Below, piece by piece: positions 1 to 64,000 of a DNA stretch of 64,000 nt; positions within the stretch are counted from its first letter, which is position 1, and the number at the start of each line of letters is the position of its first letter. Below the pieces are notes generated by a model. That model saw nothing but the letters and a program-made list of their open reading frames with translations, made no database searches and was not told the origin of the DNA. Where the stretch lies: positions 558,001-622,000 of the forward strand of contig CP102405.1 in the NCBI GenBank assembly GCA_024628785.1. Direction: 5' to 3'. The DNA comes from Fusobacteria bacterium ZRK30. GTDB lineage: Bacteria; Fusobacteriota; Fusobacteriia; Fusobacteriales; Fusobacteriaceae. A program made the position numbers and the translations under genes.

Positions 1-1
1 A

Positions 2-157
2 ACTATGGATCCGGATACAAGAACATTATTACAGGTAAGTATAGATGATGCTGTAGAAGCAGATAAGTTATTTGATAAATTAATGGGTGACAAGGTAGAA
101 CCTAGAAAGAAATTTATCGAAGAGGGAGCCGAATTCGTAAAGAACTTGGATATATAG
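2..157 (+). CDS. gyrB: DNA gyrase subunit B, C-terminal end (partial)
   Basis: The window opens inside a reading frame that encodes the last 51 residues of GyrB and stops at TAG (155-157). The visible part contains the conserved C-terminal text [11 protein letters not shown], then a D-A-F/L-x-x-L-M-G block (here [20 protein letters not shown]), which is the standard end of the TOPRIM/C-terminal region of GyrB. GyrB is the ATPase subunit of DNA gyrase and works with GyrA to introduce negative supercoils. It lies immediately upstream of gyrA, the usual order. The start and ATPase domain lie outside the window. Identification is firm for the family; distinction from ParE rests on the gyrA neighbour. 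Confidence 0.93.
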
Positions 158-260
158 GGTGCTTGCTGTAAAAATTACAGTAAATAAGAAAAAAAATAGA
201 AGGTTTAGCTTCTTAAAAATATAAAAGAGTAAGAGATAGAATTCTATTTCTTACAAATTA

Positions 261-362
261 CCTACCCTCTCCCGATTGACCAGTATGAAAAAATTATATT
301 TAATAAATATGATTTTTACGTTGTCAAGGGAGAGGGTGTCCGAGAGGACAGGTGAGGGTAAA
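261..362 (+). repeat. Hairpin repeat element between gyrB and gyrA
   Basis: Direct reading shows a long-range inverted repeat: CCCTCTCCC (265-273) with GGGAGAGGG (328-336), extended by TTGAC (276-280) with GTCAA (323-327). A second small hairpin TGTCC-gaga-GGACA (337-350) follows, then GGTGAGGGTAAA. The element ends about 20 bases before gyrA. A shorter element with the same layout lies just before pheT (6062-6115). This looks like a dispersed non-coding repeat of the RUP/MITE kind, possibly transcribed as an mRNA hairpin. The family assignment is inference. Confidence 0.6.
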
Positions 363-381
363 TTAATTCAGGGAGGATTAG

Positions 382-3210
382 ATGTCAAATATAATAACTA
401 GATATATAGAACAAGAGATGAAAGAATCATATTTGGACTACTCTATGAGTGTAATCGTAAGTAGAGCATTACCAGATGTAAAAGATGGACTAAAACCAGT
501 TCATAGAAGAATTCTTTTTGCCATGAATGAGTTAGGAATGACTAGTGACAAACCACATAAAAAATCGGCTAGAATCGTCGGAGAAGTACTGGGTAAGTAT
601 CATCCACATGGAGATTCAGCTGTTTATAATACTATGGTTAGAATGGCTCAAGATTTTAACTATAGATATGAATTAATAGACGGACATGGAAACTTTGGAT
701 CGATAGATGGAGATTCGGCGGCAGCCATGAGATATACAGAAGCAAGAATGGCTAAAATTACTAAAGAATTATTGGTAGATTTAGATAAAAATACTATAGA
801 TTATAGAAAAAACTTTGATGATTCATTGGATGAACCTATTGTATTACCTGCAAAACTACCTAACCTATTATTAAATGGAGCGACTGGTATTGCAGTCGGA
901 ATGGCGACAAATATACCTCCTCATAACTTGGGAGAATTAGTAGAAGGAATCTTGGCTGTTATAAATAACAGACTGGAGATAAAAGGTAAAAAAGATGGGA
1001 TAGTAGAAGGGTTTGAAAAAATAAAGGAATTAATTACTAATTCTACAGAGAAGATTGATGCAGAGATTACTTTTGAAAGAATTGAAAAGATGATCTCAAA
1101 AGCTGAAGTATCTGATGAAAATAGATTGTTGAACACTCTTGAAAAAATAAAAGCTGTTGTAGATAAATCAATAGAAGAAAACGATGCATTAAACCTTAAA
1201 CTTCAAAAAGAAAGAGAGGCTAGGGAAGCATCTTCAGAAATTGAAAATTATACAGAAATACCAAAAGAACTTTCATTGACTACTTTTAGAGAGGTAAAAG
1301 AGGTGATTTCAGGGATTTTAGTAGAGGCAACTAGAATAACTTCTAGAGACCTGATTGAATATATAACTGGACCTGACTTCCCAACTGGTGGAATAATTGA
1401 TGGAAAAAAAGGAATCTATGATGCTTATACTACTGGTAGAGGTAGAGTAAGAGTAAGAGGTAAGGTAAAGATTGAAGAGCATAAGAATGGAAAAAGCTCG
1501 ATAATAATCAATGAAGTACCATTCCAAGTAAATAAAGCTAGGATGATAGAAAAGATTGCTAACCTTGTAAAGGAAAAAAAGGTTACAGGAATAACTGATC
1601 TTAGAGATGAATCTGATAGAAATGGTATAAGAGTAGTAATAGAGACTAAAAGGGGAGAAGAACCTGAATTAATCTTAAACAAACTATATAAATATACTGA
1701 GTTACAAAATACATTTGGAATTATTATGTTAGCCTTAGTGGATAATGTACCAAAAGTATTGAATTTAAAAGAGATATTAGACCACTACATCAACCATAGA
1801 TTCGATGTAATAACTAGAAGAACTAGATTTGAATTAGAAAAAGCTGAAAAAAGATCTCATATCTTAGAAGGATTTAGAATAGCTCTAGATAATATCGGAG
1901 AGATAATCAAGATAGTTAGAGGATCAAAAGATGCGAATATGGCTAAAGAAACTTTAAAAATTGATTATTCATTCAGTGAAGCCCAGGCTAGATCGATCTT
2001 AGATATGAAATTACAAAGATTAACTGGATTAGAAAGAGATAAAATAGAGAATGAATACACAGCTCTAGTAGAAATAATAAAAGAATTAAACTTTATCTTA
2101 AACAATGAAGATAAAGTTTATGAGATAATAACAGAAGAATTAGAAGAGATTAAAGAGAACTATTCAGATGAAAGAAGAACTCAAATAGAGGAATCTAGAT
2201 TAGATATCAATATAGAGGACTTAATTTCAGATGAAAAGGTAATCGTAACTCTGACTAATAAAGGTTATGTAAAGAGAATAAGCCAGGATAAGTATAAAGC
2301 TCAAAAAAGAGGCGGAAAAGGTGTAAGCAGCCAAAATACAGTAGAGGGTGACTTCGTAGAAAATATGTATGCTGCTTCTAACTTAGATACCATGATGATC
2401 TATACAGACAGCGGAAAGGTATATAGCTTAAAAGTATATGAAATCCCAGAATCTTCTAAGCAGGCTAGAGGTAAATTAATTGAAAATATGATTAATTTAG
2501 GAGAAGATGAGAAGGTAAGATCTATAATAAAAGTTAGAGATTTTTCTGAAGAACATGAAGTATTCTTCCTGACTAGAAATGGTATAGTGAAGAAAACTAA
2601 CTTAAGTCAGTTTAAAAATATTAATAAATCTGGTCTACGTGCTATAAACTTAAAAGATGAAGATGATCTTATATTCGTTGGATTAGTTGATACCAAAGAA
2701 AGTGAGGTATTCGTAGCTACAAGATTAGGATACTCTATAAAGTTCCCACAAGATAATGTAAGATCTATGGGAAGATCAGCAACAGGAGTAAAAGGAATCA
2801 CTCTACGTCCAGAAGATGAGGTAGTATCAGGAGTAATAATAGAGCGTGAAGATGCTAAGATCCTTACTATAACTGAAAATGGATATGGAAAAAGAACGAG
2901 AATAAGCGGTTATACCAGCCAATCAAGAGGTGGAAAAGGTGTAATCAATATAAGAGTAAGTGCTAGAAACGGAAAGGTTGTAGATGTAAAATCTGTAACT
3001 GATGATGAAGAATTATTAGCTATTACTTCAAATGGAGTTGTAATTAGAACTCCAGTAGAGGATATATCTTTAATTGGAAGAGCAACCCAAGGTGTAAAGA
3101 TCATGAGAGTAGAAGATACGGAACATGTAGTTTCTACAATCAAAGTAAAAAGAAATATGGAAGAGCTTATTGAAGAGGAACTTTTAGAGAAAACAGAAGA
3201 AAAAAAATAA
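382..3210 (+). CDS. gyrA: DNA gyrase subunit A with a large internal insertion
   Basis: GyrA, the DNA breakage-reunion subunit of gyrase. The catalytic tyrosine is in [10 protein letters not shown] (Y118). The quinolone-determining region reads [10 protein letters not shown], with Ser79 and Asn83 at the positions equivalent to E. coli Ser83 and Asp87. The C-terminal beta-pinwheel (about 650-920) carries the GyrA box QKRGGKG. At 942 residues the protein is longer than usual (about 800-875). The excess is a charged, helical-looking block at about residues 198-316, between ILAVINN and the conserved [13 protein letters not shown] segment. The ATG at 382 follows GGGAGGA. It is downstream of gyrB, as is normal. 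No stop or frameshift is seen, so the protein is probably functional. Confidence 0.97.
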
Positions 3211-3315
3211 GAAAAAAAAGGAATATATATAGTTGTGTAGAAAAATATAAATACTTAATGAATTAGAAATAATTAATAATTGTTGATTATTAGTTATTCA
3301 AATGGAGGGGTACTT

Positions 3316-4092
3316 ATGTTAAATAGAATTTTGATTTTATTCGGGAATGAACTGGACAAAAATAATTTACTAAAAACAGGACAACATTTAAAAGAAAAGT
3401 ATGGAACAGAAGTATACGGGCTATATATTAGAGATATAAGGAAATATGAAGTATTACCTCCTACAGTAGAGGGGTTAGTTGTGGATAATTCAGCTAATTT
3501 TTTAATCAGGGAATGGGAAAAGTCAGAAAATATCCAGGTAGAAGAGTTAAAAAAAGTATTTAAAAATTATTTTCCAGTGGAACACCTATTGATAGAAGAG
3601 GGGATTACCCAAGAGATCGTCCAAGAAAAGATGTTGGGGTTTGATTTAGTAGTAGTAGAGAAATCCAATACTATTACAGCTAACCAAAAAGATCTTCTTA
3701 GACATCACTATAAACCTGTTCTATTGATTCCTGAAAAGAATAGTTTGAAGGTGGAAAAAGTTATGATTGCTAACGATAAGAGTGAAAGGGTAAATAAATC
3801 TATCTTTACCTTCTTAAATATGTTTGATAAATTAAATAATTTTACCTCTGTAGCTGTAAATTTAGAGGATGAAACTGATGATGAATTTTCAAAATATATG
3901 GAGATAGCAGGAAAAACATTAAATACTTTGGAATTAGAGGGAAAACCTATAGATATAATTACTGAAAAGAGTAAAGAGTTTGATATCTTGATTATGGGAG
4001 ACCTTAAACACTCCTTCCTATTGGAAAGATTGACAGGAAATACAGGTTTGAAATTATTGGAGAATATAGATATTCCTATCTATATAGGATAA
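3316..4092 (+). CDS. Tandem universal stress (UspA-like) protein
   Basis: A 258-residue soluble protein that appears to hold two UspA-type alpha/beta folds: an N-terminal half (MLNRILILFGNELDKNN.. to about 130) and a C-terminal half starting near KVEKVMIANDKSE and ending in IPIYIG. The half ends KPVLLIPE (about 125) and IDIPIYIG are typical of UspA domain C-termini. The ATP-binding G-x2-G-x9-G-S/T motif is not clear, so nucleotide binding is uncertain. An upstream ATT/TTG-initiated extension is possible, but the ATG at 3316 follows GGAGGGG at ideal spacing and is preferred. It follows gyrA by about 105 bases and may be cotranscribed. The exact role is unknown; stress adaptation is inferred from family. 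Confidence 0.65.
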   Translation: MLNRILILFGNELDKNNLLKTGQHLKEKYGTEVYGLYIRDIRKYEVLPPTVEGLVVDNSANFLIREWEKSENIQVEELKKVFKNYFPVEHLLIEEGITQEIVQEKMLGFDLVVVEKSNTITANQKDLLRHHYKPVLLIPEKNSLKVEKVMIANDKSERVNKSIFTFLNMFDKLNNFTSVAVNLEDETDDEFSKYMEIAGKTLNTLELEGKPIDIITEKSKEFDILIMGDLKHSFLLERLTGNTGLKLLENIDIPIYIG

Positions 4093-4118
4093 TATTTTAT
4101 ATGAATAAAAAAGTTTTT

Positions 4119-4148
4119 AGGAGGAGAACTGGTGTTCTCCTCCTAAAT
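4119..4148. terminator. Perfect 13-bp hairpin after usp gene
   Basis: TTAGGAGGAGAAC and GTTCTCCTCCTAA form a perfect 13-bp stem with loop TGGT. There is no strong T-run after it on the plus strand, so it may act as an mRNA 3'-end stabiliser or weak terminator rather than a classical intrinsic terminator. The stem contains a Shine-Dalgarno-like AGGAGGAG. Confidence 0.5.
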
Positions 4149-4190
4149 TAATCTAGACTCTTTCCTCGTTGTAGGGATTTCACGACTATT

Positions 4191-4219
4191 AAAATCAAGT
4201 ATAGTTAAAACTTGATTTT
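4191..4219. repeat. 10-bp inverted repeat upstream of phosphoesterase gene
   Basis: AAAATCAAGT (4191-4200) and ACTTGATTTT (4210-4219) are perfect inverted copies separated by 9 bases. It lies about 100 bases upstream of the phosphoesterase start. It could be an operator or an RNA hairpin. The rest of the 4149-4321 gap shows nothing else I can name. Confidence 0.45.
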
Positions 4220-4321
4220 AAATTTGAACCGATTGGTGAGAACTAAAGTTTCTTTTAATTATAAGAGGTTTACAGTGTTAAAAGGGAAACTATAAAAAGG
4301 AAGAGTGAGAAAGGAGTCGTT

Positions 4322-4777
4322 ATGAAAGTATTGGTGGTATCGGATAGTCATTCGAGGCTGGATAATTTGATGAAAATATGGGAAAAGGAAGTTCCAGATG
4401 TAGTTATCTCAGCTGGAGATTACAGTAAAGATGTAGAGGAGTTATCATATGTATATGAAAACTCTAAATATTATATAGTCAGAGGAAATTGTGATTATAT
4501 GGATCATAATACGGAGGATACTTTAGAGTTTGAACTCTCAGGTAAAAAGATATTTTTAACCCATGGCCATCTATTTGGAGTTAAGACAAGTTATGATTAT
4601 CTGAGGATGGAAGCAAAAGACAGAGGTAGCGATCTATGTATCTTTGGTCATACACATATCCCTTATTTAGAGGAAGAAGAGATGATTTTATTTAATCCGG
4701 GAGCCGTGAAAGATGGGCTCTATGGGATATTGAACATAAATAATGATGAAATCAATATAGAACATAGAAAGTTATAA
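4322..4777 (+). CDS. YfcE/MJ0936-family metallophosphoesterase
   Basis: A 151-residue calcineurin-like phosphoesterase of the small YfcE/MJ0936 family. The complete metal-binding signature is visible: DSH (8-10), GD (about 37), GNCD (about 59), THGH (about 80) and GHTH (about 109), followed by NPGAV. Such proteins use two metal ions to hydrolyse phosphodiesters in vitro; the physiological substrate is generally unknown. The start ATG follows GAAAGGAG. Length is slightly short of the usual 155-185 but no motif is missing. It precedes pheS by about 80 bases and may be cotranscribed with it, though no functional link is evident. Confidence 0.85.
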   Translation: MKVLVVSDSHSRLDNLMKIWEKEVPDVVISAGDYSKDVEELSYVYENSKYYIVRGNCDYMDHNTEDTLEFELSGKKIFLTHGHLFGVKTSYDYLRMEAKDRGSDLCIFGHTHIPYLEEEEMILFNPGAVKDGLYGILNINNDEINIEHRKL

Positions 4778-4859
4778 ACTAAAAAAAAGTATGATAATCA
4801 TCAAAAATTTGATAAAATACTATGAGATTAATGATATAAGAAAGTTTTTAGGAGGCAAG

Positions 4860-5879
4860 ATGAAAGGGATAATAAACGCTCTAAAGGATGAAGTAGCTAT
4901 TAGCTTAACTTCAATAACTAGTGTAAAAGAACTAGAAGATCTAAAGATAGAGATTTTGGGGAAAAAAGGTAAATTGACAGATATCATGAAAGGTATGAGA
5001 AATTTATCCAAGGAAGAAAGACCTATTATTGGTCAATTAGCTAATGAAGTTAGGGATTTTATTACAAATGAAATTGAAACTAAGATGACTGAGCTAAAGG
5101 ACGCAGAAAAAAATGAGAGAATGAATAACGAAACTATAGATGTTAGTTTACCAGGAAGAGAAACAGGAACTGGAAGATTACATCCTATAACCGAAACTAT
5201 GGATTTTTTAAAGAATATATTTATAGAGATGGGATTTGATGTAGCGGCAGGACCGGAATTAGAAACTACATTTAATAACTTTGATGCATTGAATATACCA
5301 GAAACTCATCCATCGAGAGATCTACAGGACACTTTCTATATTGATGATAATACAGTACTTAGAACACATACATCACCTGTACAAATTAGATATATGCAAA
5401 ATAAAACAGCACCATTTAGAATGGTATGTCCAGGAAAGGTATACAGATCTGACTATGATGTATCTCATACACCAATGTTCCACCAAATGGAAGGATTGAT
5501 GGTAGGAGAAAATATATCGTTTGCTAACTTAAAAGCAATCTTAACAGAATTTGTAAACAAGGTATTTGGAGAAACTAATGTAAGATTTAGACCTCATTTC
5601 TTCCCATTCACAGAACCTTCAGCAGAGATGGATGTAGAATGTGTAATCTGTAAAGGAAAAGGTTGCAGACTTTGTAAAAATACAGGTTGGTTAGAAATAA
5701 TGGGTTGCGGAATGGTAGATCCTGAAGTATTAAAAAGTGTAAATTATGATGCAGATGAAATAAGTGGATTTGCATTTGGAATGGGAATAGAAAGAGTTGC
5801 GATGCTAAGACATGGTATAGATGACTTAAGAGCATTTTATGACAATGATATGAGGTTCTTAAAGCAGTTTAACTTTTAA
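4860..5879 (+). CDS. pheS: Phenylalanyl-tRNA synthetase alpha subunit
   Basis: PheS, the catalytic subunit of the alpha2-beta2 enzyme that charges tRNA-Phe. It has an N-terminal coiled coil (about 1-85) and a class II core with HPSRDLQDTFYI, LRTHTSPVQIRYM (motif 2 region), FRPHFFPFTEPSAEMDV and the motif 3 text GFAFGMGIERVAML. A four-cysteine insert CVICKGKGCRLC resembles the one in Firmicutes PheS and may bind zinc. I chose the ATG at 4860 because it follows TTAGGAGG at good spacing and gives 339 residues, the normal length; an in-frame ATG at 4791 has no such site. It is followed by pheT. Confidence 0.96.
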   Translation: MKGIINALKDEVAISLTSITSVKELEDLKIEILGKKGKLTDIMKGMRNLSKEERPIIGQLANEVRDFITNEIETKMTELKDAEKNERMNNETIDVSLPGRETGTGRLHPITETMDFLKNIFIEMGFDVAAGPELETTFNNFDALNIPETHPSRDLQDTFYIDDNTVLRTHTSPVQIRYMQNKTAPFRMVCPGKVYRSDYDVSHTPMFHQMEGLMVGENISFANLKAILTEFVNKVFGETNVRFRPHFFPFTEPSAEMDVECVICKGKGCRLCKNTGWLEIMGCGMVDPEVLKSVNYDADEISGFAFGMGIERVAMLRHGIDDLRAFYDNDMRFLKQFNF

Positions 5880-5935
5880 TTGTTACTTTTTTCTTGAAAG
5901 AAAAGTAACCAAAAATTCAAGTCTGTAAAAAAATA

Positions 5936-6056
5936 TTTATTACATACTCGAAAAAAATGAAAAAATCGAAACTCACTTCATTCAGACAGTCGAGTATTTT
6001 TCAATTTTTTTCTTTGTATTTCATTTACAATATTTTTTTAATGACGGATTAAAAAA
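5936..6056. repeat. AT-rich repeat-like element with alternative inverted repeats
   Basis: Between pheS and pheT lies a segment with ATACTCGA (5946-5953) opposed to TCGAGTAT (5991-5998), and GAAAAAAT opposed to ATTTTTTC a few bases further on each side, so that two alternative pairings compete. A related fragment AATACTCG..GTCGAG occurs near 29172. This suggests a dispersed intergenic repeat; copy number is unknown. A weaker hairpin GTTACTTTT..AAAAGTAAC (5881-5908) directly follows pheS. Confidence 0.4.
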
Positions 6057-6061
6057 TATAA

Positions 6062-6115
6062 CTCTTACCTTCTTTCATTAAGGGGGAAGGTGCCCAAAGG
6101 GCGAATGAGGGTAAC
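6062..6115 (+). repeat. Hairpin repeat element upstream of pheT
   Basis: ACCTTC (6067-6072) pairs with GAAGGT (6086-6091), followed by the small hairpin GCCC-aaa-GGGC (6092-6102) and GAATGAGGGTAA. The layout (main stem, tiny GC hairpin, GAGGGTAA tail, about 20 bases before a start codon) matches the element before gyrA, so I regard both as one family. Confidence 0.5.
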
Positions 6116-6135
6116 AAAATAATTTGGAGGAAAAA

Positions 6136-8517
6136 ATGTTAATATCTTTAGAATGGTTAAAAGAATATGTAGAGATAAATGAAGATGTTAAAGAGCTTGA
6201 AAATGCCCTGACTATGATAGGTCAAGAGGTTGAGGCAATAGAAGAGCAAGGACAACATCTAGATAACGTAGTGGTAGGACATGTTGTAGAATATGGTCAG
6301 CATCCTGATGCAGATAAATTATCACTATTAAAGGTAAATGTAGGGGAAGAAACTCCGTTACAAATAATCTGTGGAGCTCCCAATCATAAATTAGGAGACA
6401 AGGTAATAGTAGCCAAAATAGGAGCTGTTTTACCTGGAAACTTTAAGATAAAAAAAGCTAAAGTAAGAGGAGTAGAATCTTGTGGAATGCTTTGTTCAGA
6501 AGCAGAATTAGGAATGGGTACAGATGGAGATGGAATTGTAATTTTATCTGAAGATGCACCTATCGGTGAAGACATCAGAACACATTTAGGGTTAGATGAC
6601 ATAATTTTTGAATTAGAAATTACACCTAACAGACCTGACTGTTTATCTCATATTGGTATAGCAAGAGAAGTAGCAGCTTATTATGAGAGAAAGGTAAAGT
6701 ACCCTACATCTGATATCAGAACTTTAACTGGACCATCTGGAATTGTTGTGGATATCAACGATGATAAAAGATGTACCAGATACAGCTCTAGAATATTAAA
6801 AAATGTAAAGGTAGAAGAGTCACCAGAATGGTTAAAGAGAAGATTGAAAGCTATCGGACTTAGACCAATCAATAATATTGTGGATGTAACTAACTATATT
6901 ATGTTTGAATATAACCAGCCTATGCATGCTTTTGATCACTCTAAATTAGAGGGTTCAAAGATAACTGTAAGAGAAGCTGAAAAAGGTGAAAAAATCACTA
7001 CTTTAGATGGTGAAGAGAGAGAATTAAACAACTCTGAATTAGTTATTGCTGATGAGGCAAAGGCTGTAGCAATAGCTGGAATCATGGGTGGTAAAGATAC
7101 AGAGGTAGATGAAAATACTACTGATATATTATTAGAAGTAGCATACTTTACTCCTGAAAATATAAGAAAAACAGCTAAAACATTGGGATTATCTTCTGAT
7201 TCTTCATATAGATTTGAGAGAGGAATAGATAGAGATAATACTTTAGTTGTATTAGAAAGAGCATCATCTTTAATTCAGTCTCTAACTGATTGTGAAGTTG
7301 TAGGAGAATATGTAGATGTATATACAGATCCTTATACTTCTAGGGAAGTTTCTTTAGATATCAACAGATTAAATAAATTTGTAGGTAAGGAAATAGAATT
7401 AGATACAGTAGGAAAGATATTAAATAGCTTAAATATGCAGATAAAAAACAGAGGAGAAAACAAAATTTCTGTAACTCCTCCATCATATAGAAACGATATC
7501 ACTAGATCAGCAGATCTATATGAAGAGATCATCAGAATGTATGGTTTTGAAAATATTGAAGATAAGATGCCGGTGGAAAATATCAAAGCTGGTGTAGTAG
7601 ATGAAGAATTCCAAACTACTGATACTTCTAAAAAACACTTAAGAGACATGGGATTACAAGAAGTTATAAACTATAGCTTTATCCCTAGAGGAATTTTAGA
7701 AAAATTAAAGGTAGAAGCAGAGACTATCGATATCAAAAATCCTATAAATGAAGATATGGTAACACTTAGACCTACTTTAATGTATGGTTTACTTACTAAT
7801 ATCAGAGATAATTTCAACAGAAATATAAATGATCTGAAGATATTTGAAGTATCTAGAACATTTACTAAGGCCGAAACTTTAGCAGATGAACTTGTAAAAG
7901 TAGGAATTGCTTTAGCTGGCAGAGAGGAAAGAAATTTATGGGATGCAAAACCTGAAGCCTATGATTTTTATGACTTAAAAGGATATGTAGAAACTTATCT
8001 AAAAGATATGGGAATGACGAGATATCAATTAAGAAGAACTGAAAATAAAAGTTACCATCCAGGTAGAGCGGTAGATATCTTAGTAGGAAGAGATTATATC
8101 GGAACTTTTGGAGAGATCCATCCAGATGTAGCTGAAGCTATGTCTATCTCAAGAGAAAGAGTATATCTTGCAGAGTTAGAATTAGCTAAGATAGTAAAAT
8201 ATGGAAAAACTAAGGTAAAATACGAGAAGATAGTAAAATATCCGGCAGTAAACAGAGACTTAGCTATCTTAATGGATAGAGATAAGTTAGTTGGAGATAT
8301 GTTGGGAGATATTAAAAAATCTTCAAATATCATCGAAGGTGTAAATTTATTTGATATCTATCAAGGTGAAAAGGTAGAAGCAGATAAAAAATCAGTAGCT
8401 ATTAATATAGTTCTTAGAAAAACAACAGGAACTTTAGAAGAAAGTGAAGTAACTGCAGCAATCGATAAGATCTTAGGACTTATCAAGAAAAAGTATCAAG
8501 GTGAGATCAGACAATAA
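6136..8517 (+). CDS. pheT: Phenylalanyl-tRNA synthetase beta subunit
   Basis: PheT, the large editing and tRNA-binding subunit of phenylalanyl-tRNA synthetase. Domain order is standard: EMAP/OB-fold tRNA-binding domain (about 40-150, with HPDADKLSLLKV and CGAPN), B3/B4 editing domain (about 210-400, with INNIVDVTNYIM and YNQPMHAFD), B5 (about 405-475), the catalytic-like core, and a C-terminal ferredoxin-fold anticodon-binding domain (about 700-793, KYPAVNRDLAI). Length 793 is typical. The ATG at 6136 follows TTGGAGGA; a TTG four codons upstream overlaps that site and is rejected. It ends at a strong terminator shared with the convergent yitT-like gene. Confidence 0.96.
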   Translation: MLISLEWLKEYVEINEDVKELENALTMIGQEVEAIEEQGQHLDNVVVGHVVEYGQHPDADKLSLLKVNVGEETPLQIICGAPNHKLGDKVIVAKIGAVLPGNFKIKKAKVRGVESCGMLCSEAELGMGTDGDGIVILSEDAPIGEDIRTHLGLDDIIFELEITPNRPDCLSHIGIAREVAAYYERKVKYPTSDIRTLTGPSGIVVDINDDKRCTRYSSRILKNVKVEESPEWLKRRLKAIGLRPINNIVDVTNYIMFEYNQPMHAFDHSKLEGSKITVREAEKGEKITTLDGEERELNNSELVIADEAKAVAIAGIMGGKDTEVDENTTDILLEVAYFTPENIRKTAKTLGLSSDSSYRFERGIDRDNTLVVLERASSLIQSLTDCEVVGEYVDVYTDPYTSREVSLDINRLNKFVGKEIELDTVGKILNSLNMQIKNRGENKISVTPPSYRNDITRSADLYEEIIRMYGFENIEDKMPVENIKAGVVDEEFQTTDTSKKHLRDMGLQEVINYSFIPRGILEKLKVEAETIDIKNPINEDMVTLRPTLMYGLLTNIRDNFNRNINDLKIFEVSRTFTKAETLADELVKVGIALAGREERNLWDAKPEAYDFYDLKGYVETYLKDMGMTRYQLRRTENKSYHPGRAVDILVGRDYIGTFGEIHPDVAEAMSISRERVYLAELELAKIVKYGKTKVKYEKIVKYPAVNRDLAILMDRDKLVGDMLGDIKKSSNIIEGVNLFDIYQGEKVEADKKSVAINIVLRKTTGTLEESEVTAAIDKILGLIKKKYQGEIRQ

Positions 8518-8522
8518 TTATA

Positions 8523-8554
8523 AAAACCCCTCCTAAATTTTTAGGAGGGGTTTT
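8523..8554. terminator. Bidirectional intrinsic terminator between pheT and YitT gene
   Basis: AAAACCCCTCCTAAA and TTTAGGAGGGGTTTT form a perfect 15-bp stem with a TT loop. T-runs on both strands serve pheT (plus) and the convergent YitT-family gene (minus). Confidence 0.9.
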
Positions 8555-8594
8555 CTATTTAATAATTTTAATTAAATGTAGTGTCACGTTGCTT

Positions 8595-9458
8595 TTATTC
8601 GTCCTCTGAATCACCGAAAACTTCATATACTTCCGAGATAACAATAAAAGCTGTTGGATCGATTCGATGCATAAATACCTGTAAATCACGAAGCTGTTTA
8701 TTCTTTAAGATAACCATGATCATCTTTCTTTCAGAATCCTGGATACGACTCTTAGTCATAATAGTAGTACTCTCAGTCTGGATATCATTAGCTAGTAGTT
8801 CCTGGATCTCATCATATTTTGAACTTGTGATATACACCATCTTACTATGGCTTACCCCTTCAAATATCTTATTTAAGATGGAGTTACAGGCAAATGCAGA
8901 TAAGATAGCATAGAGTCCCCTCTCTATCCCGAAGACAGCTATTCCACTACCCATTACAAGGATATCTAACATTAAGATAGCATGAGCTACCGGTAGTCTA
9001 GAATATTTACTGATAACCTGTCCTAAGATATCAGCGCCTCCCATGCTTCCACCAAACCTAAAGATTAAACCCATTCCTGAACCTAAAAATAATCCTCCAA
9101 AGATAGGTGCTAAGAGTAAATTTCCACCCTTGGCATAGTCAATTACAGATGTATTGTTGAGTAATGTCTGAAAAGTCTGGGTATAAAAGGCTAAACCCAC
9201 AATTCCAAAAAAAGTTTTAAACCCATATTCCTTTCCGAATACTTTAACCCCTAAGATGAATATAGGAATATTAAAGACCAAAATGGTAAGACCAATTGGG
9301 ATTCCCATCCCGTAAAATAATATAGTGGCAACTCCTGGAACTCCGCTACTGACTAGTCTCCCAGGAACCAAGAAAATTCCTATCCCAATGGCTGATAATA
9401 TCAGTCCTAAATTAATAACAAAATAATCAAAAAATAACCCCTTTAAGTGTCTTTTCAT
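8595..9458 (-). CDS. YitT-family membrane protein (DUF161/DUF2179)
   Basis: A 287-residue membrane protein with about five to six hydrophobic segments in residues 10-200, including SSGVPGVATILFY and the glycine-rich block FRFGGSMGGADILGQVISKY characteristic of the YitT/DUF161 family. It is followed by a soluble C-terminal DUF2179 domain (about 205-280, ending DPTAFIVISEVYEVFG). The family is widespread in Firmicutes and Fusobacteria; it may be a transporter or channel but its substrate is not established. The start ATG is preceded on the minus strand by GGGGGGAGG. It is transcribed alone and converges with pheT at a shared terminator. Nothing is truncated. Confidence 0.85.
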   Translation of the reverse strand: MKRHLKGLFFDYFVINLGLILSAIGIGIFLVPGRLVSSGVPGVATILFYGMGIPIGLTILVFNIPIFILGVKVFGKEYGFKTFFGIVGLAFYTQTFQTLLNNTSVIDYAKGGNLLLAPIFGGLFLGSGMGLIFRFGGSMGGADILGQVISKYSRLPVAHAILMLDILVMGSGIAVFGIERGLYAILSAFACNSILNKIFEGVSHSKMVYITSSKYDEIQELLANDIQTESTTIMTKSRIQDSERKMIMVILKNKQLRDLQVFMHRIDPTAFIVISEVYEVFGDSEDE

Positions 9459-9580
9459 TTTACTCTACCTCCCCCCGATGTAATAAATTTTATTAAACTT
9501 TAAATTTTATTGATTTAAATTATTTTTCCTATAAATCGATAAATTTTAGCATTTTTAAAACAAAAAAGATACAATAAAAT

Positions 9581-9644
9581 TAGTTATTTTTTTAACTAGA
9601 AAAAACCATATAAAGTTATAACTTTTTTAATTTTGTGGTAAGAT
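9581..9644 (+). promoter_or_regulatory. Promoter with overlapping palindromes for the FMN enzyme gene
   Basis: TTATAA (9616-9621) and TAAGAT (9639-9644) are 17 bases apart, with TGTGG before the -10 giving an extended -10 look. The perfect 14-bp palindrome AAAGTTATAACTTT (9612-9625) covers the -35 box, and TAGTTA..TAACTA (9581-9586/9593-9598) lies just upstream. The arrangement suggests a regulator binding site; which protein binds is unknown. Confidence 0.5.
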
Positions 9645-9749
9645 TTAGGAGACAAAAAACTGGGAAATTTAAGGCGTTTTTAATATAGAAATATGAAGGA
9701 TAAAAAAACTTAATATAGAGAATAAATAATTAAAATACGGAGGTAAAAA

Positions 9750-10769
9750 ATGAACTTAGCAGAGATAAAAAAAAATGCCCGGGAAAAGATGAAAGGTGTA
9801 TGTGCTATATGTCGTGAATGTAATGGTGTTTGGTGTAGAGGGATGGTCCCAGGAATGGGAGGAGCAGGAAATGGTTCTACTATGCAGAGGAATTATAATA
9901 AATTAAATGAGATAAGAGTTATGATGAAAACATTACATGATGCCAAGGATCCGGATGTTAAATTTAATTTTTTAGGGAAGGTACTTTCCAGCCCGGTAAT
10001 GGTAGCTCCTATAACGGGATTAAACTATAATGCCGGAGGAGCCGTAGAAGAGGAAGATTATATAGACGACATCGTAAACGGAAGTTTAGAATGCGGAACT
10101 ATAGCTATGATAGGTGATGGAGGAAATCCTGATTTTTATAGGTGGGGGATAGAAGCTATAAAAAAAGTGGATGGTAATGGTGTGGCTATCATAAAACCCC
10201 GTGAAAATTCTGAGATCATAAAAAGAATAAGGATGGCAGAGGAAGCAGGGGCACTGGCTGTAGGAGTAGATGTAGACGGAGCTGGATTATTGGTTATGAG
10301 TACTATGGGACAGCCTGTAGGACCAAAATCAGTGAAAGAATTAAAGGAATTGGTGGATTCGACGAAATTACCATTTATACTAAAGGGGATTCTCAGTGTA
10401 GAGGAAGCTAAGATAGCCATGGAAGCAGGAGTGGCAGGGATCATAGTATCTAACCATGGAGGCCGTGTGTTAAACGGTACCATAAGTTCAGTTGAGACAC
10501 TGGCTGAAATATCTGCAGCTGTTGGAGATAAGATGGTAGTAATAGCTGATGGAGGAGTAAGGGAAGGAATGGATATAGTAAAATTCTTAGCCCTTGGAGC
10601 TCACTGTATATTGGTAGGAAGACCTGTTATTTGGGGAAGTGTAGGAGGTAGAAGAGAAGGAGTAAAAGTAACTTTGGAAACTTTAAGAAATCAACTATAT
10701 CAAGCCATGATACTGACAGGTGCCGGTAGTTTAGAAGAAATAAATAAAAGTATGATATACAGGGATTAA
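9750..10769 (+). CDS. FMN-dependent alpha-hydroxy-acid dehydrogenase/oxidase family protein
   Basis: A 339-residue TIM-barrel flavoprotein of the lactate oxidase/glycolate oxidase family. The catalytic histidine lies in SNHGGR (His236), the FMN-phosphate region in VIADGGVREGMDI and ALGAHCILVGRP, and Lys212 in PFILKGI. Canonical family members oxidise 2-hydroxy acids. This one has a divergent N-terminus with a cysteine cluster C18-x2-C21-x2-C24-x4-C29 (CAICRECNGVWC), also seen in some clostridial relatives, which could bind metal or an Fe-S cluster. The usual N-terminal tyrosine region is replaced, so the substrate is uncertain. The start follows CGGAGG. It is monocistronic, between its own promoter and terminator. 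Confidence 0.8.
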   Translation: MNLAEIKKNAREKMKGVCAICRECNGVWCRGMVPGMGGAGNGSTMQRNYNKLNEIRVMMKTLHDAKDPDVKFNFLGKVLSSPVMVAPITGLNYNAGGAVEEEDYIDDIVNGSLECGTIAMIGDGGNPDFYRWGIEAIKKVDGNGVAIIKPRENSEIIKRIRMAEEAGALAVGVDVDGAGLLVMSTMGQPVGPKSVKELKELVDSTKLPFILKGILSVEEAKIAMEAGVAGIIVSNHGGRVLNGTISSVETLAEISAAVGDKMVVIADGGVREGMDIVKFLALGAHCILVGRPVIWGSVGGRREGVKVTLETLRNQLYQAMILTGAGSLEEINKSMIYRD

Positions 10770-10789
10770 TTAAAAAAATAAGAAAAAGA

Positions 10790-10819
10790 AAAAAAGGTGC
10801 GTTCTAGCACCTTTTTTTT
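10790..10819 (+). terminator. Intrinsic terminator after FMN enzyme gene
   Basis: AAAAAAGGTGC and GCACCTTTTTT form the stem around loop GTTCTA, followed by a run of eight T. Classic rho-independent terminator. Confidence 0.92.
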
Positions 10820-10869
10820 ATTATGCTGTATGATCTCTTTAGATTAAAAATAAAAAACGTCCAAAAGTA

Positions 10870-10898
10870 TTGACAAAGTGTTCATATTAGAGTAAACT
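10870..10898 (+). promoter_or_regulatory. Sigma-70-type promoter of the ABC transporter operon
   Basis: TTGACA (10870-10875) is a consensus -35 box; a 17-base spacer leads to TAAACT (10893-10898) as -10. The leader to the start codon is about 85 bases and contains no structure I can assign. Confidence 0.75.
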
Positions 10899-10989
10899 CA
10901 GTACTAATAGTTTAAATCGTACTTTTTAATCGAAGTATAGTGCCAATTAAATGGTATTTATATATAATTTTATTTAAGGAGATGAAAGA

Positions 10990-12165
10990 ATGAAAAAATT
11001 ATTTTTATTAGTTACAATGTTTGTAATGTCGGCGTTTGCCTTTTCAGCAGACTACCATATTGGTGTAGTATCCGGGACAGTATCTCAATCAGAAGACGGG
11101 CTTAGAGGAGCTCAGGAGTTAATAAACAAGTTTGGAGCAGCTGAAAACGGAGGGAAAGTAATACATATAACTTACCCGGATAACTTTATGCAGGAGATGG
11201 AAACTACAATCTCTCAAATCGTAAGTTTAGCAGATGACCCTAAGATGAAAGCAATAGTTATAACAGAAGCTATTCCTGGAACAGTGGAAGCATTTAGAAG
11301 GGTAAGGGAAAAAAATCCTGATATTTTATTAATTGCAAACAGTCCCCATGAAGATCCAGAGATGATCGCAGATGTAGCAGACTTAGTATTAAACCCCGAT
11401 AATGTGGCTAGAGGTTACTTAATTGTAAAAGCAGCTCAAGAGATGGGAGCAAAGAAATTTATGCATATATCATTTCCTAGACATATGAGTTATGAACTTT
11501 TATCTAGAAGAAGAGATATTATGAAACAGGCGGCAGCTGATTTAGGTATGGAATTTATAACTATGACTGCCCCAGACCCTGTAAGTGATGTCGGTGTAGC
11601 AGGAGCTCAACAATTTATCTTAGAAAAAGTGCCTTCATGGTTAAAAAAATACGGTAAAGATACTGCATTTTTCGCAACAAATGATGCACAGACTGAACCT
11701 TTATTAAAGAGGATAGCAGAAGATGGTGGATACTTTGTAGAAGCAGACCTGCCTTCTCCAACAATGGGATACCCTGGAGCTTTAGGAGTTAAATTTGATA
11801 AGAGTGAAAAGGGAAATTGGCCTAAGATATTGAAAAAAGTTGAAAAATCAGTAGTTAAAGCTGGTGGGTCAGGAAGAATGGGAACATGGGCATATTCATA
11901 TAACTTTGCTGCAGCAGTAGCTTTAGGAACTCATGCAATAGATGTAATAGAGGGAAGATCAGAGATAGATGATTTTGATGAAGTTATGGCTGCATTAGGA
12001 ATGCAAAGTCCTGGAGCAGGTTGGAATGGAAGTGAATATGTAGATGTTGACGGAATAGAGAGAGAAAACTTTTTCTTAGTATATCAAGATACATATGTAT
12101 TTGGAAAAGGATACTTAAATATGACAAACCTTGAAGTTCCTGAAAAATATTTTGAAATTAACTAA
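10990..12165 (+). CDS. DUF3798-type periplasmic binding protein of an ABC importer
   Basis: A 391-residue exported protein. Residues 1-20 form a signal peptide (MKKLFLL..AFAFSA) without a lipobox cysteine, so cleavage by signal peptidase I is expected. The mature part starts DYHIGVVSGTVSQSEDG and has the alternating alpha/beta pattern of type I periplasmic binding proteins; text such as QIVSLADDPKMKAIVITEAIPGT and FFATNDAQTEPLLKRI fits the DUF3798 family. It lies first in an operon with a double ATPase and two permeases, so it is the substrate-capturing part of an importer. The substrate is unknown; nucleosides, sugars and small signalling molecules are all possible. Start follows TAAGGAGATG. 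An internal terminator follows it. Confidence 0.75.
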   Translation: MKKLFLLVTMFVMSAFAFSADYHIGVVSGTVSQSEDGLRGAQELINKFGAAENGGKVIHITYPDNFMQEMETTISQIVSLADDPKMKAIVITEAIPGTVEAFRRVREKNPDILLIANSPHEDPEMIADVADLVLNPDNVARGYLIVKAAQEMGAKKFMHISFPRHMSYELLSRRRDIMKQAAADLGMEFITMTAPDPVSDVGVAGAQQFILEKVPSWLKKYGKDTAFFATNDAQTEPLLKRIAEDGGYFVEADLPSPTMGYPGALGVKFDKSEKGNWPKILKKVEKSVVKAGGSGRMGTWAYSYNFAAAVALGTHAIDVIEGRSEIDDFDEVMAALGMQSPGAGWNGSEYVDVDGIERENFFLVYQDTYVFGKGYLNMTNLEVPEKYFEIN

Positions 12166-12185
12166 AAACCTAACTAAGATAAAGT

Positions 12186-12208
12186 GGAGGGGCGAAAGCC
12201 CCTTTTTT
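12186..12208 (+). terminator. Internal terminator/attenuator between binding protein and ATPase genes
   Basis: GGGGC-gaaa-GCCCC (12189-12202) followed by TTTTTT. It stands between the binding-protein gene and the ATPase gene of one transporter, so it probably lets the binding protein be made in excess by partial termination. Confidence 0.8.
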
Positions 12209-12239
12209 ATCATTAAATCGGAAAAACAGGGGGAAACCA

Positions 12240-13832
12240 GTGAGTGAACTACTTTTAAAGATAGAAAATTTGTCCAAATCATTTGGCGAAAATTGTGTGT
12301 TAAAAGACATAAATATAAGTATAAACAAGGGTGAGATAATAGGCTTGGTAGGAGAAAATGGAGCAGGAAAGTCGACTCTAATGAAAACTATATTTGGAAT
12401 GCCTGTAATTCGTGAAACAGGTGGATATGGCGGGAGTATAAAATTTGAAGGAAAGGAAATAGATTTTAAATCTCCATTTGATGCTTTAGAAGCAGGAATA
12501 GGGATGGTACATCAAGAGTTTTCCCTGATACCTGGATTTGAAGCTACTGAAAATATAGTTCTTAATAGGGAATCGACTAAAAATAGTTTTTTAGAAATTC
12601 TATTTGGTGACAGGATAAAAAAATTAGATAATTTGGAAATGGAAGCTAGAGCAGGGATAGCAGTGGGACATCTAGGTGTAAAGATGGATCCAAAAACTAT
12701 AATAAAAGAGATGCCCGTAGCACATAAACAATTTACAGAGATAGCCCGGGAGATAGAGAGGGAAAATACAAAGCTGTTGGTACTGGATGAACCTACAGCA
12801 GTCCTTACAGAATCAGAAGCAGAGATCTTATTGCAGACTATGAAACGACTTGCTAATGAGGGGATCTCAATAGTTTTTATAACCCATAGATTAAATGAGA
12901 TCATGGAAATAAGTGATAAGGTAGTAGTTCTCCGGGATGGGGTCCTAATAAAGGAGGTAGAAACAAAGAAAACTAACTCCCACGAGATAACTGAATGGAT
13001 GATCGGAAGAAGTTTCAGCGAATCGGAAGCTATGAAAAAAGTGACTGAAAACAAGGAAGTTCTGCTGGAATTAGATGAGTTCTGGGTAGATATGCCTGGA
13101 GAAACAGTAAAAAAATTAGACCTGAAAGTATATAAAGGCGAAATATTGGGAATAGGCGGAATGGCAGGACAGGGAAAATTAGGAATAGCCAATGGGATCA
13201 TGGGGCTTTACACCACTGGAGGAAAACTAATTTTTAGAGGGGAAAATTTAGAGCTGAATAAGCCTAAGTTACCCCTGGAAAATGGTATTTTTCTGGTGTC
13301 GGAAGACAGAAAGGGAGTGGGGCTGCTCCTGGATGGAACTATTGAAGATAATATAGCTTACTCTGCAATCCAAATCAAGGATGAATTCGTCAAAAAATAT
13401 CTTGGAGGTCTGGTAGAGTGGGTCGATGAAAAAAATGTGGAAAAAAATGCGTTGGAATATATAAAGAAGTTAGAGATTAGGTGCTTGAGCTCTAAACAGA
13501 CAGCTGGAGAACTCAGCGGAGGAAATCAACAGAAAGTCTGCCTGGCTAAGGCATTTACTATGAAACCTGAATTGTTGATGGTTTCGGAGCCAACCAGGGG
13601 AATAGATGTAGGAGCAAAAAAATTAGTTTTGGAGACTCTCCGGGAATACAATGAAAAATATGGTACTACGATAGTCATAACTTCTTCAGAGCTTGAGGAG
13701 CTCCGAGGTATCAGTGACAGGATAGCTATAATAACAGAGGGTAAAGTAGCTGGGATACTGCCTCCAGAAGCAGATATAATTAAATTTGGAGAATTGATGG
13801 TAGGGATAGGAGGAACTGATGGAAAAAATTAA
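12240..13832 (+). CDS. Sugar/nucleoside-type double ABC ATPase
   Basis: A 530-residue protein with two fused ABC domains, as in RbsA/MglA and nucleoside importers. Domain 1 has Walker A GENGAGKST (about 39-47), Q-loop VHQEF, and Walker B LLVLDEPTA. Domain 2 has the usual degenerate P-loop (GGMAGQGKLG, about 303-312), an intact signature LSGGNQQK and VSEPTRGID. It powers import of the ligand captured by the upstream binding protein. The GTG start follows CAGGGGG. The end overlaps the first permease gene by 14 bases, indicating translational coupling. Overall length is normal for the family. Confidence 0.9.
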   Translation: MSELLLKIENLSKSFGENCVLKDINISINKGEIIGLVGENGAGKSTLMKTIFGMPVIRETGGYGGSIKFEGKEIDFKSPFDALEAGIGMVHQEFSLIPGFEATENIVLNRESTKNSFLEILFGDRIKKLDNLEMEARAGIAVGHLGVKMDPKTIIKEMPVAHKQFTEIAREIERENTKLLVLDEPTAVLTESEAEILLQTMKRLANEGISIVFITHRLNEIMEISDKVVVLRDGVLIKEVETKKTNSHEITEWMIGRSFSESEAMKKVTENKEVLLELDEFWVDMPGETVKKLDLKVYKGEILGIGGMAGQGKLGIANGIMGLYTTGGKLIFRGENLELNKPKLPLENGIFLVSEDRKGVGLLLDGTIEDNIAYSAIQIKDEFVKKYLGGLVEWVDEKNVEKNALEYIKKLEIRCLSSKQTAGELSGGNQQKVCLAKAFTMKPELLMVSEPTRGIDVGAKKLVLETLREYNEKYGTTIVITSSELEELRGISDRIAIITEGKVAGILPPEADIIKFGELMVGIGGTDGKN

Positions 13833-14856
13833 AAGTTATATTGAAACTATGGGATGGCCCAGGGTAATAATAGCGCTGTTTCTTTTGAGCATGTATGTGG
13901 TTGCTCCATTTGTAGGCTTGAATTTGGGGACATCTATAAGTGATACACTGATAAGATTTGGAATGAACGCTATCCTGGTATTATCTCTTATGCCTATGAT
14001 ATATTCGGGAACAGGACTAAATTTTGGGCTGCCTTTAGGGGTGGAAGCAGGATTGATTGGAGCGGTAATTAGTGTAGAGATGGGACTTACTGGAGTTTTA
14101 GGATTTTGGGGAGCTATCATAATGGCAATTCCATTTGCAGTTATATTTGGATGGGGCTACTCACAGATATTAAACAGGGTAAAGGGTGGAGAGATGATGA
14201 TCGCTACCTATGTAGGATTCTCTTCAGTAGCAATTATGTGTATCATGTGGCTTATATTACCCTTTAAAAGCCAGGATATGATCTGGGCATATGGAGGATC
14301 AGGTCTTCGTACAACAATAAGTATAGAAAATTACTGGCAGGGAGCATTGAATAAAATCTTCCCAATGGCAGATAAAATACCATTTGGTGAGATAATCTTC
14401 TTTGGTTTTTTGGCATTTTTGATGTGGGGATTCTTTAAAACTAAATCAGGTCTGGCAATGAAAGCCGTAGGAGCTAATCCCAAATTTGCTCTGGCAACAG
14501 GTGTAAATATAGATAAAGTAAGGACTAAGTCGGTAATAATGTCTACTATGTTAGCTGCTGTAGGAATTATAGTATATCAACAGAGTTTCGGGTTTATTCA
14601 GCTGTATTTAGCACCATTTTATATGGCATTTCCGGCAATTGCAGCGATCCTTATAGGAGGAGCTTCTGTAAATAAAGCAACTGTAATAAATGTAATGATA
14701 GGAACTTTTTTATTCCAGGGGATTCTTACAATGACACCTTCGGTAATAAATAACTTGGTCAAAACAGATATGTCAGAAACCTTGAGGATAATAATTTCAA
14801 ATGGAATGATTCTCTATGCTTTGACTAGGAAAGGGGGTAAAAAGAATGGAAAATAA
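13819..14856 (+). CDS. ABC importer permease, first subunit (RbsC/LivH-like)
   Basis: A 345-residue integral membrane protein with about nine to ten hydrophobic segments, of the BPD_transp_2 family used by sugar, nucleoside and branched-chain amino-acid importers. The conserved block AMKAVGANPKFALATGVNIDKVRTKSV (about 213-239) is the cytoplasmic coupling loop that contacts the ATPase; AFPAIAAILIGGAS is the following conserved membrane segment. The start codon lies inside the end of the ATPase gene and the stop overlaps the next permease gene by 11 bases, so the two permeases are made together and probably form a heterodimer. Confidence 0.88.
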   Translation: MEKIKSYIETMGWPRVIIALFLLSMYVVAPFVGLNLGTSISDTLIRFGMNAILVLSLMPMIYSGTGLNFGLPLGVEAGLIGAVISVEMGLTGVLGFWGAIIMAIPFAVIFGWGYSQILNRVKGGEMMIATYVGFSSVAIMCIMWLILPFKSQDMIWAYGGSGLRTTISIENYWQGALNKIFPMADKIPFGEIIFFGFLAFLMWGFFKTKSGLAMKAVGANPKFALATGVNIDKVRTKSVIMSTMLAAVGIIVYQQSFGFIQLYLAPFYMAFPAIAAILIGGASVNKATVINVMIGTFLFQGILTMTPSVINNLVKTDMSETLRIIISNGMILYALTRKGGKKNGK

Positions 14857-15949
14857 AGGTAAAAAGTTTCTCATAAATAACATAGTACCCATAGTGATAT
14901 TAATAATGATTGTCATGGCTGCTCCGATATCTGGTCTTTCAGGTGGGTATTTGGTTCAGGAGATGATCTCCAGACTTTCCAGGAACTCATTTTTGGTACT
15001 CTCTCTTATCATACCGGTAGTTGCAGGAATGGGACTGAACTTTGGAATAGTTTTAGGAGCTATGGCCGGCCAGCTGGGTCTTATCTTTATTACAGATTGG
15101 AGAATAGTAGGGATGGAAGGGATTATGTTGGCGGTCTTAATCTCATTACCTATAGCTGTCTTATTGGGTATATTAGGCGGATATATATTGAATAAAGCCA
15201 AGGGCAGAGAGATGATAACCTCTATAATCATGGGATTTTTTATAAATGGTGTCTATCAGCTGATAGTTTTATATGGGATGGGAAATATCATTCCCATGAC
15301 AAATAAAAAAATAATATTAAGCCGTGGATACGGGATCAGAAACGCCATCGACTTAAAAAATATTCGTCAGGTTTTAGATAAATCTATGGTTGTAAAGGTA
15401 GGAGAATTCACAATACCTCTTCTGACTATATTAATAATAGGAGGCCTGTGTTTATTTATAGTCTGGTTTAGGAAAACTAAGTTAGGCCAGGATATGAGAG
15501 CTATAGGTCAGGATATGGAGATAGCCAAATCTGCAGGAATAGCAGTGGAAAAAACCAGGGTCTTATCAATTGTAATATCTACTGTATTAGCCTCTATCGG
15601 GCAGATAATATTTTTACAAAATATAGGGACAATGAATACATATAACAGTCATGAACAGATAGGGATGTTCTCTATCGCAGCGATCCTAATAGGCGGGGCA
15701 ACAGCTGCAAAAGCCAGTATACCCAACGCTTTAGGTGGAATAATATTATTTCATCTGATGTTTGTGATATCACCTAGAGCAGGAAAGGAATTGGTCGGAT
15801 CAGCTCAAATAGGGGAGTTTTTCAGGGTGTTTATCTCCTACGGAGTAATAGCCTTGGCTCTAGTATTACATCAATGGAGAAGGGAACAGGAAAATAAAGC
15901 TGAAAGGAAGAGGATGATGGAGATACAGCTTTCTGGAGGTGAAAAATAA
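14846..15949 (+). CDS. ABC importer permease, second subunit (RbsC/LivM-like)
   Basis: A 367-residue membrane protein of the same family as its upstream neighbour, with about ten hydrophobic segments. Its coupling loop reads DMRAIGQDMEIAKSAGIAVEKTRVLSI (about 215-240), and SIAAILIGGATAAKAS is the matching later segment. It has a basic, glutamate-rich C-terminal tail (HQWRREQENKAERKRMMEIQL). It overlaps the first permease gene and abuts the small downstream gene by one base, so the operon is tightly coupled. It is presumed to pair with the first permease in one importer. Confidence 0.88.
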   Translation: MENKGKKFLINNIVPIVILIMIVMAAPISGLSGGYLVQEMISRLSRNSFLVLSLIIPVVAGMGLNFGIVLGAMAGQLGLIFITDWRIVGMEGIMLAVLISLPIAVLLGILGGYILNKAKGREMITSIIMGFFINGVYQLIVLYGMGNIIPMTNKKIILSRGYGIRNAIDLKNIRQVLDKSMVVKVGEFTIPLLTILIIGGLCLFIVWFRKTKLGQDMRAIGQDMEIAKSAGIAVEKTRVLSIVISTVLASIGQIIFLQNIGTMNTYNSHEQIGMFSIAAILIGGATAAKASIPNALGGIILFHLMFVISPRAGKELVGSAQIGEFFRVFISYGVIALALVLHQWRREQENKAERKRMMEIQLSGGEK

Positions 15950-16314
15950 TGAAAACTATTGCTACCAGAATAGGAGTTATTCTAGCCATGATCCTTTTGG
16001 GAATATTTTTATTTATAAGCGGGAAGGAGCATGCAGTATTTATAGAAAATAAAGGAGAAAAATATACTCCTAAAAATGCCTACTATATCCTGGATGGAAA
16101 AAAAGAAGTTAAGATAAAGAAAAAGAAGAAAAAAAGAGAGTATGTAAAGGGTGTAAATCATACTATAGAGGTTAGGTTTAAAGATGCCGATGGAATAGAA
16201 AAAAAAGTTGTTAAAGAATTTAAAACAAAGATGGGTAAGAAGATAACGATAAATGCAGCTATGATAGAAAATGATTCATGGATGAAAATAGAAGAGTTAA
16301 AAAGTAAAAAATAA
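15949..16314 (+). CDS. Small lysine-rich membrane-anchored protein of the importer operon
   Basis: A 121-residue protein with one N-terminal hydrophobic segment (about 8-24) acting as an anchor or uncleaved signal, then a basic exported region containing a run of lysines (VKIKKKKKKREYV). It appears beta-rich after residue 40 (HTIEVRFKDADGIEKKVVKEF). It resembles small proteins found at the end of similar operons in Fusobacteria (possibly the DUF6672 family; this is from memory and not checked). The start overlaps the permease stop (TAATG), so it belongs to the transporter. Function unknown; an accessory or assembly factor is plausible. Confidence 0.6.
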   Translation: MKTIATRIGVILAMILLGIFLFISGKEHAVFIENKGEKYTPKNAYYILDGKKEVKIKKKKKKREYVKGVNHTIEVRFKDADGIEKKVVKEFKTKMGKKITINAAMIENDSWMKIEELKSKK

Positions 16315-16322
16315 TTAAGATT

Positions 16323-16355
16323 ATTCCCGGTTATGAAAATAACTGGGAATTTTTT
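16323..16355 (+). terminator. Intrinsic terminator of the ABC importer operon
   Basis: ATTCCCGGTTAT and ATAACTGGGAAT form a stem with loop GAAA (one G-U pair), followed by TTTTTT. Confidence 0.9.
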
Positions 16356-16493
16356 ATGAAAATAAAACTAAGATGTAAGTTAAGTTTTTCACTAGAATGG
16401 TTTGTAGCTCTTTTGTTGCAAGAAAAAGTATTTTTTATCCCCCTTATCGCTTTGAGAAAAAAATAACTTATACTTTTAATTACCTTTTACCCC

Positions 16494-16545
16494 TTGAAAT
16501 TATTGAGAAAAGGTATTAGACTTTAAATTGTAGACACATTTTAAA
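16494..16545 (+). promoter_or_regulatory. nadABC promoter with start-site palindrome (candidate operator)
   Basis: TTGAAA (16494-16499), 17-base spacer, TAGACT (16517-16522). An imperfect 24-bp palindrome at 16522-16545 reads TTTAAA-N-TGT-N4-ACA-N-TTTAAA and sits over the expected transcription start, where a repressor would block transcription. NAD synthesis genes are often controlled by NiaR or NrtR; assignment to either is inference. Confidence 0.6.
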
Positions 16546-16566
16546 CTAAAAAAAATGGGGGACGAT

Positions 16567-17469
16567 ATGAATCAGTTAGAGAAGTTAAAGAAATTGAAAA
16601 AAGAGAAAAATGCAATAATTCTTGCTCATTATTATCAAAATGCAGATGTACAGGATGTTGCTGATTATGTAGGAGATTCTTATTATCTAAGTGAGGTTGG
16701 AAGGGATAGTGATGCAGATATAATCGTATACTGTGGAGTAAAATTTATGGCTGAAAGTGCTAAGATACTTTCTCCTGAAAAAAAAGTATTGTTTCCGGCT
16801 CATGGAGATGCTACTTGCTGTATGGAACACCAGGCTACCCCTGGATTGGTATTGGAGATGAAAAAAGCTCATCCAAATGCCAAAGTAATAACCTATATAA
16901 ATTCATCCAGTGAGGTGAAAGCAGTATCAGATGCTTGCTGTACCTCTTCTTCTGCTCTAAAAATCGTTGAAAATATAGATGCTGACGAGATAATATTTGT
17001 ACCGGATCAAAATTTGGCTTCATATGTAGCAGAACAGACAGATAAAAAAATCATCCCATTTGATGGTCAGTGTAATGTGCATCATAAGGTAACTTTGGAA
17101 AACATAAAAAAATTGATAGAGGAACATGGAGATATAGAGATTTTAGCTCATCCAGAGTGTCAGAAAGAGATAAGAGATATCTCTACTTATGTAGGGAGTA
17201 CCGCTGGAATATTAAACTATGCTAAAACTTCTCCCAATAAAGAATTTATTGTGGTGACGGAAAGAGGGATCCAGCATCAACTGAAAAAAGACAGTCCGGA
17301 GAAGAGTTTTTATTTTCCATATATGATATGTTCGCCTATGAAGAGGGTGTTTATAGAGACGATTATAGATGCCTTGGAAAATGAGAAATGTGAGGTAATA
17401 ATGGATGAAGAGCTTATAAAAAAAGCTAAGGTTTCCCTTCTAAATATGCATAAATATGCAGGAGGGTAG
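16567..17469 (+). CDS. nadA: Quinolinate synthase
   Basis: NadA condenses iminoaspartate with dihydroxyacetone phosphate to quinolinate using a [4Fe-4S] cluster. Three quasi-equivalent domains are visible. Cluster ligands, by spacing and context, are the Cys in GDATCCMEH (Cys84 or 85), GQCNVHHK (Cys169) and MICSPMKR (Cys255). The substrate-binding text AHYYQNADVQDVADYVGDS, VTYINSSSEVKA-like and HPECQ is present. An in-frame ATG four codons earlier (16555) has no ribosome site, whereas the ATG at 16567 follows GGGGGAC; this gives 300 residues, normal for NadA. It is the first gene of nadA-nadB-nadC. Confidence 0.95.
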   Translation: MNQLEKLKKLKKEKNAIILAHYYQNADVQDVADYVGDSYYLSEVGRDSDADIIVYCGVKFMAESAKILSPEKKVLFPAHGDATCCMEHQATPGLVLEMKKAHPNAKVITYINSSSEVKAVSDACCTSSSALKIVENIDADEIIFVPDQNLASYVAEQTDKKIIPFDGQCNVHHKVTLENIKKLIEEHGDIEILAHPECQKEIRDISTYVGSTAGILNYAKTSPNKEFIVVTERGIQHQLKKDSPEKSFYFPYMICSPMKRVFIETIIDALENEKCEVIMDEELIKKAKVSLLNMHKYAGG

Positions 17470-17471
17470 AT

Positions 17472-18797
17472 ATGAATTATGATGTAATAATTTGTGGAAG
17501 TGGGATAGCAGGGATCTATACAGCCCTTAATATCAGCAGTGATTTAAAGATTGCGATAATTACCAACGATAAATTAGAGAGTTGTAATACATATTTAGCT
17601 CAGGGTGGGATAACCACAGTTAGAGGGAAAGAGGATAGGGAGTCTTTTATAGAGGACACTCTCTATGCAGGTGGGAATGAGAATAATTTAGAAACGGTGA
17701 AATTAATAGCCGAAGAAGCAGATAAAAATATAAAAAAGTTGGTGTCCATGGGGGTTCCCTTTAACAGAGATGATGACGGGAACCTGTTGTATACCAGAGA
17801 GGCTGCCCACTCTAAGAGAAGAATTTTATACTCCAACGATCAAACTGGAAAACATATCTTTTTGACATTGGCTGAAAAGATGAAAAGAAGAAATAATATA
17901 ACCACTTATTCAGAGGTTGAAATATTAGATCTATTGATATCCAATGAAAAAGCAGTTGGCGTCATAGGAACTAATGAAAAAAATGAAATTTTAGAATTTC
18001 TAGGTGATAAAGTGGTCTTAGCTACTGGTGGCATTGGAGGATTGTTTAAAAATTCTACTAACAGAAGAAACCTTAAGGGGATAGGAATTGCTCTTTCAAA
18101 AAAACATGGGGTGGAGATATCCAATGTAGGTGCTATCCAGTTTCATCCTACAGCATTTTATGATCCTCAGAGTGAAAGGCGATTTCTAATTTCAGAATCC
18201 CTCAGGGGAGAAGGGGCAGAGCTGAAAGATCTGGAGGGGAACAGGTTTGTGGATGAGCTCCTCCCCCGGGATGTAGTGGCAGCCAGTATTGAAGCAAAGA
18301 AAAAAGAGATAGGCTCACCCTATGTATATTTAGATGCTACAAAATTAAAGGTTGATTTTTTAAAGGTAAGATTTAAAGGGATATATGAAAATTTATTGGA
18401 GAAGGGCTATGATCTTGCAAAAGACATGATCCCTGTAACAACTTCCCAGCACTATTTTATGGGGGGGATCACAGTGGATATGGATGGGAAAACCAGCCTG
18501 GACGGTCTATATGCCTGTGGTGAGATCGCATTTACAGGACTTCATGGGAGAAACAGGCTTGCTAGTAACTCTCTGTTAGAGGGATTGGTATTTGGAAACA
18601 GGGTAGCTGACCACATAAATAAAACAATAATAAAAAACAGGGTTTTTAAGGAAGAATTTTCTTGTGATGAATCAAAGCTGGAAATAGGAAATTATAAAGA
18701 CATAGAGAAAATCAAGGAAGAGAATAGAAGATTGGTTATAGATGAGATATTAAAGGTTAGGGAGGATTTGAAAGATGAACTTTCTGTTAATAGATAA
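17472..18797 (+). CDS. nadB: L-aspartate oxidase, short form
   Basis: NadB oxidises L-aspartate to iminoaspartate, the substrate of NadA. The FAD-binding GxGxxG is CGSGIAGIYTA (about 8-18); AQGGITT (about 44), the HTxxAHSKRR-like EAAHSKRRILYSNDQTGKHI, and the C-terminal FAD segment LYACGEIAFTGLHGRNRLASNSLLEGLVFG are all present. At 441 residues it lacks most of the C-terminal helical domain of the ~530-residue E. coli enzyme. This looks like a genuine short form rather than a truncation, because the reading frame overlaps nadC cleanly by 23 bases. It starts two bases after nadA with its ribosome site (GGAGGG) inside the nadA end. Confidence 0.94.
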   Translation: MNYDVIICGSGIAGIYTALNISSDLKIAIITNDKLESCNTYLAQGGITTVRGKEDRESFIEDTLYAGGNENNLETVKLIAEEADKNIKKLVSMGVPFNRDDDGNLLYTREAAHSKRRILYSNDQTGKHIFLTLAEKMKRRNNITTYSEVEILDLLISNEKAVGVIGTNEKNEILEFLGDKVVLATGGIGGLFKNSTNRRNLKGIGIALSKKHGVEISNVGAIQFHPTAFYDPQSERRFLISESLRGEGAELKDLEGNRFVDELLPRDVVAASIEAKKKEIGSPYVYLDATKLKVDFLKVRFKGIYENLLEKGYDLAKDMIPVTTSQHYFMGGITVDMDGKTSLDGLYACGEIAFTGLHGRNRLASNSLLEGLVFGNRVADHINKTIIKNRVFKEEFSCDESKLEIGNYKDIEKIKEENRRLVIDEILKVREDLKDELSVNR

Positions 18798-19614
18798 GGT
18801 GATAAAAGATGCACTGTTGGAAGATGCTGTAATAGATGATATAACGACAAATTCGATCTTAGATGCCGAAGCTACGTGTGAAGTAGATCTGATAGCTAAG
18901 GAAGAGGGAGTAATCTGCGGATTGGATATCTTTAGAAGAACTTTTGATATCCTAGGTGGTGTAGAGGTAGAATTTATGACTACTGAAGGATCGGTGGTAA
19001 AACCCAAAGAAATTTTAGCTAAAATTTCTGGAATAGCAAAAAATATACTGAGTGGTGAGAGAGTAGCTCTAAACCTGATTCAGAGGATGTCGGGAATAGC
19101 TACTAAAACCAATAAGATGGTGAAGGTCCTAGATGGAACAGGGATAAAACTTATGGATACTAGAAAGACAACTCCTAATTTGAGATATTTGGAAAAATAT
19201 TCGGTAAAAGTAGGAGGCGGGAACAACCATAGATATAATCTGATGGATATGGCTATGATCAAGGATAATCATATAATGGCGGCCGGGGGCAGCCTGACTA
19301 AAGCCGTATTAGCTGTGAGAAATAATCATCCCTTTGTAAAGAAGATAGAGGTGGAAACAGAGAGTCTGGATCAGGTAAGGGAAGCTGTAGAAGCAGGGGC
19401 AGATATTATAATGCTGGATAACATGGATGTAGAAACCATGGGAAAAGCCATTGAGATAATAGGCGGGAAAGCCATAGTTGAGATATCCGGAAATGTAGAT
19501 GAAGCTAGGATTCAGGAGATTAGAGGATTGAAAGTTGACTATATATCTTCAGGAGCTCTTACCCATTCATATACATCCCTCGATATAAGTATGAAAAATT
19601 TAAAGTTAAGATAA
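18775..19614 (+). CDS. nadC: Nicotinate-nucleotide pyrophosphorylase (quinolinate phosphoribosyltransferase)
   Basis: NadC converts quinolinate and PRPP to nicotinate mononucleotide, the last dedicated step of de novo NAD synthesis. The N-terminal half has ALLEDAVIDDITTNSI; the barrel contains ERVALNLIQRMSGIAT, KLMDTRKTTPNLRYLEKYSVKVGGGNNHRYNLMD-type motifs (basic residues binding the carboxylates and PRPP), KDNHI, and the C-terminal VEISGNV and DYISSGALTHS. Length 279 is typical. It overlaps nadB by 23 bases and ends the nad operon. Downstream lies a structured RNA region. Confidence 0.96.
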   Translation: MNFLLIDKVIKDALLEDAVIDDITTNSILDAEATCEVDLIAKEEGVICGLDIFRRTFDILGGVEVEFMTTEGSVVKPKEILAKISGIAKNILSGERVALNLIQRMSGIATKTNKMVKVLDGTGIKLMDTRKTTPNLRYLEKYSVKVGGGNNHRYNLMDMAMIKDNHIMAAGGSLTKAVLAVRNNHPFVKKIEVETESLDQVREAVEAGADIIMLDNMDVETMGKAIEIIGGKAIVEISGNVDEARIQEIRGLKVDYISSGALTHSYTSLDISMKNLKLR

Positions 19615-19619
19615 TTTTT

Positions 19620-19790
19620 TAGTAGATACCAGGGCTTTATAAGGATTGAAAAAGTTTGGGAATTGTGGTACTGTTTTTAATGGATATAAAAATAGGTAAT
19701 TCCATATAATCTTTTAAATATGCTAAAAGAGTATCTACTAGGAGAGCAAAAATCTCCTTTCTATGGGCGCACGTGTGTGCCCTTTTTTTT
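19620..19790 (+). ncRNA. Candidate structured leader RNA/riboswitch ending in a terminator, upstream of EamA gene
   Basis: A perfect 10-bp closing stem TAGTAGATAC (19620-19629)/GTATCTACTA (19731-19740) encloses three nested helices: AAGGATT (19641-19647)/AATCTTT (19708-19714, one G-U), GGAATT/AATTCC, and a CTGTTTTTA/TAAAAATAG-type hairpin with loop around TGGAT. Outside follow GGAGA/TCTCC and a terminator hairpin GGGCGCAC/GTGTGCCC with eight T (to 19790). I do not recognise any known riboswitch consensus (T-box, purine, lysine, SAM, TPP, guanidine-I all fail by eye). It could be a riboswitch for the transporter or a separate small RNA. The terminator itself is certain. Confidence 0.5.
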
Positions 19791-19823
19791 ATAGAATTAT
19801 TTAAAAAATTAGGAGATGAAAAA

Positions 19824-20741
19824 ATGGAAAAAAATGAATCAACAACGAAGTATATAATCTTCGTTCTATTGGGTGCTGTCAGTTATGGGGTTCTTTCAAC
19901 TTTTGTGAAACTGGCTTATGGTGAGGGATTTACATTGGGTCAGATTGTATTTTCTCAAGCAGGAATAGGGTGCTTAGTTTTATGGCTTTTGGTCTTTTTA
20001 AAAAAATTAACAAATAAAAAATACAAGATAAATTTTAATAGAAACGATGCAATAAAGTTAATGCTTACAGGTATTCCAATTGGATTAACCAGTATAATTT
20101 ATTATAAATCTGTTCAGGAGATTCCGGCTTCAATGGCTATATTGCTGCTTTTTCAATTTACATGGATGGGAAATTTAGTAGAGTGTATTTTGGAAAAAAG
20201 ACTGCCTTCAAAGACTCAGGTAATGTCGATTGCACTACTTTTAATAGGGACGGCATTTTCATCCAATATTTTTGACGGCGGATTAAGTAGTTTAACATTT
20301 TTAGGCACGATCTATGGACTTCTTGCAGCATGTTCATATACAGCCTTTACCTTTGTAAGTGGAAAGGTTGCAACAAATGTAGATCCCATGGAAAGAAGTG
20401 CATTGATGTTAACTGGAGCTCTTACTTTTATAGTGATTTTATTCCCTCCGACATTTCTTGGAGATATTAAAATAGTTTTACCATTATTAAAGTATGGGGT
20501 GGCAGTAGCCTTATTTGGAACCATTATCCCGCCATTATTTTTTTCAATAGGAGTTCCTGTTGTAGGGGTAGGTTTGACCTCGATCCTTGCATCGATAGAG
20601 CTTCCAGTAGCCACACTGGCCTCTGTGACAATATTACATGAAAGTTCATCTATGATTCAGTGGGTTGGAATTTTAATAATTTTATTCGGAATTATCTTCC
20701 CGAGATATATTCAGAAAAAATTAAAATATAGGGCTGTTTAA
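19824..20741 (+). CDS. EamA/DMT-family transporter
   Basis: A 305-residue membrane protein with ten hydrophobic segments in two repeated EamA halves (about 9-140 and 155-300), typical of drug/metabolite transporters. Such proteins export or import amino acids, nucleotide sugars or other small metabolites; the substrate here is not evident. I place the start at the ATG at 19824, behind TAGGAGATG; an upstream in-frame ATG at 19773 lies within the preceding terminator and is not credible. The structured RNA directly upstream suggests that expression responds to a ligand, perhaps the transported molecule. A bidirectional terminator follows. Confidence 0.85.
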   Translation: MEKNESTTKYIIFVLLGAVSYGVLSTFVKLAYGEGFTLGQIVFSQAGIGCLVLWLLVFLKKLTNKKYKINFNRNDAIKLMLTGIPIGLTSIIYYKSVQEIPASMAILLLFQFTWMGNLVECILEKRLPSKTQVMSIALLLIGTAFSSNIFDGGLSSLTFLGTIYGLLAACSYTAFTFVSGKVATNVDPMERSALMLTGALTFIVILFPPTFLGDIKIVLPLLKYGVAVALFGTIIPPLFFSIGVPVVGVGLTSILASIELPVATLASVTILHESSSMIQWVGILIILFGIIFPRYIQKKLKYRAV

Positions 20742-20755
20742 ATTATATTCAAAGC

Positions 20756-20802
20756 AAAAAAAAAGAACACACAAAATTTTATTTTGTGTGTTCTTTTTTT
20801 TT
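20756..20802. terminator. Bidirectional terminator between EamA and PhoH genes
   Basis: A run of A, then GAACACACAAAAT paired with ATTTTGTGTGTTC and a long T-run. The near-perfect stem with A/T flanks serves both convergent genes. Confidence 0.92.
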
Positions 20803-20804
20803 TA

Positions 20805-22139
20805 TTATCCGAAAATCTTCTTATCAAAGATCAAACTGGCTTTGTCTACAAATTCACTCCTGTGAACTTTATTTAATGTAATATGAGCTGTTTCCGGAAG
20901 CACCTTAAGCCACTCAATAGAGGCATAGAGACCTGATTTATCCGGATCTAACCTGGAGACTGTCTGCTGAGCGATATCTCCTATTAAGATTAGTTTACTG
21001 CCCTCTCCTATCCTTGTGATCATCGATCTCATAGCATGGATATCAAATGATTGGGCTTCGTCTATTACAACTACCTTATTCAGGAAACTAGACCCCAGAA
21101 TAGAGGAAATATCTAAAACTTCTATTTTATCCTGATCCATCAGTCCCTGTAAAATATCTACCCCTTTACGAGGTTTTTTCCCTCTCAGATGCTGAATATT
21201 TTCAAAGGTAGTGGTATAGTTGGCAAAATGCGTCAACAGTTTTTCCTCGGTGTCTCCAGTGGTGAACCCCTGGTAACTCCACTTATCCACAGGTGATGTA
21301 TTTTTTCCGATTAATATTTTTTCATAACGGCTTCCTTCTAATACCTGTTCCAGGGCTCCTGCAACTGCTAAAAGAGTTTTACCACACCCCTGTCTGGAGG
21401 TTATTGTAATAAATGGAATTTTTGGGTCAAGTAGGACATCGATGGCAAATTTTTGTCTGACATCCTTAGGAGAGATCCCATATATTTTGGCATCATCATA
21501 TTTTAATTTTATAACCTTATTTCTTTTTTCATCAAATTTACCGACAATCTGGTTGTAGGAAAATTCTGTATAACCGTAAAAGAATTGGTTGGGGTTCATG
21601 GATTTGATCTTAAGGTCTTCCAGGGAGATCTCCTTGGCCGTGTAGAATTTTTTTACCATCTCAGAGGTAACCTCACAGGTAATAACCCCTGTATAGAGAT
21701 CATCTAATTTATGTTTATCAGAGGCGTCTAAGATAAGGCATTTTATTCCCAGGGAGGAAGCTTTGACCCTCATACTGACATCGTTGGTTAAAAGAGTTTT
21801 TTCTTTGTATTTTGGCATCATCATAAGGGCTAAGATCTTATTATCCACATAGCTTGGATCTAAACCATTGGGGATAAGGGTGAGATCTCCCTGAATTTCT
21901 GTTTTTAAAATAACTTTATTATCAACTGTTATTCCCTCTATAAGATTTCCATTTTTTTCGATCTCCTTAAAAAATCTAAAAAATTGTCTGGCACGAAATC
22001 CGCTGTTTCCTTCTCTGGATTTAATTTTGTCTAATTCTTCTAGTACGTAGATAGGAATGATTATCTCACAATCATTAAAATCCCTCATAAAGAACGGGTT
22101 GGCAATTATAACGTTAGTATCGACTATGTATGAGTTCAT
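20805..22139 (-). CDS. PIN domain-PhoH ATPase fusion protein
   Basis: A 444-residue two-domain protein. Residues 1-145 form a PIN nuclease domain with its acidic cluster (Asp7 in VDTNV, Glu35, Asp99, Asp120 in LTNDVSMR). Residues about 215-444 form a PhoH-type P-loop ATPase with Walker A TSRQGCGKT (about 247-255), Walker B KVVVIDEAQS (355-364), and a later GDIAQ and KVHRSE. This arrangement matches PhoH2-type proteins, reported as RNA helicase/ribonucleases. Cytoplasmic RNA processing or stress-linked RNA decay is likely. It stands alone with its own promoter; no antitoxin-like partner gene is adjacent. Start ATG is behind GGAGGT on the minus strand. Confidence 0.88.
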   Translation of the reverse strand: MNSYIVDTNVIIANPFFMRDFNDCEIIIPIYVLEELDKIKSREGNSGFRARQFFRFFKEIEKNGNLIEGITVDNKVILKTEIQGDLTLIPNGLDPSYVDNKILALMMMPKYKEKTLLTNDVSMRVKASSLGIKCLILDASDKHKLDDLYTGVITCEVTSEMVKKFYTAKEISLEDLKIKSMNPNQFFYGYTEFSYNQIVGKFDEKRNKVIKLKYDDAKIYGISPKDVRQKFAIDVLLDPKIPFITITSRQGCGKTLLAVAGALEQVLEGSRYEKILIGKNTSPVDKWSYQGFTTGDTEEKLLTHFANYTTTFENIQHLRGKKPRKGVDILQGLMDQDKIEVLDISSILGSSFLNKVVVIDEAQSFDIHAMRSMITRIGEGSKLILIGDIAQQTVSRLDPDKSGLYASIEWLKVLPETAHITLNKVHRSEFVDKASLIFDKKIFG

Positions 22140-22168
22140 GAGTTATACCTCCTAATTTTGTTGATACA

Positions 22169-22197
22169 AGTATAGTATTTAAAATGTCAAATGGCAA
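22169..22197 (-). promoter_or_regulatory. Promoter of the PIN-PhoH gene
   Basis: On the minus strand TTGCCA (22197-22192) and TATACT (22174-22169) are 17 bases apart, with a short leader to the start codon at 22139. The plus-strand remainder of this gap (22198-22440) shows no gene that I can support. Confidence 0.7.
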
Positions 22198-22442
22198 GGT
22201 GGTCAGGAAAACTTTAGATGGAAGTCTACAAGAAACAAAAAAAGTCGTTAATTTTGAAGATTAAATTAGCAAAAAAAATTCTCTGGGTTATGATTGTGGT
22301 CTGCATATGGATAAAATTTATATATATGGTTTAAACACTAGTGATTACAAGGATAACAGCTGATTTATCCCTATAAAAAATCCAATATCTCTGCTTTTCG
22401 GAGTAAAAAAATAAAAAAAATTAAAAATAAATAAAAAAAAAC

Positions 22443-22471
22443 TTGCAAACAAAAACTACTTATAGTATACT
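22443..22471 (+). promoter_or_regulatory. Promoter of the tRNA cluster
   Basis: TTGCAA (22443-22448), 17-base spacer, TATACT (22466-22471), about 24 bases before the first tRNA. Confidence 0.75.
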
Positions 22472-22494
22472 AAATGAGTTCTGAAAAAACGAAT

Positions 22495-22570
22495 GCTCGC
22501 ATAGCTCAGTTGGGAGAGCACCTGCCTTACAAGCAGGGGGTCACTGGTTCAAGTCCAGTTGTGAGCACCA
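22495..22570 (+). tRNA. tRNA-Val (anticodon UAC)
   Basis: A full cloverleaf is readable. The acceptor stem GCTCGCA pairs with TGTGAGC, the D arm starts TAGCTCAGTTGGGAGAGC, the anticodon loop is CTTACAA on stem CCTGC/GCAGG, the T arm has GGTTCAAGTCC, and CCA is encoded at the 3' end. First of a four-tRNA cluster. Confidence 0.97.
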
Positions 22571-22594
22571 TTTAAAATCTTATATATCATCTAT

Positions 22595-22671
<77 letters not shown>

Positions 22672-22679
22672 TATATGAT

Positions 22680-22755
<76 letters not shown>

Positions 22756-22782
22756 TTTTATATAAGATTAATAATAAATAAC

Positions 22783-22856
22783 GGCGACGTCGCCAAGTGG
22801 TAAGGCAGAGGTCTGCAACATCTCCATCACCAGTTCGAATCTGGTCGTCGCCTCCA
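22783..22856 (+). tRNA. tRNA-Cys (anticodon GCA)
   Basis: Acceptor stem GGCGACG pairs with CGTCGCC, discriminator T, encoded CCA. The anticodon loop CTGCAAC sits on stem GAGGT/ATCTC. The short D arm (GCCAAGTGGTAAGGC) is typical of tRNA-Cys. Confidence 0.96.
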
Positions 22857-22870
22857 ATTTATAAAATTTT

Positions 22871-22897
22871 AAACCAGTCTTCTGACTGGTTTTTTTG
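22871..22897 (+). terminator. Terminator of the tRNA cluster
   Basis: AAACCAGTC-ttct-GACTGGTTT followed by further T residues. Confidence 0.92.
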
Positions 22898-22996
22898 TTT
22901 ATTGAGTATATACCTTATAGATTTGATGAAAATAACTTGTAAAAAAAAGATAAAGGAGTAAAATATAAAGTATATATAAAGAAGTGGAGTGATTTG

Positions 22997-23950
22997 ATGA
23001 AGAAGTTAACTATATTTGATATAGCTAAAAAATCTGGAGTAGGAAAATCAACGGTATCTCGTGTATTGAATCACGATGAAAATGTAAAGGATGAAACCAG
23101 GGAAAAGGTATTGAAAGTTATAAATGAGATGAACTATAAACCATCTATAAATGCAAGGGGGATGAGGTCAAATAACAGTCGTGTAATAGGGATTATCACC
23201 AGTCGTTTAGATTCATCATCTGAAGCACAGGCTGTCAGGGGTATGCTGGAGATCATCTACAGTATGGGTTATGATGTGGTCCTTGCTGAGAGTTTGTTTG
23301 ACCAGGAAAAAACAAAGGAACATGTAGAGATGTTTATAAATAAAAAGGTGGAGGGAATAATTTTGTTTGCCACCAGTGGTGTAGAGTATGATTATCTTAA
23401 AAAAATAAAAGTGCCGATTGTTATGATGGGCCAGGAAGTAAAGGGGTTCACTTCGATAGTTTATGATGATTATGGTGCTGTGGAGAAAATTTTGAAAGAG
23501 TTTCAAAATATGGGATTAAAAAAAATAGCCTATATGGGGGTAGATCTAAGTGATCGGACTACCGGGTATAGGAGATATCAGGCTTATGAGGAATTTGTAA
23601 ATGAAAATAATATGAAAAATATAAGTGTCTTTGGAGATTTTACCTATAAAAAAGCCTATGAGCTGACTGAAGTTTTAGTGGAGCATAAAATAGATGCGAT
23701 AGTCTGTGCCACCGATAATTTGGCTTTGGGAGTCAGAAAATATCTGGCAGAAAAACATATTGAAAATATAGTTGTCAGTGGTATAGGGAAAAATGAATTG
23801 TTAAGTTTTTTATATGAAAATCATATTACGGTGAATTTATCTTATAAAAAATCAGGAATAGAGGCAGGGAAGATGATTTTTAAGATGTTATCCGGTGGGT
23901 CTGCAGATGAAAAGATAGTTATGGAATCACGCTTAGTCAAGGGGAAATAA
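22997..23950 (+). CDS. treR: LacI-family trehalose operon repressor
   Basis: A 317-residue LacI/GalR regulator. The N-terminal helix-turn-helix reads TIFDIAKKSGVGKSTVSRVLNHDENV (about 5-30), with the hinge YKPSINARGMRS. The sensor domain closely follows the text I remember for E. coli TreR (TRLDS-S-E, FxSxVYDDxGA, DxTTGxRRxxAY, CATDxLALGxxKYL), which binds trehalose 6-phosphate. The neighbours treB and treC support this role. The ATG at 22997 follows GTGGAG; the TTG one codon earlier is rejected. A matching palindromic operator lies before treB. Autoregulation is possible but no second operator is visible upstream of treR. Confidence 0.9.
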   Translation: MKKLTIFDIAKKSGVGKSTVSRVLNHDENVKDETREKVLKVINEMNYKPSINARGMRSNNSRVIGIITSRLDSSSEAQAVRGMLEIIYSMGYDVVLAESLFDQEKTKEHVEMFINKKVEGIILFATSGVEYDYLKKIKVPIVMMGQEVKGFTSIVYDDYGAVEKILKEFQNMGLKKIAYMGVDLSDRTTGYRRYQAYEEFVNENNMKNISVFGDFTYKKAYELTEVLVEHKIDAIVCATDNLALGVRKYLAEKHIENIVVSGIGKNELLSFLYENHITVNLSYKKSGIEAGKMIFKMLSGGSADEKIVMESRLVKGK

Positions 23951-24018
23951 AAAGTTCTATAATGAAAAGGTAAAAGTGTGGGATTTGAAACAAAATATAC
24001 TAAAAAAACACAAAAAAA

Positions 24019-24048
24019 TTGACAGATTATAAATTGATGTGATAGAGT
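24019..24048 (+). promoter_or_regulatory. Promoter of treBC
   Basis: TTGACA (24019-24024), 18-base spacer, TAGAGT (24043-24048). Confidence 0.65.
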
Positions 24049-24075
24049 ACCTATAAGAAAAATTTTTGTCTAAAA

Positions 24076-24091
24076 TTGGGAACGTTCCCAA
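24076..24091. promoter_or_regulatory. TreR operator upstream of treB
   Basis: TTGGGAACGTTCCCAA is a perfect 16-bp palindrome with the central CG typical of LacI-family operators. It lies about 28 bases after the -10 box and 42 bases before the treB start, a position for repression. The assignment to TreR is inferred from the adjacent regulator gene. Confidence 0.85.
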
Positions 24092-24133
24092 GAATGTTTT
24101 TATCTGAAAAAATTAAAATAGGGGAGGAGTGAA

Positions 24134-25573
24134 ATGGCTAAAATTTCAAAAGATGATGTAAAAAAACTTATTGAACTTGTTGGTGGAAAAGACAATGTTG
24201 CAGCTTTAAGTCACTGTGTTACAAGGATGAGGTTTGTTTTAAAATATGAGGAAAAGGCTGATATAGAGGGAATAGAAGCTTTAAAATCTGTAAAAGGAAC
24301 TTTTACCAGTGGCGGTCAATTTCAAGTTATTATTGGACCAGGTGTGAAAGATTTTTATAATAATTTCGTAGATCAAACAGGGGTAGCATCTATGGATAAG
24401 GATGAAGCTAAAAAGGCGGCAAAACAAAATATGAATGTGCTGGAGAGAACAATCTCACACCTGGCAGAGATATTTGTACCGCTGTTACCGGCAATTATAG
24501 TTGGAGGTCTTATATTAGGGTTCAGAAATGTAATAGGTGATATTAAATTGATGAATGGTGGTACTCAGACACTTACAGAGATAAGTCAGTTCTGGGCCGG
24601 GGTACATTCTTTCTTGTGGCTTATAGGGGAAGCGATATTTCACTTCCTGCCGGTAGGTGTAACTTGGTCGGTAGTTAAAAAAATGGGAGGGACACCTATA
24701 CTTGGTATAGTTTTGGGTATTACTCTGGTATCGGGTCAATTAATGAACGCCTATGCCATTGGGGTAGTAGAACCGGATGTGTGGAATTTTGGTTTTGCAA
24801 CTATGGAAAAAGTGGGGTATCAGGCACAGGTGATTCCGGCAATATTAGCAGGTATGTCATTGGCGCTTATTGAAAATAAAGTAAAGAAAATGGTGCCGGA
24901 TTATTTAACTTTAGTGATAGTTCCATTTGTATCTCTGTTGGGAGCAGTTATCTTGGCACATGCTTTTATTGGTCCTTTAGGGAGATTAATAGGTGATGGA
25001 GTGGCATTGGTAGCAAAAGCGGCATTGACTGGACCATTTGCAGTGGTGGGATCGGCATTGTTTGGATTCCTGTATGGTCCCCTTGTAATAACCGGTGTAC
25101 ATCATACTACTAATGCGGTGGATCTGCAATTGGTTCAAAATTTAGGAGGGACTATGTTATGGCCGTTAATAGCTCTATCAAATATAGCTCAAGGGTCGGC
25201 GGTATTAGGTATAGTGATAGCTAACAAAAAAGATAAGCTTGAAAAAGAAGTGTCTGTACCGGCTGTTATATCAGCATATTTAGGAGTAACGGAACCGGCA
25301 ATGTATGGTATTAATTTAAAATATAAATATCCTATGTTATGTGCAATGGTTGGATCAGCGGCAGCTGCAATAGTTGCAGGGATGTTTGGTGTAATGTCCA
25401 ACGGTATAGGGGTAGGGGGATTACCGGGAATTTTATCTATTCAGCCCCAGTATTGGGCAGTATATGCAGTTTGTATATTGATTGCTATTGTTGTGCCGGT
25501 TATACTTACTATGGCTGTATTTAAAAGGAAGCAATTAAGTTTGAATAAGGTGGCGGCAGTTGAGGCTGAGTAA
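24134..25573 (+). CDS. treB: PTS trehalose-specific EIIBC component
   Basis: A 479-residue phosphotransferase permease that imports and phosphorylates trehalose to trehalose 6-phosphate. The N-terminal EIIB domain (1-90) has the phospho-accepting Cys28 in ALSHCVTRMRF. The EIIC membrane domain (about 110-470, about ten segments) contains ITGVHHTTNAVD and YLGVTEPAMYGINLKYKYP. There is no EIIA domain, so phosphate must come from a separate EIIA-Glc-like protein encoded elsewhere. GAGGAG precedes the ATG. It lies behind a palindromic operator and in front of treC, the order known from E. coli treRBC. Confidence 0.93.
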   Translation: MAKISKDDVKKLIELVGGKDNVAALSHCVTRMRFVLKYEEKADIEGIEALKSVKGTFTSGGQFQVIIGPGVKDFYNNFVDQTGVASMDKDEAKKAAKQNMNVLERTISHLAEIFVPLLPAIIVGGLILGFRNVIGDIKLMNGGTQTLTEISQFWAGVHSFLWLIGEAIFHFLPVGVTWSVVKKMGGTPILGIVLGITLVSGQLMNAYAIGVVEPDVWNFGFATMEKVGYQAQVIPAILAGMSLALIENKVKKMVPDYLTLVIVPFVSLLGAVILAHAFIGPLGRLIGDGVALVAKAALTGPFAVVGSALFGFLYGPLVITGVHHTTNAVDLQLVQNLGGTMLWPLIALSNIAQGSAVLGIVIANKKDKLEKEVSVPAVISAYLGVTEPAMYGINLKYKYPMLCAMVGSAAAAIVAGMFGVMSNGIGVGGLPGILSIQPQYWAVYAVCILIAIVVPVILTMAVFKRKQLSLNKVAAVEAE

Positions 25574-25676
25574 TATCTAAAGTTTAGAGGGTTTTTTTAT
25601 GGATCTCTCTGATTGTATAAATATAAAATGTTGAAGAAAATATAAATTTTAAGAGCAGCGAAGAAGAGGAGAAGGT

Positions 25677-27302
25677 ATGAGAGAGTTTGCAAAGGGATCG
25701 GTGTATCAGATCTATCCGAAAAGTTTTAATGATACTACTGGTTCTGGTCAGGGAGATATCAGAGGAATAATTGAAAAATTAGATTACATAAAGGAATTAG
25801 GGGTAGAATTTATATGGCTGACTCCGATATATTCATCTCCTATGAATGATAATGGTTATGATGTGGCTGATTATACTAAGATTAATCCAGAGTTTGGAAC
25901 TATGGAAGATTTTGAAGAATTAGTGGAAGAATCGAAAGAACGTGGGTTGAAAGTCATGCTGGACATGGTGTTTAATCATACATCTACTGATCATGAGTGG
26001 TTCCAAAGGGCGTTGGCAGGAGAGAAAAAATATCAGGATTACTATATATTTAAAGACTCTAAAGATGGGGAAGTTCCTACTAACTGGGTATCTAAATTTG
26101 GAGGGACAGCGTGGGGGTATGTTGAAAAATTAGGTAAATATTATCTTCATCTATTTGATAAAACCCAGGCGGACCTCAATTGGGAAAACCCAGAGGTAAG
26201 GGAAGAGATATATAAAATAACTAATTTTTGGCTGGAAAAGGGAGTTAAGGGATTCAGGCTGGATGTAATAAATCTTATAAGTAAACCTGTTCTATATATG
26301 GATGATGAAACAGGAGACGGAAGACGGTTCTATACAGATGGTCCGAAAATACATAGATATCTGAAGGAATTAAATGAAAAAACCTTTGGAAGATATGAGG
26401 ATGTTGTTACTGTAGGAGAGATGAGTAGTACCTCTATTGAAAACTGCGTCAAATACAGCAGTATAAAGGAAAAGGAATTGAGTATGACATTTAATTTCCA
26501 TCATTTGAAGGTAGATTATAGGGATGGGGATAAGTGGAGTCAGATAGATTTTGATTTTTTAAAATTAAAAGAGTTATTCAATACTTGGCAGACAGAGATG
26601 GATGCAGGAGGAGGCTGGAATGCGTTGTTTTGGTGTAACCATGACCAGCCTAGAATAGTCAGCAGATTTGGAGATGATACAGAGTATCACAGGGAAAGTG
26701 CCACAATGCTTGGGACAGCTGTTCATATGATGAAGGGAACTCCGTATATATATCAAGGTGAAGAGTTTGGGATGACCAATGCAAAATATAGATCTATAGA
26801 TATGTATAGAGATGTTGAATCCTTAAATTATTATAAAATATTAAAATCAGAAGGGAAATCGGAAGATGAAATATTAAAAATATTAGGAGAAAAATCCAGA
26901 GATAACTCCAGGACTCCTATGCAGTGGGATGATGGTGAAAATGGAGGGTTTACAGATGGAACTCCTTGGCTGTTCCCGTGTGAAAATTATAAAAAGGTAA
27001 ATGCTAAAAATGCACTTTTAGACAAAACTTCTATATTTTATCACTATAAAGAACTGCTGAGAATCAGAAAAGAATTCCCGGTAGTAGCTTATGGAAATTA
27101 TGAAATAATAGATATGGATAACTCTCAATTATATGTGTATAAAAGAAAATATCAAGGGAAAGAGATCCTGGTAATATGTAATTTTTACAGGGAAGAGGTT
27201 GAGTATGACATAGATTTAGATGGGTATGAACTTCTGAATAGTAATTATAATGGAAAAAGTGATAGAATCAGACCCTATGAATCCAGGATATATATTAAAT
27301 AA
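25677..27302 (+). CDS. treC: Trehalose-6-phosphate hydrolase
   Basis: A 541-residue glycoside hydrolase family 13 enzyme that splits trehalose 6-phosphate into glucose and glucose 6-phosphate in the cytoplasm. The (beta/alpha)8 motifs are in order: DMVFNHTS (about 96-103), GFRLDVINLI with nucleophile Asp196, VGEMSS with acid Glu248, and CNHDQPR with Asp323. The N-terminal text YQIYPKSFNDTTGSGQGDIRGI is typical of the oligo-1,6-glucosidase/TreC branch. Its position after treB decides for TreC. The start follows GAGGAGAAGG. A terminator follows directly. Known alternative names treA/treC refer to the same activity in different bacteria. Confidence 0.92.
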   Translation: MREFAKGSVYQIYPKSFNDTTGSGQGDIRGIIEKLDYIKELGVEFIWLTPIYSSPMNDNGYDVADYTKINPEFGTMEDFEELVEESKERGLKVMLDMVFNHTSTDHEWFQRALAGEKKYQDYYIFKDSKDGEVPTNWVSKFGGTAWGYVEKLGKYYLHLFDKTQADLNWENPEVREEIYKITNFWLEKGVKGFRLDVINLISKPVLYMDDETGDGRRFYTDGPKIHRYLKELNEKTFGRYEDVVTVGEMSSTSIENCVKYSSIKEKELSMTFNFHHLKVDYRDGDKWSQIDFDFLKLKELFNTWQTEMDAGGGWNALFWCNHDQPRIVSRFGDDTEYHRESATMLGTAVHMMKGTPYIYQGEEFGMTNAKYRSIDMYRDVESLNYYKILKSEGKSEDEILKILGEKSRDNSRTPMQWDDGENGGFTDGTPWLFPCENYKKVNAKNALLDKTSIFYHYKELLRIRKEFPVVAYGNYEIIDMDNSQLYVYKRKYQGKEILVICNFYREEVEYDIDLDGYELLNSNYNGKSDRIRPYESRIYIK

Positions 27303-27307
27303 TAATT

Positions 27308-27335
27308 AAAAAACCACCAATTTTGGTGGTTTTTT
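27308..27335 (+). terminator. Intrinsic terminator of treBC
   Basis: AAAAAACCACC-aatttt-GGTGGTTTTTT, a clean hairpin with T-run. Confidence 0.92.
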
Positions 27336-27368
27336 AATATGGAATCTGAATTTTTTATTGAGTTTAAT

Positions 27369-27380
27369 CAGGTATACCTG
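27369..27380. promoter_or_regulatory. Perfect palindrome upstream of recA (candidate operator)
   Basis: CAGGTATACCTG is a perfect 12-bp palindrome about 50 bases upstream of the recA -35 box. It does not match the LexA boxes of E. coli (CTGT-N8-ACAG) or Bacillus (GAAC-N4-GTTC). Function unknown. Confidence 0.4.
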
Positions 27381-27432
27381 GGATTATCTGTATTGAGTGA
27401 TGAAAGGTATATATAAATTAATATAACTTTAA

Positions 27433-27461
27433 TTGTAAAGAAGGGGATAATATAGTAAACT
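27433..27461 (+). promoter_or_regulatory. Promoter of recA
   Basis: TTGTAA (27433-27438), 17-base spacer, TAAACT (27456-27461). Confidence 0.6.
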
Positions 27462-27501
27462 ATTCTTATAGAAAAAAGAAATTTTTAAATGAGGTGAAAA
27501 G

Positions 27502-28566
27502 ATGGCTAAAGAAAAAATGACTAAGAAAAAAGAAACGGTAGATAAAAATAAAGCGCTGGAACTTGCGATGAAGCAGATAAAGAAAGAATATGGGGATGGA
27601 TCTATAATGAAAATGGGGGAAAATGCCCATATGAATGTAGAGGTAATACCTACTGGAAGTATAAATTTAGATAAAGCGTTGGGACTTGGAGGATTTCCCA
27701 GGGGAAGAGTAGTAGAGGTTTATGGAGCTGAGAGTTCAGGTAAAACAACTATAGCTCTTCATGCTATAGCAGAAGCGCAGAAGATAGGTGGAATAGCTGC
27801 ATTTATAGATGCAGAGCATGCATTGGATCCTAAATATGCCAAGGCACTGGGAGTAGATGTGGAAGAATTGTTGATATCCCAGCCGGATTACGGAGAACAA
27901 GCATTGGAAATTGCAGATATGTTAGTGAGATCAGGTGCTGTTGATATAGTGGTAGTTGACTCGGTGGCGGCATTGGTTCCTAAGGTGGAGATTGACGGAG
28001 AAATGAGTGACCAGCAGATGGGATTACAGGCAAGATTGATGTCTAAGGCGCTTAGAAAACTGACGGCTAACCTGAATAAATCAAAAACAACTATGGTATT
28101 CATCAACCAAATAAGGGAAAAAATTGGTGGATTTGGATTTGGACCTCAAACGACAACAACAGGTGGTAGAGCACTTAAATTCTATTCATCTGTAAGATTA
28201 GAAGTAAAAAGAGTCGGGTCTGTAAAACAAGGTGATGATATATTAGGGAATGAAACCAAGGTAAAGGTAACTAAAAATAAGATAGCTCCTCCATTCAAGG
28301 AAGCTGCTTTCCAGATAATGTATGGAAAGGGAATCTCCAGAGTAGGAGAGATATTGGATCTTGGAATTGAGAATGATATCGTGGCAAAATCAGGTGCATG
28401 GTTTAGTTTTGGTGATATCAGATTAGGTCAAGGTAGAGAAAATGTAAAAGCCAGATTAGAGGATGATAAGGATCTTTTAGGACAGATAGAAAAAGAAGTA
28501 AATGTGATTTTAAATCCAATAGAGGAAAAGATTGTAAATGAAAGTGCTGAAATTTCAGAAGAATAA
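27502..28566 (+). CDS. recA: Recombinase A
   Basis: RecA, the ATP-dependent strand-exchange protein of homologous recombination and SOS induction. Walker [10 protein letters not shown] (about 75-83), Walker [12 protein letters not shown], the L1/L2 DNA-binding loops (around [15 protein letters not shown] and [27 protein letters not shown]), and the filament motif DxxLGxGG-like [12 protein letters not shown] are all present. Length 354 is normal. The start follows TGAGGTG. The final 29 bases overlap the start of recX, its regulator, so the two are translationally coupled. Confidence 0.98.
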
Positions 28567-29098
28567 AATATACCTTGAAAATGATGAAATTATAGATATA
28601 AACAGAGATATAAAGGCTAAGTATGGGATAAAAACTGACAGTGAGATCAGTGCAGATGAATATCTGAATATTATCTATGACTCAGCTCTTTCAAAATCAT
28701 ATTTTTTACTGTCTAAACGAGATTATACAGTGAGAGATCTTCAGCAGAAGCTTAGGATGAAATATGAGAGAAGTGCCGCAGTTGAAGGCAGTCTGAAAAA
28801 AGTGGTTTCTAAATTATCTGAGTTAGGTTACTTAGATGACTACAGTTATGCTGAGTCTTATATAAATTCAAAAAAAAGCTTGGGTAGAAAGAGGATAGAG
28901 TATGAACTTCATCTAAAGGGGATAGACTCCTCCACTATAGATAGTATCTATGGTGAGGAGGAAGTGAATGAAAAAAAGATGATATCGGACTTATTTCATA
29001 AGGTGAAAAATAAAGAAAGAGATAAACAGGTTGCCTATTTTATGAGGAGAGGTTTTAAATTAGGGGATATACTGGATGTGATGAAAGGGTTAGACTAA
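28538..29098 (+). CDS. recX: RecA regulatory protein RecX
   Basis: A 186-residue RecX-family protein that modulates RecA filaments. The conserved region is visible: [27 protein letters not shown] (first three-helix repeat, about 51-77), [41 protein letters not shown] (about 88-128) and the final [22 protein letters not shown]-type repeat. The N-terminal 45 residues are strand-rich, as in some Firmicutes RecX. Its ATG at 28538 lies inside recA behind GAGGAAAAG. An intrinsic terminator overlaps the stop codon. Confidence 0.9.
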
Positions 29099-29117
29099 AT
29101 TAGTCTAATCCTTTTTT
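29087..29117 (+). terminator. Intrinsic terminator of recA-recX
   Basis: GGGTTAGACT pairs with AGTCTAATCC (one G-U), loop AAATT, then TTTTTT. The left arm includes the recX stop codon. Confidence 0.9.
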
Positions 29118-29487
29118 ATTAACTTTGTTACTTTCTTTCTTATCTTAATTTTTTTCAGTAAAGATAAATTAAATACTCGTGAGTCGAGAAAGTAAGGGGA
29201 AAAATGTTTTTAAATTTGATTTCTAAATAAATAAAAGATGATTTATTGCTACAAAAACATACTATATATATGAAAAGATATAGGAAGAAAAAAAGTGTTA
29301 AATAGGGTTTCTTGAAATCTAGTACCATTAAAATAAATATCCTAAAAACAAAAACTTCTAAACCGGACTTTTGTCCTGTATCTTTCTCCTTGTATTTGAT
29401 AAACTAACTAAGTATTTAAGAAGCGGAACGCTAAAAAGCTTGGTGATCCCCATAGTCACAAAAAAGGTTTATAACACAAAAAACATT
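29118..29487. other. Intergenic region without recognisable gene
   Basis: AT-rich. It holds AATACTCG-tga-GTCGAG near 29172, a fragment like the repeat element upstream of pheT, and a small GGAC-tttt-GTCC hairpin near 29362. No open frame or RNA gene is supported. Confidence 0.5.
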
Positions 29488-29515
29488 TTGCATTTTTTAG
29501 AAAGTGTGATATAAT
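29488..29515 (+). promoter_or_regulatory. Promoter of the S10-spc ribosomal protein operon
   Basis: TTGCAT (29488-29493), 16-base spacer with TG-A before the -10, and consensus TATAAT (29510-29515). About 65 bases of leader precede rpsJ. Confidence 0.8.
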
Positions 29516-29585
29516 ATTTGGGTTGTGAAAGATAGTTGACCTTAAAAACTATAAAACATTACAAGACGGGAGGTGCAATATACAA

Positions 29586-29894
29586 ATGGCATCAAAGTTA
29601 AGAATCTATTTAAATGCTTATGATCATAAATTATTAGATCAATCAGCAGCAAAAATCGCAGACGTTGCTAAAAAATCTGGAGCGGAAATCGCTGGGCCAA
29701 TGCCTTTACCAACAAAGATTAAGAAGCACACTGTATTAAGATCAGTTCACGTTAACAAAGCTTCAAGAGAACAATTCGAAATGAGAGTTCACAGAAGAAT
29801 GGTTGAGATTAAAGACGCTACTCAAAAGACGATTTCATCTTTAACTGCAGTTAACTTACCAGCTGGTGTAGGTATTGAAATCAAACAAGTTTAA
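29586..29894 (+). CDS. rpsJ: Ribosomal protein S10 (uS10)
   Basis: 102 residues, the full normal length of S10, a 30S head protein that also acts in transcription antitermination as NusE. The diagnostic text PLPTKIKKHTVLRSVHVNKASREQFEMRVHRR is present. The ATG lies 10 bases after GGGAGGTG, a slightly long spacing. It is the first gene of the S10 operon and is separated from rplC by an unusually long 165-base gap. Confidence 0.98.
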   Translation: MASKLRIYLNAYDHKLLDQSAAKIADVAKKSGAEIAGPMPLPTKIKKHTVLRSVHVNKASREQFEMRVHRRMVEIKDATQKTISSLTAVNLPAGVGIEIKQV

Positions 29895-29946
29895 TTACTA
29901 ATGGTTTCGTTTTGTTAGGTAATTTAAAAATCACATTTTAGATTGC

Positions 29947-29992
29947 TTTACAGAATAATACAAGTTGGCAGCAATAAGCTGTTTTCTGTAAA
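29947..29992 (+). promoter_or_regulatory. Candidate regulatory hairpin in the rpsJ-rplC gap
   Basis: TTTACAGAA (29947-29955) pairs perfectly with TTCTGTAAA (29984-29992), and CAGC (29969-29972) with GCTG (29978-29981) inside it. It lies in a 165-base gap in an operon whose other gaps are 56 bases or less. An autoregulatory mRNA structure for rplC and downstream genes is plausible but not matched to a known family. Confidence 0.45.
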
Positions 29993-30059
29993 AAGAAAAC
30001 ATAGGAACCACGAGGCGAAGTTGCTAACCAATATATTATTTGATGGAGGTAGACAGAAT

Positions 30060-30686
30060 ATGTCAGGAATTTTAGGTAAAAAAATCGGAATGACTCAAAT
30101 TTTCGAAGGTGGAAAAGCTGTTCCAGTAACTGTAATCGAAGCAGGTCCTAACTATGTTTTACAAAAGAAAACTGTAGAAAAAGAAGGGTACTCTGCAATT
30201 CAATTAGGTTTCGGAGAAAAGAAAGAGAAGAACACTACTAAGCCACTTATGGGAATCTTCAACAAAGCTGGAGTTAAATCTCAAAGATTTGTTAAAGAGC
30301 TTAAAGTAGACTCAGTAGAAGGTTATGAATTAGGGCAAGAGTTAAAAGTAGACGTTTTAGAAGGAACTAACTTCGTAGACATCACAGGTACTTCAAAAGG
30401 TAAAGGTACTGCCGGTGTAATGAAGAGACATAACTTCAGCGGAAACAGAGCAACTCATGGTGTTTCAAGAAATCATAGACTTGGAGGATCAATTGGTCAA
30501 TCTTCAAACCCTTCTAAAGTATTCAAAGGTATGAAAATGATGGGTAGATATGGTAATGCACAAGTAACTGTTCAAAACTTAGAATTAGTAAAAGTTGATA
30601 TTGAAAACAACTTATTATTAGTAAAAGGTGCGGTTCCAGGACCAAAGAACGGATACATTGTAATAAAGCCAGCTATCAAAAAATAA
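30060..30686 (+). CDS. rplC: Ribosomal protein L3 (uL3)
   Basis: 208 residues, normal for L3, which binds 23S rRNA domain VI and reaches the peptidyl-transferase centre. MSGILGKKIGMTQIFEGGKAVPVT at the N-terminus and the HNFSGNRATHGVSRNHRLGGSIGQSS loop are diagnostic. The open frame extends 39 codons upstream, but ATG 30060 follows GATGGAGGT and matches the family start. Confidence 0.97.
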   Translation: MSGILGKKIGMTQIFEGGKAVPVTVIEAGPNYVLQKKTVEKEGYSAIQLGFGEKKEKNTTKPLMGIFNKAGVKSQRFVKELKVDSVEGYELGQELKVDVLEGTNFVDITGTSKGKGTAGVMKRHNFSGNRATHGVSRNHRLGGSIGQSSNPSKVFKGMKMMGRYGNAQVTVQNLELVKVDIENNLLLVKGAVPGPKNGYIVIKPAIKK

Positions 30687-30716
30687 TTTAGAAGGAAATA
30701 AGAGAGGAGGACGACA

Positions 30717-31349
30717 ATGTCAGTTTTAAATATATATGATGTAACAGGAACTCAAACTGGTACTGTAGAAGTTAAAGATACAGTATTCGCTATTGAGCCT
30801 AATAAAACAGTTTTACACGAAGTGTTAACTGCTGAATTAGCTGCTGCAAGACAAGGGACTGCATCAACTAAGACAAGAGGAATGGTGAGAGGTGGAGGAA
30901 GAAAGCCTTTCAGACAAAAGGGAACAGGTAGAGCTAGACAAGGTACTATCAGAGCCCCTCATATGGTAGGTGGAGGAGTTACATTCGGTCCGTCACCAAG
31001 ATCATTTGAAAAGAAAGTAAATAAGAAAGTAAGAAGCTTAGCTTTAAAATCAGCTTTATCAGCTAAAGTAGCTAACGGAGATATCTTAGTATTAGATGCA
31101 ACATTTGATGCACCTAAGACAAAAGCAATCGTTTCGTTAACAACTGCTTTAAAAGCTACTAATAAGCAATTATTCGTAGTAAACGATTTAGCAAACAAAG
31201 AAGACTTCAACTTATATTTATCAGCTAGAAACCTAGAAAATGCAGTTGTATTACAACCAAATGAATTAGGTGTATACTGGTTATTAAAGCAAAACCAAGT
31301 AATCATTACTAAGGATGCTTTAACAACTCTTGAGGAGGTGCTAGGATAA
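30717..31349 (+). CDS. rplD: Ribosomal protein L4 (uL4)
   Basis: 210 residues. L4 lines the peptide exit tunnel; the extended loop [29 protein letters not shown] (about 63-91) is clear. In E. coli L4 represses its own operon; whether it does so here is unknown, but the hairpin before rplC would be a candidate target. The start follows GAGGAGG and the stop overlaps rplW by one base. Confidence 0.97.
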
Positions 31350-31636
31350 TGACTGCTTACGATATCATCAAAAAGCCTATCATCACTGAAAAATCTGAAA
31401 TTTTAAGAAGAGAATTCAATAAATTCACTTTTGAAGTAAATAAAAAGGCTAACAAAATTGAAATAAGAAAAGCTATCGAAACTATCTTTAATGTAAAGGT
31501 AACTGATGTAGCTACATCTAACATCAAATCAGTTTCAGCTAGACATGGACAAAAAATGTACATGACTGCTGCTAAGAAAAAAGCTGTTGTAACATTAGCT
31601 GCAGGAAATGCAATAACTTACTTCGAAACAGTTTAA
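31349..31636 (+). CDS. rplW: Ribosomal protein L23 (uL23)
   Basis: 95 residues. L23 sits at the tunnel exit and docks SRP and trigger factor. The typical start IIKKPIITEKSE and the NKIEIRKAIETIFNVKVTDVAT segment are present. The TAATG overlap with rplD, with GAGGAGG inside rplD, indicates translational coupling. Confidence 0.97.
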   Translation: MTAYDIIKKPIITEKSEILRREFNKFTFEVNKKANKIEIRKAIETIFNVKVTDVATSNIKSVSARHGQKMYMTAAKKKAVVTLAAGNAITYFETV

Positions 31637-31691
31637 TTGAAATAAATTTTTAAAATATAAGATACTTATAGGTCAATGGAGGTTAATAGAA

Positions 31692-32525
31692 ATGGCAATC
31701 AGAAAGATGAAAGCTATGACTAACGGTACGAGACATATGTCTTACCTAGTTAGTGAAGAATTAGATAAAAATGTTAGACCTGAAAAATCTTTAACTGTAC
31801 CTTTAAACTCAGCGTACGGTAGAGATAACTACGGTCACAGAACAGGTAGAAACAGACAAAAAGGTCACAAGAGAATGTATAGAATAATTGATTTCAAAAG
31901 AAATAAATTAGACATACCTGCAAAGGTAGCATCTATTCAATATGACCCAAACAGAACAGCAAACATCGCTTTATTACATTATGTAGATGGAGAAAAGAGA
32001 TATATCTTAGCTCCTAAAGGATTAGTAGCTGGAGACGTTGTAATGGCAGGAGCTAACGCAGAAATCAAGCCAGGAAACGCACTTAAGTTAAAGGATATGC
32101 CAGTAGGAACGCAAATCCATAACGTTGAATTACAAATTGCTAAAGGTGGACAATTAGTAAGATCTGCAGGAACTTCAGCTAGATTAGTTGCTAAAGAAGG
32201 AACTTACTGTCATATCGAATTACCTTCTGGAGAATTAAGATTAATTCATAAAGAATGTATGGCAACTATTGGTGAGATTGGAAACGCTGAACATCAATTA
32301 GTTTCAATAGGTAAAGCAGGTAGAAACAGAAACATGGGAAGAAGACCACATGTAAGAGGATCAGCAATGAACCCTTGTGATCATCCACATGGTGGAGGAG
32401 AAGGTAGATCACCTATCGGTAGAAAATCACCTGTTACTCCTTGGGGAAAACCTACTTTAGGTAAGAAAACTAGAGGAAAGAAAGCATCTGATAAGTTCAT
32501 CGTAAGAAGAAAGAAGAAAAAGTAA
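31692..32525 (+). CDS. rplB: Ribosomal protein L2 (uL2)
   Basis: 277 residues, full length. L2 is needed for subunit association and peptidyl transfer. The signature [21 protein letters not shown] (with the key histidine) and the early [17 protein letters not shown] block are visible. A good AATGGAGG site precedes the ATG. Confidence 0.98.
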
Positions 32526-32546
32526 TTTGAGAGGAGGCACTGACTA

Positions 32547-32828
32547 ATGGCAAGATCATTAAAAAAAGGACCTTTTTGTGATCATCACTTAATGAAGAAA
32601 GTTGAAGCAGCAGTAGCGGCGGATAACATGAAAGCGGTAATCAAAACTTGGTCAAGAAGATCAACTATATTTCCTAACTTCATTGGATTAACATTTGGAG
32701 TTTATAACGGTAAAAAGCATGTACCTGTTCACGTAACAGAGTATATGGTTGGACATAAGTTAGGAGAATTTTCACCTACTAGAACTTATTACGGTCATGG
32801 TGTAGATAAAAAGAAAAAGAAAAAATAA
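32547..32828 (+). CDS. rpsS: Ribosomal protein S19 (uS19)
   Basis: 93 residues. S19 is a 30S head protein contacting S13. The start [19 protein letters not shown] and the block [21 protein letters not shown] are diagnostic. It ends in a lysine run, KKKKKK. GAGGAGG precedes the start. Confidence 0.97.
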
Positions 32829-32864
32829 TGTATCAATTAGGATATGATAAGGGAGGTTATACTA

Positions 32865-33197
32865 GTGGAAGCTAGAGCAATAACTAGATATGTGAGATTA
32901 TCTCCAAGAAAAGCAAGATTAGTAGCGGACTTAATAAGAGGAAAATCAGCTTTAGAAGCGTTAGATATCCTTGAATTCGCAAATAAGAAATCAGCAGTAA
33001 CAATAAAGAAAACTTTATCATCAGCTATCGCTAACGCAACTAACAACCATGAAATGGATGAAGAAAAATTAGTTGTTTCTACAATAATGATCAATGAAGG
33101 ACCAGTATTGAAGAGAATAAAGCCAAGAGCAATGGGTAAAGCAGACATAATCAGAAAACCTACAGCACACATCGTTGTAGCAGTATCAGAGAAGTAA
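32865..33197 (+). CDS. rplV: Ribosomal protein L22 (uL22)
   Basis: 110 residues from the GTG start at 32865, which follows AGGGAGG and matches the family N-terminus (V/MEARAITRYVRLSPRKARLVADLIRGK). An ATG seven codons upstream is in frame but precedes the ribosome site. L22 extends a loop into the exit tunnel; the PRAMGKADIIRKPTAHI tail is typical. Confidence 0.97.
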   Translation: MEARAITRYVRLSPRKARLVADLIRGKSALEALDILEFANKKSAVTIKKTLSSAIANATNNHEMDEEKLVVSTIMINEGPVLKRIKPRAMGKADIIRKPTAHIVVAVSEK

Positions 33198-33214
33198 ATC
33201 AGGGAGGTAAGACT

Positions 33215-33871
33215 GTGGGACAAAAAGTAGATCCTAGAGGACTAAGACTTGGAATTACAAGAACTTGGGAATCAGCTTGGTATGCTGGAAAAAAAGAGTA
33301 CGCAAATTACTTACACGAAGATATGGAAATCAGATCTTTCGTAAAGAAAGCTTACTACCATGCAGGAATTTCTAAAGTTAAAATAGAAAGAACTTCACCT
33401 TCACAGGTTGTAGTTTTAATATTCACAGCTAAAGCTGGAATTGTAATTGGAAGAAAAGGTTCTGAAATCGAATCATTAAAGACAAAATTAGTTAAGATGA
33501 CTGGTAAAAAAGTTATCATTAAAGTACAAGAAGTAAGAAACTTCAACAAAGATGCAACTTTAGTAGCAGAGGGAATCGCAACTTCAATTGAGAAGAGGGT
33601 TGCTTATAAGAGAGCAATGAACCAAGCTATCATGAGAGCTGAAAAAGCTGGAGCAAAAGGAATCAAAGTAATGATTTCAGGAAGACTTAATGGAGCAGAA
33701 ATCGCTAGAGCAGAGTGGAATGTAGCAGGAAAAGTACCTTTACATACTTTAAGAGCTGACATCGACTACGCAACAGCAACTGCTAGAACTACATATGGAG
33801 CTTTAGGAATCAAAGTATGGATTTTTAATGGTGAAGTGCTTCCAACTAAAAAGGAAGGAGGGGTTAAGTAA
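33215..33871 (+). CDS. rpsC: Ribosomal protein S3 (uS3)
   Basis: 218 residues with a GTG start behind CAGGGAGG. S3 forms part of the mRNA entry channel. The KH domain with [15 protein letters not shown] (about 75-90) and the C-terminal [31 protein letters not shown] segment are clear. Confidence 0.97.
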
Positions 33872-33873
33872 TT

Positions 33874-34293
33874 ATGTTAATGCCTAAAAGAACAAAACAT
33901 AGAAAAAGTTTCAGAGGAAGAATGAAAGGTACTGCTCAAAGAGGAAATACTGTAGCATTCGGTGACTGGGGATTACAAGCTCTTGAGCCAAAATGGATCA
34001 CAAACAGACAAATTGAATCTTGTAGAGTAGCTATGAACAGAACTTTCAAAAGAGAAGGAACTGTATTTATTAGAATATTCCCTGACAAGCCTATCACAGC
34101 AAGACCTGCTGGAGTTAGAATGGGTAAAGGTAAAGGTAACGTAGAAGGTTATGTTGCAGTAGTAAAGCCAGGAAGAATCATGTTTGAGGTTTCTGGAGTA
34201 TCTGAGGAGCTTGCATTAGCAGCTTTAAGAAAAGCTACAATGAAATTACCAATCGCTTGTAAAATTGTAAAAAAAGATGGTGGTGAGAAATAA
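33874..34293 (+). CDS. rplP: Ribosomal protein L16 (uL16)
   Basis: 139 residues. L16 helps to place tRNA in the A and P sites. [19 protein letters not shown] and [29 protein letters not shown] are diagnostic. Two in-frame ATG codons (33874, 33880) are possible; the first matches the usual ML-PKR start. It overlaps rpmC by one base. Confidence 0.97.
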
Positions 34294-34481
34294 TGGAAGC
34301 TAAAGAAATCAGAGGAATTGCTACTGAGGAATTAGTAGTAAAAGCAAAAGAATTAAAAGAAGAATTATTTAACTTAAAGTTTCAACTTTCATTAGGTCAA
34401 TTAGCGAACACTGCTAAGATAAGAGAAGTTAGAAGAAACATCGCTAGAATCAAAACTATTTTAAATGAGAGAACTGCTTAA
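34293..34481 (+). CDS. rpmC: Ribosomal protein L29 (uL29)
   Basis: 62 residues forming a helical hairpin, [24 protein letters not shown] and [21 protein letters not shown], as expected for L29 near the tunnel exit. The start overlaps the rplP stop (TAATGG). Confidence 0.96.
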
Positions 34482-34522
34482 TTAAGTTAAGTAACTCATT
34501 GTACAACGAGGAGGTAGGGTTC

Positions 34523-34774
34523 TTGAGAAACGAAAGAAAAGTTAGAGAAGGAATCGTTGTTTCGGACAAGATGGATAAAACTATCGTTGTTATGGAAGAA
34601 ACTACGAAATTACACTCTTTATATAAAAAAAGAATGAAAAGAACTAACAAATTTAAGGCTCATGACGAAAACAACATCGCTAAAACTGGTGATAAAGTAA
34701 GAATCATGGAAACTAAGCCATTATCTAAAGATAAGAGATGGAGATTAGTTGAAGTAATAGCAAAAGCTAAGTAA
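34523..34774 (+). CDS. rpsQ: Ribosomal protein S17 (uS17)
   Basis: 83 residues from the TTG start at 34523, chosen because GAGGAGGTAGG lies just upstream and the family begins R-N-x-R-K. S17 is an OB-fold 30S assembly protein. [42 protein letters not shown] is the conserved order, read in two blocks. Confidence 0.96.
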
Positions 34775-34809
34775 TCTTAATTAGTTAGAGATTGAGAGGA
34801 GGGTACAAC

Positions 34810-35178
34810 ATGGTACAACAACAAACTGTCCTTAATGTTGCTGATAACTCAGGTGCTAAAAAAATAATGGTAATCAGAGTTTTAGGTGGATCTGTAAGAA
34901 GATTCGGAACTATCGGTGACGTAGTTGTAGCTTCAGTTAAAGAAGCGAATCCTGGCGGAAACGTTAAAAAGGGAGACGTAATCAGAGCTGTAGTAGTTAG
35001 AACTAAAAAGGAAATAAGAAGACAAGACGGATCATATATCAAATTTGATGACAACGCAGCAGTTGTAATCAATGACAAAAAAGAGCCAAGAGGAACAAGA
35101 ATATTTGGACCTGTTGCTAGAGAATTAAGAGCAAAAGACTTTATGAGAATAGTTTCTTTAGCTCCTGAAGTATTATAA
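34810..35178 (+). CDS. rplN: Ribosomal protein L14 (uL14)
   Basis: 122 residues, exactly the usual length, from ATG 34810 behind GAGGAGGG. An upstream in-frame ATG at 34792 would place the ribosome site inside the gene. [21 protein letters not shown] and the end [12 protein letters not shown] are diagnostic of L14, which forms bridges to 16S rRNA. Confidence 0.97.
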
Positions 35179-35195
35179 GGAAGGAGGCTTAAATC

Positions 35196-35537
35196 ATGGC
35201 TAAACCTAAAATCAAATTCGTGCCTACAAAAATGCACGTTAGAACTGGAGATACAGTAATGGTAATCTCTGGATCAGATAAAGGAAAAACTGGAAAAGTA
35301 ACTAAAGTATTTACTAAAAAAGGTAAAGTTTTAGTTGAAGGAATCAATGTTGTTACTAAGCATTTAAAACCTAGCCAAGCAAACCCACAAGGTGGAGTTG
35401 TAACTATGGAAGCACCAATTTTCTCTTCAAAGGTAATGATCTTTGACGCTAAAGCTGGAAAGCCAACTAGAATTGGAACTAAGGTAGTAGATGGTAAAAA
35501 AGTAAGATACTCTAAAGTTTCTGGAGAAACTTTATAA
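35196..35537 (+). CDS. rplX: Ribosomal protein L24 (uL24)
   Basis: 113 residues. The KOW motif [21 protein letters not shown] (about 17-37) and [14 protein letters not shown] mark L24, an early 50S assembly protein. AAGGAGG precedes the ATG. Confidence 0.97.
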
Positions 35538-35553
35538 GAAAGGAGGGTAACTA

Positions 35554-36105
35554 GTGGCTAAATATGTTTCTAGATGTCATACAAAGTATACAAATGAAAT
35601 ATCTCCTGCTCTTATGAAAGAGTTAGGATTAAAAAATATAATGGAATGTCCAAAATTAAACAAAATTGTTTTAAACATGGGTGTTGGAGAAGCGACTCAA
35701 AACTCTAAATTAATGGATGCTGCTGCTGCAGACTTAGCAACTATCTCTGGTCAAAAGCCAGTTGTAATTACAGCTAAGATGTCAGAAGCTGGATTCAAAT
35801 TAAGAGAAGGTCAAGCAATCGGAACAAAAGTAACTCTTAGAGGAGAAGCTATGTACGATTTCATGGATAGATTAGTAAATGTAATCTTACCAAGAGTTAG
35901 AGACTTCGATGGAGTTTCTGCAAAAGCGTTCGACGGAAGAGGTAACTATTCTCTTGGAATGAGAGATCAATTAGTATTCCCTGAAATCGAATTCGATAAA
36001 GTAGATAAATTATTCGGAATGTCAATATCAATAGTTTCATCAGCAAAAACTGATGAGCAAGGAAGAGCATTACTAAAAGCATTTGGTATGCCTTTTAAAA
36101 AGTAG
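35554..36105 (+). CDS. rplE: Ribosomal protein L5 (uL5)
   Basis: 183 residues with a GTG start behind AAAGGAGGG. L5 binds 5S rRNA. Text [44 protein letters not shown] and RDFDGVS is conserved. Confidence 0.97.
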
Positions 36106-36123
36106 GAGTAGGAGGACAAGCAC

Positions 36124-36411
36124 ATGGCGAAAAAGTCAATGATCGCAAGAGACGTTAAAAGAGCTAAACTAGCAGATAAATTTGCTGCAAAAAGAGCAGA
36201 ATTAAAAGCTAGAATAAAAGCTGGAGACGTAGAAGCTGTTGCAGAATTAAACAAGCTTCCCAAGAATGCCTCTCCAGTAAGAAAAAGAAATAGATGTCAA
36301 ATAGACGGAAGACCTAGAGGATATATGAGAGAATTTGGAATCTCTAGAATTAAGTTTAGACAATTAGCTGGAGCAGGATTAATACCAGGTGTAACTAAAT
36401 CATCTTGGTAA
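36124..36411 (+). CDS. rpsN: Ribosomal protein S14 (uS14), zinc-free form
   Basis: 95 residues. The long C-minus type of S14: the region equivalent to the zinc-binding CxxC..CxxC of the short form reads [28 protein letters not shown] with one cysteine only. S14 is a 30S head protein needed late in assembly. TAGGAGGAC precedes the ATG. Confidence 0.96.
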
Positions 36412-36467
36412 TAACATCCATTCGATCGTAACATCATATAAGAAACTAGGAAGGAGGATTTGTAGAT

Positions 36468-36863
36468 ATGTTTTTAACTGATCCAATTGCAGATATGTTA
36501 ACAAGAGTTAGAAATGCTAACTCAGTAATGCACGACAAAGTAGATATCCCACATTCAAAAATGAAGGTAGCTTTAGCTGCTGTATTAAAAGAGGAAGGGT
36601 ATATCTCTAACTATAAAGTTATCACTGATGGGAACAAGAAGAACATCAGAGTATATTTAAAGTATGTAGGAAAAGAAAAAGTAATCAAAGGAATAAAAAG
36701 AATATCTAAACCAGGAAGAAGAGTTTACTCTTCAGCTGAGGATATGCCAAGAGTATTATCTGGATTAGGAATTGCTGTAGTTTCAACGTCTAACGGACTT
36801 GTAACTGACAGAATTGCTAGAAAGACTAATATTGGTGGAGAAGTACTTTGTTACGTTTGGTAA
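36468..36863 (+). CDS. rpsH: Ribosomal protein S8 (uS8)
   Basis: 131 residues. S8 is a primary binder of 16S helix 21 and in E. coli represses the spc operon. [14 protein letters not shown] at the start and [33 protein letters not shown] at the end are diagnostic. AAGGAGGA precedes the ATG. Confidence 0.97.
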
Positions 36864-36888
36864 GAAATAACTAGGAGGTGCATTTTAA

Positions 36889-37425
36889 ATGTCAAGAATA
36901 GGTAATAAAACCCTAGTTATCCCTGCTGGTGTAGAGGTTGCTATCAATGAAAATGTAGTAACTGTAAAAGGACCTAAAGGAACTTTAACTAGAGAAATCT
37001 TTAACGGGTTAACTGTTAAAATTGAAAATAATGAAATAACTGTAGAAAGAGCTGGAGACACTCCTATGGAGAGATCTATGCACGGAACTGCAACAGCTAA
37101 TATCAACAACATGCTTGTTGGTGTAACTGAAGGATTCAGAAAAACATTAAACTTAGTAGGTGTTGGATATAGAGCCAAAGCTGCTGGGAAAGGATTAGAA
37201 ATCGCATTAGGTTTCTCTCATCCAGTAATGATTTCTGAAGTTGAAGGAATTCAATTTACAGTTGAAAAAGGTAATACTACAATCCATATTGACGGAATAT
37301 CAAAGGAAGTAGTTGGACAAGTAGCAGCAGAAATCAGAGCAAACAGAAAGCCTGAACCTTATAAAGGAAAAGGAGTTAAGTACTCGGATGAAGTTGTAAG
37401 AAGAAAAGAAGGTAAGAAAGCGTAA
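36889..37425 (+). CDS. rplF: Ribosomal protein L6 (uL6)
   Basis: 178 residues with two similar beta-alpha domains. MSRIGNKTLVIPAGV, VTVKGPKGTL and the C-terminal RKPEPYKGKGVKYSDE are diagnostic of L6, which lies near the sarcin-ricin loop. TAGGAGGTG precedes the ATG. Confidence 0.97.
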   Translation: MSRIGNKTLVIPAGVEVAINENVVTVKGPKGTLTREIFNGLTVKIENNEITVERAGDTPMERSMHGTATANINNMLVGVTEGFRKTLNLVGVGYRAKAAGKGLEIALGFSHPVMISEVEGIQFTVEKGNTTIHIDGISKEVVGQVAAEIRANRKPEPYKGKGVKYSDEVVRRKEGKKA

Positions 37426-37454
37426 TTTACCTTAACTAAAAGGAGGTAAGTCAG

Positions 37455-37823
37455 TTGTTTAAAAAAGTTAATAGAAAAGCTTTAAGAAGAAGAAAACAAT
37501 TGTCTATTAGAAACAAGATCTCTGGTACTGTTGAAAGACCAAGATTAAATGTTTTTAGATCAAACAATAACATATTCGCTCAATTAATTGACGATGTAAA
37601 TGGTGTAACATTAGTTGCAACTTCAACTATATCTAAAGATGTAAAAGCTGAAGTTAAGCACGGTGGAAACATAGAAGCAGCAAAGTTAGTAGGTAAGAAA
37701 ATTGCTGAACTAGCTGTAGCAAAAGGATTAGAGACTGTAGTATTCGATAGAAGTGGTTATGTTTACACTGGTAGAGTTGCTGCATTAGCTGATGCTGCTA
37801 GAGAAGCTGGATTAAAATTCTAG
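37455..37823 (+). CDS. rplR: Ribosomal protein L18 (uL18)
   Basis: 122 residues with a TTG start behind AAAGGAGG. L18 binds 5S rRNA. Conserved [20 protein letters not shown] and [26 protein letters not shown]. Confidence 0.96.
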
Positions 37824-37841
37824 TAGAGAGGAGGATATATT

Positions 37842-38342
37842 TTGTCTAAGTTTAAAAGAGAAGAAAAAGAATTTAAAGAAAAAATATTAAAAATCTCTAG
37901 AGTTTCTAAAACTACAAAAGGTGGAAGATCAATATCTTTCTCAGTTTTAGCAGCAATAGGTGATGAAAAAGGTAGAGTAGGTTTAGGATTAGGAAAAGCC
38001 AACGGTGTTCCTGATGCTATCAAAAAAGCTATAGCTACTGCTAAAAAGAACATGGTAACTGTTTCTTTAAAAGGAACAACTATACCTCACCAACAAGATG
38101 GTGTGTTCTTAAGTACTAAGGTGTGGATGAAGCCTGCATCTGAAGGTACTGGAGTAATTGCTGGATCATCAGCAAGAGAAATCTTAGAATTAGTTGGAGT
38201 AACTGATATCTTAACGAAGATCAGAGGATCTAAGAACAAGATAAACGTTGCAAGAGCTACTATCGAAGGATTAAAAACTCTTAGATCAGCTGAATCAGTT
38301 GCAAAATTAAGAGGTAAAGAAGTTAAGGAAATATTAAACTAA
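37842..38342 (+). CDS. rpsE: Ribosomal protein S5 (uS5)
   Basis: 166 residues with a TTG start behind GAGAGGAGG. S5 takes part in mRNA entry and decoding accuracy. ISRVSKTTKGGRSISFSVLAAIGDEKGRVGLGLGKA and GVIAGSSAREILELVGVTDILTK are diagnostic. Confidence 0.97.
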   Translation: MSKFKREEKEFKEKILKISRVSKTTKGGRSISFSVLAAIGDEKGRVGLGLGKANGVPDAIKKAIATAKKNMVTVSLKGTTIPHQQDGVFLSTKVWMKPASEGTGVIAGSSAREILELVGVTDILTKIRGSKNKINVARATIEGLKTLRSAESVAKLRGKEVKEILN

Positions 38343-38357
38343 GGAGGTAGCAAAGAC

Positions 38358-38540
38358 ATGGCAAAATTATTAGTTAGACTTGTTAAGAGTCCGATTGGAA
38401 GAAAACCAAGACACATTGCTACATTAAAATCTTTAGGTTTAAAAAAAATAGATGATGTAGTAGAACACAACGATACAGCAGATATCAAAGGTAAATTACA
38501 CCAAATTGGATATATGCTTAACGTTGAGGAGGTAAAATAA
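38358..38540 (+). CDS. rpmD: Ribosomal protein L30 (uL30)
   Basis: 60 residues, the usual bacterial length. [26 protein letters not shown] is the conserved core. AAGGAGG precedes the ATG, and the stop overlaps rplO by one base. Confidence 0.96.
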
Positions 38541-39046
38541 TGAAATTAAATGAATTACAACCTTCTGTTCCTAGAAAAGATAGAAAAAGAGTTGGAAGAG
38601 GAATGTCTTCTGGTACTGGTAAAACATCTGGAAAAGGACACAATGGACAAAAATCAAGATCTGGTTCTGGATCAAGCTTAAGAGCTGGATTCGAAGGTGG
38701 ACAAATGCCTTTAATCAGAAGAGTTCCTAAGAGAGGATTCTCAAACTTCAGATTCAAGAAAGAATTTGCAATCATTGATTTAGATATCTTAAACTTATTT
38801 GAGGAAGGAACTGAAGTTTCTCCAATCATGTTAGTTGAAGCTGGAATAATCAAAGATGTTAAATCTGGAATCAAGTTATTAGGAAGCGGAACTTTAAACA
38901 AGAACGTATCAGTTGTTGTTAATAAAGTATCTGTATCAGCACAAGCAGCTGTAGAAGCTAACGGTGGAACTGTTACAGTTCATACTGTTAAATCTTTTAA
39001 AGATGTAGCTGGAAACGCTAACAAGCACGCTAACAAAACTAAATAA
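38540..39046 (+). CDS. rplO: Ribosomal protein L15 (uL15)
   Basis: 168 residues, slightly long for L15 owing to a basic C-terminal tail ([11 protein letters not shown]). [37 protein letters not shown]-type N-terminus, [15 protein letters not shown] and the end region are conserved. It closes the ribosomal block; a terminator separates it from secY. Confidence 0.96.
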
Positions 39047-39063
39047 GTTTTATTGGCTTAATC

Positions 39064-39092
39064 AAAGGGTCTGCAATTTTGCAGACCTTTTG
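39064..39092 (+). terminator. Intrinsic terminator between rplO and secY
   Basis: GGTCTGCAA (39068-39076) pairs with TTGCAGACC (39079-39087), followed by TTTT. It separates secY from the ribosomal protein genes, probably with partial read-through. Confidence 0.8.
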
Positions 39093-39131
39093 TAATATAG
39101 AACTAATAACAATTAGATGATTTAGAATATA

Positions 39132-39158
39132 TTAAAAAGAAAAAAAATGTGCTATACT
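39132..39158 (+). promoter_or_regulatory. Likely secY promoter
   Basis: A good -10 box TATACT (39153-39158) with only a weak upstream TTAAAA (39132-39137, 15-base spacer). Confidence 0.45.
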
Positions 39159-39230
39159 TATAGTATCCGTATTTTTAGGGAAATATATATATACTACACA
39201 CAATTATATTGTGCAACAAGGGGTGGACAG

Positions 39231-40511
39231 ATGTCGTTATATGATCAATTTAATGCCAAGCTCGAGGCTGTAATGAATACGCCTGAACTTAAAAAAAGAA
39301 TAATTTATACGTTGTTGATGTTTTTAGTAGCTAGAATAGGGACATTGATTCCAGTTCCGGGAGTAGACCTAGAGAGATTAGCTTCTATGGTAAATAATAA
39401 CAGTGTTTTAGGATTTATAAACATGTTTTCAGGAGGAGCTTTCCAAAGGGTATCTATCTTTGCACTAGGAGTAATGCCATATATCAATGCTTCGATTGTA
39501 ATGAGTTTATTAGCGGTTATTATACCAAAATTAGATGAAATTCAAAAAGAAGGGGAATCTGGAAGAAGTAAGATGACTCAATGGACTAGATATTTAACAA
39601 TAGTAATCGGTTTTATACAAGCTTTTGGTGTGACTATGTGGTTACAATCTATGGGACTTGTTATGACACCTGGATTTATGTTTGTGATGACAACTGTAAT
39701 TACAGTAACAGCTGGTACTGTATTCCTTATGTGGGTAGGTGAGCAAATTTCAATTAAAGGAATAGGTAATGGTATTTCACTTATTATCTTCTTAAATGTA
39801 ATTGCCAGAATGCCTTCAGGAGTTATTCAAACGATACAAACTATGCAAGGAAATAAATTTTTAATACCTGTTTTAATAGCTGTAGCAGCATCTGCACTAT
39901 TAACTGTAGGAGGAATAGTAGTATTTCAATTGGCACAGAGAAGAATCCCTATCCACTATGTAGGAAGAGGATTCCAAGGGAAAGGAAATGCTGCAAACAG
40001 TAGTTTCTTACCTGTAAAATTAAATTCAGCAGGAGTAATGCCGGTAATCTTTGCATCTGTAATAATGATGATACCATCGTTACTAGTGAACTCACTGCCA
40101 TCAACTATGCCATACTATGCTTTAATTAATAGGATGTTAGGAAGAAATCATCCTGTGTATTTGATTCTATACGCAGTATTAGTAATCTTTTTCTCATTCT
40201 TCTACACAGCTATGATGTTTGACCCGGAAAAAATTGCTGATAACCTAAAGCAGGGTGGAGGAACAATTCCTGGGATCAGACCTGGAAATGAAACTGTAGA
40301 ATATTTAGAAAAAGTAATAACTAGAATTACTTGGGGTGGAGCTGTATTTTTAGCTGCTATAGCAGTATTACCTGCCTTTATATTTACAGCAGCAGGACTG
40401 CCTGTATTCTTTGGTGGAACTGGAATAATCATCGTTGTAGGGGTAGCACTAGACACTGTACAACAAATTAATGCTCATTTAGTAATGAAAGAGTATAAAG
40501 GATTTATATAA
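39231..40511 (+). CDS. secY: Preprotein translocase channel subunit SecY
   Basis: A 426-residue membrane protein with ten hydrophobic segments, the pore of the SecYEG channel. Recognisable regions are the N-terminal PELKKRIIYTLLMFLVARIGTLIPVPGV, the plug and segment 2 region FSGGAFQRVSIFALGVMPYINASIVM, and the large cytoplasmic loop with RRIPIHYVGRG and SSFLPVKLNSAGVMPVIFA. The ATG at 39231 follows AAGGGGTGG; the longer frame upstream lies in the promoter. After secY there is a terminator and no adk, map, infA or rpmJ, which often follow it in other bacteria. Confidence 0.97.
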   Translation: MSLYDQFNAKLEAVMNTPELKKRIIYTLLMFLVARIGTLIPVPGVDLERLASMVNNNSVLGFINMFSGGAFQRVSIFALGVMPYINASIVMSLLAVIIPKLDEIQKEGESGRSKMTQWTRYLTIVIGFIQAFGVTMWLQSMGLVMTPGFMFVMTTVITVTAGTVFLMWVGEQISIKGIGNGISLIIFLNVIARMPSGVIQTIQTMQGNKFLIPVLIAVAASALLTVGGIVVFQLAQRRIPIHYVGRGFQGKGNAANSSFLPVKLNSAGVMPVIFASVIMMIPSLLVNSLPSTMPYYALINRMLGRNHPVYLILYAVLVIFFSFFYTAMMFDPEKIADNLKQGGGTIPGIRPGNETVEYLEKVITRITWGGAVFLAAIAVLPAFIFTAAGLPVFFGGTGIIIVVGVALDTVQQINAHLVMKEYKGFI

Positions 40512-40515
40512 AGGT

Positions 40516-40555
40516 AAAAAAAGGTTCTAAGATGAAAAATCTTAGAACCTTTTTT
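40516..40555 (+). terminator. Intrinsic terminator of secY
   Basis: AAAAAAGGTTCTAAGAT pairs with ATCTTAGAACCTTTTTT around an A-rich loop. It is symmetrical enough to serve the convergent regulator gene too. Confidence 0.92.
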
Positions 40556-40583
40556 AGTGATTTGAAAAATTATAGTTTTCAAA

Positions 40584-41249
40584 TCATTCCTTTATTGCAT
40601 ACTTATAGAGTAATTTTTTATTTAATATGTGTATAGATTGTCCCTCTTTTTCTATTATATTTTCAGTGTATAGTTCACTGAGGATCCTCCTCACATGCCG
40701 GGGAGTAACTCCTAGATAATCCGCGATCTCTTGAGTTTTAAAGTTATTTATTTTGTCTTTATCGCTAATTTCAATAAGACATGTGACTAACCTGTTTTTT
40801 ATAGGATAAAGTATAACCTGAGAAAATTTTTTTGAGGTTTTAATCAATTTATCGGAGACAGATTGACTTAAAAGACGATAGAGTTCGTCTGAGATCGTGA
40901 TTTCATGGATCTTACTTATAGGAATAGCAATGAGGAGACACTCTATAATAGCCTCTACATTATGATAGATATTTTTTTGCTGAATAAACTCAACATCACC
41001 AATGAAATCATAGGGTTTAGAAAAATCCAATAGCATAAAATTACCTTCATTATTTAAAAGAAAAATTTTGACCTTTCCATAAACTAATATATGTAGATAT
41101 TTACATCTATCCTGGGTAAAGTATATAGATTCACCTTGTTCAAAACAATGAAGTTCCAGGTGGTCTATAGCATTTGGCTTAAATATATGGGACATATTAA
41201 CTTTTTCAATATAGAATTTTAATTTTTTTATGTCATGTATTTTTTTCAT
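40584..41249 (-). CDS. Crp/Fnr-family transcriptional regulator (YeiL-like)
   Basis: A 221-residue regulator with an N-terminal cyclic-nucleotide-binding-type beta-roll (about 25-135, with QGESIYFTQDRCKYLHILVYGKVKIFLLN and PYDFIGDVEF) and a C-terminal winged helix (FKTQEIADYLGVTPRHVRRILSELYTENII, about 169-198). There is no N-terminal cysteine cluster like that of FNR and no clear cAMP-binding arginine, so the signal is unknown. It is transcribed divergently from a pair of YdcZ-type transporters, which it probably controls; a perfect palindrome lies between them. The start ATG follows AGGAGG on the minus strand. Confidence 0.82.
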   Translation of the reverse strand: MKKIHDIKKLKFYIEKVNMSHIFKPNAIDHLELHCFEQGESIYFTQDRCKYLHILVYGKVKIFLLNNEGNFMLLDFSKPYDFIGDVEFIQQKNIYHNVEAIIECLLIAIPISKIHEITISDELYRLLSQSVSDKLIKTSKKFSQVILYPIKNRLVTCLIEISDKDKINNFKTQEIADYLGVTPRHVRRILSELYTENIIEKEGQSIHILNKKLLYKYAIKE

Positions 41250-41263
41250 AGGAACCTCCTTGG

Positions 41264-41275
41264 GGACAATTGTCC
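41264..41275. promoter_or_regulatory. Perfect palindrome in the divergent regulator/transporter region
   Basis: GGACAATTGTCC, a 12-bp perfect palindrome, lies 15 bases from the regulator start and 50 bases from the first transporter gene. It is a candidate binding site for the Crp/Fnr-type regulator. Confidence 0.5.
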
Positions 41276-41324
41276 GCTTGAAACTTGCTGAGAATTGTTA
41301 AACTTATTTATAGGGGGGATAATA

Positions 41325-41741
41325 ATGGAAGGAATTATGGTGCTTGCATCAGGGATGCTGATAGCAATAATGCTGGGGATAAATGGAAGTTTAGCAAATC
41401 TGGTAGGGAATAACATGTCTGTTTTTTTAATACATTTTACGGGACTTATTGTGATTTGTCTAGGGATTTTACTCAAAGGAAAAAAAATTAGATATTCTAA
41501 GGAGCTGCCTTTATATTTCTATTTTACAGGTTTTTTAGGGGTAGCTGTAGTTGCCTGTAATGTGGCTACATTTAAAAATATAGGTATTTCTAATACTATA
41601 GCTTTAGGTTTGACAGGACAGGTGTTTTTTTCGGCATTGATAGATCATTATGGATTATTTAATCGGGAAAAGAATAAGATAGGAAGGCATAAAATAGTAG
41701 GATTTGTATTTATTTTTATAGGGATATGTCTGGTAGTATAA
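41325..41741 (+). CDS. Half-size DMT transporter (YdcZ/DUF606 family), first of a pair
   Basis: 138 residues with about five hydrophobic segments, the size of one half of a DMT transporter. The start region ASGMLIAIMLGINGSLANLVGNNMSVFLIHFTGL is characteristic of the YdcZ/DUF606 family. Such proteins occur as single or tandem halves; here a second half follows 33 bases downstream, so a heterodimer is likely. The ATG at 41325 follows TAGGGGGG; an upstream in-frame TTG is rejected. Substrate unknown. The divergent Crp/Fnr-type gene is the likely regulator. Confidence 0.8.
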   Translation: MEGIMVLASGMLIAIMLGINGSLANLVGNNMSVFLIHFTGLIVICLGILLKGKKIRYSKELPLYFYFTGFLGVAVVACNVATFKNIGISNTIALGLTGQVFFSALIDHYGLFNREKNKIGRHKIVGFVFIFIGICLVV

Positions 41742-41774
41742 AAATTATTAATTGAATATGAAAAGGGGTGAAAA

Positions 41775-42224
41775 GTGTATTATTTAATGGCGTTTTTAAT
41801 AGGGGGGATAATTATATTTCAGATGATGATTAATTCAATTCTGTCATGCAGGCTGGGAAAATTAAATGGGATATTTTATAATTTCTTTACAGGAAGTCTC
41901 CTCATGGGAATATTTTATATTTTTAATATAACTGATTTTAAAGAAGGGGCAGAAAAAATCTTTGATGGAGACCTTTGGATGTTTGGAGGAGGTATTTTAG
42001 GAATCCTAATATTATCTATGTGTAACTATGCTATACCCAGGATGACAGTGGTATATGCTACATTATTCATAATGGTGGGGCAGTTAGTTACAGGAAATAT
42101 AATGGAGTATATTATGACTGGGGATCTATCGATGAAAAAAATATTAGGATGTACCTTTATTTTGACAGGGGTTATGTATGACATAGGTATGGAAAAAATA
42201 AAAAAATCTAAAGCTCTAATATAA
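41775..42224 (+). CDS. Half-size DMT transporter (YdcZ/DUF606 family), second of a pair
   Basis: 149 residues with about five hydrophobic segments and the family pattern (IGGIIIFQMMINSILSCRLGKLNGIFYNFFTGSLLMGIFY..., MTVVYATLFIMVGQLVTG). The GTG start at 41775 follows AAGGGGTGA. It presumably pairs with the preceding half to make a complete carrier. A hairpin terminator follows, so the two genes form their own operon. Confidence 0.8.
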   Translation: MYYLMAFLIGGIIIFQMMINSILSCRLGKLNGIFYNFFTGSLLMGIFYIFNITDFKEGAEKIFDGDLWMFGGGILGILILSMCNYAIPRMTVVYATLFIMVGQLVTGNIMEYIMTGDLSMKKILGCTFILTGVMYDIGMEKIKKSKALI

Positions 42225-42240
42225 ATAAGTAAAAAATCTA

Positions 42241-42284
42241 AAAACCACTGAACTATGAGGTTGTCATGGCTTAGTGGTTTTTTT
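42241..42284 (+). terminator. Terminator of the transporter pair
   Basis: AAAACCACTGA pairs with TTAGTGGTTTT, continued inward by CTATGA/TCATGG, loop GGTTG, then T-run. Confidence 0.85.
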
Positions 42285-42330
42285 GTATGTAAAAACTAAC
42301 ATTTTTAAAATGGGAGCTTATAAATAAAAG

Positions 42331-42359
42331 TTGATGCAGTTACTAAAGAATACTATAAT
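42331..42359 (+). promoter_or_regulatory. Promoter of the suf operon
   Basis: TTGATG (42331-42336), 17-base spacer, consensus TATAAT (42354-42359), about 40 bases before sufC. No IscR- or Fur-like palindrome is obvious around it. Confidence 0.75.
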
Positions 42360-42398
42360 AATTCTTGAATGCAGAAGTAAAGAATATGGATGTATAAA

Positions 42399-42959
42399 AT
42401 GTCAACATTATTGGAGATAAAAGGGTTAAAATCAAAAGCAGATGAAAAAGCTAAAGCTGGAATATTTCTTTCATTTCAATACCCGGAGGAGATCCCTGGA
42501 CTTACAGTGGAGGATTTTTTGAGAGCTTCAAATGGTTCAATAACAGGAAAAAGACAATCAATAACAGGGTTTAGAAAAAAATTACATACAATGATGGAAG
42601 AACTGCATATAGATAAATCTTATGGAGACAGGCATTTGAATGTAGGGTTTTCTGGGGGAGAGAAAAAGAAAAATGAAATTCTTCAAATGGCTATCTTAGA
42701 ACCAAAGGTGGCTATCCTAGATGAAACAGATTCGGGGCTGGATATTGATGCAGTCAGGATCGTATATGAAGGTGTAGAAAAGTTAAGAAATGAAAATAAT
42801 GCAATTATAGTAATCACTCATTATAACAAGGTACTTCAATACTTAAAGCCTGATCATGTACACATATTACACGATGGGAGAATTGTAAAATCTGGTGGGG
42901 TTGAGTTGGCTCATGAGATTGAAAAAGATGGTTTTGAAGAAATAAAAAGGGCATTTTAG
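42399..42959 (+). pseudogene. sufC: SufC ATPase lacking the Walker A region (internal in-frame deletion)
   Basis: SufC is the ABC-type ATPase of the SUF Fe-S scaffold SufBC2D. Here 186 residues are encoded instead of about 245-250. The start MSTLLEIKGLK is normal, but it passes directly into SKADEKAKAGIFLSFQYPEE, which is normally some 60 residues further on; the missing part contains the P-loop GPNGxGKST. Still present are the Q-loop Gln27, signature FSGGEKKKNE (84-93), Walker B VAILDETDSGLD (104-115) and His141. Without Walker A, ATP hydrolysis is not expected. The frame stays open and the ribosome site is weak (ATGGATG). Either a decayed gene, a repurposed protein or an assembly error; I mark it as a broken gene. 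Confidence 0.85.
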
Positions 42960-42970
42960 GGGTGAAAAAA

Positions 42971-44515
42971 ATGGAAACAAGAACGCATGTAGAAGATGTA
43001 GATAGAGGAATATATGATGTTATAGATAAAGAAAATCACAGTTATAAGAGTAAAAAAGGGTTAACTGAAGAGATTGTGGTGGAGATGTCAAAAGAGAAGA
43101 AAGAACCTCAATGGATGCTGGATCTCAGATTAAAATCACTAAGAATTTACAATAAAAAACCTATGCCAACTTGGGGAGCAGATCTTTCAGAGCTGGATAT
43201 AGATGGGATAATTCACTATGTAAAGCCTGATACAGAACTAAATGAATCCTGGGAAGAAGTGCCCAGTGATATAAAAAATACCTTTGATAGATTAGGAATA
43301 CAGGAAGCTGAAAAAGCATCTCTGGCAGGGGTAGGAGCTCAGTATGACTCAGAAGTTGTATATCATAAAGTAAATAAAGAGTTGGAAAAATTAGGAGTAA
43401 TCTACACAGACATAGAAACAGCTGTAAAAGAACATGAAGAGATAGTAAAAAAATACTTCATGAAACTGATAACTCCTAACGATCATAAATTTTTAGCCCT
43501 TCACGGAGCAGTCTGGTCGGGAGGATCATTTGTATATGTGCCAAAGGGTGTTCATGTAGAACTGCCTTTACAATCATATTTTAGACTGAATGCTAAGGGG
43601 GCGGGCCAATTTGAACACACGATGATAATAGTAGAAGAGGGAGCCAGTCTCCACTTCATAGAGGGCTGTTCAGCACCAAAGCATACTGAACAGGCACTTC
43701 ATGCTGGAGCAGTAGAGTTATTTGTAAAAAAAGGAGCTAAACTAAGATATTCGACTATTGAAAATTGGTCTAGAAATATGTATAACCTGAATACTAAAAG
43801 GTGTGTAGTAGAAGAAGATGGAATTATTGAATGGATTTCTGGTTCATTTGGTTCAAAGGTTTCTATGTTATACCCAATGAGTATTTTAAAGGGAGAGAGA
43901 GCCAGATGTGAATTTACAGGTATAAGTTTTGCTTCTACAGGCCAGTACCTGGATACTGGTGCCAAGGTAGTCCATGTAGCTCCTTATACAATTTCTATAG
44001 TAAACTCTAAGTCTATTTCAAAGAATGGAGGTAGGGCATTTTATAGGGGATTGTTAAAAGTGGCTCCTAATGCTCACTCTGTGAAAGCAACAGTGAACTG
44101 TGAATCGCTGATGCTGGATAATATATCAAAATCCGATACTGTACCTACAATAGAATTATTAAATGACCAGGTAGATATCGGACTAGAAAACATTAGTTCT
44201 TATGAAGATGACATTTTAAACTATGCTGTAGGAAAATTAAAGGGTTTAGAAGAGATAACGTTATATTGTGACGCTGTTTCTCGTAAAACGCCGGTTATAG
44301 CATTTAATGTAGAGGGGGTTCATCCCCATGATGTGGCTCAAGTGCTGGATTTAAAAAATGTGGCTATCAGGACAGGGCATCATTGTACTCAGCCGCTAAT
44401 GAAGTATTTGGAGATACCATCATGTTGCAGGGCTAGCTTTTCAATCTATAATACTTATGAAGATGTAGATAAATTAGTTGAAGGGTTGTATAAAGTAATT
44501 AGTTACTTTAGATAG
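42971..44515 (+). pseudogene. sufB: SufB-SufS chimaera (SufB N-terminal part fused in frame to SufS C-terminal end)
   Basis: Residues 1-404 are SufB, the Fe-S scaffold subunit (HGAVWSGGSFVYVPKGVHVELPLQSYFR, EFTGISFASTGQYLDTGAKVVH, VNCESLMLDN with the conserved Cys377, SDTVPTIELLNDQVDIG). SufB normally continues HEATVGxIxxEQLFYLMSRG. Here the frame changes at VDIG/LENI (near base 44180) into the last 110 residues of SufS, the cysteine desulfurase: VIAFNVEGVHPHDVAQVLD, RTGHHCTQPLMKYL with active-site Cys472, and ASFSIYNTYEDVDKLVEGL. The SufC-docking end of SufB, all of SufD, and the PLP-lysine part of SufS are missing. The ATG at 42971 follows AGGGGTG; a GTG three codons earlier overlaps it. 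Confidence 0.9.
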
Positions 44516-44525
44516 GAGGAAGAAA

Positions 44526-44954
44526 ATGGATTTAGATAAAATTTATACTGAAGTTATTATGGATCACAATAAGAGCGGGCATAATAAAAGAGAGTTAGAA
44601 AATCCTGATTATACAGAGAGAGGTCATAATCCAAATTGTGGAGATGACTTTACAATTCAATTAAAAATTGAAAGAAATAAAATAGTAGATGGTGGGTTTG
44701 CAGGAGTAGGGTGTGCTATCTCTACAGCTTCAGCCTCAATTTTATTTGATTTAATAATTGGAAGAGAAGTACAGGACGGGAAAAGGATAGTAGAGAACTT
44801 CTTGAAAAAGATAAAACAAGAAGAGATCAGTGAAGGTGATAGGGAAGAATTAGAAGATGCTGGGTTGTTAGAGAATATATCTAATATGCCGGGGAGAGTA
44901 AAATGTGCTACATTAGCCTGGAATGGAGTGAAAGTTATCTTCGAAAAATTATAA
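44526..44954 (+). CDS. sufU: SufU-type Fe-S assembly / sulfur-transfer protein
   Basis: 142 residues of the IscU/SufU fold. The metal-ligand set is complete: Cys38 and Asp40 in NPNCGDD, Cys63 in GVGCAIS, and Cys127 in GRVKCATLAW. The stretch between (NFLKKIKQEEISEGDREELEDAGLLENISNMP) is the SufU-specific insertion. In Firmicutes SufU binds zinc and accepts sulfur from SufS. Here its partner SufS survives only as the C-terminal tail of the upstream chimaera, so how SufU would be loaded is unclear. TAGGAGGAA precedes the ATG. No defect is seen in this gene. Confidence 0.93.
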   Translation: MDLDKIYTEVIMDHNKSGHNKRELENPDYTERGHNPNCGDDFTIQLKIERNKIVDGGFAGVGCAISTASASILFDLIIGREVQDGKRIVENFLKKIKQEEISEGDREELEDAGLLENISNMPGRVKCATLAWNGVKVIFEKL

Positions 44955-45016
44955 ATATTGATCTGATACAGTGTGAAAAACCTTCAATTGTTATAAAAGG
45001 TCGTTTTAATTATATA

Positions 45017-45064
45017 TTTCTCTGCTGCTGAATAACATTGGGGTTATTCAGTAGCAGAGAAATA
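45017..45064 (+). terminator. 21-bp hairpin after sufU
   Basis: ATTTCTCTGCTGCTGAATAA-C and G-TTATTCAGTAGCAGAGAAAT form a stem of 21 pairs with one G-U and a six-base loop. No immediate T-run follows, but AAAAAAGTTTTTT comes just after. It probably ends or protects the suf mRNA. Confidence 0.65.
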
Positions 45065-45091
45065 AAAAAGTTTTTTAATATTTTTTATAGG

Positions 45092-45113
45092 CGATAACAC
45101 ATGTGTTTTATCG
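45092..45113. promoter_or_regulatory. Palindromic element upstream of rRNA operon 1
   Basis: CGATAA-c-ACATGT-g-TTTTATCG. It lies about 105 bases before the -35 box, and a near-identical element sits at the same distance before operon 2 (50814-50835), within otherwise less conserved sequence. Possible activator site or UP-like element. Confidence 0.5.
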
Positions 45114-45217
45114 ACTGTATATCAATAAATTAAGTTGTTGTAGAAGGTGTGGGCGGGTTTTTAGTTCTATTTCAAAAAATGTTTTGGGAAGAACACGATA
45201 AAAAAACAAAAAAAGTG

Positions 45218-45246
45218 TTGACGAAAAGTTGTAAACGCGGTATACT
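45218..45246 (+). promoter_or_regulatory. rRNA operon 1 promoter
   Basis: TTGACG (45218-45223), 17-base spacer, TATACT (45241-45246), with an A-rich stretch upstream. The leader of about 220 bases to 16S contains GTTTGAAA/TTTTCAAAC and other hairpins that are probably involved in processing and antitermination. Confidence 0.88.
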
Positions 45247-45469
45247 TCTTCTTGTCCGCGAGGGAAAGCGAAAGTGACTTGAAGCGAGACAAACAACAGG
45301 ACATTAGCAATTAAATAGAGAAAGAAAGTGTAAATTAAAAACTCAATTGTCGTTTGAAACTTTGTTTTCAAACAATCGATTAAGGTGTACAGTGGAATGA
45401 ACCACTATAAAAATAATTATCTTTTAATAGATAGCTAAACTTCATTTATGAAGTTAGGATATAAATTTG

Positions 45470-46987
<1,518 letters not shown>

Positions 46988-47272
46988 TAAGGAGCACTTT
47001 ATGAGACCATGCAAATGGTATTACATAAAGAATATTTATACTGCTCTTTCTCTATTTATTTGGTAATGTTCTCTTTTTTGAGAGAAAATACCAGTTGGAC
47101 ATTGAAAACTATATAGTAATGAAATAATAAATTAACAATTTTATTAGATCTTCAGTTACACGAGAGTGTAACAATAATTAACGAAGAGTTAGAAATAACT
47201 GAACGATAATTAGATTTCAAAAATTCTAAAAACAAATTAAGCAAAAAATATTAAAATTCTATTTTAATAATA
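46988..47272 (+). other. 16S-23S spacer without tRNA genes
   Basis: About 285 bases containing a boxA-like TGCTCTTT (47042-47049), a hairpin ACCAT-gcaa-ATGGT and GTTACAC-gaga-GTGTAAC. No tRNA-Ile or tRNA-Ala is present. The spacer of operon 2 (52707-52991) is the same. Confidence 0.8.
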
Positions 47273-50214
<2,942 letters not shown>

Positions 50215-50298
50215 AAAGTAAATGATTTTTAGAAAGTTAATTTATGAAACATTATTATATAGTTTTGAATGTTTAACAATATTCAATAAGAAAGTAAG

Positions 50299-50414
50299 CT
50301 TGGTAAGAAAAGCTACGGGGGTACACCTGGTCACATTCCGAACCCAGAAGTTAAGTCCGTAAACGCCGAAAGTACTTAGGGGGCAGCCCCTTGGGAGGAT
50401 AGGAACTTGCCAAG
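50299..50414 (+). rRNA. rrf: 5S ribosomal RNA, copy 1
   Basis: Closing helix CTTGGTAAG/CTTGCCAAG, conserved CACCTGGTCACATTCCGAACCCAGAAGTTAAG split over loops B-C. About 116 bases, followed by a T-rich stretch. Confidence 0.95.
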
Positions 50415-50439
50415 TCTTTTTTATTTTTTGTAAAAATAT

Positions 50440-50515
50440 GCGCCACTAGCTCAGCTGGTAGAGCACTCGACTTTTAATCGAGTTGTCACAGGTTCAAACC
50501 CTGTGTGGCGCACCA
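50440..50515 (+). tRNA. tRNA-Lys (anticodon UUU), copy 1
   Basis: Acceptor stem GCGCCAC pairs with GTGGCGC. The anticodon loop CTTTTAA sits on stem CTCGA/TCGAG, the T loop is GTTCAAACC, and CCA is encoded. Last gene of rRNA operon 1. Confidence 0.97.
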
Positions 50516-50534
50516 TAACCAATATAAATATCGG

Positions 50535-50564
50535 AGTCATCAATTAATTTTGATGGCTTTTTTT
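50535..50564 (+). terminator. Terminator of rRNA operon 1
   Basis: AGTCATCAA pairs with TTGATGGCT (one G-U), followed by seven T. Confidence 0.88.
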
Positions 50565-50813
50565 ATGTATATGATCAAAAATAAAGAAAAAAAATTCTCT
50601 GGATCTACCTTTGAAACACCTGCACCATAAAATATTTTGATTATTTTTCATAAAAAACTAATGTTTATTTGTATTAAAGAGAGAAAAGAACTTGATAAAA
50701 ACCTTTAATTTTCTATTTGCTCTTTGTTAGGTGAAAGATCCTGTGTAAATAAAATAACGTTTCAGTTATTAACTTGGGGGAGGAATTTAAATTTTTTTAA
50801 TGTTTTTTAGAGG
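50565..50813. other. Region between the two rRNA operons
   Basis: AT-rich with no supported gene. It does not resemble the sequence before operon 1 until close to the palindromic element at 50814, so the repeated unit begins there. Confidence 0.5.
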
Positions 50814-50835
50814 CGATAACGTATGTGTTTTATCG
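50814..50835. promoter_or_regulatory. Palindromic element upstream of rRNA operon 2
   Basis: CGATAA-c-GTATGT-g-TTTTATCG, two bases different from the element before operon 1 (45092-45113) and at the same distance from the promoter. Confidence 0.5.
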
Positions 50836-50937
50836 GCTGCAAGTCAATAAAAATAAGTGTAAATAGAGGGTGTTCGTGTTTGGATGCCTATTTTGGGGAA
50901 TGTTAAAAAAAAATTCAATAAAAAAACAAAAAAAGTG

Positions 50938-50966
50938 TTGACGAAAAGTTGTAAACGCGGTATACT
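50938..50966 (+). promoter_or_regulatory. rRNA operon 2 promoter
   Basis: TTGACG (50938-50943), 17-base spacer, TATACT (50961-50966), identical to operon 1 across the core promoter. Confidence 0.88.
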
Positions 50967-51189
50967 TCTTCTTGTCCGCGAGGGAAAGCGAAAGCGACTT
51001 GAAGCGAGACGAATAACAGGACATTAGCAATTAAATAGAGAAAGAAAGTGTAAATTAAAAACTCAATTGTCGTTTGAAACTTTGTTTTCAAACAATCGAT
51101 TAAGGTGTACAGTGGAATGAACCACTATAAAAATAATTATCTTTTAATAGATAGCTAAACTTCATTTATGAAGTTAGGATATAAATTTG

Positions 51190-52706
<1,517 letters not shown>

Positions 52707-52991
52707 TAAGGAGCACTTTATGAGACCATGCAAATGGTATTACATAAAGAATATTTATACTGCTCTTTCTCTATTTATTTGGTAATGTTCTCTTTTTTGA
52801 GAGAAAATACCAGTTGGACATTGAAAACTATATAGTAATGAAATAATAAATTAACAATTTTATTAGATCTTCAGTTACACGAGAGTGTAACAATAATTAA
52901 CGAAGAGTTAGAAATAACTGAACGATAATTAGATTTCAAAAATTCTAAAAACAAATTAAGCAAAAAATATTAAAATTCTATTTTAATAATA

Positions 52992-55934
<2,943 letters not shown>

Positions 55935-56018
55935 AAAGTAAATGATTTTTAGAAAGTTAATTTATGAAACATTATTATATAGTTTTGAATGTTTAACAAT
56001 ATTCAATAAGAAAGTAAG

Positions 56019-56134
56019 CTTGGTAAGAAAAGCTACGGGGGTACACCTGGTCACATTCCGAACCCAGAAGTTAAGTCCGTAAACGCCGAAAGTACTTAGG
56101 GGGCAGCCCCTTGGGAGGATAGGAACTTGCCAAG
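56019..56134 (+). rRNA. rrf: 5S ribosomal RNA, copy 2
   Basis: Identical to copy 1 by reading, with the same closing helix CTTGGTAAG/CTTGCCAAG. Confidence 0.95.
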
Positions 56135-56159
56135 TCTTTTTTATTTTTTGTAAAAATAT

Positions 56160-56235
56160 GCGCCACTAGCTCAGCTGGTAGAGCACTCGACTTTTAATCG
56201 AGTTGTCACAGGTTCAAACCCTGTGTGGCGCACCA
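56160..56235 (+). tRNA. tRNA-Lys (anticodon UUU), copy 2
   Basis: Identical to copy 1 (acceptor GCGCCAC/GTGGCGC, anticodon loop CTTTTAA, encoded CCA). The repeat between the operons loses similarity just after CACCATA. Confidence 0.97.
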
Positions 56236-56253
56236 TAGCTAATGTAAATACAG

Positions 56254-56284
56254 AGTCATCAATTAATTTTGATGGCTTTTTTTG
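56254..56284 (+). terminator. Terminator of rRNA operon 2
   Basis: AGTCATCAA pairs with TTGATGGCT, followed by a T-run; same hairpin as after operon 1. Confidence 0.88.
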
Positions 56285-56365
56285 TTATATTTTTATGAGT
56301 ATTAAAAAAAGTAGATACAAAAATATGAAAATTATAGAAGAAATGTCTATTTTTTAAATAAAATC

Positions 56366-56394
56366 TGTTATAAAGTGCAAAAATTTTATATAAT
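56366..56394 (+). promoter_or_regulatory. Likely promoter of gmhB-mur cluster
   Basis: Consensus TATAAT (56389-56394) about 33 bases before gmhB; the -35 region TGTTAT (56366-56371) is weak. Confidence 0.5.
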
Positions 56395-56427
56395 ATAAGG
56401 GATGAAAATTATAATGGGAGGATTCTT

Positions 56428-57003
56428 GTGAAAAAGTGTGTTTTTTTGGATAGAGATGGAAATATAAACGTTGAAAAAGATTATCTTCATAAAGTAGAAG
56501 AGTTTGAATTTATAGATGGAGCGAGGGAAGCGATAAAAATATTCAATGATCTAGGTTATTTAGTTGTGGTAGTGACAAATCAGTCTGGGGTAGCCAGAGG
56601 TTATTATGATGAAAATAGTGTGAAAACTTTGCATGATTATCTTCAAAAAGAAGTTGAAAAGATAGGAGGGCATATAGATGGATTTTATTATTGCCCGCAC
56701 CACCCAGAAAAGGGGATAGGTGAATATAAATTAAATTGTAACTGCAGAAAACCTGAACCCGGGATGTTTTTAGAGGCACAAAAAGACTTAAATATAGATT
56801 TTTCGTCTTCAATTATGGTAGGGGATAAGGTAAGTGATATAAAAGCAGGGGAAAACTTAGGAATGAGATCTATCCTGGTAAGAACAGGTCATGGATTAGA
56901 AGAGGAGAAAAAAGTAAAAAACTCTTGTGAAGTCCACGAAAATCTGTATGAATTTGCAAAGGAACTGGATAGAGAGTCAAAAACTCACCGTAAGAATGAT
57001 TGA
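56428..57003 (+). CDS. gmhB: HAD phosphatase, D-glycero-D-manno-heptose 1,7-bisphosphate 7-phosphatase
   Basis: A 191-residue HAD-IIIA phosphatase. The nucleophile motif is FLDRDGNIN (Asp8, Asp10), motif II VVTNQSG (about 48-54), and motif III MVGDKVSDIKAG. The zinc-binding set Cys89, His91 or His92, Cys104 and Cys106 (YYCPHH, NCNCRKP) is as in GmhB and the related histidinol-phosphate phosphatase domain of HisB. Without a his operon nearby, GmhB (heptose for lipopolysaccharide core) is the better call and fits an outer-membrane bacterium. GTG start behind GGGAGG. It leads into the mur genes with a 41-base gap. Confidence 0.85.
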   Translation: MKKCVFLDRDGNINVEKDYLHKVEEFEFIDGAREAIKIFNDLGYLVVVVTNQSGVARGYYDENSVKTLHDYLQKEVEKIGGHIDGFYYCPHHPEKGIGEYKLNCNCRKPEPGMFLEAQKDLNIDFSSSIMVGDKVSDIKAGENLGMRSILVRTGHGLEEEKKVKNSCEVHENLYEFAKELDRESKTHRKND

Positions 57004-57044
57004 GTTAAAGGGTAAAAATTGTTATAATAAGGAGATATATAAGT

Positions 57045-58340
57045 ATGCATAGATTAAAGTTTTTTAACGAAATGTTTCCAAATAAAAAACATCTTAAAGG
57101 GATTGAAATAGGAGAAATTCTTATAGATAGCAGGAAGGTAAAAAAAAATGATATTTTTATCGGAATAAGGTCTGGAAATAAATATGTTGAAGATGTATTG
57201 GAAAAAGGTGCTTGTTTGGTGTTTTATGATGATATAAATATTAAAATAGAGGATGAGAGAGCAGTCTATGTAGAAAATAGTATCTTATTCTTACAGGAAT
57301 TAGCTAAAAAATACAGGGAAAGTTTGGATGTAACAGTTGTAGGAATTACTGGGAGTGAAGGAAAGACTTCTACAAAGGATATCCTCTATTCTATCTTATC
57401 GAAAAGATACAAGGGGAAGAAGACTCAGGGGAACTACAACAATCATATAGGTCTGCCACTGACCCTCCTACAGCTAGAGGAAGATGACAAGTTTATAGCT
57501 TTAGAGATGGGAATGAGTAACTTAGGTGAGATAAGACGATTAGGAGAGATAGCCGCTCCGGATTATGCTGTAGTGACCAATATAGGGGATTCTCACTTAG
57601 AGTTTTTAGAAAATAGAAATAATGTTTTTAAAGCAAAAACAGAGATTTTTGAATTTGTAAAACCAGAATTTAGAGTGGTTTATGGAGATGATCCTTATTT
57701 TAAAGGTGCAGAAGCTATAAGAGTAGGGAAAAATGAAAGTAATAGTTACATTATAAAGGAATTTTGCCAGGATAAAAAAGGCGGAGAATTTAAACTATCT
57801 TTTTCAGGTGAGGTGATGGAAGTGCAAACGAACCTATATGGGGAGTATAACTCTATCAATATAGCCTTAGCTATGACAGTAGCTCTAAAGATGGGAGTAT
57901 CCAAGGAAGAAATTTTAGATGCCTGCAAAGATCTGAAGCTGACAGGGATGCGATTTGAAAGAGTTGAAAAAGATGGAAAAATTTTTATAAATGATGCTTA
58001 TAATGCCAGTCCGATAGCTATGAAAGTATCCTTAGAAACTTTTGATGAAATTTTTAAAGGTGATTACAAGGTGGCTGTATTAGGGGATATGCTGGAATTA
58101 GGAAAAGAAAGTGGTAAGCTTCATGAAGAGTTGTCTGAAACTATAGAAAATTTAGATTTAGATGAGGTCTATTTAGTGGGAAAAGAGATGAAGAATTTAT
58201 ATATAAAATTGGACCATAAAAAATGTTTTTATTTTGAGACTGTGGAAGAAATAAGAGACAGAATAAAGTTGGTAAAAGATGAGGCTGCAGTATTTTTAAA
58301 GGCTTCGAATGGTATTTGTTTGAATAAAATTTTAGATTAG
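57045..58340 (+). CDS. murF: UDP-MurNAc-tripeptide:D-Ala-D-Ala ligase
   Basis: A 431-residue Mur ligase that adds D-Ala-D-Ala to the UDP-MurNAc-tripeptide in the cytoplasm. The ATP-binding loop is GITGSEGKTST (100-110). QGNYNNHIGLPLTLL (about 126-140) and the ALEMGMSNLGEI motif are specific for MurF rather than MurC, D or E. The C-terminal domain has NDAYNASPIAMKVSLETF and VLGDMLELG. The ATG follows AAGGAGATA. The next gene is mraY, the usual order. Confidence 0.95.
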   Translation: MHRLKFFNEMFPNKKHLKGIEIGEILIDSRKVKKNDIFIGIRSGNKYVEDVLEKGACLVFYDDINIKIEDERAVYVENSILFLQELAKKYRESLDVTVVGITGSEGKTSTKDILYSILSKRYKGKKTQGNYNNHIGLPLTLLQLEEDDKFIALEMGMSNLGEIRRLGEIAAPDYAVVTNIGDSHLEFLENRNNVFKAKTEIFEFVKPEFRVVYGDDPYFKGAEAIRVGKNESNSYIIKEFCQDKKGGEFKLSFSGEVMEVQTNLYGEYNSINIALAMTVALKMGVSKEEILDACKDLKLTGMRFERVEKDGKIFINDAYNASPIAMKVSLETFDEIFKGDYKVAVLGDMLELGKESGKLHEELSETIENLDLDEVYLVGKEMKNLYIKLDHKKCFYFETVEEIRDRIKLVKDEAAVFLKASNGICLNKILD

Positions 58341-58351
58341 GAGATTGGTAG

Positions 58352-59425
58352 ATGTTATATTATTTGGCGGAAAAGTATGAAAGTTTAACGTATTTAAAAT
58401 CGATTTATTTGAGAGGTTTCCTGGGGTTTGCCATATCACTTATGATTGTGATGATCTTAGGAAAACCATTTATAGCTTATTTAAGGAAGGAAAAAATAGG
58501 AGACGAAGCAAAGGATGTAGGGCCGGAAACACATTTTACAAAGACTGGGACTCCTACAATGGGAGGAGTCTTGATAGTCTTCTCTGCAACAATAACTAAT
58601 TTAATTGTGGGAAATCTGACCAATAAATTTAATTTGATGTTGCTTCTGTGCATGCTTTTATTCAGTGGGATAGGTTTCCTAGATGATTATAGAAAGTTAA
58701 CAATCTGTAAAAAAGGTTTGTCAGGTAGAAAAAAGATGATTGGACAGGCGTTAATAGCAATCCTGACTTGGTTGTTTATAATTAAATTTGGAATATCGGA
58801 AACGGAGTTAGATTTTGGAATAATGAATCCATTTTCAAAGAACTATCTGTATATAGGAGCAGTTCCACTACTAGGGTGGATACTCTTGGTATTGATAGGA
58901 AGCTCAAATGCTGTAAATATAACAGATGGATTGGATGGGCTAGTGATAATGCCGGTAATTATAGCAGCGTCTATTCTAGGGCTGATAGCGTACTTTACAG
59001 GGCATATAGAGTTAAGTCAGCATTTTGATCTTTACTATATAGCAGGAACAGGGGAAATCACCGTATTTTTAACCGGTTTAATAGGAGCAGGGTTAGGATT
59101 TTTATGGTTCAATTTCTATCCAGCTGAAATATTTATGGGAGATACAGGTTCTCTGATGTTAGGTGGATTATTAGGGGTAGTTACAATATTTTTGAGACAG
59201 GAACTACTGTTTCTTTTAATTGGTTTTGTATTTGTAGTAGAAGCAGTATCTGTAATATTACAAGTAGGTTCATATAAGATGAGGAAAAAAAGGATATTTA
59301 GGATGGCTCCTATCCATCACCACTTTGAATTACAAGGTTTAGCAGAAACTAAGGTAACTATTAGATTTTGGATAATAGGATTATTGTGTGGTATAGGAAG
59401 TTTGATAATACTAAAATTAAGATAA
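58352..59425 (+). CDS. mraY: Phospho-MurNAc-pentapeptide transferase
   Basis: A 357-residue membrane enzyme with about ten hydrophobic segments that makes lipid I from UDP-MurNAc-pentapeptide and undecaprenyl phosphate. Motifs are in order: HFTKTGTPTMGGVLI, FLDDYRKL (aspartate pair), NAVNITDGLDGL, FNFYPAEIFMGDTGSLMLGG, and the histidine cluster MAPIHHHFEL. The start follows TAGGAG. It is 11 bases after murF and is followed by a structured 139-base gap before murD. Confidence 0.96.
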   Translation: MLYYLAEKYESLTYLKSIYLRGFLGFAISLMIVMILGKPFIAYLRKEKIGDEAKDVGPETHFTKTGTPTMGGVLIVFSATITNLIVGNLTNKFNLMLLLCMLLFSGIGFLDDYRKLTICKKGLSGRKKMIGQALIAILTWLFIIKFGISETELDFGIMNPFSKNYLYIGAVPLLGWILLVLIGSSNAVNITDGLDGLVIMPVIIAASILGLIAYFTGHIELSQHFDLYYIAGTGEITVFLTGLIGAGLGFLWFNFYPAEIFMGDTGSLMLGGLLGVVTIFLRQELLFLLIGFVFVVEAVSVILQVGSYKMRKKRIFRMAPIHHHFELQGLAETKVTIRFWIIGLLCGIGSLIILKLR

Positions 59426-59448
59426 GAAAATATTGATCAGAAAGGATA

Positions 59449-59496
59449 GAGAAATAGAAGTTTTACGGGGAATTTCCTATAACTTCATATTCTCTG
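59449..59496 (+). other. Hairpin in the mraY-murD gap
   Basis: AGAGAA..GAAGTT pairs with AACTTC..TTCTCT, with inner GGAA/TTCC, giving a long imperfect hairpin in a 139-base gap of an otherwise compact operon. There is no T-run directly after it. Possible mRNA processing or regulatory site. Confidence 0.4.
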
Positions 59497-59564
59497 TTCT
59501 TTATGATGAAATAGAGGCTAAATTTACAATTTCTAATTTTAAGTGAAATAAAGGTGGTAATAAG

Positions 59565-60890
59565 ATGAAAAAAGCTATGATATATGGAGCTGGAGTCAGC
59601 GGTAAAAGTGTAATGAGATTATTTGAAGAGATCAAATGGGAAACAGTACTTGTAGATGACAAAATAGGTGTTTCGTCTACAGATGCGGTAGCTTATTTAG
59701 AAGAGGTAGACCTGTTTGTAAAAAGTCCGGGAATACCCTATAACGATCTAATAGAAAAAGCGAAAAAAAAAGGTATTAAAATAGTGGATGAGATAGAGGT
59801 ATCATATAACTATATGAAAAAAACTTCTGAGACAAAAATTATAGCTATTACAGGAACTAATGGAAAGACCACAACAACAAGTAAGTTAGCCGGATTATTG
59901 AATGCAGCAGGAATTAGTAGTATAGCAGCGGGAAATATAGGAACTCCATATTCAGAAGCTGTTTTAAAGAAAAATAAATATGAATATATAGTTTTAGAAC
60001 TGAGCTCCTACCAGCTGGAAAATTTATATGAATTTAAAGCTGATATAGCTATGATAATCAACCTTGCTCCCGATCATTTGAACAGGTACAGGGACGCAGA
60101 TGAATACTACGATACAAAATTCAACGTAGGAATGAATCAGAGTTCAAAGGAAAAATTTATAGTAAATATAGATGACCTGGAGATAATGAAAAGATTAGAT
60201 AGGGTTGATGGAAAGATTTTAAATCTATCTCTAGAAGAAAATGCTGATATCTGTGTATCTGAAGATAACCTCTATTTTAAAGGTGAAAAGGTAACAGGTA
60301 TAGATAATTTTTCATTAAAAGGGAAACATAACTTACAGAATATGTTATTTGTTGTAGGAGCAGCAAAATTAATTGGTATAGATAATAATGTTATAACAAA
60401 TTTTTTAGAAAATACCGACAGTTTGGAGCATAGAATGGAGGATTTTTATACCTATAAAAATCAAAATAATGCTGTAAAATTTATAAATGACTCCAAAGGA
60501 ACTAATTTAGAGTCTACAATGAAGGCCATAGGAGCTTTTGAAGAACCAATTCTCATATGTGGCGGGTGTGATAAAAACCTGGAATTAACACCCCTCATTG
60601 AGGAAATTAAGGAAAGTGTAAAAGAAGTATATTTAATAGGAGAATTAGCTCCTAAACTAGAGAAGGAATTATTGGCGGTAAACTATCCTAAGGAGGATAT
60701 TTATAATTTAGAAACTCTGGAAAAAGTAATGATTGCACTGGAGAAAAAAATAAAAAATATGGATTTAAAAAAAAATCTGACAGTTCTTCTGTCCCCGGCT
60801 ACCTCCAGCTTTGACCAATTTAAAAGTTTTGAAGAGAGGGGAAAGGTGTTCAAAAAATTGGTTTTAGAAAAATTTAAAGAAGAGAATTAA
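59565..60890 (+). CDS. murD: UDP-MurNAc-L-alanine:D-glutamate ligase
   Basis: A 441-residue Mur ligase. Its N-terminal Rossmann domain starts AMIYGAGVSGKSVMRLF, the ATP loop is ITGTNGKTTTT (about 95-105), and LELSSYQLENL (about 145-155) is diagnostic for MurD. The C-terminal domain has FINDSKGTNLESTMKAI and LLSPATSSFDQFKSFEERG. The start follows AAAGGTGG. Catalyses addition of D-glutamate to UDP-MurNAc-L-Ala. Confidence 0.96.
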   Translation: MKKAMIYGAGVSGKSVMRLFEEIKWETVLVDDKIGVSSTDAVAYLEEVDLFVKSPGIPYNDLIEKAKKKGIKIVDEIEVSYNYMKKTSETKIIAITGTNGKTTTTSKLAGLLNAAGISSIAAGNIGTPYSEAVLKKNKYEYIVLELSSYQLENLYEFKADIAMIINLAPDHLNRYRDADEYYDTKFNVGMNQSSKEKFIVNIDDLEIMKRLDRVDGKILNLSLEENADICVSEDNLYFKGEKVTGIDNFSLKGKHNLQNMLFVVGAAKLIGIDNNVITNFLENTDSLEHRMEDFYTYKNQNNAVKFINDSKGTNLESTMKAIGAFEEPILICGGCDKNLELTPLIEEIKESVKEVYLIGELAPKLEKELLAVNYPKEDIYNLETLEKVMIALEKKIKNMDLKKNLTVLLSPATSSFDQFKSFEERGKVFKKLVLEKFKEEN

Positions 60891-60935
60891 TAATGATTAA
60901 TTAGACGATGGTTGAAAACCGTCAGGGAGATATAT

Positions 60936-62006
60936 ATGAAAAAAATAATTTTAACAGCAGGAGGAACAGGAGGACATATCTACCCTGCCTTGGCAGTAGC
61001 ACATGAATTGAGAAAGAAAAATATAGACCTGCTTTTTATAGGGACCAGCCATAGGATGGAAAAAGAGATCGTTCCAAATGCAGGACATAAATTCATAGGC
61101 TTAGATGTTTTACCTCTAAGAAATTTTAAATCAATAATAAAAGTCTTAAAAGCTACAAAAAAAGCTATATCGATATTAAGGAAGGAAAAACCCGATGCAG
61201 TGATTGGGTTTGGAAACTATATATCTATCCCCACCCTGTTAGGTGCAATAATTTTAAGAATTCCTATATATCTGCAGGAGCAAAACGTTACCTTAGGGCT
61301 GGCTAATAAGATATTTTATAGGTTTAGTAAAAAGATGTTTTTAGCCTTTGATCTAACCTATGACGAACTGCCTTCAAAATATCAGTCTAGACTACAGGTT
61401 ACAGGAAACCCCCTTAGAAAGGAATTTTATACCTTAAATCCTCATACTGAAAGAGAGAAGATAAAATTAGAAGATCATGAAAAGATGATCCTTATTATGG
61501 GTGGAAGTTTAGGAGCCAGAAGTATAAATGAAGCATTGATTAAAGAATGGGATTCATTTTTAAAGGAAAAAAATACAAGGATATATTGGGCTACCGGGGA
61601 AAAAAATTACGAAGAGGTTATGTCTAAATTATCTAAATATAAATTAACAGATCAGATAAAACCATATTTTGAAAATATGGCCAATATAATGTGTGCTGCT
61701 GACTTGGTGTTATGCAGGTCGGGAGCGTTGACAATCTCAGAATTGATAGAGCTGGGAAAACCATCGATATTAATACCATACCAGCTTCGTGAAGTTGGAC
61801 AGTTTGAGAATACTAAGATCCTTTCAGAGAACAAGGCTAGTTTAATCTATAAAGATGGAGAAGCCCAAAATGCTGTTAGAATGGCTTTGGAATTGTTGAA
61901 AAATGAACACGAATTAACAGAGATGAAAGCGGCATTAAAAAGAATGAAAAAAGGAAATTCAGCAGAAAAAATAGTGGATGCTTTAGAGATTTGGGGGAAT
62001 AAATAG
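60936..62006 (+). CDS. murG: Lipid I GlcNAc transferase
   Basis: A 356-residue GT-B glycosyltransferase that converts lipid I to lipid II on the inner face of the membrane. It has the N-terminal GGTGGHIYPALA loop (about 9-20), NVTLGLANKI-type acceptor region (QEQNVTLGLANK), and the C-terminal UDP-GlcNAc site MGGSLGARSIN and CRSGALTISELIELGKPSILIPY. The ATG at 60936 follows CAGGGAGA; an ATG eight codons upstream lies in a small hairpin (GGTT-gaa-AACC) and is rejected. The stop is directly followed by the murC start. Confidence 0.95.
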   Translation: MKKIILTAGGTGGHIYPALAVAHELRKKNIDLLFIGTSHRMEKEIVPNAGHKFIGLDVLPLRNFKSIIKVLKATKKAISILRKEKPDAVIGFGNYISIPTLLGAIILRIPIYLQEQNVTLGLANKIFYRFSKKMFLAFDLTYDELPSKYQSRLQVTGNPLRKEFYTLNPHTEREKIKLEDHEKMILIMGGSLGARSINEALIKEWDSFLKEKNTRIYWATGEKNYEEVMSKLSKYKLTDQIKPYFENMANIMCAADLVLCRSGALTISELIELGKPSILIPYQLREVGQFENTKILSENKASLIYKDGEAQNAVRMALELLKNEHELTEMKAALKRMKKGNSAEKIVDALEIWGNK

Positions 62007-63335
62007 ATGAAAAAAGTATTTTTTATAGGAATAAATGGTATAGGTATGAGTGGATTAGCTAAGATAATGGCTAAGAGCGGATACTGTGTGAGCGGGTCAG
62101 ACCAGGCTAAAAAAGATGTAAGTATAGAACTCGAAAGTTTAGGAGTTAAAATTCATTATAAACATGATTCAAAAAATGTAGAAGGAATTGACCTGGTAGT
62201 GAGATCAAGTGCTATTAAGGAGAGTAACCCAGAATATAAATACGCTATGGAAAATGGAATAGAAGTTATAAAAAGAGGAGAACTTTTGGCTAGGTTATTC
62301 AATGAAAAAGCCGGGATAGCTGTAGCCGGGACCCATGGAAAAACTACTACCAGTTCTATGCTGGGAGCTGTAATGCTGCCACTGGATCCATCTATTGTAG
62401 TAGGAGGGATCTTACCAGAGATAAATTCCAACGCTCATTGTGGGACAGGAGAATTTTTGGTAGCAGAAGCAGATGAAAGTGATAATTCATTTTTATACCT
62501 ACTGCCGGAATACTCCATCATAACCAATATAGAGGCGGATCATTTAGAAAATCATGGTAGTTTTGAAAATATAAAGAAATCATTCATACAATTTTATGAG
62601 CAGACTAAAAAGCTTACTCTGCTGAATATAGACTGCTTGGAATCAGAAAATATATTGGGATCTAAAGATAAAATATTGACCTATAGTATTGAGAAAAAAG
62701 CTGGGATATATGCAGATAATATCAGAATAATGGACGGGAAGAGTGTTTACGATGTGATCTTAGATGGGAAACTTCTGGGAGAATTCAGATTATCTGTACC
62801 TGGAAGTCATAATATTTCCAATAGTTTAGGAGTAATATATCTGGCTTATACTCTGGGAGTATCTCTAGAGGAGATAAAGATCAGACTGGAAAAATTTAAG
62901 GGTGCCAAGAGAAGGTATGATATTCTTTTAGATGGAGACACAAGGATCATAGATGATTATGCACATCACCCCACTGAGATAAGAGCTACATTGGAAGGTG
63001 CTAAAAAAATAGAAACTAAAAAAATTACAGCTATCTTCCAACCTCATAGATATAGCAGAGTAAAATTTTTATATGAAGAATTTAGAGGGTGTTTTGATCT
63101 GGCAGATGAGGTAATCTTACTTCCTGTATATTCTGCAGGAGAGGAAGATATATATGGGATTACCTTGAAGGAGTTGGCTGCTGATATTTATACTTCTGGA
63201 GATGCAAAGATTTTAACTACTGTGGAAGAAATATTGAAAGAAATAAAAACTGAAGACAGGACCTATATCTTTATGGGAGCTGGAACTATATCCCAGATGG
63301 CATATGAGGTAGTTGAAAAGTTGGAGGTAAGATGA
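62007..63335 (+). CDS. murC: UDP-MurNAc:L-alanine ligase
   Basis: A 442-residue Mur ligase that adds the first L-alanine. The N-terminal domain starts FFIGINGIGMSGLAKIM, the ATP loop is VAGTHGKTTTSSML (about 106-119), and AEADESDNSFLYL and TNIEADHLENHG are specific for MurC. The C-terminal domain has IDDYAHHPTEIRATL and FQPHRYSRV. Its ATG abuts the murG stop without a gap, and its stop overlaps murB (ATGA). Confidence 0.96.
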   Translation: MKKVFFIGINGIGMSGLAKIMAKSGYCVSGSDQAKKDVSIELESLGVKIHYKHDSKNVEGIDLVVRSSAIKESNPEYKYAMENGIEVIKRGELLARLFNEKAGIAVAGTHGKTTTSSMLGAVMLPLDPSIVVGGILPEINSNAHCGTGEFLVAEADESDNSFLYLLPEYSIITNIEADHLENHGSFENIKKSFIQFYEQTKKLTLLNIDCLESENILGSKDKILTYSIEKKAGIYADNIRIMDGKSVYDVILDGKLLGEFRLSVPGSHNISNSLGVIYLAYTLGVSLEEIKIRLEKFKGAKRRYDILLDGDTRIIDDYAHHPTEIRATLEGAKKIETKKITAIFQPHRYSRVKFLYEEFRGCFDLADEVILLPVYSAGEEDIYGITLKELAADIYTSGDAKILTTVEEILKEIKTEDRTYIFMGAGTISQMAYEVVEKLEVR

Positions 63336-64000
63336 AAATATATAAATACCATCATATGAGAGAATATTCTAATATGAAAATTGGTGGAACAGCTAAAGAG
63401 TTGATAGTAATAGATAAAAAAGAGGAATTGGTTGAAGTTTTAAAAACCAGAGAAAAAACTTTTCTTATAGGTAATGGAACCAATACATTGATTCCGGATA
63501 GAGATATGGATATATCTTTTATAAGTTTAAATAAATTAAATAAGATAGAGGATTTAGGAGATGGAAGAGTCTATGTGGAATCAGGATTAAACTTTGATGA
63601 TCTGATTGAGTTTATAGAAGAAAAAAATTATTCAGGATTGGAAAATTTAGCCGGGATTCCTGGAAGTGTAGGAGGCCTGATCTATATGAATGGAGGAGCC
63701 TATGGTTCTGAAGTTTTTGACCATATAGAAGAGGTCGAGATCGTAGATGAAAATTTTGAAATTAGAAAAATAAAGAAATCAGAGATCTATGTGACTTATA
63801 GAAATACAGAGATTCAGAAAAAAAACTGGATAGTTATAAGTGCTGTGTTTAAATTTGAAATGGGATTTGATAAAGAAAGAGTTTTGGAACTAAAGGGGAA
63901 AAGAGAGGCCAGACATCCTTTGAATATGCCTAATCTGGGAAGTACTTTTAAAAACCCTGAGGGACATTTTTCTGCTAAACTGATAATAGCTGCAGGGGTA
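63332..64000 (+). CDS. murB: UDP-N-acetylenolpyruvoylglucosamine reductase (partial)
   Basis: The first 223 codons are in the window. MurB is an FAD enzyme that reduces UDP-GlcNAc-enolpyruvate to UDP-MurNAc. Visible motifs are NMKIGGTAKEL, FLIGNGTNTLIPD (FAD-phosphate region), GLENLAGIPGSVGGLIYMNGGAYG, VTYRNTEIQ and GSTFKNPEGHFSAKLIIAAGV. The missing C-terminal part lies past the window edge. The start follows TTGGAGG inside murC. Confidence 0.95.
   Translation, partial: MKIYKYHHMREYSNMKIGGTAKELIVIDKKEELVEVLKTREKTFLIGNGTNTLIPDRDMDISFISLNKLNKIEDLGDGRVYVESGLNFDDLIEFIEEKNYSGLENLAGIPGSVGGLIYMNGGAYGSEVFDHIEEVEIVDENFEIRKIKKSEIYVTYRNTEIQKKNWIVISAVFKFEMGFDKERVLELKGKREARHPLNMPNLGSTFKNPEGHFSAKLIIAAGV

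Follow-up and report, generated by a model that had tools for sequence, protein, structure and literature searches.

Two in-frame deletions in the sufCBDSU operon of Fusobacteria bacterium ZRK30 and its probable decay

The suf locus and its lesions

The locus described here lies on contig CP102405.1 of Fusobacteria bacterium ZRK30 (assembly GCA_024628785.1), within a stretch of 64,000 nucleotides that was analysed as a whole and is referred to as the window. It contains sufU in full, together with remnants of sufC, sufB and sufS and a degraded promoter and ribosome-binding site in front of them (Table 1). Genome G007, the nearest relative compared and a member of the same genus, serves as the reference throughout.

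Table 1. Features of the suf locus, in window coordinates
Feature	Position	Strand	Remarks
sufC promoter, degraded	42331..42359	+	TTGATG-17-TATAAT (G007: TTGACA-17-TATAAT, 12/12)
Ribosome-binding site, degraded	42388..42392	+	GGATG (GGAGG in G007 and nearly all relatives)
sufC remnant	42399..42959	+	186 aa; Walker A region absent; 183 bp missing after 42431
sufB remnant	42962..44181	+	breaks off just short of the conserved His-Glu pair and the C-terminal domain that binds SufC
sufS 3' quarter	44182..44515	+	in-frame fusion with sufB; no sufD and no PLP-lysine region of sufS (2187 bp missing)
sufU	44526..44954	+	full length

The translated SufC frame (42399-42959) starts with MSTLLEIKGLKSKADEKAKAGIFLSF, and its product joins MSTLLEIKGLK straight to SKADEKAKAGIFLSF. 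Alignment with G007 sufC, whose product of 247 residues has GPNGAGKST in place, places the loss after base 42431 and sizes it at 183 bp, or 61 residues including the P-loop, in agreement with the 60 or so residues given in the initial annotation. The Q-loop (SFQYP), signature (FSGGEKK), Walker B (VAILDETDSGLD) and H-loop (ITHYN), which the same annotation had listed as intact, are indeed all four retained, as judged from the sequence and from the G007 protein aligned to a solved SufC. The Walker A or P-loop motif GPNGxGKS/T, in contrast, is found in G007 and the relatives but not in the window, and with GPNGxGKST absent we agree that this SufC is not expected to bind ATP normally. In a profile search, the match to the NCBIfam sufC family spans only positions 69-243 of 243, but it reaches 236.9 bits against a curated cut-off of 212.8 despite the missing ATP site. 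The first junction (42431/42432) carries an exact TCAAA inside an imperfect 19-base repeat (TCAAAgGtAGAaGAtAAAG / TCAAAaGcAGAtGAaAAAG), and this, rather than the 'LK' first proposed, is the actual repeat.

The neighbouring gene was also correctly described as having an in-frame deletion, which we find to be a SufB-SufS fusion. The frame at 42962-44515 follows SufB through VDIG and is joined there to SufS from GLENI; alignment with G007 shows that 2187 bp, including the whole of sufD, are missing at 44181/44182. The two deletions are separate events, as had been claimed, and both lengths are multiples of three. At the second junction GG alone is shared, within GATATxGG/GAGATTGG, with little homology. 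The break falls just before the C-terminal helical SufC-binding domain and the conserved His-Glu pair that mark a functional SufB, and the pair of G007 SufB, aligned to the E. coli Glu434 region, sits just beyond it. The SufS part covers profile positions 290-403 of 403; the first 289 positions are absent, and with them both the PLP-binding lysine and the full-length enzyme expected of a functional SufS. No stop codon occurs inside the suf remnants, and matches to TIGR01978, TIGR01980 and TIGR01994 exceed the cut-off in this locus. The E. coli SUF system no longer works once sufC is lost, or in vivo when the ATP site of SufC is mutated, and Glu434 is a critical residue of SufB (PMC6006206). 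A working SufBC2D-SufS machine made from the remnant products does not seem plausible, and these products are presumably inactive.

The regulatory sequences ahead of sufC have changed as well. The promoter matches the consensus at 10/12 positions, which makes it weakened and not destroyed, and 12 bases just upstream of it are absent relative to G007. The change in the ribosome-binding site at 42391 also creates an in-frame ATG at 42390.

The locus in relatives and other Fe-S genes

The operon sufC-sufB-sufD-sufS-sufU is complete in G007 and is flanked there by the same neighbours as here. The P-loop is kept in about 25 suf-bearing relatives. Among 80 more related loci, from other bacteria, it is missing from just one, which a contig end truncates, and three have GKT in place of GKS. 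No relative has truncated forms like those of the window; the four of these 80 loci that were flagged are the contig-end case and the three with GKT. Since G007 is intact at the same locus and the P-loop is present in the relatives, the losses are derived in this genome, and an intact copy in a close relative combined with derived lesions here is the pattern of a pseudogene operon. The comparison with sufC of relatives proposed in the initial annotation thus shows a normal gene with the same flanks in G007.

This genome holds no second copy of sufC, sufB or sufD: it has a single SUFBD_core match and, apart from the remnant, no close sufC, and no SufS in it scores above its cut-off. SUFBD_core and close SufC matches are likewise absent from the genus-mates G001-G006; several of these genomes are incomplete, but completeness is 98-99% for G002 and G006. 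The suf operon is missing from G002, where the gene on its upstream side is followed almost directly by rRNA-side sequence. A sufU relic of about 60 bases lies at this empty site (G002:C11 415-495; local score 68 against a maximum of 45 in 300 shuffles), indicating that the operon was once present there and was then lost. We found no report in the literature on SUF loss in this genus.

An intact NifU_clost gene and a NifS-type gene stand side by side at G000:C2:420249-421818, where G000 denotes this genome. The NifS-type desulfurase scores 509.9 bits, just below the curated cut-off of its family (530.75). The pair is probably the working Fe-S system here, and SUF would then be dispensable in this genus, as NifS-NifU can make Fe-S clusters. 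We further note a second NifU_clost gene at G000:C2:1789683-1790090, beside a methionine adenosyltransferase gene and with no adjoining NifS.

Decay and its alternatives

The locus follows the SufU-type sufCBDSU operon of Fusobacteriota and Clostridia in the order of its genes, in sequence and in its position, all as in G007, and differs from it in having a SufC without Walker A, a truncated SufB fused to the end of SufS and no SufD. The missing SufD is shared with the SUF-like minimal system SmsB-SmsC, which has SufBC without SufD; here, however, there is no ATP site, and the SufB part is far closer to the sufB profile (600 bits) than to SmsB (192 bits). With the eroding operons, or pseudogenes, of bacteria whose Fe-S systems are redundant, the locus shares clustered deletions, regulatory decay and a relic in a sister lineage, although the frames here are still open. 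The case looks like the ordinary decay of a redundant gene cluster.

The early and fairly recent decay of a dispensable sufCBDSU operon is very probably what the locus records. SUF would be redundant where the NifS-NifU pair supplies Fe-S clusters; point changes may then have weakened the sufC promoter and ribosome-binding site, one deletion would have taken the P-loop of SufC, and the other would have begun near the end of sufB, taken out sufD and stopped within sufS, presumably in about this order. The frame may have been kept by chance, or perhaps since a loss of frame would have a stronger polar effect on sufU. Points against decay are the conservation of the remnants, the lack of stops, the in-frame nature of both deletions, the intact sufU and the ten matching promoter positions. 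With its open frames, the operon will be called by gene finders as a set of intact-looking genes, and HMM hits alone would wrongly assign a SUF pathway here, with sufC above the cut-off and without an ATP site. Intact in one species, broken but open in a second and a relic in a third, the operon offers a snapshot of the loss of a redundant Fe-S operon within a genus.

It is improbable that the losses are an artefact of assembly or consensus, in which two stretches of a suf operon that the strain has in full were dropped at short repeats. The initial annotation had raised an artefact of recombination or assembly at short homologies; a short repeat of some kind does occur at both junctions, and the genome (3.6 Mb) is in 5 contigs with a contamination estimate of 4.55%, but the exact shared repeats measure just 5 and 2 bases. 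We screened 400 kb, in stretches, for comparable lesions against G007 (30 collinear blocks, 92.9% identity), and coverage here exceeds 90% for 310 of the 318 G007 ORFs that have an orthologue. The ORF-coverage screen, with limits of 90% coverage and 80% identity, flagged sufC but missed sufB, sufD and sufS among the G007 genes; since it can overlook lesions of this kind, a list of gaps was added to it. Coding indels of at least 15 bp inside the aligned blocks number only three (15, 15 and 33 bp), and the other large gaps between blocks consist of complete genes, the beginnings or ends of genes, or DNA between genes, in either genome. The two suf losses are the only large ones in the 400 kb with both ends within conserved genes, and because no further conserved gene is interrupted by a large internal loss, a general assembly fault is unlikely; a local one keeps a small probability. 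The point changes in the promoter and ribosome-binding site of the same operon are independent of any assembly gap, and genus-mate G002 has lost this operon too.

Lower still do we rate the chance that the truncated products are selected and functional, the P-loop-less SufC and the SufB-SufS fusion acting as scaffold or regulator. Both deletion lengths being multiples of three and the low omega of the remnants speak for it; two in-frame deletions, however, arise by chance in 1 of 9 cases, so that no selection need be invoked. The selection to keep the products that was originally considered is also at odds with the degraded -35 element and ribosome-binding site, with a fusion that lacks parts both proteins need (the C-terminal domain of SufB and the catalytic lysine of SufS), with the loss of the operon in genus-mates and with the lack of such forms in the 80 related loci. 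That the P-loop-less SufC and the fusion are expressed and kept for a function, for example as an ATP-independent scaffold with SufU, is the least probable of these readings, and a new function for the P-loop-less SufC has no support.

Divergence and age of the losses

Pairwise omega against G007 is 0.106 for sufC, 0.045 for sufB, 0.143 for the sufS tail and 0.064 for sufU. These values fall in the range of the genome, where 271 orthologues have a median of 0.050 and a 90th percentile of 0.143. Because the omega of the remnants is still within this range, the losses are probably recent, the genes having stayed under selection through most of the period after the species split. Low omega and open frames fit a recent loss and would also fit retained function. 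Amino acid changes assigned to branches with four outgroups (this genome versus G007) number 2 versus 3 in sufC and 3 versus 4 in sufU, and 9 versus 3 in sufB and 9 versus 4 in the sufS tail; the excess on the side of this genome in the latter two is suggestive of relaxation, in counts too few to lean on. Synonymous divergence from G007 is uneven along the operon (42432-44951), with dS values of 0.16 in sufC, 0.28 in sufB, 0.68 in the sufS tail and 0.52 in sufU, which may reflect recombination inside the suf operon.

Follow-up and report, generated by a model that had tools for sequence, protein, structure and literature searches.

The suf locus

The window considered here is a stretch of 64,000 nucleotides (positions 558001-622000 of contig C2) from the 3.6 Mb genome G000, which is assembled in five contigs. 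G000 is a marine-type fusobacterium whose 16S sequence, among plasmid records, comes nearest to Ilyobacter polytropus (93.5%), a level that places it no lower than in a Fusobacteriaceae-like family; from its genome architecture the genus may be Psychrilyobacter, of which strain B1 is described with a chromosome, a chromid and 30 rRNA genes (PMC10580919). The suf operon of the window is composed of the following elements:

42331..42359, + strand: possible sigma-70-type promoter of the suf operon, TTGATG-17-TATAAT, agreeing with the consensus at 10 of 12 positions
42399..42959, + strand: sufC remnant of 186 amino acids, counted from the ATG equivalent to the start of the intact gene; it still encodes the ABC signature and Walker B but no Walker A
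42432..42450, + strand: junction of a 183-bp in-frame sufC deletion at a direct repeat that is imperfect over ~19 bp and exact over a core of about 5 bp
42962..44515, + strand: sufB::sufS fusion frame with a GTG start (alternative ATG at 42971)
42962..44173, + strand: SufB-derived part, residues 1-404 of 470; N-terminal part and β-helix core retained, C-terminal SufC-docking domain absent
44174..44181, + strand: junction of a 2187-bp in-frame deletion at a shared Ile-Gly, with microhomology of a few bp
44174..44515, + strand: SufS-derived C-terminal part, residues 287-399 of 399; RTGHHC active-site cysteine loop retained, PLP-lysine region absent
44526..44954, + strand: sufU, full length, with its zinc-ligand Cys/Asp motifs kept and an unusual M95K substitution

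The fusion frame is uninterrupted up to the stop codon that ends at 44515 and encodes 514-517 amino acids, depending on the start. In it, residues 1-404 of SufB run directly into the C-terminal ~113 residues of SufS. The NCBIfam SufB profile matches fusion residues 14-419 with 599.6 bits (cut-off 346.4), and Pfam SUFBD_core covers residues 204-404. The NCBIfam SufS profile (TIGR01979) is matched at positions 290-403 only, by fusion residues 402-514, with 128.6 bits (cut-off 475.1); positions 270-371 of Pfam Aminotran_5 fall on residues 402-502. These matches agree with the initial annotation, which had read residues 1-404 as SufB and 405-514 as the end of SufS in an open frame, and had recognized that the SufC-docking end of SufB, SufD and the PLP-lysine region of SufS are gone. 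The join, which it had placed at a shared Ile-Gly near 44180, is found by alignment at 44174-44181. When SufB and the SufS fragment are combined in one alignment, the SufS fragments show only 17-25% identity, a sign that they are misplaced there.

The missing portions comprise the 66 C-terminal residues of SufB and residues 1-286 of SufS. A SufS cysteine loop deprived of the PLP lysine cannot run the PLP desulfurase reaction. When aligned with SufB of E. coli (chain 5awf), the fusion has its junction at the HEA motif, where IGLEN replaces IGHEA. The cysteines that align with E. coli SufB Cys254 and Cys405 are kept, and the position of His433 is occupied by leucine. To judge from the alignment, the glutamate at the position of residue 434 is contributed by the SufS sequence by chance.

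SufU follows normally, as had been noted, and scores 154.6 bits against TIGR01994 (cut-off 92.5). The promoter had been called good; its 10 of 12 consensus positions stand, but promoter-like sites are no commoner in the region than in shuffled sequence (12 against 12.1), so that the match lends this judgement weak support.

Comparison with an intact operon

The nearest relative compared, G007, belongs to the same genus. It serves as a proxy for the ancestor, and the repeat lengths given above are therefore approximate. Its suf operon is intact and syntenic, with sufC (247 amino acids), sufB (470), sufD (373), sufS (399) and sufU (142), and it occupies the same place as in G000, between Crp-type regulator/permease genes and an rRNA operon. 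In protein sequence, the kept parts of SufC and SufB are 94-95% identical to their G007 counterparts, and the SufS fragment is 79% identical.

The alignment of the two operons contains exactly two large gaps in G000; their lengths, 183 and 2187 bp, are each divisible by three. The larger deletion begins in sufB, at codon 405, and ends in sufS, at codon 287. The initial annotation had offered a large in-frame loss from an ancestral order sufB-sufD-sufS as one possibility, and the G007 operon supports it; measured against G007, the deletion is 2187 bp long, where about 2.4 kb had been estimated. The smaller deletion removes about 61 residues of SufC, including the Walker A sequence GPNGAGKS, and the remnant matches only positions 69-243 of the TIGR01978 profile. 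This deletion had escaped the initial annotation and is central to the verdict on the operon.

When the first 46 kb of the window is set against G007, 59 gene pairs can be compared, and only two of them are internally shortened in G000, namely sufC and the fusion; two further pairs that were flagged differ at the start codon only. A segment of ~4.4 kb at 22896-27255 is unmatched in the syntenic stretch of G007 and is possibly an insertion or a replaced segment.

The synonymous divergence from G007 changes abruptly along 42962-44954: it is ~0.06-0.15 where sufB begins, ~0.5 in the middle of sufB, ~0.7 in the sufS part and ~0.5 in sufU. This unevenness suggests that the operon is a recombination mosaic.

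Loss of residues essential for SUF function

SUF cannot function in E. coli without Lys40, the Walker A residue of SufC; the docking site of SufC is the C-terminal helical domain of SufB and SufD, and the residues required in SufB include Cys405 and residue 434 (PMC6006206). Of the elements expected of a functional SUF system, the SufC Walker A motif, the SufB docking domain, SufD and the SufS PLP lysine are all missing from G000, and SufU is the only one present. The locus also has two of the marks of a decayed operon: 1) an intact, syntenic orthologue in a close relative; 2) the loss of residues known to be essential. Since such residues are missing, the fusion protein most likely cannot build Fe-S clusters, and the suf pathway of G000 is very probably dead. 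The same losses speak against the idea, raised in the initial annotation, that the fusion is an unusual minimal Fe-S scaffold.

Fe-S cluster assembly elsewhere in the genome and in its congeners

The G000 genome contains a single SUFBD core, and no second SufB or SufD is found in it. An intact pair of adjoining genes, nifS (391 amino acids) and nifU (122 amino acids), is located at 420 kb of contig C2, a second nifU lies at 1790 kb of the same contig, and a desulfurase of the TIGR01977 type is encoded at 523 kb of contig C1. A genome-wide search of this kind had been proposed in the initial annotation, and its suggestion that the operon is decaying while the cell depends on a different system gains from the outcome: sufC is broken as well, and nifS and nifU are present.

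NifU-family matches occur in all eight same-genus genomes, G000 included. The SUFBD core is absent from six of the eight, two of these six being 98-99% complete. This distribution implies that SUF is dispensable in the group.

Fusobacteriota, Bacillota and Halanaerobium account for most of the 80 related suf loci that were compared. In these loci the suf genes found are separate, and neither a SufB-SufS fusion nor an internally shortened SufC occurs in any of the 80. In locus L086, which is on a short contig, a SufC frame of 180 amino acids starts only at residue 72, apparently because the contig end cuts it off. A search of the literature on SUF in Fusobacteriota returned nothing directly on point.

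Selection on the remaining sequence

Several observations count against decay. The pairwise dN/dS values between G000 and G007 are low (0.11 for sufC, 0.05 for the sufB part, 0.15 for the sufS part and 0.07 for sufU), the frame has been kept at both deletions (1 in 9 by chance) with no later stop codon or frameshift, and SufU looks intact. The divergence behind the pairwise values may, however, mostly predate the deletions. When the SufB changes are polarized by outgroups, eight fall on the G000 side and three on the G007 side. Several changes in the Suf proteins of G000 are rare: S178L and A339V in SufB introduce residues that are never or hardly seen among the 80 relatives, K31N in SufC (numbering of the aligned segment) is a rare substitution at a conserved site, and M95K in SufU affects a column that is 97% methionine. 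The G007 side likewise carries one rare SufB change, I104M. In a branch-specific codon model, omega = 1 on the G000 branch fits equally well as any other value, because the synonymous sites to the outgroups are saturated. Taken together, these observations at most lean towards relaxed selection on the suf remnants of G000.

Origin of the fusion gene

By combining the above information, it is possible to propose how the locus arose. The ancestor would have carried an intact sufCBDSU operon. It then suffered two in-frame deletions, independent of each other and both flanked by short direct repeats, which probably occurred by replication slippage or microhomology end joining. The 183-bp deletion took out the Walker A region of SufC, and the 2187-bp deletion the C-terminal domain of SufB, all of sufD, and sufS to its middle. 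The loss would have been tolerated because NifS/NifU-type proteins encoded elsewhere supply the clusters, presumably as in the congeners without SUF. We thus regard the locus as a recently disabled, dispensable sufCBDSU operon in a cell whose clusters come from NifS/NifU, with a probability of about 0.86.

An improbable alternative is that sufU alone remains in use, with a partner such as the TIGR01977-type desulfurase. The remnants would then persist in frame because out-of-frame deletions would silence sufU by translational polarity. The full-length SufU with its metal-ligand residues and the reading frame preserved at both deletions are in keeping with this idea; the destruction of SufS, the usual partner of SufU, and the M95K change argue against it, as do the congeners without SUF, which seem to manage without SufU as well.

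It is still less probable that the true genome has an intact sufCBDSU operon, like that of its closest relative, and that the assembly collapsed twice. Ten full-length 16S rRNA genes lie in the interior of contigs, an indication that long reads were used for the assembly. The homology at the junctions amounts to a few base pairs, far too short for a graph collapse, and both gaps lie in frame within a single dispensable operon, the other 57 gene pairs being free of comparable gaps. The collapse that the initial annotation had offered as an alternative was rejected on these grounds. A scan of genome contigs, which may omit records very near the window, yielded no second assembly of the same species.

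Very improbable, finally, is a functional fusion: a carrier of sulfur or Fe-S, made of the SufB core and the SufS cysteine loop, that NifS would feed and that would have SufU and the shortened SufC as its partners. The frame open over both junctions, the retained cysteines of both parts and the low dN/dS would fit such a carrier. Against it stand the loss of the SufC-docking domain, of the His433 equivalent, of SufD as a whole, of Walker A in SufC and of the lysine region in SufS, the absence of this form from the 80 relatives, and the rare substitutions at conserved SufB, SufC and SufU sites. Its most specific version, a working single-chain Fe-S/persulfide carrier whose SufS loop would take sulfur from NifS and pass it to the SufB core without the SufC ATPase or SufD, is more improbable still.

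The disabled operon is ordinary gene decay, caught early. As such, it offers a clean early-stage case of a redundant Fe-S assembly system being lost in Fusobacteriota, with an intact close relative available. It also calls for caution, as in-frame fusion genes born of deletions may be mistaken for new proteins: family scanners would label this gene SufB, its score being above the SufB cut-off, though the pathway is very probably dead.

Relation to known systems

The operon shares its gene order, with a promoter-proximal sufC and a terminal sufU, with the sufCBDSU operons of Fusobacteriota and Bacillota (G007, Propionigenium maris locus L042, Fusibacter and Veillonella). Its kept SufB part is 94% identical to that of G007 and 74-77% identical to those of Fusobacteriaceae loci. 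Unlike these operons, it has no sufD, sufB and sufS are fused, and SufC is devoid of Walker A. The NifS/NifU (NIF/ISC-type) proteins of G000 perform the same cellular task as SUF with an unrelated scaffold, and their system is intact.

The SUF-like minimal system SMS (SmsB-SmsC) likewise consists of one SufB-type scaffold and a SufC-type protein, without SufD. In contrast to SmsB, the G000 protein is a true SufB whose C-terminal end is missing, and its SufC lacks Walker A; the fusion reaches 192.4 bits against the NCBIfam SmsB profile, below the cut-off of 650. Four related genomes (G014, G016, G025 and G026; loci L034, L035, L032 and L033) each encode a single weak SufBD-core protein in frames of 306-351 amino acids, and these proteins possibly represent SmsB-type minimal systems.
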